47,184 nucleotides of DNA from Clostridia bacterium (GTDB lineage Bacteria; Bacillota; Clostridia; Oscillospirales; Acutalibacteraceae). The stretch is taken from positions 1 to 47,184 of the forward strand of contig JAGBSJ010000001.1 of the NCBI GenBank assembly GCA_017631955.1. Reading direction: 5' to 3'. The notes beneath the pieces were generated by a model, which was not told the origin of the DNA, did no database searches, and worked only from the letters and a program-made list of their open reading frames with translations. The position numbers and the translations under genes were made by a program. Position 1 is the stretch's first letter. Every line of letters starts with the position of its first letter. This document shows, piece after piece, positions 1 through 47,184 of this stretch.

Positions 1-363
1 AATAGCATCTGCTACTGTCTTTTTAGCATCGCCTGCTGGTGCGTTTGGAGCATCAGGTGTGCTTGGAGTGTTAGGTGTGTCTGGTGTATCTGTGCCACCT
101 GGTGTAGTTGTGCTGCCACCTGGTGTAGTTGTACTACCGCCTGGTGTAGTAGTTGTGCCACCTGGTGTAGTTGTGTTGTTGCCTGCAACCATACCTGTGT
201 TAAGAGCAGGTGTAAATGCAATTGCTGCAAGTGACCATGCGATTGCAATAGCAAGGAAGAATGCTAATGCCTTTGTAAATGTTCCAAAGAAGAGTGCTCT
301 TTTAGCTGCTTTTTTATCTAACTTTGCTTTTACTTCTTCTGGAGTTAAAACCTTTTTAGCCAT
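1..363 (-). CDS. Partial single-pass membrane protein with TTTPGG-repeat linker
   Basis: The gene reads leftward from an ATG at 363-361 and is open at the window edge, so only the first 121 codons are present. The start follows an AGGGG ribosome binding site (about 9 bases upstream). Residues 1-27 are a charged, lysine-rich cytoplasmic stretch (MAKKVLTPEEVKAKLDKKAA). Residues about 28-52 form one hydrophobic helix, followed by a Thr/Pro/Gly-rich segment with four near-identical heptads of the form TTTPGG(S/T), then a spacer of D-T-P, N-T-P and S-T-P units. This looks like an extracytoplasmic tether, and the functional domain, if any, lies beyond the edge. I do not recognise a family. It has its own promoter at 406-434. 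Confidence 0.8.
   Translation of the reverse strand, partial: MAKKVLTPEEVKAKLDKKAAKRALFFGTFTKALAFFLAIAIAWSLAAIAFTPALNTGMVAGNNTTTPGGTTTTPGGSTTTPGGSTTTPGGTDTPDTPNTPSTPDAPNAPAGDAKKTVADAI
95..178 (-). repeat. Four tandem 21-bp repeats coding TTTPGG(S/T)
   Basis: Units at 95-115, 116-136, 137-157 and 158-178 share the core CCTGGTGTAGT on the plus strand and differ at a few, mostly third, codon positions. They are in frame with the minus-strand gene and code a Thr-Pro-Gly heptad. Near identity at DNA level suggests recent expansion, and copy number could vary between strains. Confidence 0.85.
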
Positions 364-405
364 TTTTAGGTTCCCCTTTCAATGTTTGTATTCATATACA
401 TACTA

Positions 406-434
406 AATTTACAACAAATTTTGCAAAAAGTCAA
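406..434 (-). promoter_or_regulatory. Sigma-A-type promoter for the gene at 1-363
   Basis: Read on the minus strand: -35 TTGACT (434-429), 17-base spacer, -10 TAAATT (411-406). The start codon lies about 40 bases downstream. It sits directly after the maf stop codon, so this gene is probably a separate unit, although no terminator is visible after maf. Confidence 0.6.
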
Positions 435-442
435 TCATAATT

Positions 443-994
443 TTATGGATTTTGAAAAAACTTTTCATAAATTGCACTAATTGGTAATCCTACCACATTA
501 AAATAGTCGCCATTTATACAACGAACAAACTTTGATGCATACCCTTGAATGCCGTATGCACCTGCTTTATCGTAGCAATCATTTGTATCTATATACTTGT
601 ATATTTCTTCATCTGAAAGCGATAAAAACTCAACTTGTGTTTCTTCCGCAAAAGTCATTGACTTTCCGTTTTCAATTATGCACACCCCTGTAAACACAGA
701 ATGCACTCTACCCGAAAGAGATTTAAGCATATTATAAGCATCTTCTCTGTCTTTCGGTTTGCCTAGAATTTTATTGTCAAGTACAACTATTGTATCTGCA
801 CCTAGTACGGTTTCATCATCTGCACGCTCTACCGCCATGGCCTTTCGTGCTGCAAGAAATACAACTGCATCTTCTGGCTTCGTGCCATCAGGGATTGTTT
901 CGTCCGCATCTGCAACGCGTACTGTGAACTCATACCCTGCATTTTTAAGTATTTCGCTTCTTCTTGGGGATTTTGATGCAAGAACTAATTTCAT
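443..994 (-). CDS. maf: Maf-family nucleoside triphosphate pyrophosphatase
   Basis: A 183-residue protein of normal family length. The N-terminal phosphate-binding motif LASKSPRR is at residues 5-12, followed by the family's GADT motif (about 66-69) and a KAGAYGIQG segment near residue 143. Maf proteins hydrolyse non-canonical or modified nucleoside triphosphates (dTTP/UTP or m7GTP, depending on subgroup) to the monophosphate plus pyrophosphate in the cytoplasm, and many Firmicutes carry them close to cell-wall or division genes. The start ATG overlaps the stop of the NUDIX gene (ATGA) and has a GAGGGC ribosome binding site, so maf is the third gene of a murD-NUDIX-maf operon. The substrate cannot be read from the sequence. 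Confidence 0.93.
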   Translation of the reverse strand: MKLVLASKSPRRSEILKNAGYEFTVRVADADETIPDGTKPEDAVVFLAARKAMAVERADDETVLGADTIVVLDNKILGKPKDREDAYNMLKSLSGRVHSVFTGVCIIENGKSMTFAEETQVEFLSLSDEEIYKYIDTNDCYDKAGAYGIQGYASKFVRCINGDYFNVVGLPISAIYEKFFQNP

Positions 995-1536
995 ATTCTG
1001 CCCTCGTTTTTAAGTTGATTAATTTTAAGGATTGCCGTTTGAGTTTTACTGTCAGGCAAATCCCCATTCATTACCATTTCTACTGCTTTTTCCAAGGAAA
1101 TTTTATAAACCTCTAAAAACTCGTCTTCGTCAGGGCTTTGCTCGCCGAATTCTAACTCTGTTGCAAGATACATATGAATAATCTCGCCACAGTAACCGGG
1201 GGTAGGGTAAAGTTTACCTAAACTGATATATTTGTTTGCAACTGCACCTGTTTCTTCTTTGAGTTCACGCTTGCCTGCTTCAAATGGGTCTTCGCCTTTT
1301 TCAAGTTTGCCTGCGGGAAGTTCAGTAACAATTTCCATATAAGGATAACGGAACTGCTTTACAAAATACAAATTATAATCACTATCAAGTGGTGCTACAC
1401 ACACTCCGCCATTATGCTCAACAATTTCACGCTTTGCAGTTGAACCATTAGGAAGAAGTGCATCATCAACACGAAGATTTACAATTTTGCCTTGAAACTT
1501 ATATTCAAAGTTTATTTGTTTTTCTGTTAAATCCAT
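991..1536 (-). CDS. NUDIX hydrolase, ADP-ribose pyrophosphatase type
   Basis: A 181-residue protein with a complete Nudix box at residues 76-98 (G-x5-E-x7-REL-x-EE-x-G). Upstream are the QFRYP and ELPAG segments typical of the ADP-sugar (NudF/YqkG) branch, which cleaves ADP-ribose to AMP and ribose 5-phosphate. I start it at the ATG at 1536-1534, not at the longer in-frame ATG at 1605. The shorter start lies one base after the murD stop, has GGTGA five bases upstream, and begins just before the conserved fold. The longer start would extend 23 unrelated residues into murD. It sits between murD and maf with 1- and 4-base junctions, which implies translational coupling. Its link to wall synthesis is positional only. 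Confidence 0.9.
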   Translation of the reverse strand: MDLTEKQINFEYKFQGKIVNLRVDDALLPNGSTAKREIVEHNGGVCVAPLDSDYNLYFVKQFRYPYMEIVTELPAGKLEKGEDPFEAGKRELKEETGAVANKYISLGKLYPTPGYCGEIIHMYLATELEFGEQSPDEDEFLEVYKISLEKAVEMVMNGDLPDSKTQTAILKINQLKNEGRI

Positions 1537-1537
1537 A

Positions 1538-2821
1538 TTATTCACCGTATTTCTTAATGAGTTCTTTATAGTGTCTGCCTTTTTCTTCAAAATTCTTGTA
1601 TTCATTATAACTTGATGCGGCAGGAGATAGAATACAAATACCCTTTGTATTTTCGTATGCAGATTTTACTGCTTCTTCAAGATTTTCTGCTTTTATAAGA
1701 ATTTTCTTTGTGCCGTTTGCAAGCATCATATCAATAATTTTATGACCTGTTGTTTTTGTGCCTATAATCACACTCAAACCACTATTCTCAAGGTCAACTG
1801 CAAAATCAGTGTATTCAATTCCTCTATCTTTGCCGCCAATTATAAGCGTATTCGCTTTAATCGCGTTAACTGCGCACATAACGGCGTGTGGAATTGTAGC
1901 AATACAGTCATTATAGAATGTAACGCCTTTGTATGTGCCTACATTTTCCATTCTGTGTTCAATGCCCTCGAAATCGTCGATTGCTTTTTTTGCATCTTCT
2001 GCACTAACACCGAATTTTGATGCCGCAGTAAAAGCATAAAGCACATCGTGGCGGTTATGCTCGCCTGCCAAATGAATGTTGTTGATTTCAATTGGCAAGT
2101 ATGCATCTTTTTCTACTGCAATGGCATTTGATTTAACCTCATTCAAATCAAGATAAGGGGCTAATCCTTGTGTACCATTGTATATAAATGTATTGTTTTC
2201 ATTCTGATGACGGACAATATTAAGCTTCGCATTCACATAACCTGTCATGCCACCCTTGTAGTGTTCAAGGTGTTCTTCATAAATATTTGTAAGGATTGAA
2301 ACATCAGGGGAATTTCTTGTGAATTCAAGTTGATGTGATGACATTTCAATAACTGCGATTTTATCTTCAGTCATTTCTTCAATGTAATCAAGCACAGGAA
2401 GTCCCATATTGCCCATAAGTTCACAATCAACACCGCCTGCACAAAGCATTTTATATGTAAGTGTTGATGTTGTTGTTTTTCCCTTTGAGCCGGTTACACC
2501 GATTTTCTTGCAAGGAGCGTATTTTAAGAACAAATCGGTCTGACAAGTTACATAAGTATTTTCCGGTACATCCACATTCACAAATGAAATGCCGGGACTT
2601 TTCATAACTACGTCGAATTTACCGATATGTGAAAGGTAATCTTCGCCACAGAAATACTCCACATTATTATCGTCGATTTTCTGTTCTTTGCCATCGCCAA
2701 TGCCGAGCATTTTTTCAGGCAAATACTTTCTTATATAATTGTATGTACTTTTTCCCTCTCTGCCGAAACCGAGAATAAGCGCTTTTTTGTCTTTTAAGAA
2801 TTCAATAATTGGTGGAAACAT
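1538..2821 (-). CDS. murD: UDP-N-acetylmuramoyl-L-alanine--D-glutamate ligase MurD
   Basis: This is the cytoplasmic ATP-dependent ligase that adds D-glutamate to UDP-MurNAc-L-Ala in peptidoglycan precursor synthesis. It has 427 residues from the chosen ATG at 2821-2819, which follows AAAGGAG nine bases upstream. An alternative ATG 42 bases earlier (2863) lacks a site and adds a non-homologous tail. The N-terminal Rossmann segment has ALILGFGREG (13-22), the Mur P-loop GVTGSKGKTT is at 108-117, and the downstream EMSSHQLE and NIYEEHLEHY motifs are typical of the central domain. The C-terminal ligase domain contains GGKDRGIEY. It heads the murD-NUDIX-maf operon and is driven by the promoter at 2855-2883. 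Confidence 0.95.
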   Translation of the reverse strand: MFPPIIEFLKDKKALILGFGREGKSTYNYIRKYLPEKMLGIGDGKEQKIDDNNVEYFCGEDYLSHIGKFDVVMKSPGISFVNVDVPENTYVTCQTDLFLKYAPCKKIGVTGSKGKTTTSTLTYKMLCAGGVDCELMGNMGLPVLDYIEEMTEDKIAVIEMSSHQLEFTRNSPDVSILTNIYEEHLEHYKGGMTGYVNAKLNIVRHQNENNTFIYNGTQGLAPYLDLNEVKSNAIAVEKDAYLPIEINNIHLAGEHNRHDVLYAFTAASKFGVSAEDAKKAIDDFEGIEHRMENVGTYKGVTFYNDCIATIPHAVMCAVNAIKANTLIIGGKDRGIEYTDFAVDLENSGLSVIIGTKTTGHKIIDMMLANGTKKILIKAENLEEAVKSAYENTKGICILSPAASSYNEYKNFEEKGRHYKELIKKYGE

Positions 2822-2854
2822 AAAATCAAACTCCTTTTTATCGCATACAAAATT

Positions 2855-2883
2855 ATTATACATTCATAAACTTGAAAAATCAA
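2855..2883 (-). promoter_or_regulatory. Sigma-A promoter of the murD operon
   Basis: Minus strand: -35 TTGATT (2883-2878), 17-base spacer, -10 TATAAT (2860-2855). The leader to the murD ATG would be about 28 bases. It is divergent from the EF-G-like gene promoter 56 bases away. Confidence 0.75.
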
Positions 2884-2938
2884 TAAAATTTAGTCATATA
2901 CATAATTAAAAATATATTGAAAACTTGTAAAAACATAG

Positions 2939-2967
2939 TTGCATTGTTTAGGCAATTATGCTATAAT
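2939..2967 (+). promoter_or_regulatory. Sigma-A promoter of the EF-G-like gene
   Basis: -35 TTGCAT (2939-2944), 17-base spacer, -10 TATAAT (2962-2967), with an upstream TG making an extended -10. The leader of about 67 bases contains a weak AU-rich hairpin (arms 2982-2988 and 2996-3002) and ends with GGGAGG before the ATG. Confidence 0.8.
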
Positions 2968-3040
2968 TCCATTAAACTGTTGAAAAATTCTATGTATTTT
3001 TCACATAAAGGGACACTTTTAGGAAAGGGAGGCGTGCTTT

Positions 3041-5110
3041 ATGAAGGCATATACCTCAAATAACATCAGAAATATTGCTGTGTTAGGTCACGGCGGAAAA
3101 GGAAAAACCACTCTTTGTGAAGCAATGCTTTATGTAGCAGGCGCAACTGACCGTCTTGGTAAAGTCGCTGACGGCAACACAGTTCTTGACTTCGACGCAG
3201 AAGAAAAGAGAAGAAAGTCATCAGTTTCATCTGCTATGGCAGCAATTGAATGGGACAACACAAAGTTAAATATTATAGATGCTCCAGGTCTTTTTGACTT
3301 TGAAAATGGCTCTGCAGAAGCAGTTCGTGCAGCTGAAGCAGTGCTTATCGTTACAAGTGCGGGCTCAGGCGTTGATGTAGGTACTGAAAAGGCATTCAAG
3401 GCGGCAGAAAAACGCGGTCTTGCAAAATTCTTTGCTATTACAAAAACTGACTCTGACCACAGAAGTTTCTATAAGACATTTGAAGCACTTAAAGAAGTTT
3501 ATGGCAACAAACTTTGTCCAACAATCATTCCTTATATGGAAGGTAATATTACAAAATCATATGTTAACCTTATGACAGGTATGGCTTATGAATATGACGA
3601 AAATGGTAAGGCAACAAAGGTTGCAATGCCAAATGACCCTGTTATCGAAGAAATGACATCTGCATTTATGGAAGCAGTTGCTACAACTGATGACGAACTT
3701 ATGGAAAAATTCTTCGAAGGCGAAGCATTTACACAAGACGAAATCCTTAAAGGTCTTTGCACAGGTATTTTTGACGGCTCAATTTACCCTGTATATGCAG
3801 TTGCAGGTCTTACTTGCGCAGGTGTTGACCAACTTCTTTACAATCTTGCTTGGTCAGTTCCTGGTGCATACGGTTATGCAGGCGAAACTGCTAAAAATGA
3901 AGACGGTGAAGATGTTATTCTTCCTTGTGATGTTAACGGACCTCTTGCAGCAGTTTGCTTTAAGACAGTTGCAGACCCATTCGTTGGTAAAATGTCATTC
4001 TTTAAAGTAGTTTCAGGTAAACTTTCTGCAGATACTCAGGCATACAATGTTCGCACAGGCGAAACAGAAAAAATGGGTAAATTCGTTACTGTTAAAGGCG
4101 GTAAGCAGGAAGACGCTAAAGAAATTATCGCTGGCGATATCGGCGTTGTTACAAAACTTACAAATGTTAAGACAGGTGACACACTTTGTGATGCAAAGAA
4201 CATTGTAATTCTCGACGGTGTTGATGCTCCTAAACCATGTCTTTCAATGGCAGTTAATGTTCGTAAAAAGGGTGAAGAAGAAAAAGTTGCTCAGGGACTT
4301 TTCCGTCTTATGGAAGAAGACCCATCAATCTCATTCACTATCAATAAAGAAACAAAAGAACAAGTTCTTTCAGGTCTTGGTGAACAACATCTCGATGTTA
4401 TCGTTTCAAAACTCAAGAACAAATTTGGCGTTGAAGTTGATTTGACAGTTCCTAAGGTTGCTTACAGAGAAACAATCAGAAAATCTGCTGAAGCACAAGG
4501 TAAACATAAGAAACAGTCAGGTGGCCACGGTCAGTTCGGTGATGTACATATTCGTTTTGAGCCATGCGACAGTGATGAACTTATCTTTGACGAAGAAGTT
4601 TTCGGTGGTGCAGTTCCAAAGAATTTCTTCCCTGCAGTTGAAAAAGGACTTCGCGATTGCGTCCTTAAAGGCGTTCTTGCTGGTTACCCAATGGTAGGCG
4701 TTAAGGCAACTCTTTATGATGGTTCTTACCACCCTGTTGACTCATCAGAAATGGCATTCAAGATGGCTGCTTCACTTGCATACAAGGCAGGTATTCCAAA
4801 GGCAGACCCAACAATTCTTGAACCAGTTGGTACACTTGTAGCTCGTATGCCTGATGATAACCTTGGCGACATTATGGGCGATATTACAAAGCGTCGTGGT
4901 AGAGTTCTTGGTATGGGTCCTGCAGACGAGCCAAAAATGCAAGAGCTTACAGCTGAAGTTCCAATGGCTGAAATGGGCGACTTTACAACAGTTCTCCGTT
5001 CAGTAACAGCAGGTCGTGGCTCATTCTCATTTGAGTTCACACGTTATGAACAAGCTCAACAGAACATTGTTGAAAAAGTTATTGCAGAAGCAAAAGTAGA
5101 CGAAGAATAA
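3041..5110 (+). CDS. EF-G-like translational GTPase (FusA2-type paralogue)
   Basis: 689 residues, the normal length of elongation factor G, with recognisable GTPase, domain II (about 290-390), domain III/IV and C-terminal fold. The GTP-binding motifs deviate from true EF-G: G1 is GHGGKGKT (16-23) instead of GHVDHGKT, G3 is DAPGLFDF (80-87) instead of DTPGHVDF, and G4 is TKTD (134-137) instead of NKMD. This pattern is known for the EF-G-like paralogues of Clostridia, Thermus and Thermotoga, whose precise role (accessory translocation, ribosome rescue or recycling) is unsettled. The first ATG follows GGGAGG. Codon use is strongly biased to one or two codons per residue, suggesting high expression. 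It is monocistronic between its own promoter and a strong terminator. Confidence 0.93.
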   Translation: MKAYTSNNIRNIAVLGHGGKGKTTLCEAMLYVAGATDRLGKVADGNTVLDFDAEEKRRKSSVSSAMAAIEWDNTKLNIIDAPGLFDFENGSAEAVRAAEAVLIVTSAGSGVDVGTEKAFKAAEKRGLAKFFAITKTDSDHRSFYKTFEALKEVYGNKLCPTIIPYMEGNITKSYVNLMTGMAYEYDENGKATKVAMPNDPVIEEMTSAFMEAVATTDDELMEKFFEGEAFTQDEILKGLCTGIFDGSIYPVYAVAGLTCAGVDQLLYNLAWSVPGAYGYAGETAKNEDGEDVILPCDVNGPLAAVCFKTVADPFVGKMSFFKVVSGKLSADTQAYNVRTGETEKMGKFVTVKGGKQEDAKEIIAGDIGVVTKLTNVKTGDTLCDAKNIVILDGVDAPKPCLSMAVNVRKKGEEEKVAQGLFRLMEEDPSISFTINKETKEQVLSGLGEQHLDVIVSKLKNKFGVEVDLTVPKVAYRETIRKSAEAQGKHKKQSGGHGQFGDVHIRFEPCDSDELIFDEEVFGGAVPKNFFPAVEKGLRDCVLKGVLAGYPMVGVKATLYDGSYHPVDSSEMAFKMAASLAYKAGIPKADPTILEPVGTLVARMPDDNLGDIMGDITKRRGRVLGMGPADEPKMQELTAEVPMAEMGDFTTVLRSVTAGRGSFSFEFTRYEQAQQNIVEKVIAEAKVDEE

Positions 5111-5127
5111 GAAGGTAATAAAAAATT

Positions 5128-5157
5128 GTCCCTACGGATTTCCGTAGGGACTTTTTT
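5128..5157. terminator. Bidirectional rho-independent terminator
   Basis: An 11-base inverted repeat (arms 5128-5138 and 5141-5151, GTCCCTACGGA) is followed by TTTTTT on the plus strand and preceded by an A-run that gives a U-tract on the minus strand. It ends both the EF-G-like gene and the convergent lipoprotein operon. Confidence 0.92.
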
Positions 5158-5172
5158 ATTTAGTGAATACTT

Positions 5173-5541
5173 TTATTCCACAACTTCTTGCTGTTCCGTT
5201 GTAGTTGTTGTGGTTTGTTCTTCTGTTGTAGATTCTGTTGTGGATTCAGTAGTTGCCTCTGTGGTTGTTGTCGTTGTGGTTGTTGTTTTACTTTGATATC
5301 TTCTAGTTGTAGTTGGTGTGTTATTCTGGTATCTTCTTGTGGTTGTAGTTGTTGATGAAGATATTTCTTCAGTTTCGCTTTCTGTTTCAGTTTCAGTTTC
5401 GGTTTCAGTTGTAGTGGTTGTAGTTGTTTCTGTATTCAAAGTAACATCAGCAACTTTTGTATATTCAGGACCACGCTTACCACAAGCGGTAAATACAACC
5501 GCAAGTACGAGTATCAAAACAAAAACAAGTGCTTTTTTCAT
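5173..5541 (-). CDS. Thr/Glu-rich low-complexity lipoprotein
   Basis: A 122-residue secreted lipoprotein. It has an N-terminal hydrophobic signal with a lipobox ending FTAC (Cys about residue 20 from the ATG at 5541-5539), so lipidation and membrane anchoring are expected. After a short K-R-G-P-E linker the mature part is almost entirely Thr and Glu, with two copies of an R-R-Y-Q unit. No folded domain is apparent. It is probably an extended, possibly glycosylated, surface spacer. I use the ATG at 5541 and not an upstream TTG because GGAG lies 8 bases before the ATG and only 2 before the TTG. It is the second gene after the permuted NlpC/P60-like protein (12-base gap), so the two are probably made together. 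Function unknown. Confidence 0.85.
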   Translation of the reverse strand: MKKALVFVLILVLAVVFTACGKRGPEYTKVADVTLNTETTTTTTTETETETETESETEEISSSTTTTTRRYQNNTPTTTRRYQSKTTTTTTTTTEATTESTTESTTEEQTTTTTTEQQEVVE

Positions 5542-5553
5542 AATCAAATCTCC

Positions 5554-6414
5554 TTATAAATTCATTATATTTCCATAAACTTGAACAATTTCAAGGTTTT
5601 CGCTATGCAAAATTTCTTTCGGCGTAACAACTCGTCCACCATTCGAATCAATATCAATGCCAAAGCATTTATAAGCATACCACACATAATGTGCACAATG
5701 TGTCGTAGTGGGTATTGTGTTTTCATCGCGACCGCTTAAAATACCTGATGCAAGTGAATATTCAATTCCTATAAGTTTTTCTTCGGTAAATGCAACAACT
5801 TCGTCAATAATTTCTGTATTCACATTTTTAGGTCTTAAAACCGCAACTAACGGAAACTCACGCCATTCGCCGATATGCCCGAATGCAGATTTTTCGCCAA
5901 TCATAACCGCTTGTGCAGTAGTACCTTTTTCTGCATCCACAACTATTGCCGCGTGACCATGACGCCAACCCAAAGAATGAATACTGAGCGTTATGATTAT
6001 ATCACCATTCTGAAGATTCACAAAAGGTGGATTTTGTATCGCCCCGCCCTCAGAATTCGTTATAAATTCGTGGCAAGCAAACACTCCTTCACGAATGCAT
6101 TTATAATCTTTATCAGCAAGGTAATATTCGCGATATTCTTCGATTTTTTCGGGATTTTCAGTTAAAAAATCCACCGAGGGCTTGCCGAGTCCCGTTTGAG
6201 AAAAGATTAAATCATAATCTTTTTCTGTTAATTCTTCTTGATTTTTAAGTTTTTCGTAAACTACAGACCAACTGGTGCCACTTGATTGCCCCACATCTTC
6301 ATAAGCCCATATATCAGTAATTTCACTTAATGCGAAATCAACAGTTTTGAATGCTACAAGCACAATCAGTAAAACAGAAATAAATCGCATATATCTGTTG
6401 TATTTTCTGTTCAC
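5554..6414 (-). CDS. Membrane-anchored YiiX-like permuted NlpC/P60 hydrolase
   Basis: 286 residues. Residues 10-28 are a hydrophobic anchor or uncleaved signal, so the catalytic part should lie outside the membrane. The region 136-160 (NGDIIITLSIHSLGWRHGHA) carries the His of RHGHAAIV (152/154), and the Cys of THCAHYVWYAY (C240) comes about 85 residues later. His before Cys is the arrangement of circularly permuted NlpC/P60 enzymes such as the YiiX/YaeF group. Those are papain-like hydrolases of peptides or amide and ester bonds, so a wall peptide or lipid-linked substrate is possible. The start is GTG at 6414, seven bases after GGAGG. The lipoprotein gene follows after 12 bases. Confidence 0.75.
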   Translation of the reverse strand: MNRKYNRYMRFISVLLIVLVAFKTVDFALSEITDIWAYEDVGQSSGTSWSVVYEKLKNQEELTEKDYDLIFSQTGLGKPSVDFLTENPEKIEEYREYYLADKDYKCIREGVFACHEFITNSEGGAIQNPPFVNLQNGDIIITLSIHSLGWRHGHAAIVVDAEKGTTAQAVMIGEKSAFGHIGEWREFPLVAVLRPKNVNTEIIDEVVAFTEEKLIGIEYSLASGILSGRDENTIPTTTHCAHYVWYAYKCFGIDIDSNGGRVVTPKEILHSENLEIVQVYGNIMNL

Positions 6415-6445
6415 GATTGCACCTCCAACTTGAAATATTATAAAT

Positions 6446-6474
6446 ATTTTACCATATATTTCATATTATTGCAA
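6446..6474 (-). promoter_or_regulatory. Promoter of the NlpC/P60-like operon
   Basis: Minus strand: -35 TTGCAA (6474-6469), 17-base spacer, -10 TAAAAT (6451-6446) with a TGG extended -10. The leader to the GTG is about 25 bases. Confidence 0.65.
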
Positions 6475-6542
6475 TTATTGTAAATGCTTAAACTCTTAAA
6501 TAGCAAAAAATTGGGTAATAATATTTTAAAGGATGTGATTTT

Positions 6543-6986
6543 ATGTCTACAACAGATAAAGAATATGACAAAATGGCGAAAAAGGCATCGCCACCATCGC
6601 CGAAAATACTAAACTGTGTAAAAGCGTTTCTTTTTGGCGGAGCAATATGCACTTTCGGGCAATTTCTTAACTGGGGATTTGAAAAACTGGGCTTTTCAGA
6701 AGATTATGTTAAGGCACTTACACCATCTGTCCTTATTGTAATTGCCGCAATTCTTACAGGTATAGGCGTGTTCGATAAAATCGCAAAACACGCAGGTGCA
6801 GGTACTATAGTACCAATTACTGGATTTGCCAATTCCGTTGTTTCCCCTGCCCTCGAATTCAAAACCGAAGGTCTTATTATGGGCACAGGTGCAAACATTT
6901 TCAAAATTGCAGGACCTGTAATCGCTTATGGTATTTTCGCTGCAGTTGTTTACGGATTGATTGCATATGTGCTTAAACTATACTAA
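6543..6986 (+). CDS. spoVAC: Stage V sporulation protein AC
   Basis: 147 residues, matching the usual SpoVAC length (about 150). It is an inner spore membrane protein with three or four hydrophobic helices and the conserved signature GFANSVVSPALEFK (about 93-106), followed by GTGANIFKIAGPV. SpoVAC is the membrane channel component for dipicolinic acid uptake during spore formation and release in germination. The start ATG follows AAAGGATG. The gene stands alone: the neighbours are a convergent protease and a divergent hydrolase, whereas spoVAC normally adjoins spoVAD and spoVAE. A forespore sigma-G promoter is expected from the family, but I could not place one convincingly upstream. Confidence 0.92.
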   Translation: MSTTDKEYDKMAKKASPPSPKILNCVKAFLFGGAICTFGQFLNWGFEKLGFSEDYVKALTPSVLIVIAAILTGIGVFDKIAKHAGAGTIVPITGFANSVVSPALEFKTEGLIMGTGANIFKIAGPVIAYGIFAAVVYGLIAYVLKLY

Positions 6987-6987
6987 A

Positions 6988-7013
6988 AAACTCCGCAAAC
7001 GCGGAGTTTTTCT
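6988..7013. terminator. Bidirectional terminator between spoVAC and htrA
   Basis: Nine-base stem AAACTCCGC / GCGGAGTTT (6988-6996, 7001-7009) with loop AAAC and a following U-tract on the plus strand. The leading A-run supplies a shorter U-tract for the convergent htrA transcript. Confidence 0.9.
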
Positions 7014-7022
7014 CTTTATAAA

Positions 7023-8435
7023 TCAATCACCAAATGGGAAACCGAAACCGTAATCAAAATCATATTCCGGCTCTTGTGTTTGTGGCTCTGAAACTGTTGA
7101 ATCATCAACAAGCTTTACATCTACATCGAAAGTTGAAATGTTGTAGTTTGAGTCAACTCTGCAGATTGTAAGAGTTAACGTATCACCGACTTTTCCGTTT
7201 TCAATGGCCTCAAGAAGTACATCCTGACTTTCCATATCTTTACCGTTAACCTTAATAATCATATCGCCTTCTCTGACGCCTTTATTTTCAAGGTCGCTAC
7301 CAATCATAATTGTATCAATTACAACTGACTCTACCGGCAATTTGTTTGCTTTAACGATAATTGAATATGTCTGACTATAACTTGATAATGCAACTTTCAC
7401 ACCTAAAACAGGTCTGTTTGTAACTACACCATTTCTGATAAGTTCGTCAACAATCTCTTTAACCGTTGCGCTTGGTACGGCAAAGCCCATACCTTCATAA
7501 TCTGTTGATGCAATTTTTGAAGAATTTATACCGATTACCTGACCGTATTCGTTCACAAGTGCACCGCCTGAATTTCCTGGGTTAATAGGTGCTGTGTGTT
7601 GAATACAAGCAACTTCGTAACCAACAGGGCTGTTAACAGGTCTGCCGATTGCAGAAACCATACCATTTGTAAATGAGCCGAAAAACTGTGTGCCACCTGG
7701 GTTACCGATTGCATAAACAGTATCGCCAACTTCAATAACAGAAGAATCTGCAAACTCCGCAGCTTTAAGCTTTGTTGAGTTTACTCTTACAACGCCTATA
7801 TCGGTTTTCGCATCTGCTCCTACTACAAATCCATCATATCTTGAGCCATCTGCAGTCTGTACTGTAATTTTAGGATTTTTAACATCAATAACGTGAGCAC
7901 AAGTAATAATATATGTTGCGGTTTTATCACTGTTAGTGCCCATAACAATACCTGTGCCCTCTGAAACTACATTCTGTTGAGCACTTGAATAGACAAGAAT
8001 TCCCACTGAGCTTTCATGAACTTTTTTGTAAACTTGTTTTGCGGTGAGAATTTCGCCCTCGCCGATATCTTCCTGCTTATCAATAATACCTTCAATAAGG
8101 TTCATTTGAGTGTCGTCGCCGTTATTCTGCGTGTTGTCTCCACCTATAATCAATGAAGAAACAAGGAATATGAATGCACCCACAAAACAAACCGCTACTA
8201 TGGCGATTGCAACTACAAGTCCTTTTTTCTTGCCTTTTGATGGTTTTTTCTCTGCTTCGGGCTTCTGATATGAATACCCATAACTACCGTAAGGCATATA
8301 TTGACCATTGCCGTAATATGAGTTGTATTGATTATTTACAGGTGGTCTGTATTGACCACTTGGTTGTGGATTAGGTGTTACAGGTGTGTTTTCTTGACCT
8401 GCATTGTTTGTATTTTGCTCAAAATTCTGGTCCAT
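7023..8435 (-). CDS. htrA: HtrA/DegP-type serine protease, membrane anchored
   Basis: 470 residues. The first 70 are cytoplasmic and rich in Gln, Pro, Asn and Tyr, followed by Lys-rich residues and one membrane helix (about 72-97). The trypsin-like domain has the triad His181 (ITCAHV), Asp212 (KTDIGVV) and Ser289 (NPGNSGGAL). A single PDZ domain follows at about 345-455. HtrA proteins degrade or refold misfolded exported proteins outside the membrane and are commonly controlled by cell-envelope two-component systems. ATG at 8435 follows GGAGG by six bases. It is 14 bases downstream of the histidine kinase gene and closes that operon, which matches the Bacillus walRK locus where an HtrA-type gene (htrC) also lies. 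Confidence 0.94.
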   Translation of the reverse strand: MDQNFEQNTNNAGQENTPVTPNPQPSGQYRPPVNNQYNSYYGNGQYMPYGSYGYSYQKPEAEKKPSKGKKKGLVVAIAIVAVCFVGAFIFLVSSLIIGGDNTQNNGDDTQMNLIEGIIDKQEDIGEGEILTAKQVYKKVHESSVGILVYSSAQQNVVSEGTGIVMGTNSDKTATYIITCAHVIDVKNPKITVQTADGSRYDGFVVGADAKTDIGVVRVNSTKLKAAEFADSSVIEVGDTVYAIGNPGGTQFFGSFTNGMVSAIGRPVNSPVGYEVACIQHTAPINPGNSGGALVNEYGQVIGINSSKIASTDYEGMGFAVPSATVKEIVDELIRNGVVTNRPVLGVKVALSSYSQTYSIIVKANKLPVESVVIDTIMIGSDLENKGVREGDMIIKVNGKDMESQDVLLEAIENGKVGDTLTLTICRVDSNYNISTFDVDVKLVDDSTVSEPQTQEPEYDFDYGFGFPFGD

Positions 8436-8449
8436 AAGTAACCTCCACT

Positions 8450-10015
8450 TTATATGGTATCGGATTTACCCGATTTTTGTTTTTTGTTCTTTTCTATTGC
8501 CTTTTCAAAAACTATAGTAAATCTTGTAAATTCATTTTCTACACTTTCGGCATAAATCTGACCGCCGTGCAACTCAACAATAGTCTTGCAAAGATAAAGT
8601 CCAAGACCTGCACTTTTCACATCATAACTTCTTGATTTATCAACTTTATAAAAACGCTCAAAAATTCTGCCGATTTCTTCAGATGAAATGCCCTCACCTG
8701 TATTCTGAATTGATACAATTGTTTGATTTTTATCGTTTTCACCTACGAAAACAGAAATCTCACCATTGTCGTTTGTGAATTTAACCGCGTTATCAATAAG
8801 ATTATAGAAAACCTGATAAATCATATCGCGGTCCGCATTCAACTGTATTTTGCCGATATTGTCAAAGCCCGTAATTTCAATATTTTTACGCTCGATTTCC
8901 TGCTCAAAATTAAGAATACAATCTACAAGTAACATTGAAACATCAAACTCGCCACGTTTCGGCTCAAGCTCACCCGACTCAATCTTTGAAAGATTAAGCA
9001 TTGATGTAACGAGTCGTGAAAGTCGTTTTGTTTCGTTCGAAACAATTTTCAAATACTCGCCTTGCTTTTCAGGTGGAATTGTGCCGTCAAGCATACCGTC
9101 AATAAATCCGCTTATTGTTGTCATTGGTGTTTTAAGTTCGTGAGAAACATTGGCAACAAAACTTCTTCTTGAAGATTCAAGCACAGACAATGCCGACGCC
9201 ATTCTGTTGAAATTCTGACACAATTCTGCAAATTCGTCAGACCCGCGGACTTTAACTCGTTTACTGAAATCACCTTGCGCATACGCTTTTGTAGCATTTG
9301 ACATCTGTCTTAATGGATTCGTAAGTTTTGCAGTAAAAGCATACACTACTAAAAATGAAAGTGCTATTGCAAATATTACTGATGACAAGAATAAACTCAT
9401 TATTCTTGTTGCATATTCTTTCAAACTTATATCAACAGGAGTAGCCGCAAAAACCGCACCTACAACAGTTTTGCCCACTCTTACGGGAGCACCAGCAAGG
9501 AATGTTTTTTCACTGTAAAGGTTATCAATTTTTGAACCACTGAAATAATAACCCCTTGAAACAGAAGCCATAATATCAGAAGGAATCTGATACCCCTTGT
9601 GGAGCATACAACCATCACTATCAGGGGAATAACTGTACAAATAGTCTTCTTTACAAAGAATTACTTTTCCGTCAGGTCTACAGAAAAACACGTCTGCATC
9701 AATAGCATTTGAGGTAACGCCCAAATTGTTACAGATAATAATAAGAGCGTTATTTAATTCTTCCTGACTTTCACAACTTGCAAAAACCTTTTCGCAATAT
9801 GATGCATTCTGTTTAACATTTTCTGTCAACAAAATTTCTTTTTCGCCTGATAATCGTGTAGCAAGAAACACAGTCAGAGAACTTGCAAGCACAAAGTAAC
9901 TTACAAGTATCATCGCCATCATAACTGTAAGATATTTTGCAAAAAGGGGCAGGTGTGTAAAGAATTTTTCTATTCTTTTGTATTGTCTTTTGAAAATACC
10001 CTTATCTCTTACCAT
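8450..10015 (-). CDS. Sensor histidine kinase, WalK/PhoR-like without PAS
   Basis: 521 residues: TM1 (about 28-52), extracellular sensor domain (53-204), TM2 (205-228), HAMP (229-281), HisKA with phospho-acceptor His292 in the VSHELKTP motif, and an HATPase domain with N-box (NLIDNAVKF) and G-boxes (GEGIS, GLGLYL). HAMP runs straight into HisKA, so the PAS domain typical of Firmicute WalK is missing. The coding region overlaps the response regulator by 14 bases. I prefer the ATG at 10015. A TTG three codons earlier is in frame, but neither has a clear ribosome binding site, so coupling to the regulator is likely. The operon position with walJ, rlmH and htrA suggests cell-wall homeostasis. The signal sensed is unknown. 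Confidence 0.93.
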   Translation of the reverse strand: MVRDKGIFKRQYKRIEKFFTHLPLFAKYLTVMMAMILVSYFVLASSLTVFLATRLSGEKEILLTENVKQNASYCEKVFASCESQEELNNALIIICNNLGVTSNAIDADVFFCRPDGKVILCKEDYLYSYSPDSDGCMLHKGYQIPSDIMASVSRGYYFSGSKIDNLYSEKTFLAGAPVRVGKTVVGAVFAATPVDISLKEYATRIMSLFLSSVIFAIALSFLVVYAFTAKLTNPLRQMSNATKAYAQGDFSKRVKVRGSDEFAELCQNFNRMASALSVLESSRRSFVANVSHELKTPMTTISGFIDGMLDGTIPPEKQGEYLKIVSNETKRLSRLVTSMLNLSKIESGELEPKRGEFDVSMLLVDCILNFEQEIERKNIEITGFDNIGKIQLNADRDMIYQVFYNLIDNAVKFTNDNGEISVFVGENDKNQTIVSIQNTGEGISSEEIGRIFERFYKVDKSRSYDVKSAGLGLYLCKTIVELHGGQIYAESVENEFTRFTIVFEKAIEKNKKQKSGKSDTI

Positions 10016-10697
10016 ATGTTGCAAATTTATAACCTACACTTCGAACTGTTTTTAATTCCCATTCGTTAGAAATACCTTCAATTTTATCTCTGAGTCGCTT
10101 AATATGAACATCTACTGTACGGCTATCACCATAATAAGCAAATCCCCATACCGCATCAAGCAACTGGTCACGGGTAAATGCGCGGTCAGGATTGCTTGCA
10201 AGAAAATATATAAGTTCAAGTTCTTTTGGCGGAGTATCAATAATTTCTCCGTTAACTTTTAACTCATAATTTGTAAGACTAATTGAAAGGCGGTCGTAAT
10301 GCACTTCTTTTACGTCTTCATTTTTGACTGCAGTTGTGCGACGAAGCACTGCCTTTATTCTTGCTATAACTTCTTTAGTATTGAATGGTTTTGTAACATA
10401 GTCATCTGCACCAAGTTCAAGACCTAAAACCTTATCGAAAATCTCATCTTTTGCGGTAAGCATAATTATAGGTGCTTCACTTGTTTTTCTGATTTCGCGG
10501 CAAACCTGCCATCCGTCAAGTTGCGGAAGCATAATATCAAGCAACACAAGGTGCGGATTTTCGATATGGAAAGTATTCACTGCATCCATTCCGTTATGTG
10601 CCAAGACAACTGTGTAACCCTCTTTTTCAAGATACATTCTGAGCAAATCGCAAATATTTTTGTCATCATCAACAACTAATATTTTTTCTTTTTGCAT
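10002..10697 (-). CDS. OmpR/PhoB-family response regulator, WalR-like
   Basis: 231 residues. The receiver domain has the acidic pair at residues 10-12, phospho-acceptor Asp54 (VLLDIMLP) and Lys103 (VTKPF). The C-terminal winged-helix DNA-binding domain ends with the VWGFAYYGDSRTVDVHIKRL region typical of the OmpR class. It should activate or repress promoters when phosphorylated by the kinase encoded next to it. ATG at 10697 follows AGGGAGG by 8 bases. An 88-base gap separates it from rlmH, so either a promoter lies in that gap or rlmH readthrough supplies it. Synteny with walJ, rlmH and htrA favours a Wal-type regulator, but PhoP/VicR-like proteins are hard to separate by sequence alone. Confidence 0.93.
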   Translation of the reverse strand: MQKEKILVVDDDKNICDLLRMYLEKEGYTVVLAHNGMDAVNTFHIENPHLVLLDIMLPQLDGWQVCREIRKTSEAPIIMLTAKDEIFDKVLGLELGADDYVTKPFNTKEVIARIKAVLRRTTAVKNEDVKEVHYDRLSISLTNYELKVNGEIIDTPPKELELIYFLASNPDRAFTRDQLLDAVWGFAYYGDSRTVDVHIKRLRDKIEGISNEWELKTVRSVGYKFATYGKR

Positions 10698-10785
10698 AGT
10701 ACACGCCTCCCTTTATACGCATATAATAACCTGTAAATTTTAACAGAATAAGAACAAATTTTTATAATTTCATAAACTTTTACAA

Positions 10786-11268
10786 TTATTTGTGGTATTT
10801 ACCATTATTTGTAATAGACATTGCTCTGTAAATCTGCTCTGTCAACATTATTCTTGCTAACTTATGAGGGAAAGTCATTTTTGACATTGAAAATTTATAA
10901 TCTGACATCTGTTTAATCTCTTGGGAAAGCCCGAAGGAACTGCCAATGATAAATGTAATATTATTTTTCCCCGAAAGTGCTATATCTTCAAGTTTTTTTG
11001 AGAGTTCTTCAGAAGACATCTGTTTGCCCTCAATACACATTGAAAACACATAAGAATTTTTAGAAATTTTTGCTTTAATCATCTGTGTTTCTTTGTTAAG
11101 AGCGTTTTTGATTTCTTGCTCTGATGGATTGTCTGAAAGTTTTACCGGTTCAAGTTCTGTAACAGTAAGTTTACAATACCCCGAAAGACGTTTTTCGTAT
11201 TCAATCGCAAAATCTTTCATATATTTTTCTTTAAGTTTTCCTAAAACTATAAGTTGAACATTAATCAT
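10786..11268 (-). CDS. rlmH: 23S rRNA pseudouridine-1915 N3-methyltransferase RlmH
   Basis: 160 residues, the standard length of this SPOUT-class enzyme, which methylates pseudouridine 1915 in helix 69 of 23S rRNA on the assembled 70S ribosome using S-adenosylmethionine. The trefoil-knot signatures are clear: FIIGSSFGLS (about 106-115), then KMTFPHKLARIMLTEQIYRA and the C-terminal YHK. The ATG overlaps the walJ stop codon (ATGA) and only a weak ribosome binding site precedes it, so translation is probably coupled. The walJ-rlmH adjacency is also known from the Bacillus walRK region. Confidence 0.96.
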   Translation of the reverse strand: MINVQLIVLGKLKEKYMKDFAIEYEKRLSGYCKLTVTELEPVKLSDNPSEQEIKNALNKETQMIKAKISKNSYVFSMCIEGKQMSSEELSKKLEDIALSGKNNITFIIGSSFGLSQEIKQMSDYKFSMSKMTFPHKLARIMLTEQIYRAMSITNNGKYHK

Positions 11269-12056
11269 AATACCAACGCCTTTTCATCCCACTGGGGTTT
11301 TGCCACGCGAATAAAATAATCTTCATCTTCGTATGCACCAATCATTTCAAGAGCCGAAACAGTTGTCTGATAAGCTAATTGTGGAATATTATTTTCACGG
11401 CTTAAATGACCTAAAAACAATCTTGTTGTACCACTTTTAACAAGTTCTTTAACCGCCTCTGCACAAGCATCATTTGAAAGATGCCCCTTAACGCCTAAAA
11501 TTCTTCTTTTAAGCATATACGGATATCCGCCACATTGAAGCATATTAACATCATGATTTGACTCAAGCATTACAAGGTCGCAACCTTTAAGCGCATTCAT
11601 AACTGTGTCTGTCATAATACCAAGGTCAGTTGCCACCGCGAATTTTCTTCCGTTTGCCATTTCTACTGTATAGCCACACGGCTCAATACAGTCGTGAGAA
11701 ATTGCAAATGGTTTTACGTGCATACAACCAATATCAATGCCATCAGAAGTAATGATTTTACACTCATCTACATTGTCAAGAGCGTCTGTTTTTGCAAGTG
11801 CTTCGTATGTACCCGCGGTCATAAACACTCTTGATTTATGTTTCTTTGAAAAAACTTTAAGTCCTTTAACGTGGTCAGAATGCTCGTGAGTAATAAAAAC
11901 ATTGCGAATACTGTCTGCATCTACGCCTATTCCCCACAAAGCCTGTTCCAGCTGTTTGTTGACCATACCTGCGTCAATAAGAATAGCGTCATTTCCGCCA
12001 CCTATGTATATTGAATTCCCTGTTGAAGATGAAAACAAGGGACAAAATTTTGCCAT
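11265..12056 (-). CDS. walJ: Metallo-beta-lactamase fold hydrolase, WalJ/YycJ family
   Basis: 263 residues with the zinc motif HEHSDH (His57, His59, Asp61, His62), later metal-ligand positions SHDCIEP, ATDLG and GHLS, and the family start AKFCPLFSSSTGNS. WalJ (YycJ) is a cytoplasmic putative nuclease or phosphodiesterase linked to the WalRK operon and to coordination of division with replication. Its biochemical substrate is not firmly established. ATG at 12056 follows TGGAG by seven bases. The gene is separated from murA by a terminator hairpin with only about 25 bases between hairpin and start, so its promoter probably lies inside murA or it relies on readthrough. Confidence 0.93.
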   Translation of the reverse strand: MAKFCPLFSSSTGNSIYIGGGNDAILIDAGMVNKQLEQALWGIGVDADSIRNVFITHEHSDHVKGLKVFSKKHKSRVFMTAGTYEALAKTDALDNVDECKIITSDGIDIGCMHVKPFAISHDCIEPCGYTVEMANGRKFAVATDLGIMTDTVMNALKGCDLVMLESNHDVNMLQCGGYPYMLKRRILGVKGHLSNDACAEAVKELVKSGTTRLFLGHLSRENNIPQLAYQTTVSALEMIGAYEDEDYFIRVAKPQWDEKALVL

Positions 12057-12080
12057 AACTTTTCTCCATTTATCTTAATC

Positions 12081-12107
12081 AAAAAAGGACGGTAATTAAA
12101 CCGTCCT
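12081..12107 (-). terminator. Terminator after murA
   Basis: On the minus strand AGGACGG (12107-12101), an 8-base loop and CCGTCCT (12092-12086) are followed by TTTTTT. It lies between the murA stop and walJ start and may act as a partial terminator, since no room remains for a promoter before walJ. Confidence 0.85.
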
Positions 12108-12113
12108 AATCTT

Positions 12114-13412
12114 TTACACTACGCTTAATACGGCTTTTTCCTCATCAGGACTATTTCTCAATTCGATATCCGCACCCAAGCTACGCAATTTTTCGATTAT
12201 ATTGTCATATCCACGCTGAATGTGATGGATTTCTTCAATTTCAGTTGTACCTGTTGCCATAAGACCGGCAATAACCATCGCCGCACCTGCACGAAGGTCG
12301 TCAGCTCTTACAGGAGCGCCCTTTAATGTCTCAACGCCTTTGACTGTAGCGATTTTACCATCAACTGAAATGTTCGCACCCATTCGAACAAGTTGTTCTG
12401 TATAACGGAAACGATTGTCCCACACACTTTCAGTAACTGTACTGTCACCTTTTGCAACAGTCAAAAGTGTTGCAAACTGTGGTTGCATATCAGTCGGGAA
12501 ACCAGGATGTGGTTGAGTTTTAACGCTACAACGATTAGGTTTGCAGTCAGAGAAAACTCTTATTGAATCGTCATATTCTTCAACTACAACGCCACACTCA
12601 ATAAGCTTTGCTGTAATTGACTCAAGATGCTTAGGAATAACGTTTTTAACAAGCACGTCACCTTGTGTTGCTGCAGCAGCAACCATATATGTTCCTGCTT
12701 CAATCTGGTCAGGAATTATAGCGTATTCGCAACCGTGAAGCTCGTCCACCCCGCGAATTTTAATAATATCAGTACCTGCGCCACGAACATCGGCACCCAT
12801 AGAGTTTAAGAAGTTTGCAAGGTCAACAATGTGTGGCTCTTTTGCGGCATTTTCAATAATTGTAAGACCTTTTGCCTTAACCGCCGCTAACATAAGGTTG
12901 ATTGTAGCACCAACAGATACAACGTCAAAATAAACAGATGTACCGAGAAGAGAATCAGCACGAACATCAACCATAGCATTTTCTTCCATACTAACTGTTG
13001 CACCAAGCGCCTCAAATCCCTTAATATGCTGGTCAATAGGACGAGCGCCTGAACCCAACGCACAACCACCTGGCATTGCAACTTTAGCGTGATTAAATCT
13101 GCCGAGAAGCACACCGATAAAGTAGTAAGAAGCACGCATAAGTTTTGATAAATCGTGGCCTACAACATTTGTGCGAATACAAGAGGTATCAATTTCAAGA
13201 GTGCTCTTGTTAATCACTTTTATCTGAGCGCCAAGATTGCGCAATATTTTAATCATTGCAGAAACATCACTGATATCAGGAATGTTTTCTATACGGCAAA
13301 CGCCCTCAGCGAGAATTGTCGCCGGAATAATTGCTACAACGGCATTTTTTGCACCACTGATTTCAACTTCACCAGTCAATCTATTACCGCCATGCACTAT
13401 GATTTTTTCCAA
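12114..13412 (-). CDS. murA: UDP-N-acetylglucosamine 1-carboxyvinyltransferase MurA
   Basis: This cytoplasmic enzyme transfers enolpyruvate from PEP to UDP-GlcNAc, the first committed peptidoglycan step and the fosfomycin target. It has 432 residues if started at the TTG at 13412-13410, which follows GGGAGGG by 8 bases and gives the family-typical MEKIIVHGG N-terminus. A longer TTG start at 13430 would overlap the ribosome binding site. Conserved features: SGAKNA (Lys22, Asn23), the active-site loop with Cys117 in PGGCALGSGARPID, DVVSVGATIN, HPGFPTDMQ and DDLRAGAA. The loop appears two residues longer than the usual GGC-x-x-G-x-RPID. It forms its own unit between a divergent promoter and a terminator. 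Confidence 0.95.
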   Translation of the reverse strand: MEKIIVHGGNRLTGEVEISGAKNAVVAIIPATILAEGVCRIENIPDISDVSAMIKILRNLGAQIKVINKSTLEIDTSCIRTNVVGHDLSKLMRASYYFIGVLLGRFNHAKVAMPGGCALGSGARPIDQHIKGFEALGATVSMEENAMVDVRADSLLGTSVYFDVVSVGATINLMLAAVKAKGLTIIENAAKEPHIVDLANFLNSMGADVRGAGTDIIKIRGVDELHGCEYAIIPDQIEAGTYMVAAAATQGDVLVKNVIPKHLESITAKLIECGVVVEEYDDSIRVFSDCKPNRCSVKTQPHPGFPTDMQPQFATLLTVAKGDSTVTESVWDNRFRYTEQLVRMGANISVDGKIATVKGVETLKGAPVRADDLRAGAAMVIAGLMATGTTEIEEIHHIQRGYDNIIEKLRSLGADIELRNSPDEEKAVLSVV

Positions 13413-13479
13413 GGACTCTTCCCTCCCCAAAAATCAAATAAATGTATCAAAAAATTAAGAATAAATCGAATTTTTGCGA

Positions 13480-13503
13480 CGTTTGCATAAAAACGCTCAA
13501 ACG
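13480..13503 (-). other. Leader hairpin of murA
   Basis: A CGTTTG / CAAACG stem (13480-13485 and 13498-13503) with a 12-base loop lies within the first bases of the predicted murA leader of about 90 bases. No U-tract follows. It may protect the 5' end or be incidental. Confidence 0.3.
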
Positions 13504-13511
13504 CCTTTAAT

Positions 13512-13540
13512 AGTATAGCACTATTTTATCAAAATTAAAA
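13512..13540 (-). promoter_or_regulatory. Extended -10 promoter of murA
   Basis: Minus strand: -10 TATACT (13517-13512) preceded by TGC (extended -10), with a poor -35 (TTTTAA, 13540-13535). The -10 is embedded in a 17-base inverted repeat, AATAGT-N5-ACTATT (13509-13525), a possible operator. Confidence 0.55.
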
Positions 13541-13558
13541 GACCTTTTTAATATTTTT

Positions 13559-13588
13559 TTGACTTTCTTAAAAATATTTATTTATACT
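13559..13588 (+). promoter_or_regulatory. Upstream promoter of the 13678-22855 operon
   Basis: -35 TTGACT (13559-13564), 18-base spacer, -10 TATACT (13583-13588). It is the outer of two tandem promoters and is divergent from murA. The 12 bases TATACTATTAAA starting at the -10 are repeated in inverted orientation at the murA -10. Confidence 0.6.
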
Positions 13589-13609
13589 ATTAAATGTCAT
13601 TAAAATTGG

Positions 13610-13638
13610 TTGAATTAAGTCGTTTTTTATTGTATAAT
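13610..13638 (+). promoter_or_regulatory. Main promoter of the 13678-22855 operon
   Basis: -35 TTGAAT (13610-13615), 17-base spacer, -10 TATAAT (13633-13638). The predicted transcript start near 13645 leaves about 33 bases to the ATG at 13678, which supports that start over in-frame ATGs upstream. Confidence 0.7.
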
Positions 13639-13677
13639 GAATTGATTATGCTTAAGGTTAGCAAGGTGGTGTTTTTT

Positions 13678-14523
13678 ATGTTGCATTTTCTTGAAAATAA
13701 TATATTAAAAATCGCGGTTGATACTCACGGCGCTGAACTTTCTTCGATTTTCAATAAAAATGAAAATAAAGAAATGTTGTGGCAAGGCGACCCTCAGTTC
13801 TGGGGTAGAAAAAGTCCTGTACTTTTCCCTGTAGTTGGCAAATACAAAAATGGTAAAACCACATACGAGAGAAAAGAATATCAATCAGGCCAACACGGTT
13901 TTGCAAGAGATAGCGAATTCACACTAATAGAAAAAACTGAAAACAAGCTTTCTTTTGAACTCTTAAGCAACGAAGAAACACTTAAACAATACCCATTCAA
14001 ATTCCGTCTTGTATGCTCATTTGAGCTTAATAACGACAGAATTATTGTCGGTTGGAATGTAGAAAATATTGATGATAAAAAAATTTATTTTTCAATTGGC
14101 GCACACCCTGCATTTTATTGCAGAAAAGGCGAAACCATACTCGCTATGAATAGTGAAAATATTAAATATAACCTTATCAATTCTAACGGTCTTTATACCA
14201 CACCAAAATATGATGTTGAGAATGATTTTGTGCTTCACGACAAAGTTTTTGACAATGATGCACTCATAATCGAAAATAGTGACATCAGTGAAGTTTCGCT
14301 TATTGATAACGGCAAAAAATATTTAACAGTTAAATTTGACGCACCGCTTTTCGGTATCTGGTCACCTACAAAGAAAAATGCACCTTTCGTGTGCATTGAA
14401 CCATGGTTTGGCAGATGCGATGCGGAAGATTTTGACGGCGATATTACAGAAAGAGAGTGGTCAAATTCTCTTAAAATCGGCGAAAAATGGTACAAGGAGT
14501 ATGAAATTATAATCCATGAGTAA
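13678..14523 (+). CDS. Aldose 1-epimerase family protein (LacX-like)
   Basis: 281 residues from the ATG at 13678, which has AGGTGG eight bases upstream. Longer in-frame starts at 13594 and 13648 lie on top of or before the predicted transcription start. Catalytic-type residues of the galactose mutarotase fold are present: His73 in GQHGFAR, His143 in SIGAHPAF and a Glu in CIEPWFGR. Family members interconvert alpha and beta anomers of hexoses in the cytoplasm, and the LacX-like branch has less certain substrates. It is the first gene of a nine-gene run that ends at 22855 and also carries a sugar symporter. It overlaps the following HAD gene by 8 bases. Confidence 0.88.
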   Translation: MLHFLENNILKIAVDTHGAELSSIFNKNENKEMLWQGDPQFWGRKSPVLFPVVGKYKNGKTTYERKEYQSGQHGFARDSEFTLIEKTENKLSFELLSNEETLKQYPFKFRLVCSFELNNDRIIVGWNVENIDDKKIYFSIGAHPAFYCRKGETILAMNSENIKYNLINSNGLYTTPKYDVENDFVLHDKVFDNDALIIENSDISEVSLIDNGKKYLTVKFDAPLFGIWSPTKKNAPFVCIEPWFGRCDAEDFDGDITEREWSNSLKIGEKWYKEYEIIIHE

Positions 14524-15163
14524 TTATAAATACATTTTATTTGATTTTGACGGCACACTTACCGATTCGTCAGAAGGTATTTTCAAGAGTTTGACTTACG
14601 CTTTTGAGAGTTACGGACACGGCACTCCGTCAGAAGATTTATTGAAACAGTTTATTGGTCCGCCACTTCATTACAGTTTTACTGAAATTTGCGGATTTAC
14701 CCCTGAACACGCGGTAGAAATGACAGAAAAATACCGTGAGAGATACAAAGTAAAGGGCTATCTTGAAAGCAAGCTCTATGATGGCGTTTATGAGCTTTTA
14801 GAAGAACTTAAAAATCGTGGCTACAAGCTTGCAACTGCATCTTCAAAACCATTGCATTTTGTTGATGCAATTTGTGAAAAACTTGATATTAAAAAGTTTT
14901 TTGATTTTCTCGGTGGCACAACTTTTGACAACACAACCGAAAGCAAAGCAATGGTTTGTGAAAATGCTATGAAACAAATCGGTGGCGATGTTACCAACAC
15001 TCTTATGGTTGGCGACACACGATTTGATATTGAAGGCGCACACGCGGTAAATCTTCCTTGTTGTGCAGTGCTTTACGGATTCGGCACTCGTGAAGATTTC
15101 ATAAAATACAAAGCCGAATACATTGTAGAAAAAGCAGAAGAAATTTTAGATATAGTGAAGTGA
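14516..15163 (+). CDS. HAD hydrolase, phosphoglycolate phosphatase-like
   Basis: 215 residues with HAD motif I DFDGTLTDS (about 9-17), motif II region ATASSKP, a Lys at about 141 and motif III GDTRFDIEGA. The cap between motifs I and II is the small helical type of Gph/PGMB-like phosphatases. It should dephosphorylate a small phosphorylated metabolite in the cytoplasm. Phosphoglycolate, a sugar phosphate or a pyrophosphate (PpaX-like) are all possible and cannot be separated here. The ATG overlaps the end of the epimerase gene, so the two are probably translationally coupled. Confidence 0.85.
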   Translation: MSNYKYILFDFDGTLTDSSEGIFKSLTYAFESYGHGTPSEDLLKQFIGPPLHYSFTEICGFTPEHAVEMTEKYRERYKVKGYLESKLYDGVYELLEELKNRGYKLATASSKPLHFVDAICEKLDIKKFFDFLGGTTFDNTTESKAMVCENAMKQIGGDVTNTLMVGDTRFDIEGAHAVNLPCCAVLYGFGTREDFIKYKAEYIVEKAEEILDIVK

Positions 15164-15167
15164 GATT

Positions 15168-16445
15168 ATGTCAACACCTTTAGCAGATCGACTTCGCCCA
15201 CAAACCATTGATGATATGGTTGGGCAACGCCATCTTTTAGGCGAAAATATGCCTTTACGCAACATTGTTGAGTCAGGGTATCTTCCAAATTTAATATTTT
15301 ATGGTCCGTCAGGCACAGGTAAAACCACACTTGCAAGGATTATTGCGAAAAACACAAACCGCAAACTCCACCATATTAACGGCACAAACGCAAGTACGGC
15401 TGACATTAAAGCAATTGTAAGTGAGCTTGATACTTTTGCAGCACCAAACGGTATTCTCTTGTATCTTGATGAAATTCAGTATTTCAATAAAAAGCAACAA
15501 CAATCACTCCTTGAGTATATTGAAAGCGGAAAAATCACCTTGATTGCATCAACTACTGAAAATCCGTATTTTTACATTTACTCTGCTGTACTTTCTCGTT
15601 GTACTGTTTTTGAATTCAAATCGGTAACACCTGAAGACGTTGTTCCTAACATTCAACGCGGATTCAACTTTCTTGAAGAAGAAACAGGTGTAAAATTAGA
15701 AATTGAAAACGGAGTTTGTGAGCATATTGCAACTGCTTGTGGCGGAGATGTAAGAAAATCCTTAAATTTCGTTGAGTTGTGTGTGCTTTCTGCAAGTATT
15801 ATTGACGGCAAGCGTGTAATAACACTTGAAAACACAGGCGCACTTACAATGAAAAATACATTCCGTTATGATAAATTCGGTGACGAGCATTACGATATTC
15901 TTTCGGCTTATCAAAAGAGTATGCGAGGTAGTGACCCTGACGCCGCACTCCATTACCTTGCAAGATTACTTGAGGCAGGAGATATGGTTTCGGCAATTCG
16001 CAGATTGCTTGTTTGTGCAAGTGAAGATGTTGGACTTGCATACCCACAGATTATTCCTATTGTAAAAGCTGCTTGCGATATTGCAATGCAGGTAGGAATG
16101 CCCGAAGCCGCAATTCCACTTGCCGATGCGGTTGTTTTAGTGGCTACAAGTCCTAAATCAAATACTGCACACGATGGTATTTTTGCTGCGCTTGACGATG
16201 TGCGAAAAGGCAATTACGGTAAAATACCAAGACAGTTACAAAATAAGCATTATGACGGTGAAGACGCAGAAGTGAAAGGTCAAAATTACTTGTACCCTCA
16301 CGACTATCCGAACCGTTGGGTAAAACAACAGTATTTACCAGATGCTATTAAAAATAAAAAATATTATGAGTTTGGCGAAAACAAAAACGAACAAACAGCA
16401 AAATTATATTGGGATAAAGTAAAAGGAGAAAAAGGAAATGGCTAA
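15168..16445 (+). CDS. rarA: Replication-associated recombination protein A (RarA/MgsA)
   Basis: 425 residues, a complete AAA+ clamp-loader-like ATPase with Walker [10 protein letters not shown] (about 46-54), Walker [10 protein letters not shown] and the sensor 1 region [10 protein letters not shown], followed by the RarA-type tetramerisation domain ([19 protein letters not shown]). It acts at stalled replication forks in the cytoplasm. Four bases separate it from the HAD gene, and it overlaps the dCMP deaminase gene by eight bases (ATGGCTAA). Co-transcription with nucleotide-pool genes fits a general replication-support role. Confidence 0.95.
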
Positions 16446-16935
16446 AAGAGAAGATTACATTTCATGGGACGAATATTTTATGGGTATTGCGCTTCTTTCT
16501 GCAAGAAGAAGTAAAGACCCAAGCACACAGGTAGGTGCTTGTATTGTTGACGATAACAACAAGATTATGTCAGTTGGCTACAACGGATTCCCACACGGTT
16601 GTGATGACGACGAATTCCCTTGGGACAGAACTGGCGACGAATTCGACACAAAATACCCTTATGTTTGCCATGCAGAGCTTAATGCTATTCTTAACAATGG
16701 CGGCAGAAACTTAAAGGGTTGCAAAATTTATGTAGCGCTCTTCCCTTGCAACGAATGTGCAAAGGCAATTATTCAAAGTGGAATTAAAGAAGTTATGTTC
16801 CTTTCAGACAAATACAAAGATTCCCTTAATAATCGCGAATCTCGCAGAATGTTTGACGCCGCAGGTGTTAAATACACAAAAGTTAAGCTTAATCGTGATG
16901 AACTTAAAGTTAGTTTCAGAGAAGAGGACATCTAA
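16438..16935 (+). CDS. comEB: dCMP deaminase (ComEB-like)
   Basis: 165 residues with the zinc motifs of the cytidine/deoxycytidylate deaminase family: HAE (His78, Glu80) and PCNEC (Cys104, Cys107). The [11 protein letters not shown] and GYNGFPHGC segments are typical of dCMP deaminase. It converts dCMP to dUMP, feeding thymidylate synthesis. The ATG overlaps the rarA stop, and the stop codon overlaps the next ATG by one base, so three genes are tightly coupled. The next gene encodes a deoxynucleoside monophosphatase, giving a possible dCMP to dUMP to deoxyuridine route. Confidence 0.95.
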
Positions 16936-17522
16936 TGGGCAAAAATGATTTTTTTGCATTTGCAAGTAGAATTAAATACATAAATCGTTGGGCACTTATG
17001 CGAAATACTCGTTATGAAACATTAAGTGAGCATTCTGCTGAAGTTGCTCAGCTTTGCTACGCTCTTGCAAGTATAGGCAATCAGCGTTTAGGCAAAAATT
17101 ACAATTGTGAAAGAGCATCACTTTTAGGGCTTTATCACGACGTGCCTGAAATTATCACAGGCGACTTGCCTACACCTGTAAAATATTACAGCACAGAAAC
17201 AAAAGAAGCATATAAATCAGTTGAAAAGAATGCATCAAAACAGCTTCTTTCAATGTTACCCGAAGATTTATTGCCATCTTACGAGCCACTTTTCAAAAAG
17301 AAAAATGAAGATAAAGAATTGTGGAAAATCGTTAAGGCAGCCGACAAAATAAGCGGTTACTTAAAATGTGTTGATGAGCGTAAAGCCGGTAACAGCGAAT
17401 TTATTGAAGCAGAAAAAACACTTCTTAAATCTATTGAAAAAATTGATTTAGAAGAAGTAAAAATCTTCACAGAAGAATTTTTGCCATCATATGAAAAAAC
17501 TTTAGACCAAATGAAAAAGTAA
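16935..17522 (+). CDS. yfbR: HD-domain 5'-deoxynucleotidase, YfbR-like
   Basis: 195 residues that match the Escherichia coli YfbR pattern along their length: INRWALMRN (16-24), the HD-domain ligands His33 (SEHSAEV), His68-Asp69 (LYHDVPE) and a later Asp in AADKIS, and GDLPTPVKYY (76-85). YfbR is a metal-dependent phosphatase acting on 2'-deoxynucleoside 5'-monophosphates in the cytoplasm. The start ATG shares one base with the dCMP deaminase stop (TAATG). Pairing with the deaminase suggests control of the dCMP/dUMP pool. Confidence 0.92.
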   Translation: MGKNDFFAFASRIKYINRWALMRNTRYETLSEHSAEVAQLCYALASIGNQRLGKNYNCERASLLGLYHDVPEIITGDLPTPVKYYSTETKEAYKSVEKNASKQLLSMLPEDLLPSYEPLFKKKNEDKELWKIVKAADKISGYLKCVDERKAGNSEFIEAEKTLLKSIEKIDLEEVKIFTEEFLPSYEKTLDQMKK

Positions 17523-17534
17523 AGGAGCAAGAAA

Positions 17535-19892
17535 ATGCTTATACTTAAAGATTTCATTGAACTTTTTAAGAAAAACTCAATACTTACAAGCACAGAATGT
17601 GATGAAAACTCCCCTGTTGGTTTTGTTTCATACAATTCACAGGACTTAAAAGCAGATACTCTGTTTTTCTGTAAAGGGGCACATTTCAAAGAACAGTTTT
17701 TGCTTGATGCATTAGAAAATGGTGCTACTGCTTATGTTTCAGAAAAGAAATATAACACAGACGCTCCTTGTATTCTTGTGTCAGATATTAGAAAGTCAAT
17801 GTATCTTTCTGCAAACTTTTTCTATAACAACGCTTGGGACAAGTTAAACCTTGTTGGTATTACAGGTACAAAAGGCAAATCCACAACAGCGTACTTTATA
17901 AAATACATTGAAGACGAATATCTTGCATCTCTCGGCAAAGGTCCAAGTGCAATTGTATCTTCAATTGACACTTATGACGGCATTATCAATATTGAAAGCC
18001 ACTTAACTACTCCTGAGCCATTCGACCTTCACAAGCATTTTGACAATGCTATTAAAAGTGATATTAAGCACTTTACAATGGAGGTTTCTTCACAAGCCCT
18101 TAAATACGGCAGAACTGACGGTGTAACTTTCACAATCGGTTGTTATCTTAACATCGGCATTGACCACATAAGTGCTATTGAGCACCCTGATTTTGAAGAC
18201 TATTTCCAATCAAAAATGAAAATCTTTACACAATGCAAAACTGCAGTTGTAAATCTTGATACCGACCGTAGCGAAGATGTATTAAATGCCTCAAAAAATG
18301 CACCTGAAGTTATTACTTTCAGTACTAAAAATGCGAATGCAGATGTTTACGGTTACAACATTCGTAAAGACGGCTCCGACACAGTTTTCACAGTTAAAAC
18401 AAAAGATTTTGACCGCGACTTTACACTTACAATTCCCGGTCTTTTCAATGTTGAAAATGCACTTTGTGCTATTGCTGTGTGCACAAAACTGGGCATTCCT
18501 GAACAATATATTTACACAGGACTTCTAAAGGCGCGTTCAAGTGGTCGAATGGAAGTTTATGAAAACGCCGACAAGCGTATTACTGCAATTGTTGACTATG
18601 CTCACAACAGAATGAGCTTTGAAAATCTTTTCAAATCTGTACGCCAAGAATACCCTGGCAGAAAAGTTGCTATTGTATTCGGTTGTCCGGGCAACAAGGC
18701 ACTTATTCGTCGTAAGGATTTAGGCGAAATGGCAGGTATGTATGCCGATATGACATATATTACTGAAGAAGACCCGGGCGAAGAGCCACTTGAAAAGATT
18801 TCAAAAGAGGTTGCATCATTTGTTGAATCGCAAAACGGGAAATACAAGATTATTGATGACCGTGGAGTTGCAATTTCTACTGCAATCAATGAAATGGGCG
18901 CAGATAGCGTTATTCTTATAACCGGTAAGGGCAACGAAACAAGACAAAAGCGCGGAGTTGAATATATTCCTTGCCCTACTGACGTTGAATACACAATAAA
19001 AGCACTCAAAGAATACGATAAAAAAAACGGACTTGATAGTGATGAGAAGATAAAAAGTGTGCAAGACATACTCCCCCAACTTCACAAGCTTCACAACAAA
19101 AAAGTTGTAATCAAGCTTGGTGGCAGTTGTCTTGACGACGAAACACTTATGAAAAATCTTCTTGAAGATATTGCACTTCTTACAATGGTTGGTGCTAAAA
19201 TCGTTGTTGTGCACGGTGGTGGCAAAGAAATCAGTAAAACTCTCGACAAAATGAATCTTAAATCAGAATTCTACGAGGGTTATCGTGTTACAGGCGACGA
19301 AGAAATGGGCGTTGTAGAAATGGTGCTTTCTGGTAGCGTTAACAAAAAAATCGTTGAGCGTTTCTCACAAAGCAATATTTCTGCAGTTGGTATAAGCGGA
19401 ACTGATGGCAACATTTTAACTGCACTCCCAAAATATATTAACGGTAAATCTTTAGGTAGAGTTGGCGACATAAGTAAAGTTGATACAACACTTATTGATA
19501 CACTTCTTGAAAAAGATTACACAGTAGTTATCTCCCCTGTTGGCAGATGCTCGGCTCTCGGCACAGTAAACATTAATGCAGATGACGCTGCAGGGCAAAT
19601 TGCATTAGCACTTTCTGCAGATTACCTTGTTTATATTACAGATGTTAACGGAATTTTCCTTGACAGTCAGAACGAAAAAACTGCTTTAGAGCATATCACA
19701 ATCGAAAAAGCAAAAATGCTTTTAGATAGTGGTCTTGCAAAAGGTGGAATGATACCAAAAATCAACAATATTATAAATCTTATTGAAAACGGAGTAAAAG
19801 AAGTTGCAATTCTTAACGGCAGAGTCCGTTACAATATCATTTCAGAATTTATTGGCGCAAAAACTATTGGAACGGTGGTGACTCGTGACTAA
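17535..19892 (+). CDS. MurE-type Mur ligase fused to acetylglutamate kinase (ArgB)
   Basis: One uninterrupted 785-codon frame. Residues 1-495 are a full MurE-type ligase: N-terminal domain, P-loop GITGTKGKST (108-117), HLTTPEPF (156-163), EVSSQALKYGR (183-193), carbamylated-Lys position K227 (YFQSKMKIF) and a ligase domain with VFGCPGNK. Residues about 522-785 are an acetylglutamate kinase: KLGGS (527-531), VVHGGGKEI (558-566), GYRVTGDEEMGVVEMVL, TDVNGIFLD (702-710) and KGGMIPK (736-742). A linker of about 25 residues joins them, with no internal ribosome binding site or start. MurE adds the third stem-peptide residue; NAGK phosphorylates the gamma-carboxyl of N-acetylglutamate for ornithine/arginine synthesis. 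The MurE substrate motif is EDPGEEP, not DNPR. Whether both halves are active is unknown. Confidence 0.93.
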   Translation: MLILKDFIELFKKNSILTSTECDENSPVGFVSYNSQDLKADTLFFCKGAHFKEQFLLDALENGATAYVSEKKYNTDAPCILVSDIRKSMYLSANFFYNNAWDKLNLVGITGTKGKSTTAYFIKYIEDEYLASLGKGPSAIVSSIDTYDGIINIESHLTTPEPFDLHKHFDNAIKSDIKHFTMEVSSQALKYGRTDGVTFTIGCYLNIGIDHISAIEHPDFEDYFQSKMKIFTQCKTAVVNLDTDRSEDVLNASKNAPEVITFSTKNANADVYGYNIRKDGSDTVFTVKTKDFDRDFTLTIPGLFNVENALCAIAVCTKLGIPEQYIYTGLLKARSSGRMEVYENADKRITAIVDYAHNRMSFENLFKSVRQEYPGRKVAIVFGCPGNKALIRRKDLGEMAGMYADMTYITEEDPGEEPLEKISKEVASFVESQNGKYKIIDDRGVAISTAINEMGADSVILITGKGNETRQKRGVEYIPCPTDVEYTIKALKEYDKKNGLDSDEKIKSVQDILPQLHKLHNKKVVIKLGGSCLDDETLMKNLLEDIALLTMVGAKIVVVHGGGKEISKTLDKMNLKSEFYEGYRVTGDEEMGVVEMVLSGSVNKKIVERFSQSNISAVGISGTDGNILTALPKYINGKSLGRVGDISKVDTTLIDTLLEKDYTVVISPVGRCSALGTVNINADDAAGQIALALSADYLVYITDVNGIFLDSQNEKTALEHITIEKAKMLLDSGLAKGGMIPKINNIINLIENGVKEVAILNGRVRYNIISEFIGAKTIGTVVTRD

Positions 19893-20077
19893 TGGACGCT
19901 AAAAAACTTATTAAAACTGCAATTAAAGTTGCCCCATTTGTTACGGCAACAGTAGGAATTTTCTCGCTTGCTCTTTCAAAATATGAAGAAAAACAAGAAA
20001 ACTTCTCCCGCGAATTCCCTGAAATTGAAAACGAGTTAAAGCAAAAGATTAATGAGGTGCGAAACAATGGCAACTAA
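19892..20077 (+). CDS. 61-residue single-helix membrane peptide
   Basis: A short frame whose ATG shares one base with the fusion-gene stop (TAATG) and whose 3' end overlaps the symporter gene by 11 bases. GGTGG lies upstream. It has a basic N-terminus (MDAKKLIK), one hydrophobic helix at about 13-29, and a charged C-terminal tail rich in Glu and Lys with coiled-coil character. Tight overlap on both sides supports a real, translated gene. I recognise no family. It could be an accessory subunit of the adjacent symporter or simply a coupling peptide. Confidence 0.6.
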   Translation: MDAKKLIKTAIKVAPFVTATVGIFSLALSKYEEKQENFSREFPEIENELKQKINEVRNNGN

Positions 20078-21464
20078 AAAGAAATCTATTTTACCTACCG
20101 CCTTGGGCTATGGCGTAGGCGCAATCGGTCTTGATTTAAGTTACGGTATGTTTTATTCATACCTTTCATACTATCTTTCAAGCGTATTAGGTCTTCAAGA
20201 GGGCTTTTTGCTTCTAATTACTCCCCTTGCACGTATCTGGGACGGTATTAATGACCCTATGATGGGCACAATTGTTGACAACACAAGAACAAAACACGGT
20301 AAATACAGACCTTGGATTTTAATTGGTGCGATTTGTAATGCCGTTGTGCTTTTCCTTTTGTTCACATCATTCGGTATGAGTGGACTTCCTCTTTATATCT
20401 ACATAGGCGTTATGTATATTCTTTGGGGTATGACAAACACAATGGCTGATATTCCTTATTGGTCAATGATTCCTTCATTCACAAGTGAAGAAAAAGAAAG
20501 AAATCTTGTAGCAACAGTTGCCCGCTCATTCTCAGGTATTGGTCAGGGAATTATCTCAATTCTCACACCAAAACTTTGCCCTCTTCTTTCAAGCGGTATT
20601 ACAGACGCTAAAGGTTATAGCGCAAGTGGTTTCTCACGCTGGGCAGGAATTTGTGGCGTGGCACTTGTTTTCTTCGCACTTGTTTGTGTGCTTATTACAA
20701 AAGAAACTAATGTTGTTTACGGCGAGAAAAAGAAATTCTCACTTAAACAGATTTTTAATGTTATCAAGAGCAACGACCAGCTTGTTGTGTTCATTGTTTT
20801 CGCAATGCTTTCAAATGCGGGTTGGTATTTAACAAGCTCAACTGCCGTTTACTATTTTACTGATGCTCTTGGCGACCCTGGCTTACAATCAACTTTCCAA
20901 CTAATCGGTACTGTTGGCTCAGTGCTTGGTCTTTTGGTTGTTCCTGTGCTTACAAAATGGTTCTCAAAAAGACAAACATACACAATTTCACTTTGCACAG
21001 CAATCGCAGGTTATGCACTTATGCTTGTAACTGGTCCAATTCTTAAACTTAATGTTATTATTATGGACATTTGCTATATTCTTGCATCTGTTGGTGTTTC
21101 TTCAATGTTCGTTTCACAGACTATCTTCCTTGCGGACATTGTTGACTACGGCGAATACAAAAATGGCGAAAGAAGTGAAAGCATTACCTTCTCAATGAAG
21201 GGCTTCTTACAAAAAATGGCTTACACAATGCAGACAATCGTGCTTTTCGGCGGTCTTGGACTTATGAACTACAACGAACAGATTACTGCAAATGTTGGTC
21301 TTAACGATACAACAAAAACAGGTATCGGTATTATCTGCTTCGGTGTGCCAATGCTCTTCTTCCTTGCTTCTCTTATTGTATTCCGCAAGAAGTTCAAGGT
21401 TTATGGCGAACTTGCAGACAAAGTACACGATTACATTATTGAAAAAAGAGCGTCAGGAGAATAA
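20067..21464 (+). CDS. GPH-family sugar:cation symporter (MFS superfamily)
   Basis: 465 residues and about 12 membrane helices. The glycoside-pentoside-hexuronide signature occurs after helix 2 (ARIWDGINDPMMGTIVDNT, then GKYRPWILIG) and again as DIVDYGEYKNGERSE in the second half. Members import melibiose, xylosides, glucuronides and similar sugars with sodium or protons. I start it at the ATG at 20067, six or seven bases after GAGGTG. An ATG 15 bases earlier lies on the ribosome binding site itself. The sugar is not predictable, but the nearby aldose epimerase and the three plant-polysaccharide hydrolases elsewhere in the window fit sugar scavenging. Confidence 0.9.
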   Translation: MATKKKSILPTALGYGVGAIGLDLSYGMFYSYLSYYLSSVLGLQEGFLLLITPLARIWDGINDPMMGTIVDNTRTKHGKYRPWILIGAICNAVVLFLLFTSFGMSGLPLYIYIGVMYILWGMTNTMADIPYWSMIPSFTSEEKERNLVATVARSFSGIGQGIISILTPKLCPLLSSGITDAKGYSASGFSRWAGICGVALVFFALVCVLITKETNVVYGEKKKFSLKQIFNVIKSNDQLVVFIVFAMLSNAGWYLTSSTAVYYFTDALGDPGLQSTFQLIGTVGSVLGLLVVPVLTKWFSKRQTYTISLCTAIAGYALMLVTGPILKLNVIIMDICYILASVGVSSMFVSQTIFLADIVDYGEYKNGERSESITFSMKGFLQKMAYTMQTIVLFGGLGLMNYNEQITANVGLNDTTKTGIGIICFGVPMLFFLASLIVFRKKFKVYGELADKVHDYIIEKRASGE

Positions 21465-21466
21465 TT

Positions 21467-22855
21467 ATGGCAGACTTAAATTTTTATCAGATAACTGACT
21501 TACACCACTACGCCCTTGAACTTGGCACAGAAGGCAAGGCATTTGAGAGCATTTGTCTTTCTGACCAAAAATGTCTTAAAGAAACAGGCGCTATGATTGA
21601 TGCTTGGGTAGATATGATGATTGCCGACACCGAAACAAATATCATTCTCATTACAGGGGATGTTACCTGTAACGGCGCTATGGAAAGTCATAAAGATTTG
21701 CTTCCAAAACTGTATCGTCTTAAAGATGCAGGCAAAAAAGTTTATCTTACAACAGGCACTCACGATTACTTTATGGAAAACGGCAACGGCACAGGTAAAG
21801 CAGAAAAATGTGTTGGCGATGAAATTCTTACTGCAACACGCACCGACCGTGACGACCTTTTAGAAATCTATAAAGATTTTGGTATAAGCGAAGCAATTTC
21901 ATTACATAAACCAAGCCATTCTTACTGCGTACAGTTACAAGAGGGTTATCGTCTTCTCTGCTTAAATGATGACGGCGACGAATTCTTCTGTGGTTACTAT
22001 GACGATTGTTTAGAGTGGATTAAAGAGCAAATCGACGACGCTCACGCCAATGGCGATTACATATTTGCGGTTACTCATCACCCTGTATTGCCACCAAGCC
22101 CTATATACCCGCTTTTTAGCAAACGCGATATGCTTGGGGACTACGAAAAAACATCAGAATTTCTTGCAGATAATGGTGTAAAATTCATTTTTACCGGCCA
22201 TACTCATATGATGAATATTGCAAAAATGACAACTGCAAAGGGTAACGATTTTTATGACATCAACACTGCCTCTGCAGTTGGTTACCCTGCTGTTATGCGA
22301 AAAGTCAAAATGACCGACACAGAAGTTTTTGTTGATAGCGTTAAACTTGAAAAATTCCAGTGGGATTTACAAGGCAAAACCGTTGACGAATACACAAAAG
22401 AGAATTTCTTGCAATTCTTAAATGCTATATTTGACTCAATGGCTTATGACATCCCAATGCTTGCAAAACTTTCAACATCTTTCAGTATGACACCTGAAAA
22501 GATTTACAAAGCAAAACCAGTACTTGTACCTTTCGGTAAATTCTTACAGAAAGCAACATTTGGCACATTCGGTAAACTTTTCGGTATAAGCAAATATGTT
22601 GACGAGTCAATTAAAAACAGAATTGTTAAAGATTTTGTCTTAGAGGCAATTACAAATATGTACTATGGCAACGAGCCATATACACCTGACACACCAGAAT
22701 ACAAAGCAATGTCTGCTCTTTTCAATAAACGAGTTAAGAAAATACTTAAACTCAAAAAAGGCACTGAAAACATTTCAGAAATTCTTGATATTCTTCTTGA
22801 TGGTGTACTTTATAACGCCGAGCCAGACGACTGGAAAGGCGTATTTGCTAAATAG
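21467..22855 (+). CDS. Calcineurin-like metallophosphoesterase
   Basis: 462 residues. The metal-binding motifs are D-L-H-H (11-14), GDVTCNG (about 64-70), GTHD in place of the usual GNHD, VTHHPVLPP and GHTHMM. The second half (about 300-462) is an alpha-helical extension without a recognised domain. No signal peptide is seen, so it is probably cytoplasmic. The substrate is unknown; such enzymes act on nucleotides, phosphodiesters or phospholipid head groups. AGGAGA precedes the ATG, two bases after the symporter stop. It is the last gene of the operon and is followed by a strong terminator. Confidence 0.85.
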   Translation: MADLNFYQITDLHHYALELGTEGKAFESICLSDQKCLKETGAMIDAWVDMMIADTETNIILITGDVTCNGAMESHKDLLPKLYRLKDAGKKVYLTTGTHDYFMENGNGTGKAEKCVGDEILTATRTDRDDLLEIYKDFGISEAISLHKPSHSYCVQLQEGYRLLCLNDDGDEFFCGYYDDCLEWIKEQIDDAHANGDYIFAVTHHPVLPPSPIYPLFSKRDMLGDYEKTSEFLADNGVKFIFTGHTHMMNIAKMTTAKGNDFYDINTASAVGYPAVMRKVKMTDTEVFVDSVKLEKFQWDLQGKTVDEYTKENFLQFLNAIFDSMAYDIPMLAKLSTSFSMTPEKIYKAKPVLVPFGKFLQKATFGTFGKLFGISKYVDESIKNRIVKDFVLEAITNMYYGNEPYTPDTPEYKAMSALFNKRVKKILKLKKGTENISEILDILLDGVLYNAEPDDWKGVFAK

Positions 22856-22860
22856 AATTA

Positions 22861-22886
22861 AGGACAGCGTTTGCTGTCCTTTTTTG
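22861..22886 (+). terminator. Terminator of the 13678-22855 operon
   Basis: Stem AGGACAGC / GCTGTCCT (22861-22868, 22873-22880), loop GTTT, followed by a run of six T. Confidence 0.93.
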
Positions 22887-22889
22887 CTG

Positions 22890-22918
22890 TCATACCTTTG
22901 TCCTTTTGCTCATACAAT
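22890..22918 (+). promoter_or_regulatory. Sigma-E-like sporulation promoter of yabP
   Basis: -10 CATACAAT (22911-22918) matches the mother-cell sigma-E -10 consensus CATACAhT exactly. The element TCATACC (22890-22896) lies 14 bases upstream and agrees with the first five positions of the sigma-E -35. Bacillus yabP and yabQ are sigma-E controlled. The leader would be under 20 bases and carry AAAGGAGG. Confidence 0.75.
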
Positions 22919-22942
22919 TTAAGTAAAAGGAGGTCTATACCT

Positions 22943-23224
22943 ATGACAGATGAAAAAAGCATTCACAAGCTCCCCCACAACATTATTATGGAGGACCGTA
23001 AAAAACTTTCCGTTTCGGGCGTTACCGATATTGACTCTTTTGATGAGCAGACTATAATTGCCATTACTGATTCAGGTGAACTTACAATCCGCGGTTGGAA
23101 TCTTCACATAACACGCCTTAATCTTGAGCAAAGCGAATTAATGGTTGACGGCGAAATTTCTTCTCTTACATACACAGATATTCGTCCTAAAGCACAGGGT
23201 TTTTTCGCTAAGGTATTAAGATGA
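22943..23224 (+). CDS. yabP: Sporulation protein YabP
   Basis: 93 residues from the ATG at 22943, eight bases after AAAAGGAGG. Longer in-frame starts begin inside the upstream terminator. The sequence KLPHNIIMEDRKKLSVSGVTDIDSFDE is YabP-typical, followed by a beta-rich domain ending in KVLR. YabP is a mother-cell protein needed for spore coat/cortex assembly in Bacillus; its molecular role is unknown. It overlaps yabQ by four bases (ATGA). The order yabP-yabQ-divIC-yabR is the same as in Bacillus subtilis, but yabO does not precede it here and spoIIE does not follow. Confidence 0.93.
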   Translation: MTDEKSIHKLPHNIIMEDRKKLSVSGVTDIDSFDEQTIIAITDSGELTIRGWNLHITRLNLEQSELMVDGEISSLTYTDIRPKAQGFFAKVLR

Positions 23225-23775
23225 CAGATTACCTTTACGGATTAAGTCTTGCTTCGCAAACTCGCGGATTTCTGCTTTCTCTCGGTTTTGGCTTTATTAT
23301 GGGGATTTTTTACGATTTGTTCCGCATAATCCGAATAAGCATAAGTAACGGAAAAATTGCAACAATCATTTCAGATATTCTTTATTGCATATTCTTATGT
23401 TTCTCTTTGTTTTTATTCTGTCTTACCATAAACGAGGGGGAAATCCGTCTATATTTGCTTCTCGGTGCAGGTGCGGGATTTTGCGTGTATTATTTTTCTC
23501 TCGGTGTAATTATTTTCTCATTCAGTGAAAGAATAATCAGTACAATCAAAAAGATATTTATAAAAATCTTTAAGACACTTTCTTTTCCATTTGTATTTAT
23601 GTTTGGCAAATTAAGGAAATTGTTTAACAAAATATTCGCAAAACAGAGAAAAAACACGAAAAACATCAAAAATAAATCAAAATTCCTCTTGAAAGTAAAT
23701 AAGCGGTTGTTGTATAATTTATTTGTAAAAAAGCAACATACGGTAAATCGCGAAAATGAAGAAAGTGAGGAGTAA
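23221..23775 (+). CDS. yabQ: Spore cortex biosynthesis protein YabQ
   Basis: 184 residues with about four hydrophobic helices in the first 120 residues, including GFIMGIFYDLFRIIR (about 24-38), the conserved YabQ segment, followed by a long basic tail rich in Lys and Asn. Family members localise to the outer forespore membrane and are required for cortex formation. The ATG overlaps the yabP stop. A divIC ribosome binding site (GAGGAG) lies in its last codons. Confidence 0.92.
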   Translation: MTDYLYGLSLASQTRGFLLSLGFGFIMGIFYDLFRIIRISISNGKIATIISDILYCIFLCFSLFLFCLTINEGEIRLYLLLGAGAGFCVYYFSLGVIIFSFSERIISTIKKIFIKIFKTLSFPFVFMFGKLRKLFNKIFAKQRKNTKNIKNKSKFLLKVNKRLLYNLFVKKQHTVNRENEESEE

Positions 23776-23779
23776 TATT

Positions 23780-24094
23780 ATGGCACAGAAAAAATCTGCT
23801 AATGCTAAAAAGCGTAAACAGAAACGAAGTTTCATTCTTACTCTCGCTCTTTTCTTACTTGTGGGCTATTTTATTATTACTATAATTGGTCTTCAAATTG
23901 AAATTCGCGAACGTGAAGAAGTCAAAGAGCAACTTAACATTGAGTATCAGCAAATTATTGCCGACAATGAGTATCTTCAGTCTATTGTTGATAATGAAGA
24001 TAAGGGCGACTATATGGAACAAATCGCCCGTGAAAAACTCGGCTTTGTAATGCCTAATGAAAAAGTGTTCTATGATATTACACCGGGGGCTTAA
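23780..24094 (+). CDS. divIC: Septum formation initiator DivIC
   Basis: 104 residues from the ATG at 23780, seven bases after GAGGAG. A longer in-frame ATG at 23756 overlaps the end of yabQ. The topology is short basic cytoplasmic N-terminus, one membrane helix (about 20-42), then an extracytoplasmic coiled coil (EIREREEVKEQLNIEYQQI) ending with the DivIC motif REKLGFVMPNEKVF. DivIC joins FtsL and DivIB in the division complex. The position after yabQ is as in Bacillus, so division expression may be partly linked to the sporulation promoter upstream; a separate vegetative promoter is expected but not identified. Confidence 0.93.
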   Translation: MAQKKSANAKKRKQKRSFILTLALFLLVGYFIITIIGLQIEIREREEVKEQLNIEYQQIIADNEYLQSIVDNEDKGDYMEQIAREKLGFVMPNEKVFYDITPGA

Positions 24095-24117
24095 GATTTA
24101 GGAGGATTTGCAGTTTT

Positions 24118-24570
24118 ATGCAACTTGACATGGATACCGTTTATGAAGGAACGGTTACGGGGTTAACAAATTTTGGTGCTTTTGTAAAACTTGACAATGG
24201 CACAACAGGTATGGTACATATTTCTGAAGTTGCCGCAGAATATGTAAATGACATTAATGAGCATTTATCAGAGGGCGACAAAGTAAAAGTAAAAGTAGTT
24301 GAAATCAACGAAAAAGGCAAAGTAAGTCTTTCAATAAAAAAGGCATTACCACAACCTGAAAAGCCAAAACCATCTAAACCAAGAAATCAAAACAGAAACA
24401 CTAACAAGGGCTGGAAAGGTGCTACACCACAGGAACAGAATGTTCCTATGTCTTTTGAAGATATGATGGCGAAATTCAAAACCCAGAGTGAAGATAAATT
24501 CAGCGACTTAAACCGCAACGCTAACAAACGAGGTACTCGTAGCAACGGTTATCGCAGAGGTAGTAAATAA
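24118..24570 (+). CDS. yabR: S1-domain RNA-binding protein YabR
   Basis: 150 residues. Residues 3-72 form a complete S1/OB-fold domain (VYEGTVTGLTNFGAFVKL, GMVHISEVA, GDKVKVKVVEI, KVSLSIKKA). The rest is a low-complexity basic tail rich in Lys, Asn and Arg, probably disordered and RNA-binding. AGGAGG lies about 12 bases before the ATG, a rather long spacing. It is the last gene of the yabP cluster. The family is thought to bind RNA or ribosomes; no specific target is known. Confidence 0.9.
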   Translation: MQLDMDTVYEGTVTGLTNFGAFVKLDNGTTGMVHISEVAAEYVNDINEHLSEGDKVKVKVVEINEKGKVSLSIKKALPQPEKPKPSKPRNQNRNTNKGWKGATPQEQNVPMSFEDMMAKFKTQSEDKFSDLNRNANKRGTRSNGYRRGSK

Positions 24571-24573
24571 TAC

Positions 24574-24600
24574 AAGGGCAGTTAATCTGCCCTTTAGTTT
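24574..24600 (+). terminator. Weak terminator after yabR
   Basis: Stem AAGGGCAG / CTGCCCTT (24574-24581, 24587-24594), loop TTAAT, followed by the imperfect T-run TAGTTTT. The next gene starts 20 bases after the stem, so readthrough is likely. Confidence 0.65.
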
Positions 24601-24613
24601 TAGGTTGATAAAT

Positions 24614-25456
24614 ATGAGAGAAATTTTGTGTTCACAAATTACTGACACAGTTAAAGAATTGTGCATAAAAGCGAATAAAACATTACCTTCTGATTTGGTT
24701 TGCCGTATTAAAGACGGTTATGAATCTGAAGAAAAAGATTTACCCAAAAATGTTATGAGTGATTTGCTTTATAACCTTGATTGCGCAAAAGAACTTAATA
24801 TTCCCATTTGCCAAGACACAGGTATGGCAGTAATTTTTGCTGAAATCGGTCAAGATGTTCACATTATAGGCGGTAATTTTGAAGACGCTATAAATGAAGG
24901 TGTACGACAAGGTTATGTTGATGGACTTTTGCGAAAATCCATAGTAAGCGACCCGCTCAACAGAGTAAACACAAATGACAACACCCCTGCCGTTATTCAT
25001 ACAAGAATTGTAGCGGGCGAAAATATTAAAATCACAGTTGCGCCAAAGGGCTTCGGCAGTGAAAACATGAGCAGAATAAAAATGTTTACTCCGTCTGCCA
25101 CAAAAGAAGATATTATGGATTTTGTTGTTGAAACTGTAACCATTGCGGGCGGTAACCCTTGCCCACCTATCGTTTTAGGCGTTGGTATTGGTGGCGATTT
25201 TGAACACTGTGCATATCTTTCAAAAAAGGCACTTTGTCGTGATACAAGTGAGCGTAATGAAAATCCATTTTACAGAGAAATGGAAGAAGATTTGCTCAAC
25301 ATTATAAACAAAACCAATATAGGTCCTCAAGGATTTTGCGGAAAGACAACCGCCCTTGCGGTAAACATTGAAACTGCACCTACACATATCGCAGGGCTCC
25401 CCGTTGCAGTAAATGTAGGGTGTCATGTAACACGCCACAAAACCACAGTATTGTAA
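24614..25456 (+). CDS. Fumarate hydratase class I, alpha subunit (lone)
   Basis: 280 residues from the ATG at 24614. A TTG three codons upstream lies inside the likely ribosome binding site. The protein matches the two-subunit class I fumarase / tartrate dehydratase alpha chain, with the three cluster-ligand cysteines in CQDTG (about 68), NPCPPIVLGVGIGG and GFCGKTTAL. It should bind a [4Fe-4S] cluster and hydrate fumarate to malate with a beta subunit. That subunit is usually encoded next to it, but here hpf follows. It must be elsewhere, or the enzyme is incomplete. Confidence 0.92.
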   Translation: MREILCSQITDTVKELCIKANKTLPSDLVCRIKDGYESEEKDLPKNVMSDLLYNLDCAKELNIPICQDTGMAVIFAEIGQDVHIIGGNFEDAINEGVRQGYVDGLLRKSIVSDPLNRVNTNDNTPAVIHTRIVAGENIKITVAPKGFGSENMSRIKMFTPSATKEDIMDFVVETVTIAGGNPCPPIVLGVGIGGDFEHCAYLSKKALCRDTSERNENPFYREMEEDLLNIINKTNIGPQGFCGKTTALAVNIETAPTHIAGLPVAVNVGCHVTRHKTTVL

Positions 25457-25483
25457 AAAATAAATAAAATTTTATTAAAACTC

Positions 25484-25512
25484 TTTATTTTTCTGTGCAT
25501 ATATGCTACAAT
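25484..25512 (+). promoter_or_regulatory. Extended -10 promoter of hpf
   Basis: -10 TACAAT (25507-25512) preceded by TGC (extended -10), with a weak -35 (TTTATT, 25484-25489) at 17 bases. The predicted transcription start falls at the first base of a 17-base palindrome. Confidence 0.5.
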
Positions 25513-25518
25513 AATGGT

Positions 25519-25535
25519 GAACAAATTATTTGTTC
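25519..25535 (+). promoter_or_regulatory. Perfect 17-base palindrome at hpf transcription start
   Basis: GAACAAAT-T-ATTTGTTC: two 8-base arms around one base. Its location at about +1 to +17 of hpf suggests a repressor operator. It could also form a weak AU hairpin at the mRNA 5' end. It does not match the LexA spacing. Confidence 0.6.
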
Positions 25536-25566
25536 AAAAAATTTCATACGCAAAGGAGATGTCGTT

Positions 25567-26091
25567 GTGAACATTACCATTATCGGACGTAAATGTACCC
25601 CAAGAGAGAATTTTAAAGACAGGGCGGAAGAAAAACTTCGTAAGGTTGAGAAATTCTTCGGACCTGATGCAACGGCAAAAATCACTGCAACGGTTGAGAA
25701 GAACGAGAAAATCTGTGAAATCACTCTCACTAAAAAGAGTATGATTTTCCGCGCACAAGAGCGTAGCGATGATTTAGAAGATGCTCTTGATATGTGTGTT
25801 GATTCACTTGTTCGTCAAATCAGAAAGAACAAGACTCGAATTGAAAGAAAACTTCGCGATGTTTCTTTTGATGACATTTTTGTTGCAGACATTGACGACG
25901 AAGAAGATTTCGAAGTCGTAAGAACAAAAACCGTTGTATTAAAGCCGGAATCTGTTGAAGAAGCAATTCTTCAAATGGAACTATTAGGACATATGTTTTA
26001 TATGTTCCGCAATGCAGAAACTGATGACATCTGTGTTGTTTATAAGAGAAATGACGGTGGCTACGGCGTAATCGAGCCGGATTTTGAATAA
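25567..26091 (+). CDS. hpf: Long-form ribosome hibernation promoting factor
   Basis: 174 residues from a GTG at 25567, eight bases after AAAGGAG. An upstream in-frame ATG (25495) lies before the predicted transcription start. Residues 1-95 are the S30AE ribosome-binding domain and residues about 115-174 are the C-terminal dimerisation domain (ESVEEAILQMELLGHMFYMF and VVYKRNDGGYGVIEPDF). The two-domain long form pairs 70S ribosomes into inactive 100S dimers during slow growth or stress. A palindromic site lies between promoter and start codon. Confidence 0.95.
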   Translation: MNITIIGRKCTPRENFKDRAEEKLRKVEKFFGPDATAKITATVEKNEKICEITLTKKSMIFRAQERSDDLEDALDMCVDSLVRQIRKNKTRIERKLRDVSFDDIFVADIDDEEDFEVVRTKTVVLKPESVEEAILQMELLGHMFYMFRNAETDDICVVYKRNDGGYGVIEPDFE

Positions 26092-26103
26092 AAGGTAAAC
26101 TTC

Positions 26104-26132
26104 GGCGGGGTTTATCCCCGCCTTTATTTTTA
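26104..26132 (+). terminator. Terminator after hpf
   Basis: Stem GGCGGGG / CCCCGCC (26104-26110, 26116-26122), loop TTTAT, followed by TTTATTTTT. The GH30 ribosome binding site begins immediately after it, so GH30 must depend on readthrough or on a promoter inside hpf. Confidence 0.88.
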
Positions 26133-26143
26133 AGGAGAAAGAA

Positions 26144-27745
26144 ATGAAAAAGGCACTAAAAATCTTAATCCCAATAATAGCCATATTGCTTGCAACAACC
26201 GTTGCGGTTATGGGTATTTTCTTTGAAAAGATTTTCTACAATGCAGATTGGTATATTGAAAAATCACAGACCGCCGATGTTAAACTGACTATTGATACAA
26301 GTGAAAAAGGTGAAATCCTTGACGGATTTGGCGCATCTGCTTGTTGGTGGTCACAACTTGCAGGTAACAGTGAACACGCCGAAGAAGTTGCAAAACTTCT
26401 TTACAGTAAAGAGGGGTTAGGGCTTAATATTTACCGCTATAACATTGGCGCGGGGTCAAAAGATAATCCTGAAACAAAAATCACTAATCCTTGGCGTCAG
26501 ACTGAAAGTTTCTATGTGTATAACGAAGAAAGCGGCGAGTTTGAATACGACTTTACTCGCGATGCAGCGGCACAAAAGTTTTTAGACCTTTGCCTTTCTT
26601 ACGGTTGTATTGATACTGTTGTGCTTTTCGCAAACTCCCCTCACTACTCAATGACTCTTAATGGTAAAGCATACGGTAACGAAAATTGGTGGGTTAGCAA
26701 CATAGCCCCCGAAAAATATGAAGCGTATGCTGAATACCTTGTTACAATCGCAGAATATTTCATCAACAAAGGCGTACCTGTTAAATACATAAGCCCTATT
26801 AACGAGCCAAACTGGTCTTGGGGCGTGGCAAGTGTAAATCAGAGTCAGGAGGGTTGCTTCTACAACTCCGAAGATATTTACGCGGTGTATAAAGCAGTTG
26901 TTAAAGAAATCAAAGAGAAAAATCTTGATGTTAAACTTGCAGGTCCTGAATCAGGCGAAATTGGACACCGCCTTTACGAATGGTTTGATTACATATACAA
27001 AGACGAAGAAATCCGCCCATATTTAGGCGCGTTATCATACCACAGTTATTGGGCAGATGATTTGGTAAACAACAAAATCGGTCTTGGCAACTGGATTAAA
27101 GAAAATGTTGACGATATTCCTGTTGAAATGTCCGAATGGTGTCATCTTCCTTGCGACGCACCTATTGATTCTATCGATGGCGCACTCCGTCAAGCACGAG
27201 TTATGGCAAACGACTTAAATTTCAGCAACATTAACTCATGGACTGCTTGGGTAGGCGTTAACGGAATCGGTATTGGTGACGACGGTAAAAAATACTCCGA
27301 CGGACTTCTTGCTGCAACTGACGATTTCAGCGAATATGAAATTGCAATGAGATATTACGCAGTTGCTCATTTTAGTAACTTTATTCCAAAAGGTAGCGTA
27401 AAAATCTCAACCGAAAAGAATATCAACGATGTAATAAAGAATGTTGAAGAAAAAGACGGTGCAAAAACTATTACACTTATGAAATATGGCGTAAACTATG
27501 TTTCATATCTTACCCCCGATAATAAAATAGTTACAGTTGTGGTAAATGAGGGCGTTAGCAGAAATATCGAGTTTAAGGTTAATGCTCAGTATATGAGCGT
27601 TTTCACAACAACACAAGATATGCAGATGCAACAAACCTATGAGGGTGAAATTACAGAAATAGAGCTACCCGAAAAAAGTATTATGACAATCGTTTTCCAA
27701 AACGACTCTTTTAGCCAAACAGAAACACAAACTGAAAAGGAATAA
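26144..27745 (+). CDS. Glycoside hydrolase family 30, exported and membrane anchored
   Basis: 533 residues. Residues 6-28 form a signal or anchor helix without a clear cleavage site. The catalytic (beta/alpha)8 part begins with GEILDGFGASACWW (56-69). Glu221 in SPINEPNW is the likely acid/base and Glu331 in VEMSEWC the nucleophile, as in GH30. The GFGAS-A-WW opening resembles the endo-beta-1,6-galactanase/glucanase branch more than glucosylceramidase, but the substrate is not certain. A C-terminal beta domain (about 400-525) completes the fold. AAGGAG precedes the ATG by six bases. It is probably involved in breakdown of arabinogalactan-type plant glycans at the cell surface. Confidence 0.85.
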   Translation: MKKALKILIPIIAILLATTVAVMGIFFEKIFYNADWYIEKSQTADVKLTIDTSEKGEILDGFGASACWWSQLAGNSEHAEEVAKLLYSKEGLGLNIYRYNIGAGSKDNPETKITNPWRQTESFYVYNEESGEFEYDFTRDAAAQKFLDLCLSYGCIDTVVLFANSPHYSMTLNGKAYGNENWWVSNIAPEKYEAYAEYLVTIAEYFINKGVPVKYISPINEPNWSWGVASVNQSQEGCFYNSEDIYAVYKAVVKEIKEKNLDVKLAGPESGEIGHRLYEWFDYIYKDEEIRPYLGALSYHSYWADDLVNNKIGLGNWIKENVDDIPVEMSEWCHLPCDAPIDSIDGALRQARVMANDLNFSNINSWTAWVGVNGIGIGDDGKKYSDGLLAATDDFSEYEIAMRYYAVAHFSNFIPKGSVKISTEKNINDVIKNVEEKDGAKTITLMKYGVNYVSYLTPDNKIVTVVVNEGVSRNIEFKVNAQYMSVFTTTQDMQMQQTYEGEITEIELPEKSIMTIVFQNDSFSQTETQTEKE

Positions 27746-27751
27746 AAAATT

Positions 27752-27781
27752 AAGGCAGTTCAAACGAACTGCCTTGTTTTT
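27752..27781. terminator. Bidirectional terminator after GH30
   Basis: Ten-base stem AAGGCAGTTC / GAACTGCCTT (27752-27761, 27766-27775), loop AAAC, with GTTTTT on the plus strand and an A-run (U-tract for the opposite transcript) upstream. Confidence 0.93.
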
Positions 27782-28469
27782 ATATCTTCTCACCTGTTTC
27801 ACCATTTACCATATCTTTGAAAATAGCACGATGAGTTTTTGAAATATATTTATCAATATGAAGTGAACCGAAATACCACTTTCTGAACTTACAACTACCC
27901 GAAAGTTCTTCAAAATATGCATTGAGTGCTGTTACGCGGTATGTTGCGGTGTCATTAAGATTCAAGAAACTCTTTACTTTAAGTGGTGGCTCGTGTGTGA
28001 TAATCATATCAATATCATAACCCGCCATCTCGAGATTTTCTGCACCTTCTAAAAGCTCTTCTTGTGTAGTTATTTCGTCTTTTGACCAAGCGTCTACGTC
28101 TTTTCTTATATCAATATCGGAACTTTCGCCCCCACCCATTGTGAAAATACGTTTACCCTCAATTTCAAACACCTGACCGCGCATAAGATGATAAAGATTG
28201 CCATAAATCTGATGCACTTTACCACCATTCCATTGACTTATTTCATAATTATTAAGCAAATCAAAGTTTTCGTGAGTACCATCAATAAAACAGATATTAT
28301 ATTTTCTCTTACCTAAATTCAATAAGAAATCTCGTTCGGCTTTACTGTCGTTCCACATAAATCCGAAATCTCCGCATATAATCAACGTGTCGCCTTCCTT
28401 TAAGTGTCTTAAAGCAAAGCGTGAAAGACGCTTGCGGTCACCGTGAGTGTCGCCTGTAATATAAATCAT
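27780..28469 (-). CDS. Small calcineurin-like metallophosphoesterase
   Basis: 229 residues with the motifs GDTHGD (6-11), GDFGFMW (33-39), DGTHENFD (63-70; the usual GNH is GTH here), THEPP (about 159) and a C-terminal FGSLHID in place of the usual GHxH. The THEPP segment and the small size resemble phosphoesterases found singly in Firmicute and phage genomes. The substrate is unknown. A weak AAAGGAAA site precedes the ATG. It is a single-gene unit with its own promoter (28523-28551), convergent to GH30. Confidence 0.85.
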   Translation of the reverse strand: MIYITGDTHGDRKRLSRFALRHLKEGDTLIICGDFGFMWNDSKAERDFLLNLGKRKYNICFIDGTHENFDLLNNYEISQWNGGKVHQIYGNLYHLMRGQVFEIEGKRIFTMGGGESSDIDIRKDVDAWSKDEITTQEELLEGAENLEMAGYDIDMIITHEPPLKVKSFLNLNDTATYRVTALNAYFEELSGSCKFRKWYFGSLHIDKYISKTHRAIFKDMVNGETGEKI

Positions 28470-28492
28470 TTCAAAAAATTTCCTTTTCTGTA

Positions 28493-28521
28493 TCGACTAA
28501 TAAAATTAATTGTGATATACT
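28493..28521 (+). promoter_or_regulatory. Promoter of the carboxypeptidase operon
   Basis: -35 TCGACT (28493-28498), 17-base spacer, -10 TATACT (28516-28521) with TGA as extended -10. It lies next to the opposing promoter for the phosphoesterase. Confidence 0.6.
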
Positions 28522-28522
28522 T

Positions 28523-28551
28523 ATTTTATAACTTTCGTAAAGATTTTTCAA
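28523..28551 (-). promoter_or_regulatory. Promoter of the small phosphoesterase gene
   Basis: Minus strand: -35 TTGAAA (28551-28546), 17-base spacer, -10 TAAAAT (28528-28523). It lies within the leader of the divergent carboxypeptidase transcript, so the two promoters may interfere. Confidence 0.6.
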
Positions 28552-28565
28552 GTGGGTGATTAATT

Positions 28566-29906
28566 TTGAAGAAACTGTTTTCAGTTTTAATCTGCATATC
28601 AATTTTAATGGGAATTTTTGGCGTTAGCGCCTCTGCATCTTTTAACTCTCTGTTAGAAACAGAAGCAGATGTTGTTTTGCTTGTAAATACAGATAGTGAA
28701 ACTGTAATTTTCGATAAAAATGCAGATAAGAAAACTGCACCCGCATCAATCACAAAAATCGTTACTTGTATGCTTGTGCTTGAAAATTGTGATGATTTAA
28801 GCACTCCTCTTACTTGTAAGCGCGAGTCCCTTAACGGACTTTATGAGCAAAATGCTGCAACTGTTGGTATTCTTGCAGGCGAAACCCTTACAGTAAAAGA
28901 GCTTTTATATGCTCTTATGATTCCATCTGCTGCCGATGCCGCAAACATTCTTGCCGACTATATTGGCGGTGGCAGTATTGAAAACTTTGTTGTAATGATG
29001 AATGAGTTTGTTAAGAAACTTGGTTGTGAAAACACAAAATTCATCAATGCCCACGGTCTTGATGAAAATGGCGAAAACATTACAACCGCTTATGACCTTT
29101 ACAAAATTACAAAATATGCATTAGAAAATCCTACATTCAAAGAAATTACAAGCACATTACGACACGAAATTGCACCTACTAACAAATACCCTTATGTGAG
29201 ATACCTTAACAACACAAACAAAATGATGAACCCTGCATATAAGGATTATTACAGTCCATATATTTCTGGCGTAAAAACAGGTACAACCGCACTTGCAGGC
29301 CATTGTGTTATTTCAACCGCATCTAAAAACGGTTACAACTATATGCTTGTTGTTATGAATGCACCGCAGTATGATATTGACGGCGATAATGTTGAAGAAA
29401 ATGTTGCTTTTACTGACAGTAAAAAAATCTATGAGTGGGCATTCAAAAATATCGTTCTTACAAAGGTTACAAACACTACTGATGTTGTAACTGTTGTTGA
29501 TGTTAAATACAACTGGAAAGTTGACCATTTGCGACTTCTTCCCGCAAAAGAAATGTCTGCATTAGTCCCATCTGGCACAGAATCAGGAAGTCTTGTAATA
29601 AGACCTATTGAAAGCGAAACTCCTAAAGTAGTAAAAGCACCTATAAAAAAAGGTGATGTCTTAGGCAAGGCAGAAATTCTTTACGGTGAAGATGTTGTTG
29701 CAACAGTTGACCTTGTTGCCGCAGAAAATGTTAGCCGTAGTATGATTCTTGTAATTCTTGACGGTATTAAAACCGTTGTTTCAAGCACAGTTTTCAAAAT
29801 TCTTTTCGTGCTTTTTGCGGTGTTGATTATTATATATATTCTTCTCATAATCCGCCGTAACAGAATAAAAGCAAAACGCAAAAAAATAAGAATGGTTAAG
29901 GGATGA
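28566..29906 (+). CDS. D-alanyl-D-alanine carboxypeptidase, DacF/PBP5-like
   Basis: 446 residues. The start is TTG at 28566, six bases after GGGTGA. There is a signal peptide (1-24, cleavage near SASA), an S-x-x-K motif Ser61-Lys64 (PASITK) and KTG in SGVKTGTTALAG (about 237). The second motif, normally S-x-N, reads S121-A-A123 (PSAADAAN), so the asparagine is absent. A C-terminal beta domain is followed by a real membrane helix (about 407-431) and a basic tail, rather than the amphipathic anchor of PBP5. It should trim the terminal D-Ala of wall pentapeptides outside the membrane. The serine hydrolase gene follows after four bases. Confidence 0.9.
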   Translation: MKKLFSVLICISILMGIFGVSASASFNSLLETEADVVLLVNTDSETVIFDKNADKKTAPASITKIVTCMLVLENCDDLSTPLTCKRESLNGLYEQNAATVGILAGETLTVKELLYALMIPSAADAANILADYIGGGSIENFVVMMNEFVKKLGCENTKFINAHGLDENGENITTAYDLYKITKYALENPTFKEITSTLRHEIAPTNKYPYVRYLNNTNKMMNPAYKDYYSPYISGVKTGTTALAGHCVISTASKNGYNYMLVVMNAPQYDIDGDNVEENVAFTDSKKIYEWAFKNIVLTKVTNTTDVVTVVDVKYNWKVDHLRLLPAKEMSALVPSGTESGSLVIRPIESETPKVVKAPIKKGDVLGKAEILYGEDVVATVDLVAAENVSRSMILVILDGIKTVVSSTVFKILFVLFAVLIIIYILLIIRRNRIKAKRKKIRMVKG

Positions 29907-29910
29907 TTTT

Positions 29911-31500
29911 ATGTCAACTACAAAGGCAATTCTTAGGGCAAAAAGCCCCCAGAGTGCAGGCGTTTCTGCAAAAGTTGTAAACGAGTTTTTCAAAAACGCC
30001 AAAGAAAAAGGTCTTGATTATCACTCTTTAATGGTAATCCGTAACGGTAAAGTTGCTGTTGAATGGTATAATGAGCCATTTGACAAAAACACCACTCATT
30101 CTATGTATTCAGTAAGTAAATCTTTTACCGCAACTGCCGTGGGCTTTGCAGTTAGCGAGGGGCTTATCTCATTAGACGATAAACTTTTAGATTTCTTCCC
30201 TGAATATGCACCTGAAAATCCAGATGAGCGTTTCGAAAAGCTTACAATTCACAATCTTTTAAGAATGTCATCGGGCAAACAACCAAGTTTTCTTTCAGAT
30301 AAGGCAAAGGTTGATTGGATTGAAGATTATATCAACTCCCCTTGGGTTTTTGAGCCAGGCGAAAAATTCTTATACATAAACGAAAACATTTTTATGCTTT
30401 CTGCAATCGTCAATAAAGTTACAGGAATGAGTATGCGCGAATACTTGCGTCCACGACTTTTTGAGCCATTAGGAATTGATTTTCCTTTCTGGGAAACTGA
30501 CCGTAACGGCATTGAAGCAGGTGGTTGGGGACTTTACCTTAAAACTGAAGACCTTGCAAAGGTTATGCTTTGCTACCTTAAAAATGGTAAATATAAAGGT
30601 GAACAGGTTATTCCTGCTGAGTGGGTGCACCTTGCATCTTCTAAACAGATTGACAACGAATATAACCGACCTGGTACTGATTCATCATACGGCTATGGTT
30701 ATTGTTTCTGGCTTGACCATTTAGGCGGTTACCGTGCAGATGGAATGTTCTCGCAGTTTGGCATTGTATTCCCACAACATAACGCGGTAGTTGTTGTTAA
30801 CTCATCAATTACAGAAGAACAGGCAGGTCTTGATGGTATTTTCGAATTCTTCCCACGCGCTTTTGAAGAGGCAGACGAAGACACAGAACTTGAAGCAAAT
30901 TCATCTGTACCACCTGTACTTAGCGTGCATCCTGCAAAAGAGCAAGAAATTCAGGACAGATATATTAAATTCCGCAAAAAGATTCTGCTTAACCTTGTTG
31001 GCTTCCAAGTAAGCGTGTTACCACTTGCCGTTACATATATGATGAGTGACAAAGCGGGCAATATTGATATGGTTAAATTCGATTTCAACGGTGAAGAATG
31101 TACTTTCCGTTGGAGCGAGGGTAACGAGCATAACAAAATCCAACTCGGTATGGATGGTCATTACAGATACTCAACAATGACTTTAGGACAAATTGAGTTC
31201 AAGGTTTGTGCAAATGCAAGTTGGATTGACGACGAAACATTGCTTGTTTCAATCCGTCCTATTCAGACAGTTGGCAAGCGTAATATGGTGTTTAATTTCA
31301 GAGCAAACGATAAAGTTGTAATGACACCATCAAGTACACCTTATGTGGGCGATATTCTTGCAACTCTTGGCGGATTCTTCGACCAGATGATACCGATTAA
31401 GCCAGTTTGTGAAGTATTCAAAAAAGTTGTTCAACTTCTTCCCCCACTCGTTGAGCCAAAACACTACGGAAAATTTATTGAGGGAATTAAAAAGAGATAA
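29911..31500 (+). CDS. Class C beta-lactamase-like serine hydrolase
   Basis: 529 residues, with no signal peptide apparent. The N-terminal domain (about 1-330) has the S-x-x-K motif at Ser67-Lys70 (YSVSKSF), Tyr155-x-Asn157 (LYINENI) and a GYGYCFW-type segment, as in the esterase/D-aminopeptidase/AmpC superfamily. The C-terminal 180 residues form a beta-rich domain ending in an amphipathic segment. The substrate is unknown: esterase, peptidase and transacylase activities all occur in this superfamily, and true antibiotic resistance is unlikely for a cytoplasmic protein. It is co-transcribed with the carboxypeptidase (four-base gap). Confidence 0.82.
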   Translation: MSTTKAILRAKSPQSAGVSAKVVNEFFKNAKEKGLDYHSLMVIRNGKVAVEWYNEPFDKNTTHSMYSVSKSFTATAVGFAVSEGLISLDDKLLDFFPEYAPENPDERFEKLTIHNLLRMSSGKQPSFLSDKAKVDWIEDYINSPWVFEPGEKFLYINENIFMLSAIVNKVTGMSMREYLRPRLFEPLGIDFPFWETDRNGIEAGGWGLYLKTEDLAKVMLCYLKNGKYKGEQVIPAEWVHLASSKQIDNEYNRPGTDSSYGYGYCFWLDHLGGYRADGMFSQFGIVFPQHNAVVVVNSSITEEQAGLDGIFEFFPRAFEEADEDTELEANSSVPPVLSVHPAKEQEIQDRYIKFRKKILLNLVGFQVSVLPLAVTYMMSDKAGNIDMVKFDFNGEECTFRWSEGNEHNKIQLGMDGHYRYSTMTLGQIEFKVCANASWIDDETLLVSIRPIQTVGKRNMVFNFRANDKVVMTPSSTPYVGDILATLGGFFDQMIPIKPVCEVFKKVVQLLPPLVEPKHYGKFIEGIKKR

Positions 31501-31504
31501 AATT

Positions 31505-31537
31505 AACCCCGACAAAAATTGTCGGGGTTTCGTTTTG
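31505..31537. terminator. Bidirectional terminator
   Basis: Ten-base stem AACCCCGACA / TGTCGGGGTT (31505-31514, 31520-31529), loop AAAAT, followed by TTCGTTTT. It ends the serine hydrolase operon and, in reverse, the SDR gene. Confidence 0.9.
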
Positions 31538-31540
31538 CAC

Positions 31541-32266
31541 TTATATATTCATTCCGCCATTAACCGCCAAATCCTGACCTGTAATAAAATCCGCATCGGT
31601 TGATGCAAGAAAACTAACTGCACCTGCAACATCCTCTGGTGTACCGATTTTATTAAGCGGTGTTTCTTCTTTTAATTCATTCATTGTGTCTTCGTCAAAA
31701 TGTGAAGTCATATCAGTTAAAATCACGCCTGGAGAAACACAATTTACGGTAATTCCTGAAAGCCCAACCTCTTTAGCAAGGGCTTTTGTCATGCCAATAA
31801 GCCCTGCCTTAGAAGCGGAATAATGCACCTCACAAGAGCCGCCTGTTTCACCCCAGATTGAAGAAATGTTAATAATCTTACCACACTTGCGATTAATCAT
31901 ATATTTAAGCACGGCACGAGAGCAATAAAACGCACCACTTAAATTTGTTTCAATCATTTTGTGCCACATATCATCTGTAATGTCAGTAAAAAGTGATTGC
32001 TCGGCAATTCCTGCATTATTTACAAGTACATAAATCTCGCCGAAATTCTTTTCAACATCTGCCATTACAGTATTTACCGCATTACTGTCAGTAATATCAA
32101 GCTTATATGCCCTACAATTTTCGCCCAATTCATTTGCGAGAGCTTGTGCCTTATCTTCAGAACTATTATAGGTAAAAGCCACCTTGTAGCCGTCTTTTAT
32201 AAATCTTTTAACAATAGCAGAGCCAATGCCTTTTGCCCCACCTGTTACAAACGCAACTTTTGTCAA
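31541..32266 (-). CDS. Short-chain dehydrogenase/reductase, FabG-like
   Basis: 241 residues from a TTG at 32266, eight bases after AAAGGAG. An in-frame GTG nine bases upstream would overlap the ribosome binding site. The NAD(P)-binding motif TGGAKGIG is at 8-15, NNAG near 83, and the catalytic Ser (NISSIWG) and Tyr-x-x-x-Lys (YSASK) follow, with the SPGVILTDM segment of FabG-type enzymes. It could be the 3-oxoacyl-ACP reductase of fatty-acid synthesis, but it is not in a fab cluster, so another keto substrate is equally possible. It has its own promoter, divergent from tRNA-Thr. Confidence 0.9.
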   Translation of the reverse strand: MTKVAFVTGGAKGIGSAIVKRFIKDGYKVAFTYNSSEDKAQALANELGENCRAYKLDITDSNAVNTVMADVEKNFGEIYVLVNNAGIAEQSLFTDITDDMWHKMIETNLSGAFYCSRAVLKYMINRKCGKIINISSIWGETGGSCEVHYSASKAGLIGMTKALAKEVGLSGITVNCVSPGVILTDMTSHFDEDTMNELKEETPLNKIGTPEDVAGAVSFLASTDADFITGQDLAVNGGMNI

Positions 32267-32296
32267 ATCATACACTCCTTTCGGATTACTTTTATC

Positions 32297-32325
32297 ATTG
32301 TATCACACTTTAATTACTTTTGCAT
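32297..32325 (-). promoter_or_regulatory. Promoter of the SDR gene
   Basis: Minus strand: -10 TACAAT (32302-32297) with TGA as extended -10. The -35 (32325-32320, ATGCAA) is poor. Confidence 0.5.
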
Positions 32326-32333
32326 TAAAATAC

Positions 32334-32362
32334 TTGAAAAAGTTTTATGATTATTTTATAAT
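32334..32362 (+). promoter_or_regulatory. Strong promoter of tRNA-Thr and GH28
   Basis: -35 TTGAAA (32334-32339), 17-base spacer, -10 TATAAT (32357-32362). The tRNA begins 18 bases after the -10. Confidence 0.8.
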
Positions 32363-32379
32363 GTTTCTTGCATAAATAT

Positions 32380-32455
32380 GCTGGTGTGGCGCAGTCGGTA
32401 GCGCAACTGATTCGTAATCAGTAGGTCGACAGTTCAAATCTGTTCACCAGCTCCA
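32380..32455 (+). tRNA. tRNA-Thr (anticodon CGT)
   Basis: 76 bases with a full cloverleaf: acceptor GCTGGTG / CACCAGC, D-stem GCGC/GCGC, anticodon stem ACTGA/TCAGT with loop TTCGTAA (anticodon CGT at 32413-32415, reading ACG), T-stem GACAG/CTGTT with loop TTCAAAT, discriminator T and encoded CCA. No terminator follows: the ribosome binding site of the GH28 gene starts about ten bases downstream. Confidence 0.96.
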
Positions 32456-32479
32456 AACAAATCAACGGAGGTCAACATT

Positions 32480-33811
32480 ATGCTCTTTTTCTATCCTGAA
32501 GATTTTGGTGCACTTGGCAATGGTGTAAACAATGACTGTGTTGCTATTCAATCTGCTATTGATAAGGCAGAAGAAAATGGTGGCGGTACAGTTGTGCTCA
32601 CTTCTGGCAAAACATATTATTCCGATTCAATCCGTATGAAGAAAAATGTTGAACTTCATTTGCAGAAGGGCTCTCGTCTTAAAGCAACTGACAATATTGA
32701 TGGTTATATTCGTCCTTGCAATATGATTAATGACCCAAAAACTGCACTTATTGGCAACCCTGTTACAGGTAAACCATCATTCGTATTCATTTATGGTTAT
32801 GAGGCAGACGGTTGCACAATTTCAGGCGAAGGCACTATTGATGCTAACGGTCACGCTTTTGTTGAGCGTAAAGACAAATACTATGTAACAGGCAATTTTT
32901 ACCCACGCCCAACAGTAATTTACATTGAAAAGAGTAACAACATTACTTTCAAAGATGTAACAATTGTTGATGCACCTTTCTGGACTTTGCATCCTGCAGG
33001 TTGTGATGATGTGCTTATTTCTCAAATCCGTATTCTTAACGACCTTGATGTTGCAAACTCAGACGGTATTGACCCTGACCACTGCACAAATGTAAGAATT
33101 CTTGGTTGTCATGTTGAGTGTGCAGACGATTGTATTTGCTTAAAAACATCAAAAGGTAATGCAGAATATGGCCCTTGCGAAAATATTATTATTGCAAATT
33201 GTACTCTCATTTCAACATCTGCTGCAATTAAAATCGGTACAGAGGGTGTTGGCGATTTCCGTAATGTTATAGTTGACAACTGCATTATTTCACGAAGCAA
33301 TCGCGGACTTTCAATTCAGATTCGTGATGGCGGTAATGTTGAAAATGTTACATATTCAAACTGCATTATTGAAACTCGTCGCTTCTGCCCTGATTGGTGG
33401 GGCACAGCCGAGCCAATTGTTATTACTACATTCAATCGCGATGAAAATACAAAGTCAGGTAAAATCAAGAATATTCGTTTCCGTAATATTACCTGCAAAG
33501 GTGAAAATGGTGTGCTTATTCACGGTACGGAAGAAAATATGATTGAAGATGTAATCTTTGAAAATGTAAGCGTTACAATGACAAAAACATCAAAATGGGA
33601 TTGTGGACTTTACGATTTACGCCCTTGTCTTCAATATGGTGTTGAAAAGTATAAAAACAGCGGTTTCTTTATAAGAAACGCAAAAAATGTGCTTATTGAA
33701 AAATCATCTGTACAGTGGGGTAACATCTGCGACGATTACAACAAAGCAATTGATGCAGAAAACGCACCGAATCTTAAACTCATAAGATTTACGGGTGCAG
33801 ACGCACAATAA
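32480..33811 (+). CDS. Glycoside hydrolase family 28 (polygalacturonase-like)
   Basis: 443 residues of right-handed beta-helix with repeated N-I-x-I/V-x-N-C turns. The catalytic region has NSDGIDPD (193-200) and ADDCI (215-219, Asp216-Asp217), the GH28 acid residues. No signal peptide is seen, so it probably acts in the cytoplasm on imported oligosaccharides such as oligogalacturonides or rhamnogalacturonan fragments. GGAGG lies eight bases before the ATG. The gene starts 24 bases after tRNA-Thr and has no room for its own promoter, so it is probably expressed from the tRNA promoter and freed by tRNA processing. Confidence 0.88.
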   Translation: MLFFYPEDFGALGNGVNNDCVAIQSAIDKAEENGGGTVVLTSGKTYYSDSIRMKKNVELHLQKGSRLKATDNIDGYIRPCNMINDPKTALIGNPVTGKPSFVFIYGYEADGCTISGEGTIDANGHAFVERKDKYYVTGNFYPRPTVIYIEKSNNITFKDVTIVDAPFWTLHPAGCDDVLISQIRILNDLDVANSDGIDPDHCTNVRILGCHVECADDCICLKTSKGNAEYGPCENIIIANCTLISTSAAIKIGTEGVGDFRNVIVDNCIISRSNRGLSIQIRDGGNVENVTYSNCIIETRRFCPDWWGTAEPIVITTFNRDENTKSGKIKNIRFRNITCKGENGVLIHGTEENMIEDVIFENVSVTMTKTSKWDCGLYDLRPCLQYGVEKYKNSGFFIRNAKNVLIEKSSVQWGNICDDYNKAIDAENAPNLKLIRFTGADAQ

Positions 33812-33823
33812 AAAGCAAAAATT

Positions 33824-33852
33824 AACCCGACCTTGATGGTCGGGTTTTCTTA
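33824..33852. terminator. Bidirectional terminator after GH28
   Basis: Nine-base stem AACCCGACC / GGTCGGGTT (33824-33832, 33838-33846), loop TTGAT, with T-tracts on both strands (TTCTT on plus, AATTTTTG on minus). Confidence 0.9.
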
Positions 33853-33859
33853 TGTCTAA

Positions 33860-34414
33860 TTATCTAAACCACTCATATACTGCAGGAATGAATGTTCCTA
33901 AAATATATGGTGTTGCGAATGCGAAAAGGATTGAAGTAATAAGTGTTACACCCCATTTTTCAAGGCGTGCACCTACAAAAAAGATTGCATAAAGTGGTGC
34001 TACAAGAATTTTTGAAATAGGATTTTTCCCTTTTTGGAAGAAGTTTTCTTTTAACATCATAACATCTTCAATCTGTGGGAAAAGGTTTGTCAAAAGTGAA
34101 ATGCCAAGGTAAAGGCAAATCCAAGAAAACCACTGGTCATATCTGCCAAGGTAAATAATTTCGGTAGCACCGTGACAGAGTATTAAAAATCCCAACACAA
34201 GATTAAAGAAAAATGGAATAAAGCAAACGTCAAAACTTGGACCTTTTCTCTTTATAAGTTCGTGGTCAATATGGCCGAGCATTTCATTAAACTGAACTGC
34301 CCTTGCATCATCAACAAGTACTTTTGAGGCACGGCAACTCATATGTTCAAAAAATGAATGGAGCATTGCACCGGGAAGTGTCAATGTTTTTACAATTATA
34401 TAAACCATACTCAT
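33860..34414 (-). CDS. Small polytopic membrane protein, possible degenerate M50-like
   Basis: 184 residues with about four hydrophobic segments (1-20, 66-85, 94-115, 137-175). An early segment, LPGAMLHSFFEHMSCR (13-28), followed by GHIDHE (47-52), recalls a family of membrane proteins with PG-x3-HE-x2-H and GyV-x-HE motifs related to M50 metalloproteases. Here the first motif is H-S-F-F-E-H, so a HExxH zinc site is not intact. I cannot name the family with confidence. The ATG overlaps the stop of the TPR protein gene (ATGA), so the two are translated together, probably as partners in one membrane complex downstream of secA. Confidence 0.7.
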   Translation of the reverse strand: MSMVYIIVKTLTLPGAMLHSFFEHMSCRASKVLVDDARAVQFNEMLGHIDHELIKRKGPSFDVCFIPFFFNLVLGFLILCHGATEIIYLGRYDQWFSWICLYLGISLLTNLFPQIEDVMMLKENFFQKGKNPISKILVAPLYAIFFVGARLEKWGVTLITSILFAFATPYILGTFIPAVYEWFR

Positions 34415-35916
34415 ATTAAATCATAACCTCCACTCATCGCTAATTCCTGCAAAGTAACTTTGCCGTCTCTGTAATTTTTCACATCACTTGAGAAGCCAGA
34501 TGCCTCTTCACCATACTCTTTAATTTCTTCTTCAAGAGTTTTGAATGTTTCTGTGTCGCCTGTTTGGAGTGCCAACATAGCGTACATATCTCTTACCTGA
34601 ACTGAAATTGAATATGTTTCTGCCTGATATGAATAGCATTCTTTTGCAGATGCATAAGCACTCTTATAGTCTTTCAACATAATGTAATTAAGTGTTTTCT
34701 GCATTGAAAGAATATAGCCCATTTGCGGAATATAGTCGTCGCCGTCAGGAATACTTGCCAACATATTAAGACCGCTAATGCAAGTGTCAATGCCTTTTTG
34801 ATAATCCTTATCACGATAACGTGAAAGCATTGACACAACCATATGGTAGTCTACACTTTCTTTATTGTCTTCGCGGATTTCTTTCGCAAGGGCTTCTGCT
34901 TTTTCATATTCGCCAATTCCTACATATGTTGCCGAGAGTAACGGATTAACAAGTTTTGCAAGGTAATCCGAACCCTCTGCTGCTTTACTTAAGTATTCTG
35001 CAATTACCTTGTCATCTTTACCTGCATATTGAACAAGTGAATACTTATACATGTTAATCCAAGCATCATCACAAGTATAAATTTCTTCTTTACCAGTAGG
35101 AGTAAATCCCTCTTCACCCTCAAGGTGATATTCAGAGCCCTTCACATAAATCTTTTTGTCTGAAAGAGCGTTAAGTTTACCCATTATTTCATCATAGTTA
35201 TGGTCAGTAACATCAGCATATGCACCAAGAACATCTTGAATTACAAGCACAGTTGCCTGCATATTTATAAGTTGTTTTTCTATTTCTGCAACATCTTTAT
35301 ACATAGGCATTTTCTTTGCTGTTTCTGAGAAATATTTGCCCGCATCAGAAACTACTGAATCCATATCAACCAAATCATAGTTAAGAAGAATTCGTTTTTC
35401 ATAAAGATTAAGATATTTACCATCATCTTCTTCGTCTATATGAGACAACGCCTTGTTATATTTCTGAAATGCAGAAAGAAGATTATGTTCATTGTATGCT
35501 TTTTCGCCCTCAATCATATATGAGAAAATCGGCACATTTGTTGCAAATGAAATTACCGCAACAATAGTAACAAAAACTGTAAGAATTGCTGCTACTGCAC
35601 CTTTCCAGTCATATGGGTATTTTTCAAGAATCGCTTCACACTCTGAACAGAAAGGACTGCTAGGATTTTTCTCTGTGCCTCTTGGTCTTTCGCCACAACA
35701 TTCACAAAGTTCGTCTTCTGTGAGTTCTTCTTTGGATTTTGATTCGCCCATTGTGATAGCATAACCCTCAACTTCATATTCTTGATTTTCTTCTGTTTCT
35801 ACAGTTTCTTCTGACTCTTCTCTTGCTTTATCAAGTTCTTCTTTGAAGATTCGTGCAAGTTCTTCCATCTCTTCACGATAGTCGCCTGCACCGTTGTTAA
35901 GATTTTTATCTTTCAA
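34411..35916 (-). CDS. Zinc-ribbon, single-TM, TPR-like protein
   Basis: 501 residues from a TTG at 35916, seven bases after GGAGG. Residues 1-70 are highly acidic and charged. A short zinc-ribbon-like module has Cys71, Cys74, Cys90 and Cys93 (two C-x2-C pairs, plus Cys73). One membrane helix (105-127) follows. Residues about 135-480 are helical repeats of TPR type (for example GEKAYNEHNLLSAFQKYNKAL and YEKAEALAKEIRED) that would lie outside the membrane. No family is recognised. The gene is 20 bases after secA and overlaps the small membrane protein gene, suggesting a role at the membrane or in export. That role is inferred from position only. Confidence 0.78.
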   Translation of the reverse strand: MKDKNLNNGAGDYREEMEELARIFKEELDKAREESEETVETEENQEYEVEGYAITMGESKSKEELTEDELCECCGERPRGTEKNPSSPFCSECEAILEKYPYDWKGAVAAILTVFVTIVAVISFATNVPIFSYMIEGEKAYNEHNLLSAFQKYNKALSHIDEEDDGKYLNLYEKRILLNYDLVDMDSVVSDAGKYFSETAKKMPMYKDVAEIEKQLINMQATVLVIQDVLGAYADVTDHNYDEIMGKLNALSDKKIYVKGSEYHLEGEEGFTPTGKEEIYTCDDAWINMYKYSLVQYAGKDDKVIAEYLSKAAEGSDYLAKLVNPLLSATYVGIGEYEKAEALAKEIREDNKESVDYHMVVSMLSRYRDKDYQKGIDTCISGLNMLASIPDGDDYIPQMGYILSMQKTLNYIMLKDYKSAYASAKECYSYQAETYSISVQVRDMYAMLALQTGDTETFKTLEEEIKEYGEEASGFSSDVKNYRDGKVTLQELAMSGGYDLI

Positions 35917-35936
35917 CTCAATTCCTCCTTCAAAAA

Positions 35937-38666
35937 TTACTGTTCATTCACGCCGCAGCATTTTTTGTATTTTTTACCGCTACCACAAGGACATGGGTCA
36001 TTTCTGCCTACTTTTTCGCCTTTTTTAACAGGGCGCTTTTTATCACTACCATCAGTAGCACCGCTTGTTGCAGTAATTTTTGCCGCTTGCTCACGCTTAA
36101 CATCTTCTTCGCTTTTAAGACGGAATGTAAGAAGTGTAAGAACCGTACCCTCTCTTATAAGAGCGTTCATTTCATCGAACATATCATAACTTTCCATACG
36201 GAATGCAACAACAGGGTCTTGTTGTGCATAAGAACGAAGATAAATTCCTCGTTTAAGTTCTTCCATAGCGTCAATGTGGTCCATCCAACGAAGGTCAACA
36301 TTGTGAAGAAGAACTTTTCTTTCAAGTTCTGACATAATTTGTTCGCCGTATTCTGAATACTTTGCATCATAAATTTCCATTGCCTTTGTATAGAAATAAT
36401 CTTTGAATTCGGCGTTTGTATTGTATTCTCCTACAATATCTTTATCTACAAGGAACTTAAGTTTCTTAATAAGACCGTTAATGTTCCAATCCTTAACATC
36501 ATTTGATACAGGGCAATAGAAATCAACTGTTTCATCAACATAACCCTCAATCATTTTAAGGATTGCAGAATGAATATCATAACCGTCAAGAATCTGATTA
36601 CGCTGTTCGTAAACTTTCTTTCTCTGTTCATTCATAACGTCGTCAAATTTAATAACATTGCGACGCATTGCATAGTGGTTACCTTCAACTTTCTTCTGCG
36701 CACTTTCAATAGTATTTGTAAAAATCTTTGCCTCAACAGGAATATCACCCATACTCTTGAATGTGTCAAGAATTGTATAGAAACGGTCACCTGCGAAAAG
36801 ACGAAGAAGTTCGTCTTCTGCTGACAAGAAGAATTTACTCTGACCATTGTCGCCCTGACGACCTGCACGACCTCTTAACTGATTATCAATTCGGCGTGAC
36901 TCGTGACGCTCTGTACCTATAATATAAAGACCGCCTGCGTCGCGTACCTTTTGTTGTTCTTCGCGAAGTTCTTCTTTATATTTGTTTTCAAGTTCACGGT
37001 AAACTTTACGTGCTTCAAGAATATCTGTATTATCTGTTTCTGCAAAACCAGTTGCTTCTGCAATAAGTTCGTCAGAATAGTCCATTCTTCTCATTTCTGC
37101 ACGAGCCATATAATCAGGGTTACCACCCAAAATAATGTCAGTACCACGACCCGCCATATTTGTTGCGATTGTTACAGCACCGAATTTACCTGCCTGTGCA
37201 ACGATTTCTGCTTCTTTGTCGTGATATTTAGCATTAAGAACATTATGTGGAATACCTGCTTTGCGAAGTGCTTTACTTAAAAGTTCGCTCTTTTCAATGT
37301 TTGTTGTACCAACAAGCACCGGCTGACCTTTTTTGTTGCTTTCTAAAATCTGTTCAATAATTGCTCTATATTTTGCAACTTCAGTTTTGTAAAGAACATC
37401 ATCTTCGTCATTTCTTACCATTGGTTTATTTGTTGGAATTTCAATAACGTCAAGTGAATAAATCTCTTGGAATTCTGTGCTTTCAGTCATAGCAGTACCT
37501 GTCATACCTGAAAGTTTTGTGTAAAGACGGAAATAATTCTGGAATGTAATTGTTGCAAGAGTTTTTGACTCACGCTCAACTTTAACATTTTCTTTTGCTT
37601 CAATTGCCTGATGAAGACCGTCAGAATAACGACGGCCAATCATAATACGACCGGTAAACTCGTCAACAATTAAAACCTGACCATCTTTAACAACATAGTC
37701 AACATCACGCTTCATAACGCCGATTGCTTTAAGAGCAATATCAATATGGTGCTGAATTGTAAGGTTTTCTACATCTGCAAGGTTTTCAAGGCCGAAGAAT
37801 TTTTCTGCTTTCTTGATACCATTCTGTGTAAGTGAAGCAGTTTTTGCTTTTTCGTCAACGATAAAGTCGTCATCTTCACCTGCAATGTTTTCAATGCCTT
37901 GTTTTGAATCGATTTCTTTAACTTTGCACATTTTAAGACGCTTTACAAAATCATTTGCAATTTTATAAAGGTCAGTTGACTTATCACCCATACCAGAAAT
38001 GATAAGTGGAGTTCTTGCTTCGTCAATAAGAATTGAGTCAACCTCGTCAACTACCGCAAAGTTGTGACCACGCTGTACTCTTTGTTCAGCATAAATTACC
38101 ATATTATCACGAAGATAGTCAAAGCCCATCTCGTTATTTGTACCATAAGTAATATCACAAGCATAAGCAGCGCGTCTTTGTTCACCATCTAAATCGTGAG
38201 CTATAAGACCAACTGAAAGACCTAAAAATCTATAAAGCTTGCCCATCCATTCAGAGTCACGACGAGCAAGGTAATCGTTAACTGTAACAATATGAACACC
38301 TTTGCCTGTAAGTGCATTAAGGTATGCAGGAAGTGTAGCAACAAGAGTTTTACCTTCACCTGTTCTCATTTCTGCAATTCGGCCTTGGTGAAGAACAATA
38401 CCACCGATAATCTGCACTGGGAAATGGCGCATGTTAAGAACACGGGCAGATGCCTCACGACAAGTTGCAAATGCCTCTGGCAAAATATCGTCAAGTGTTT
38501 CACCATTTTTAAGACGCTCTTTGAATTCAACTGTCTTTGCCTGAAGTTCTGCGTCTGTTAACTTCTTGTATTCTTCTTCAAGCTCGAGAACTTTTTTCTG
38601 TATTGGAATTATTCTTTTTACCTCACGTGAAGAATAATCACCAAAGAGTTTTTTGAATAGGGACAT
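35937..38666 (-). CDS. secA: Preprotein translocase ATPase SecA
   Basis: 909 residues. It contains the DEAD motor with Walker A RTGEGKT (101-107) and Walker B VVDEVD (205-210), the preprotein cross-linking and scaffold domains, helicase motifs such as AGRGTDI and [21 protein letters not shown] (shortened here: [15 protein letters not shown]), and a C-terminal zinc-binding SEC-C tail ([17 protein letters not shown]). It drives post-translational export through SecYEG at the cytoplasmic membrane. AAAGGAT precedes the ATG. An extended -10 promoter at 38758-38766 leads into a leader of about 85 bases carrying a stable hairpin. Two unknown membrane-protein genes follow in the same operon. Confidence 0.96.
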
Positions 38667-38718
38667 TTCTATATCTATCCTTTCAGATTATTAACAAAAT
38701 ACATATATTTGTTGAATT

Positions 38719-38743
38719 GGGTGATTGCTAAACATAACCACCC
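38719..38743 (-). promoter_or_regulatory. Hairpin in the secA leader
   Basis: On the secA transcript GGGUGGUU (38743-38736) pairs with AAUCACCC (38726-38719) over all eight positions with one G-U pair, around a 9-base loop. The other strand would have an A-C mismatch, so the fold favours the secA RNA. No U-tract follows. Confidence 0.5.
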
Positions 38744-38757
38744 ATTTTATTGGTTAC

Positions 38758-38786
38758 ATTATAACATATATATTCAGAAAAATCAT
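38758..38786 (-). promoter_or_regulatory. Extended -10 promoter of secA
   Basis: Minus strand: -10 TATAAT (38763-38758) preceded by TGT (extended -10), with a weak -35 (ATGATT, 38786-38781). The transcript would start near 38751. Confidence 0.6.
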
Positions 38787-38817
38787 TAATTTTTTGTGAA
38801 TTTTTAAGTATTTTTCC

Positions 38818-38859
38818 TTGATTTACCTACATTTTTTTGGTATTCTTATTATGTATAAT
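38818..38859 (+). promoter_or_regulatory. Promoter region of the 38909-43764 operon
   Basis: Two overlapping candidates: TTGATT (38818-38823) with 17 bases to TATTCT (38841-38846), and a consensus -10 TATAAT (38854-38859) with a poor -35. The leader would be about 45-55 bases, ending in AAGGAGG. Confidence 0.5.
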
Positions 38860-38908
38860 AGTTTTCGGTCACAATATACGAAATTTTCCATATAAGGAGG
38901 AACGAAAA

Positions 38909-39673
38909 ATGACTGATTCAAGAACACTTGCTTACATAAATATGTATGCAGTTCTCGGCACTTTGGAAAATCTTTGCGAACTTGACGACAAAGCAAAAGA
39001 AATTATTTCAGGTATTGAAAAACCAATTTCTGTTGCCTTTGATGTTAAGAATGGTCCAAGTGCTACACTTACATTCTCTAAAAACGGTTGCCGTATGGAT
39101 GATGGTGTGAACGCTGATTGCGACATCAAAATCCCTGTTGCTAATTGCGACAAATTTAACGGAATTATCGACGGCAAGGTAACTCCAATCCCAACAAAAG
39201 GTCTTACTAAGGTTAATTTCCTTCTTAAAACCTTCACAGCTCTCACTGACCGTCTTACAGAGGTTATGAGACCATCTGAAGAAGCACTTAAAGATGCTGA
39301 TTTCTTCCGTCTCAATACTCTCTGCACATTCTACACAGTATCAGTTGCCCTTTCACAGATTGGCAATCAGGATGCTATCGGTAAATTCAGCGCATCAAAC
39401 ATTGCTGATGGTGATATCCAGATTGGTATTACAAACGAAGTTTATGCTACAATCCGTGTTAAAGATAATCATATGATTACTATTAAACAGGCATCAGAAA
39501 AGCCACGTGCAATTATGGAATTCTGCGACATACCTCTTGCTAATGCACTTTTCGCAGGCACAGTTAACTCAATCGACCACGTTGGTAACGGTAACATTAC
39601 AATCCGTGGTCTTATCTCAATGGTAGATAACGTTAACCGTATTCTTGACAGAGTTGCACTCTATCTTGCATAA
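38909..39673 (+). CDS. SCP2-like two-domain protein A
   Basis: 254 residues from the ATG at 38909, eight bases after AAGGAGG (a longer ATG at 38837 precedes the promoter -10). No signal or membrane helix. Two successive segments look like sterol-carrier-protein-2 folds. Residues 40-120 carry D-I-K-I-P-V-x5-KFNGIIDGK, a hydrophobic helix and TKVNFLLKTF. Residues 168-253 carry AIMEFCDIPLANALFAGT, NITIRGLIS and RILDRVALYL. SCP2 domains bind fatty acids, acyl-CoA or sterols in a hydrophobic tunnel. It heads an operon with an aminotransferase and transketolase and has a distant paralogue at its end (42958). The assignment is from pattern recognition, so the fold should be confirmed. Confidence 0.65.
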   Translation: MTDSRTLAYINMYAVLGTLENLCELDDKAKEIISGIEKPISVAFDVKNGPSATLTFSKNGCRMDDGVNADCDIKIPVANCDKFNGIIDGKVTPIPTKGLTKVNFLLKTFTALTDRLTEVMRPSEEALKDADFFRLNTLCTFYTVSVALSQIGNQDAIGKFSASNIADGDIQIGITNEVYATIRVKDNHMITIKQASEKPRAIMEFCDIPLANALFAGTVNSIDHVGNGNITIRGLISMVDNVNRILDRVALYLA

Positions 39674-39687
39674 GGAGGACAAAAAAG

Positions 39688-40956
39688 ATGAGTAAATTCC
39701 CATTATACGATACTACTAAAAGCCGTGAAATGTTTAACCGTGCATCACAGGTTATTCCAGGCGGTATTTACGGTCATTTAGGTCCTGCTGAAGGTCAGTG
39801 GATTCCTGTTAACAGATGGCCATCATTCTCAGAAAAAGCACAGGGCTCTTACTTCTGGGACGTTGACGGTAACAAATATATTGACTATATGTGTGCTTAT
39901 GGCCCTAACGTTTTAGGTTACAATGACCCTGATGTTGACGCTGCTGCACTTGCACAGCTTAAACTCGGCAACTGCACAACTGCACCTGGAAAGGTTATGG
40001 TTGAATGTGCAGAAACACTTGTTGACACAGTTGCTTGTGCTGACTGGGCATTCTTCTGCAAGAATGGTTCAGATACAACAACACTTGCTACAATGGCAGC
40101 TCGTGCACATACACATAAAAAGAAGATTATCTTCTTAAAATACTACTACCACGGAGATTTCCCATGGGCACAGAAAATTGACTACCCAGGTATTACTCCT
40201 GAAGACGTAGCAAACAATGTTATCGTTCCTTGGTTCGACCTTGATGCTCTTCAAAAAGCATATGACGACAACAACGGCGATATCGCAGGTCTTATTGCTC
40301 AGCCATATGACCACGGTAACTTCAAAGATAACGAAGTAGCATCTAAAGAATACTGGCAGGCAGTTCGTAAATGGTGCGACGACCACGGTGTTGTTCTTAT
40401 CATTGACGACGTTCGTGCTGGTTTCCGTCTTGACCTTGCTGGTTCTGACCACTTCTATGGTTTCAAAGCAGACCTTATCTGCTTCTGTAAAGCACTTGCT
40501 AACGGTTACAATATGTCAGCACTTTGCGGTGGCGAACATATGAAAGCAACTGTTTCAGGTATTACCTACACTGGCTCTTACTGGATGAGCGCAGTTCCAT
40601 TTGCTGCTTGTATCGCTTGTATCAACAAGATGAAAGCACTTGACACACCTACAATGTTCCGTCGTCTTGGCCAAATGGTAACTGATGGTTTCAAGAAAGC
40701 TGGTGCTGAACACGGTTTCGACCTTCGCGTTTCAGGTGAACCTGCACTCTTCTATTTAAGAATTGCTAATGATGACAACCTTATGCTTCACCAGGAATGG
40801 GTTGCAGAATGTGTTAACCGCGGTTTGTTTATCACATCTCACCACAATCACTTCATTAACGCTTCTCTTACAGAAGACGACATTAAGTTGTCTATTGATA
40901 TTGCAGAAGATGCATTTGCAGCGGTTGCTAAGAGACACCCTGAACTTAGAGGTTAA
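39688..40956 (+). CDS. Class III PLP aminotransferase, GSA-aminomutase-like
   Basis: 422 residues. The fold I pattern of glutamate-1-semialdehyde aminomutase is present: ASQVIPGGIYG (19-29), FWDVDGNKYIDYMCAYGPNVLGYNDP, a phosphate-binding segment KNGSDTT (125-131), Asp240 in LIIDDVRAGFR (usually DEVxTGFR) and the Schiff-base Lys268 (CFCKALANGY). It moves an amino group to or within a keto or aldehyde substrate. A haem role is unlikely: no other haem genes are present, and the neighbours are transketolase subunits and SCP2-like proteins. AAGGAGG precedes the ATG, 14 bases after protein A. Codon use is strongly biased, suggesting high expression. Confidence 0.9.
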   Translation: MSKFPLYDTTKSREMFNRASQVIPGGIYGHLGPAEGQWIPVNRWPSFSEKAQGSYFWDVDGNKYIDYMCAYGPNVLGYNDPDVDAAALAQLKLGNCTTAPGKVMVECAETLVDTVACADWAFFCKNGSDTTTLATMAARAHTHKKKIIFLKYYYHGDFPWAQKIDYPGITPEDVANNVIVPWFDLDALQKAYDDNNGDIAGLIAQPYDHGNFKDNEVASKEYWQAVRKWCDDHGVVLIIDDVRAGFRLDLAGSDHFYGFKADLICFCKALANGYNMSALCGGEHMKATVSGITYTGSYWMSAVPFAACIACINKMKALDTPTMFRRLGQMVTDGFKKAGAEHGFDLRVSGEPALFYLRIANDDNLMLHQEWVAECVNRGLFITSHHNHFINASLTEDDIKLSIDIAEDAFAAVAKRHPELRG

Positions 40957-40978
40957 GCACAATTAATTAACAAATTAT

Positions 40979-40998
40979 AGCGGGGTGGGGACCCCGCT
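40979..40998 (+). other. GC-rich intercistronic hairpin
   Basis: AGCGGGGT / ACCCCGCT (40979-40986, 40991-40998) with loop GGGG, in the 72-base gap between aminotransferase and transketolase. It lacks a T-run, so it is not a classical terminator. It more probably sets mRNA stability or processing within the operon. Confidence 0.75.
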
Positions 40999-41028
40999 TC
41001 TAATAAAAGTTTTCTTGGAGGGAAAATT

Positions 41029-41910
41029 ATGGCTAATTTATCAAAAGCAGAATGGCTCGCACTCGAAAAGAAAGCCCTTGAACTCCGTAAACTCTGCGTA
41101 CAGACAACTGTATGGGCAGGTAGCGGACACTTCGGCGGCGGTATGAGTGTTATGGACCTTCTCACAGTTCTTTATCACAAGTATCTTAACATTAAAGTTG
41201 ATGACCCAAAATGGGACGACAGAGACCGTTTCATTCTTTCAAAAGGTCACGCAGCAATCGCTTATGCTCCTGTTCTTTGCGACAAGGGCTTCAACGATGT
41301 TGAAATGCTTAAATCATTCAACCTTTCTGGTTCAAAAATGGGTATGCACCTTGACTCAAACAAAGTTGTAGGCGTTGACGCTTCAACAGGTTCACTTGGT
41401 CACGGTCCATCAATCGCAGCAGGTACAGCACTTGCAGCACGCCTTATGAACAAAGATTTCCTTACATATGTAGTTACTGGTGACGGCGAACTTGACGAGG
41501 GTTCATGTTGGGAAGGTTTCATGACAATCAATCACTATAACCTTTCAAACTGTATCGTATTTATTGACCGTAACCACAATATGATTGACGGTAACACAGA
41601 AGATGTTAAGAAACTTGAACCACTTGCTGACAAGATGACAGCTTTCGGCTTCAACACAATCGTTGTTGATGGTAACAACATTGGTGAGCTTTGTGATGCT
41701 ATCGATGTTGCAATCGAAAGAGCAAAGACACCACAGGCACCTACATGTATTCTTATGGATACAAAGAAAGGTGCTGGTATCAAGTCAATCGAAGGCGACT
41801 ACACATGGCACTATGGTGCTATTGACGATGCACTCTTTGAAAAGTTTAATAATGAACTTGATGCTGACTATGCAGCAAGAGTTGCAAGAGCAGAGAAGGA
41901 GGGTAAATAA
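41029..41910 (+). CDS. Transketolase, N-terminal (pyrophosphate-binding) subunit
   Basis: 293 residues, equal to the first third of ordinary transketolase. It has GSGHFGGGMS (31-40; the usual P of GHPGG is F), SKGHAA (71-76), GSLGHGPS (121-128) and the thiamine diphosphate/Mg motif GDGELDEG (151-158) with the Asn-His-x-x motif near 180. Two-subunit transketolases are common in Clostridia and archaea and need the C-terminal subunit encoded next. They transfer a two-carbon ketol unit between ketose and aldose phosphates. Here the pair lies between an aminotransferase and SCP2-like proteins, so an aldehyde acceptor other than a sugar is possible. TTGGAGGG precedes the ATG. Confidence 0.94.
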   Translation: MANLSKAEWLALEKKALELRKLCVQTTVWAGSGHFGGGMSVMDLLTVLYHKYLNIKVDDPKWDDRDRFILSKGHAAIAYAPVLCDKGFNDVEMLKSFNLSGSKMGMHLDSNKVVGVDASTGSLGHGPSIAAGTALAARLMNKDFLTYVVTGDGELDEGSCWEGFMTINHYNLSNCIVFIDRNHNMIDGNTEDVKKLEPLADKMTAFGFNTIVVDGNNIGELCDAIDVAIERAKTPQAPTCILMDTKKGAGIKSIEGDYTWHYGAIDDALFEKFNNELDADYAARVARAEKEGK

Positions 41911-41912
41911 TT

Positions 41913-42920
41913 ATGGCAGGCGGATTTGTTTATACAGCAGTTGACCAGACTGCACTTTCTACAGCAGAAATTTACGGTAAGGCACTTGCCGACATTATTT
42001 TAAGAGACCCTAAGGTTGTTGCTATTACAGCTGACCTTGCAAAATCAACAAAACTCGGCGACGTTTTGAAAGTTTGTCCTGAAAGAGTTATCAATGTTGG
42101 TATCGCAGAACAGGATATGTTCGGTGTTGCAGCAGGTATGGCAAGAGCAGGTATGATTCCATTCCTTTCAGGTTTCTCTGCATTCACATCAATGCGTGCT
42201 TGTGACCAGCTTCACACAGACATCTGCTATCAGAATGTTAACGCAAAGATTATTGCTACTCACTCAGGTACATCATTCGGTCAGGCAGGTTCAACACACC
42301 ACGCTATTACTGACCTTGCTATTACAAGAGCAATGCCAAACCTTACAGTTATCGTTCCTGCAGACGGTTTTGAGACAGCAAACGCAGTTAACGCTGCTTA
42401 TGATAACTTTGGTCCTTACTACATTCGTATCAACCGTGGTTTTGACCGTGTTCTTTATGAGAATCAGGATTACGGCTTTGAAGTTGGTAAGGCAGTTGAA
42501 ATCTGTGAAGGTACAGATATTACAGTTATCGCTTGCGGTTCTTGCGTATTCCAGGCAAAACAGGCAGCTGACTTCCTTAAGAAAAATGACGGACTTTCAG
42601 TTCGCGTTCTTAATATGCACACAATCAGCCCAATCGACGTTGAAGCAATCCAGAAAGCAATTTCTGACACAAGAAGAATTGTAACAGTTGAAGACCATCT
42701 TGTAACAGGCGGTCTTGGCTCAGCAGTTGCAGAAGTTATGGCTCAGTACGGCAAGGGTTGTGCATTCAAGATGCTCGGTCATAAGAGTTTTGCTATGATT
42801 GGTCTTCAGGAAGACATTATGGCTGATGCAGGTATTGACGCTAACGGTATTATCGCATCCGTTCGTGAAATGATGAATGCAGACTTTGAAGAAGACGACA
42901 ACTGGGATGATGAAGTTTAA
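41913..42920 (+). CDS. Transketolase, C-terminal (pyrimidine-binding) subunit
   Basis: 335 residues with the pyrimidine-binding domain, including the catalytic Glu66 in NVGIAEQDM and THSGTSFGQAGSTHH (about 110-125), and the C-terminal transketolase domain (VIACGSCVFQA, VRVLNMHTISPID, TVEDHLVTGGLGSAVAEV). It completes the enzyme with the preceding gene, two bases away; GGAGGG near the end of that gene serves as its ribosome binding site. The separation is a normal subunit split: the upstream frame ends at a proper stop and this one has its own site and ATG. Codon use is biased in the same way as its neighbours. Confidence 0.94.
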   Translation: MAGGFVYTAVDQTALSTAEIYGKALADIILRDPKVVAITADLAKSTKLGDVLKVCPERVINVGIAEQDMFGVAAGMARAGMIPFLSGFSAFTSMRACDQLHTDICYQNVNAKIIATHSGTSFGQAGSTHHAITDLAITRAMPNLTVIVPADGFETANAVNAAYDNFGPYYIRINRGFDRVLYENQDYGFEVGKAVEICEGTDITVIACGSCVFQAKQAADFLKKNDGLSVRVLNMHTISPIDVEAIQKAISDTRRIVTVEDHLVTGGLGSAVAEVMAQYGKGCAFKMLGHKSFAMIGLQEDIMADAGIDANGIIASVREMMNADFEEDDNWDDEV

Positions 42921-42957
42921 TTCTTAAACCAAATCATTCAGAAAGAGAGTTGATAAT

Positions 42958-43764
42958 ATGCACGAACAAAATGAACTTTATGCATCAAAAATATTTTTCA
43001 ATGCTGCATTGCCACTCTTGAAGGTTATCGCTAATGACGTACCATCAATCAAAAAACAGTTTGACGGTATGAATGCGGTGCTTCAGGTCAGTGCACTTGA
43101 CGCTGATGCTCCAGGCGGAAAATATGCTACACACTTCATCATTACTGATGGCGAGTGGGAAACAAAGCTCGACTCTGCACACGAAGCACCTGACGTTGAG
43201 CTTGAATTCAAAACTATTGAAGCAATGAACGGTTTCTTCAAGGGTAAGATGGGACCATCTACACTTCCTAAAATGAAGGGTGTTTTCAAAAGTTTTGGCG
43301 CATTCAAGGCAATGCTTATGACACTTCTTAAGCTTTCAGCACTTACAGGTGCTACTGCTGCACCAAAGGATGAAGAAACACAGGTACTTATGGTTAAGTG
43401 CTTCTTCTACCTCCTTTCAAGCGGTATCAGCCAGCTTAACAAATTAGGTCATCCAGAAATCAAAGATTGGACTACAAAGAGCCCTGACCGTGTTTATGCT
43501 TTTGCAGTTGATGGTCATCCTGAGGTTTCTGCTTTCATTCGTATTAAAGCAGGTAAATCAAGAGCAGGTCGTGGCGAATACAAGAGAGCAATGCCTTTCT
43601 TCACACTTCGTTTCAACTGCCTTGAATCAGCACTTGGTATCCTTTTAAGCACAGACGATATGCTTGAATCAACAAAATCAGGTAAGCTTATTATGGAAGG
43701 CGGCCCTGAATTTGGTGCACAGCTCGGCGGATTTATGCTTGAAGTTGGCGCATTGGCAAAATAA
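42958..43764 (+). CDS. SCP2-like two-domain protein B
   Basis: 268 residues, no signal or membrane helix. Like protein A it seems to hold two SCP2-type halves. Residues 40-128 include TDGEWETKL, PDVELEFKTIEAMNGFFKGK and a hydrophobic helix (FKAMLMTLLKL). Residues 178-268 include VYAFAVDGHPEVSAFIRIK, FFTLRFNCLESALGILLST and GKLIMEGGPEFGAQLGGFM. The order of motifs matches protein A (for instance MNGFFKGKMGPS against FNGIIDGKVTPIP) at low identity, which points to an old duplication. It is the last gene of the operon before a strong terminator. A lipid-carrier or lipid-presenting role is inferred from the fold pattern only. Confidence 0.65.
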   Translation: MHEQNELYASKIFFNAALPLLKVIANDVPSIKKQFDGMNAVLQVSALDADAPGGKYATHFIITDGEWETKLDSAHEAPDVELEFKTIEAMNGFFKGKMGPSTLPKMKGVFKSFGAFKAMLMTLLKLSALTGATAAPKDEETQVLMVKCFFYLLSSGISQLNKLGHPEIKDWTTKSPDRVYAFAVDGHPEVSAFIRIKAGKSRAGRGEYKRAMPFFTLRFNCLESALGILLSTDDMLESTKSGKLIMEGGPEFGAQLGGFMLEVGALAK

Positions 43765-43778
43765 GATATACACATAAC

Positions 43779-43812
43779 AAAAAGCTCGGTTTTCACCGAG
43801 CTTTTTGTTTTT
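43779..43812. terminator. Bidirectional terminator between the two lipid-type loci
   Basis: Twelve-base stem AAAAAGCTCGGT / ACCGAGCTTTTT (43779-43790, 43795-43806), loop TTTC, then GTTTTT. It serves the operon ending at 43764 and the convergent acyl ligase fusion gene. Confidence 0.94.
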
Positions 43813-43820
43813 ATGTTGTT

Positions 43821-46367
43821 TTATTTTCTGCACTCACTCTGCAATTTTAGAATTGCATTTTGAATTTCGTTTGTTAATTCTTCAACGGATTTTCCGTCAG
43901 ATGAAATTGCTTCACCGAATGCAACATCTACATCGAATTTTTTCTTGTTCTTTGTATCGTAGAACTTCATCATTTTCTTGCCCTTAGGGAACAATTCGTA
44001 TGCACCGTTAATGTAAACAGGAACAACAGGCACACCCGCGTCAATAGCAAGAACTGAAGCACCACTCTTAATCTCACGGAAAATACCATCGGCACTTCTT
44101 GTACCTTCAGGATGAATAAGCACACACCAGTCCTCTTTAAGTTTTGCTTTAAGAGAGTTCATTGTGTTCATATTCATTCCGCCACGGTCAACAGGCACCA
44201 TACCCGTTGCTTTAATGAGTTTTTTACTGAATGCATCGTTGCGGAAAAGCTCTTTCTTTGCCATACAACAAAGTTTCATAAACTTCTCTTTTGTAAACGC
44301 CATTGAAACAAAAAGATAGTCAATTTTTGAAACATGGTTTGCACAAATAATGAATCCTTTATCAGTTGGCATATTCTGAGCATTCTTAATTTTCACATTG
44401 TAGCAGGATTTTGCAAAATCTCTAATTTTAGCGTATGTTTTGTAATCTGCCTCAGTTTTTTCTTGTGGGTAAATGCCAATATCTGTTGTTTCAGTTTCAG
44501 CAATGTCGCCTTTTTCAATAGCAACAACCAACTCTTTGACTGTCATTTCTTTAGAATAAGCACTTTCAACATTTACATTATATACGCTTTCAATTTCCAT
44601 AGCCAAATCAACTGAACTCAGAGAATCAAACGCAAGGTCTGTGAAAATCTTTGTGTTTTCGTTTATTTGTGATACAGGTGCACCTGAAACGTTAGCAATA
44701 ATGCGAATAACCTGTGCAAGTAAATCCAAATCTTCAATAGGAACATCCGGAACTATAACTTCGCCGTTACGTTCTTCAATGGCTTGTTTTTTAAGAAGAT
44801 ATCTTTTTGCTTTTTGCAAAGATGTTCTTGGAATTTCATTTATAAAGTGAGTTTTGAAAATTCGCATATTCTGAGCAACAACTGCGCCCTTTTCGCGAAT
44901 TTGCTCTTCAATTTTTCCGCGTAATTCCTGTGCCTCTGCAACAATGAAAGCATGAATTTCGTCGTAATCTTTATTCTCGGCAGGAACACCACAGATTACA
45001 AACTCTTTAACACCTTCCATATTAGCATATTTTGCCTCTAAGTCATCAGGTGTAACTTTTTTACCTGTTGAAAGCACAATGTTTTCTTTTGAACGACCAA
45101 CAATTTTAATGTTGCCCTCATTATCACGAGTAGCAAGGTCGCCTGTTTTGAACCATCCGTCTTCAGTAAACGCCTCTTTTGTGGATTCTTCGTCACGGAA
45201 ATAGCCCTTCATCATATATGGTGACTTAATGAGCAATTCACCCTCGTCAGTAAAATCCACTTGAATATCAGGGTATGGCTTACCGCAAGAATCAGTATGA
45301 ATATTGCCCTCAACATTACCGATTGTAGGAATATTTGTTTCGCTTGCACCGTATGTAATAAGAAGATTAAAGCCAGTTCCATAATAGAAATCAGCAACCT
45401 CTTCACTTAACGGAGCACCTGCAGAACAAAGAAATTCAAGGCAACCACCAAATCCCTCGTGAATACTCTTAAAGAGTTTTTTACCAAGTAAAGAGCCGTT
45501 CTTTCTTCTTGCTTTAAGACAAATCGGGAAGAACTTTTCGAACATAATTTTTGTAGCGGGCTTTGAATTGATTTTGCGGAGTACTGCAGTTCTGAAAAGT
45601 TCATAAACCTTTGGTACTGCAGGCAAAACTGTTGGATGATATTCTGCGAATGCACCAAGAATTGCCTCAGCCGCAATAGTTTCAATATAGTGAACGTCAG
45701 AGCCGGAAAGTGCAGGGCCTAAAACAAGACAGATTACACCATAAATATGGCTGTTAGGAAGAATCGCAAGGAATCGCGCATCATCTTTAAGCTTTTGCAC
45801 CTTTATTGTCATTTGTGTTGTCTTAATAAGCGACTCGTGGTAGTGCATAATTCCCGCCGCCTTGCGAGTTGTTCCTGAAGAGAAAATAATGCAAGCAACA
45901 TTTTCGTCGGTATCAGTGCTTTGTGGCAAATCCGCTGAAACAGTTTTAACTGAATCTTCGAACAATGTGCCGTCTGCTACATTGAAAAATGGGAATTTGT
46001 AATCTGCAATATTCTCTAATTTTTCGTATGCAGTTTGTGATACAAACGCGGCGCGTACATCTGAACGAGTAATAAACTCGTCTAAATCCTCCCCTGTAAG
46101 TGAAGCATCAATAAGAGCCGCAGTGCAACGAATTTTGCAAGACGCAAAAAATGCGATAGACCATTCAGGGCTACTTTCGGCAACGAATGCGATTCTGTCC
46201 CCTGCCTTTACGCCTGCATTTACAAGGGCATCAGCATACTTTTCAACTGCCGTAAAAACTTCTGCATAGGTGTAAATTCGTCTTTCGCCATTGTTCATAG
46301 CCATTGACATAGCACGCTTGTTAGGGTGTTTTGAGTTTATCTCATAAACCGTATCAAAAATGTTCAT
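43821..46367 (-). CDS. Acyl-adenylating enzyme, ACP and PlsC acyltransferase fusion
   Basis: 848 residues, three domains in order. (1) AMP-binding acyl ligase (1-540), with an altered P-loop SSGTTRKAAG (163-172, usually SGTTGxPKG), YGASE (339-343), TGD (408-410) and C-terminal Lys519 in PRTSLQKAKR. (2) Acyl-carrier domain (545-620), with pantetheine site Ser582 in AFDSLSS. (3) PlsC/LPLAT acyltransferase (650-848), with NHVSKID (677-683) and HPEGTRS (752-758). A plausible role is to activate a free acyl chain, hold it on the built-in carrier and pass it to a lysolipid or amino-alcohol acceptor at the membrane. The order is the reverse of E. coli Aas, where the acyltransferase comes first. It faces the SCP2/transketolase operon. 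Confidence 0.93.
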   Translation of the reverse strand: MNIFDTVYEINSKHPNKRAMSMAMNNGERRIYTYAEVFTAVEKYADALVNAGVKAGDRIAFVAESSPEWSIAFFASCKIRCTAALIDASLTGEDLDEFITRSDVRAAFVSQTAYEKLENIADYKFPFFNVADGTLFEDSVKTVSADLPQSTDTDENVACIIFSSGTTRKAAGIMHYHESLIKTTQMTIKVQKLKDDARFLAILPNSHIYGVICLVLGPALSGSDVHYIETIAAEAILGAFAEYHPTVLPAVPKVYELFRTAVLRKINSKPATKIMFEKFFPICLKARRKNGSLLGKKLFKSIHEGFGGCLEFLCSAGAPLSEEVADFYYGTGFNLLITYGASETNIPTIGNVEGNIHTDSCGKPYPDIQVDFTDEGELLIKSPYMMKGYFRDEESTKEAFTEDGWFKTGDLATRDNEGNIKIVGRSKENIVLSTGKKVTPDDLEAKYANMEGVKEFVICGVPAENKDYDEIHAFIVAEAQELRGKIEEQIREKGAVVAQNMRIFKTHFINEIPRTSLQKAKRYLLKKQAIEERNGEVIVPDVPIEDLDLLAQVIRIIANVSGAPVSQINENTKIFTDLAFDSLSSVDLAMEIESVYNVNVESAYSKEMTVKELVVAIEKGDIAETETTDIGIYPQEKTEADYKTYAKIRDFAKSCYNVKIKNAQNMPTDKGFIICANHVSKIDYLFVSMAFTKEKFMKLCCMAKKELFRNDAFSKKLIKATGMVPVDRGGMNMNTMNSLKAKLKEDWCVLIHPEGTRSADGIFREIKSGASVLAIDAGVPVVPVYINGAYELFPKGKKMMKFYDTKNKKKFDVDVAFGEAISSDGKSVEELTNEIQNAILKLQSECRK

Positions 46368-46377
46368 AATTTTTTGG

Positions 46378-46393
46378 GGATATTAAAATATCC
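46378..46393 (-). promoter_or_regulatory. Hairpin between ribosome binding site and start codon
   Basis: The leader of the fusion gene reads AAAGGAA, then GGATATT-TT-AATATCC, then ten bases to the ATG. The only good ribosome binding site is about 26 bases from the start, and folding the palindrome would bring it to a normal distance. Confidence 0.5.
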
Positions 46394-46417
46394 TTCCTTT
46401 CAACAATATACACAAAA

Positions 46418-46446
46418 ATATTAACATATTCCCACTCTTGTGTCAA
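46418..46446 (-). promoter_or_regulatory. Strong promoter of the acyl ligase fusion gene
   Basis: Minus strand: consensus -35 TTGACA (46446-46441), 17-base spacer, -10 TAATAT (46423-46418) with TGT as extended -10. Confidence 0.8.
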
Positions 46447-46504
46447 TTAAAGGTGCTTCATTCTGATTATTTTTTTGTGTTTCAGGTTGTGTTTTCACTC
46501 AAAA

Positions 46505-46510
46505 TATAAT
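46505..46510 (+). promoter_or_regulatory. -10 element of the GH43-like gene
   Basis: TATAAT, 35 bases before the ATG. No good -35 is seen at 16-18 bases, so the promoter may need an activator, which is common for polysaccharide utilisation genes. Confidence 0.4.
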
Positions 46511-46544
46511 AAAATTGAAGAAGTAAATTCAAGGGGATTAAATT

Positions 46545-47184
46545 ATGAAATTAAACAAATACCTTTTCTGTTATTTTGTTGGAAATGAGCCACATGAAGA
46601 ATCTGTGCATTTTGCAATTTCAGAAGATGGCTACAATTTCACCGCACTTAATAATAACGAACCTGTAATCAATCAAAAATTAGGCAAAAAATGTTGCCGC
46701 GACCCGTTTATATTTCGCGACCAAGAAAATAAGTTTCATATAATAGGTACAGATATGCGTAGTCACGATGGCTGGTGCAGTAACAATTCGATGGTTGTAT
46801 GGGATAGCGACGACCTTATTCATTGGAAAAACGAGCGTATTCTTGACTTTTCACAATTCCCCGAAACAAGAAACGCTGACAGAGTGTGGGCACCTGAAGT
46901 AGTCTACGATAAATTCCGTAACGAATATATGATTTATTGGTCCAACCACAACACTGATGACGACTTAAACACTATTACGTGGTATGCTTATACAAATGAC
47001 TTCCACACGCTGACTACAAGTCCTAAAGTCCTTTTCAAACCGAAATCAAACCTTGCAGGAATTGATGCTGACATTACTGAAATGAATGGTAAATACTATC
47101 TTTTTCAGGCAGATGAAGGTAAATCTGCTATCTGCTATGCGGTAGCTGACAAGCCTGACGGACCATACTTTGAGCCTGATGACA
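46545..47184 (+). CDS. GH43-like five-bladed propeller glycosidase (partial)
   Basis: The first 213 codons are present and the frame is open at the window edge. The ATG follows AAGGGGA by seven bases, and no signal peptide is seen. The blade motifs fit GH43-type glycosidases and relatives: CCRDPFIFRD (about 50-59, with the Asp likely the catalytic base), WDSDDLIHW, VWAPEVVYD (a WAPE motif) and IDADITEMNGKYYLF. Such enzymes remove arabinose, xylose or galactose residues from plant glycans, and this one would act on imported oligosaccharides if cytoplasmic. With GH30 and GH28 in the same window it suggests a pectin or arabinogalactan-using lifestyle. Confidence 0.85.
   Translation, partial: MKLNKYLFCYFVGNEPHEESVHFAISEDGYNFTALNNNEPVINQKLGKKCCRDPFIFRDQENKFHIIGTDMRSHDGWCSNNSMVVWDSDDLIHWKNERILDFSQFPETRNADRVWAPEVVYDKFRNEYMIYWSNHNTDDDLNTITWYAYTNDFHTLTTSPKVLFKPKSNLAGIDADITEMNGKYYLFQADEGKSAICYAVADKPDGPYFEPDD

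Follow-up and report, generated by a model that had tools for sequence, protein, structure and literature searches.

A conserved, probably lipid-related five-gene cassette of Clostridia pairs a FumI-like aminotransferase and a divergent split transketolase with predicted SCP2-fold proteins

Sphingoid bases are made by serine palmitoyltransferase and broken down by sphingosine-1-phosphate lyase, and gut sphingolipids, whose sources are the host, the diet and Bacteroides, influence the metabolism and immunity of the host. The Sphingopyxis aminotransferase FumI is described as a PLP enzyme that uses pyruvate to turn aminopentol into the 2-keto compound; its substrate, hydrolysed fumonisin, is a sphinganine analogue, a long-chain 2-amino alcohol that is deaminated after an esterase has acted on the fumonisin (PMC7076809). 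Changes at R358, S385, D469 and R520 of Escherichia coli transketolase are reported to raise activity on aromatic aldehydes (PMC7661550), and the variant S385Y/D469T/R520Q is described as having arisen by evolution via non-polar aliphatic to aromatic aldehydes (PMC5073344). In vitro cascades that join transketolase to transaminase are reported to yield chiral amino-alcohols (PMC5813273), and Carboxydothermus ChTK-F, a split-gene transketolase described as carrying no such engineered substitutions, accepts a bulky aldehyde too (PMC7661550). Here we describe a clostridial operon that brings together enzymes of these known families in a putative pathway with no described counterpart in our literature search, which returned nothing relevant linking transketolase with sphingolipids, sphingoid bases or sterol carrier protein, in keeping with the sequence-only reading that no described pathway has this composition.

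The operon lies in a window of 47,184 nucleotides, the whole stretch of DNA analysed, from a bacterium of the Acutalibacteraceae (contig JAGBSJ010000001.1). Its five co-directional, closely spaced open reading frames (Table 1) are separated by 14, 72, 2 and 37 bases, confirming the arrangement proposed from the sequence. A shared promoter and terminator had been proposed as well: the hairpin and T run behind S2 bear out the terminator, but a single promoter is not established, because promoter-like sites show no excess over shuffled sequence (9 versus a shuffle mean of 12.0) and the AT–TKN gap carries a hairpin of its own, which is retained, by eye, in some close relatives. The fraction of NNY codons ending in C was 0.58–0.69 in the operon genes versus 0.18–0.64 in 21 other measured genes of the window, among them an MFS gene (0.64) and an EF-G-like gene (0.53), which agrees with the high expression suggested earlier from codon bias.

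Table 1 Features of the S1–AT–TKN–TKC–S2 operon (38909–43764, +) in window positions
Feature	Position	Strand	Description
S1	38909..39673	+	254 aa; candidate lipid carrier, predicted to have two SCP2-like domains
AT	39688..40956	+	422 aa; class III PLP aminotransferase; Pfam Aminotran_3
Hairpin in the gap between modules (AT–TKN gap)	40979..40998	+	z −3.0 for the gap
TKN	41029..41910	+	293 aa; ThDP-binding half of split transketolase; Pfam Transketolase_N
TKC	41913..42920	+	335 aa; second split-transketolase half, altered acceptor site; Pfam Transket_pyr + Transketolase_C
S2	42958..43764	+	268 aa; candidate lipid carrier, predicted to have two SCP2-like domains
Intrinsic terminator-like hairpin and T run	43776..43809	+	15-pair hairpin; z −8.4 for 43765–43820

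The five-gene order was intact in 67/80 genome-contig loci, in 31/36 loci sampled from the wider family and in three far relatives, so that the neighbourhood survey called for in the sequence-only reading found conserved co-occurrence of all five genes. The same genes stood among differing flanks across genera and families, and all five were present in Eubacterium coprostanoligenes ATCC 51222 (L157), a cholesterol-reducing strain available in culture. Herbivore guts are named in many record titles. The distribution of AT was patchy (38/150 family genomes). With operon-type TKC defined by a profile E value of up to 1e-110, operon-type transketolase occurred in 36 of these 150 genomes, which are related and hence not independent; all 36 lay within the 38 with AT, none (0/36) had the transketolase without AT, and the profile search found operon-type TKC in 0/112 family genomes lacking AT. 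The two family genomes with AT and no operon-type TKC were G135, whose AT lies at the end of a contig, and the 81%-complete G141, whose AT is cut. Seven genomes reached via loci or samples carried S1–AT without operon-type TKC (G973–G977, completeness not stated; G898, 100% complete; G907, 94%), so AT may act alone in some genomes, and both modules were present yet unlinked in six genomes. Co-occurrence of the proposed five-gene unit thus stands, but not its indivisibility, as the modules S1–AT and TKN–TKC–S2 are mostly joined and at times apart. We conclude that the cassette is a dedicated, probably lipid-related system.

By their structure models, the sole source of the likeness, S1 and S2 are predicted SCP2-fold proteins, as the sequence-only reading had supposed of both end proteins. 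Foldseek matched the predicted AF2 models of S1 (pLDDT 93.3) and S2 (pLDDT 90.3) to SCP2 proteins with probability 1.00; matches of S1 included UbiJ-SCP2 and human SCP-2L (6z1w), with TM scores on the target up to 0.72, and those of S2 reached 0.62 among the matches listed. S1 and S2 share the predicted fold of the lipid-binding SCP2 and UbiJ-SCP2 proteins but differ from them in having two predicted tandem domains each, the second in S1 read from a repeated DSSP pattern, and in lacking a Pfam sequence match: no SCP2 model matched either protein at E up to 1, a range in which S1 had no Pfam match and S2 only a sub-threshold one to Arm_4 (E 0.12). The two are weakly similar to each other (26% over 92 residues; E 2e-6 in a single BLASTP comparison).

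The closest solved relative of AT, by score comparison, is the aminopentol aminotransferase 6HBS, which we take to be Sphingopyxis FumI. As a single protein, AT scored 309 bits (38.2% identity) against 6HBS versus 146 bits (30.6%) against the glutamate-1-semialdehyde (GSA) aminomutase 4E77; its profile gave 363 bits to 6HBS versus 212 to the best GSA aminomutase; and of 125 invariant AT columns, 77 were shared with 6HBS versus 53 with GSA aminomutase. Lys268, presumably the catalytic lysine, was invariant in 18 sequences. The GSA-type, haem-related framing that AT had been given does not hold, since AT scored 178 bits against the HemL model TIGR00713 (NCBIfam), far under its cut-off of 527.3, and lies closer to 6HBS. 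AT has in common with FumI (6HBS, 6HBV) a class III PLP sequence and the motif MCAYGPN; FumI, described as acting on a long-chain 2-amino alcohol, follows an esterase (PMC7076809), whereas the partners of AT are transketolase and SCP2-fold proteins.

The operon transketolase is a divergent extra copy with changed acceptor positions. We compared positions that we take, from E. coli transketolase, to be ThDP, ketol-donor and acceptor residues. H26, H66, H100, D155, E160, N185 and H261 (E. coli numbering) were kept in 51/51 TKN and, with E411 and H473 in 50/50 TKC, complete a set of nine retained cofactor and donor residues. The D469 position, by contrast, was Ala in 50/50 TKC and in four of four distant ones versus Asp in 14/16 comparison sequences, and Arg at R358 was absent from 50/50 TKC and three of the four distant ones versus kept in 16/16; the TKC of the window has Ala at both. 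The phosphate-site residues S385, H461 and R520 were retained in 50/50 TKC, so ordinary sugar phosphates may serve on one side or both. NCBIfam model NF004559 (cut-off 488 bits) expects one chain, and the halves, scored separately, gave 222 and 239 bits. Of 15 genomes searched, 14 also had a canonical split transketolase, and the one without is a MAG of 75% completeness; with the changed acceptor site, this disfavours an ordinary pentose phosphate role, and the earlier pentose-phosphate framing gives way to that of a divergent copy beside the canonical one. The operon enzyme resembles ChTK-F as a two-chain ThDP transketolase but has Asp469 and Arg358 replaced, unlike ChTK-F as described (PMC7661550), and is partnered with AT and SCP2 proteins; because the unsubstituted enzyme is reported to take a bulky aldehyde, the two changes would not be required for one. 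The E. coli D469 variants and cascades share with the operon a changed D469 and the same reaction pair leading to amino-diols (PMC5073344, PMC5813273), but they are engineered and in vitro, whereas the operon is natural and includes lipid-carrier-like proteins.

We looked for further members among the neighbours. The convergent acyl ligase–ACP–acyltransferase (43821–46367) is a real gene by Pfam, as had been read from the sequence, but it does not serve as the pointer to a lipid product that it had been taken for: besides the window, a full-length copy next to the operon was found in just one close relative (L063, 73%, on the contig that also carries L125), with weak partial matches at L097 and L105 (28% and 23%), and we excluded it from the system. 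Flank clusters in at least four of the genome-contig loci included SecA (22 loci), a PF12897 aspartate aminotransferase (18, mostly 1–2 kb upstream), a TrpS-type tRNA synthetase (16), YceG, a SpoU methylase and a short-chain dehydrogenase; several others were antisense ORFs or without identity. Those identified look like local synteny, and we recognized none of the recurrent neighbours as a gene for headgroup addition, N-acylation or uptake. In the operon and its convergent neighbour, Pfam and NCBIfam found neither serine palmitoyltransferase nor sphingosine-1-phosphate lyase. Matches to the ceramidase family PF04734 at E up to 0.001 occurred in 27/150 family genomes (20/38 with AT versus 7/112 others; Fisher 3e-9, genomes related), but among the eight best loci the motif GD(V/I)SP was present in L251 only and absent from L252–L258 (L256 is cut by a contig end), and we do not count this link as support. 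A glucosylceramidase role for a GH30 gene of the window was likewise not used, because the two solved structures closest to it are those of an endo-beta-1,6-galactanase and of an exported protein without a name.

Transketolase and transaminase chemistry together lead to 2-amino-1,3-diols, the head of sphingoid bases, and we see about an even chance, both directions covered, that a long-chain 2-amino-1,3-diol, either a sphingoid base or something close to one, is interconverted by the cassette with a fatty aldehyde plus a C2 ketol unit. The following scheme of substrates, joint pathway and carrier function is inferred. AT would exchange the amino group at C2 with pyruvate or another 2-oxo acid and so connect the amino-diol to its 1,3-dihydroxy-2-ketone; the split transketolase would cleave or form the C2–C3 bond of that ketone via a ThDP-bound glycolaldehyde unit, its second substrate probably being a pentose phosphate pathway sugar phosphate; and the two double-SCP2 proteins would hold the hydrophobic chain for the two soluble enzymes. 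Interconversion is favoured by conservation of the cassette across genera and far families, by the nested co-occurrence of transketolase with AT, by retention of the modules when unlinked, by the predicted fold of S1 and S2, by the FumI-near AT, by the transketolase's kept donor and changed acceptor residues and by the canonical transketolase found in the same genomes. Against it stand the identity of AT to 6HBS of only 38%, the retained phosphate-site residues, the genomes with AT but no operon-type TKC, the want of a recognized headgroup or uptake gene among the recurrent neighbours and the bulky aldehyde reported for unsubstituted ChTK-F. In a report from mice, Bacteroides took up 99% of the alkyne-sphinganine label and the negative fraction was said to include Firmicutes (PMC7910519). 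The stereochemistry, too, speaks against natural sphinganine, which is 3R whereas wild-type transketolases form 3S ketols; threo rather than erythro bases would fit. Breakdown is slightly favoured over synthesis, as AT occurs without the transketolase and the reverse case was not seen; AT would then act first and transketolase next, and general metabolism would receive fatty aldehyde, alanine and C2 units carried on sugars.

Biosynthesis is a sub-case of interconversion, with which its probability overlaps, and we consider it unlikely. Sphingoid-like bases would be made without serine palmitoyltransferase by the same enzymes in reverse, transketolase extending a fatty aldehyde by two carbons taken from xylulose 5-phosphate or fructose 6-phosphate and AT then aminating the ketone, an order shared with the in vitro cascades as described (PMC5813273). 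The high C-ending codon use would suit a membrane lipid, but the patchy distribution, the occurrence of AT without transketolase and never the reverse in the family sample, and the want of a recognized N-acyl or headgroup gene among recurrent neighbours argue against synthesis, and the portions of the literature retrieved contained no report of Firmicutes sphingolipids.

We think it quite improbable that AT and transketolase instead form an amino sugar or amino-polyol from a soluble aldehyde or ketose, with S1 and S2 as SCP2-fold scaffolds or non-lipid binders. Both enzyme families commonly use small substrates, and the retained phosphate site of TKC would suit them; loss of D469 and R358, the aminopentol aminotransferase as nearest solved relative and two lipid-type folds within one operon speak against this. 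Comparably doubtful is detoxification, in which S1–AT would, like FumI, deaminate either free long-chain bases with antimicrobial action or mycotoxins of the diet that mimic sphinganine, with the transketolase module as an optional second step: the likeness of AT to 6HBS, the seven genomes with S1–AT but no operon-type TKC and the herbivore guts of many record titles fit, but high C-ending codon use and transketolase in 36/38 AT-bearing family genomes suggest more than rare detoxification. That an ordinary second transketolase and unrelated neighbours remain together by chance or shared expression, each enzyme being from a common family, is very improbable given the same five genes among different flanks, both modules kept when unlinked, co-occurrence of 36/38 versus 0/112 and a uniform active-site change.

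On the interconversion reading, the proposed end compounds are those of the serine palmitoyltransferase and sphingosine-1-phosphate lyase routes, but the five genes include no serine condensation or lyase enzyme and the C2–C3 bond would be handled by ThDP chemistry. We rate slightly below even the prospect that gut Clostridia synthesize or degrade sphingoid bases by a route not described before, with a lipid-adapted transketolase, a FumI-like aminotransferase and tandem SCP2 carriers, and with neither of those two enzymes. If true, the cassette would be a natural counterpart of the engineered transketolase–transaminase cascade and a second bacterial chemistry for the sphingolipid core, in gut Clostridia, and would show a fate or an origin of these lipids.

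Five closely spaced open reading frames bore out the operon proposed by the sequence-only reading, in the order S1, AT, TKN, TKC and S2, where S1 and S2 are SCP2-like end proteins, AT is a class III aminotransferase, and TKN and TKC are the halves of a split transketolase (TK). Of the shared promoter and terminator also claimed, the terminator held, as the operon's 3′ end forms a strong intrinsic terminator-like hairpin; promoter-like sites were indistinguishable from chance. C-ending codon use in the five genes was 0.58–0.69; in 21 further genes from the window, the same measure fell within this range only for an MFS gene (0.64). The source genome is a 1.4-Mb MAG (77.65% complete) in which S2 is single-copy; close relatives' sequence records name the gut of goat, sheep, water deer and water buffalo, and others name rabbit (‘Lapin’) and horse.

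Another hairpin lies in the AT–TKN gap. By eye, its stem recurs unchanged in locus L061, and loci L062, L063 and L079 have a hairpin with different stem letters and a GGGGA-like loop, which hints at a kept RNA structure; no hairpin was seen in L064, L066, L071, L072 and L075. Apart from the window, the full-length ligase–ACP–acyltransferase fusion was found adjoining the operon in one close relative only (L063, on the contig that also carries L125). In 18 loci of the genome_contigs set, a gene for a PF12897 aspartate aminotransferase occurs close to the cassette, mostly upstream, probably reflecting local synteny. Genome G098, which bears the operon, encodes a neutral-ceramidase-like protein (L251; PF04734, E 4.9e-63) with the motif GDISPN and a hydrophobic N terminus. 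Three other PF04734-like proteins (L253, L257 and L258; about 490–500 residues) have no ceramidase serine motif, and weak PF04734 matches, up to several per genome, were commoner in AT-bearing genomes.

Coordinates of the operon and of neighbouring or related features
Feature	Sequence	Position	Strand	Remarks
S1-AT-TKN-TKC-S2	window	38909-43764	+	five closely spaced ORFs
AT-TKN gap hairpin	window	40979-40998		at border of S1-AT and TKN-TKC-S2 modules
Ligase-ACP-acyltransferase fusion	window	43821-46367		convergent with operon
GH30-type glycosidase	window	26144-27745		PF14587; nearest solved relatives: exported protein 3CLW, an endo-beta-1,6-galactanase
785-aa ORF	window	17535-19892		looks like a fusion: MurE-type ligase with acetylglutamate kinase-like C-terminal part
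Iron-containing alcohol dehydrogenase	L115 (small genome G080)	8329-9501	same as S1-AT	after S1-AT; TK module elsewhere
PF12897 aspartate aminotransferase	L188	12825-14081		example of the 18 loci

S2 was found in 35 of the 36 genomes searched from the window's genus (own genome counted) and in none of 23 genomes from other families of the order; in the sole genus member lacking S2 (G019, 86% complete), AT gave no match and TKC scores were all of the canonical type. Among 20 genus stretches fetched, all except that of G019 held a match, with the complete ordered set in 18 and a contig end interrupting one. Across the family Acutalibacteraceae, AT at 53% identity or more occurred in 38 of 150 genomes, and 31 of 36 further family loci had all five genes in order; S1-AT was present with the TK module elsewhere in L103 and L115, contig ends cut L109 and L114, and in L116 AT was truncated and TKN did not follow. 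The 80 genome_contigs loci overlap these genus and family genomes and are therefore not independent: 67 showed the complete ordered set, in a few cases with a truncated gene at one end, 5 were cut inside the operon and 8 had S1-AT without adjacent TKN within the 1.3–8 kb of sequence per locus. In far relatives (L221–L223), the order persisted at AT identities of 58%, 58% and 44.5%. Phylum and class samples, each including the window, yielded S2 in 5 of 398 genomes and AT in 3 of 391, respectively, indicating that the cassette is rare and scattered outside the family in these samples. In mosaic cassettes L087, L088 and L105, TKN and TKC were 81–95% identical to those of the window and S1, AT and S2 55–70%; in L198, AT was 91% identical and the remaining genes 57–73%, which suggests in-place exchange of single modules.

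Operon-type TKC was defined by E up to 1e-110 (best canonical TKC, 1.3e-99). It was present in 36 of 150 family genomes, all of which had AT, and in none of the 112 without AT (Fisher 1e-32, kinship ignored), a co-occurrence that makes it very improbable that the cassette genes are chance neighbours. AT-bearing family genomes without operon-type TKC were G135 (AT at contig end) and G141 (81% complete, AT cut). The modules can be separate: S1-AT lay apart from a TKN-TKC-S2 cluster in G101, G080, G971, G972 and G979, and on a different contig from it in G365. Operon-type TKC was not found in MAGs G973–G977 (completeness not stated), in G898 (100% complete) or in G907 (94% complete), whose AT reading frame has two stops. 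TK without AT was seen in none of the 36 TK-bearing genomes of the family sample, nor in any of four far genomes identified by their S2.

No SCP2 sequence model matched S1 or S2, and profile searches of solved chains returned one weak unrelated match each (E 0.27 and 0.69). The SCP2 fold claimed for the end proteins was recovered by Foldseek on confident AlphaFold models (mean pLDDT 93.3 for S1 from 31 sequences, 90.3 for S2 from 29). At E up to 0.001 there were 22 matches for S1 and 8 for S2, including the SCP2 proteins TT1886, UbiJ-SCP2, 2cx7, AF1534 and human SCP-2L, with target TM scores up to 0.72 for S1 and up to 0.62 for S2 among the matches listed; the remainder were alkylsulfatases or YjcS, whose C-terminal domain is SCP2-like. 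Because these SCP2 matches span about half of the query and the strand–helix pattern in the models' DSSP strings occurs twice, S1 and S2 probably each comprise two SCP2-like domains.

AT was closer in sequence to the FumI-type aminopentol aminotransferase (6HBS) than to the next solved enzyme, GSA aminomutase, whether judged by profile (363 versus 212 bits), the window protein alone (309 versus 146 bits), identity (154/403 versus 109/356) or matches at the 125 invariant AT columns covered in both comparisons (77 versus 53). The Sphingopyxis enzyme converts aminopentol, which is hydrolysed fumonisin, to its 2-keto form with pyruvate (PMC7076809), and fumonisins are termed sphinganine analogues in PMC7711896.

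A second split transketolase, nearer the Pfam model, was present in 14 of 15 genomes searched, the exception being a 75%-complete MAG. E. coli TktA was aligned with the operon sequences (51 TKN and, after removal of one truncated row, 50 TKC), with four pairs from distant operons, and with 16 further split transketolases encoded in the same genomes. Nine cofactor and donor residues (E. coli H26, H66, H100, D155, E160, N185, H261, E411 and H473) were kept throughout operon TK. D469 was Ala in 50/50 operon and 4/4 distant TKC, and Asp in 14 of the 16 others, the exceptions (L219 and L220) being a further paralogue; four unlinked TK copies, read from the motif, had Ala in three cases and Ser in one (L233). 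R358 was replaced by Ala, Ser or Thr in 50/50 operon TKC; of the four distant sequences, two had Gly, one Ala and one Arg here, and 16/16 others had Arg. S385 was Ser in 50/50 operon TKC and Ala or Gly in the 16 others; H461 and R520 were kept in 50/50. Substitutions at R358, S385, D469 and R520 of the E. coli enzyme improve activity on aromatic aldehydes (PMC7661550), and an S385Y/D469T/R520Q lineage was shifted from phosphorylated to non-polar aliphatic and then to aromatic aldehydes (PMC5073344). The operon changes fit an aldehyde without a 2-hydroxyl as substrate, and the retained S385, H461 and R520 could still provide a phosphate-binding site for the sugar partner.

Several observations count against the sphingoid reading of the cassette. 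Transketolase products are 3S and sphinganine is 3R, a mismatch; fumonisin B1 is 2S,3S, which would fit threo bases. AT occurs without operon-type TK in some genomes, lipid companion genes were not recognised near the cassette, and most of the ceramidase matches that were checked proved not to be genuine. A bulky aldehyde is also accepted by a split transketolase that has none of these substitutions (PMC7661550), and a mouse label experiment names Firmicutes in the negative fraction (PMC7910519).

The case for sphingoid chemistry has at its core three lines that meet on one structure, no single one being enough. Transketolase would join a C2 unit to an aldehyde, giving a 1,3-dihydroxy-2-ketone that transaminase would convert to a 2-amino-1,3-diol; with a fatty aldehyde as acceptor, the product would be a sphingoid base. 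A transketolase–transaminase pair has been used this way in vitro (PMC5813273). Both the lipid-carrier folds and the resemblance of AT to FumI point to a long-chain substrate. A full-text literature search, covering few subscription papers, found no description of a transketolase acting on sphingoid compounds or of these five genes as a set. Breakdown is modestly favoured over synthesis, mainly because AT was seen without TK and TK never without AT, as expected if AT acts first.
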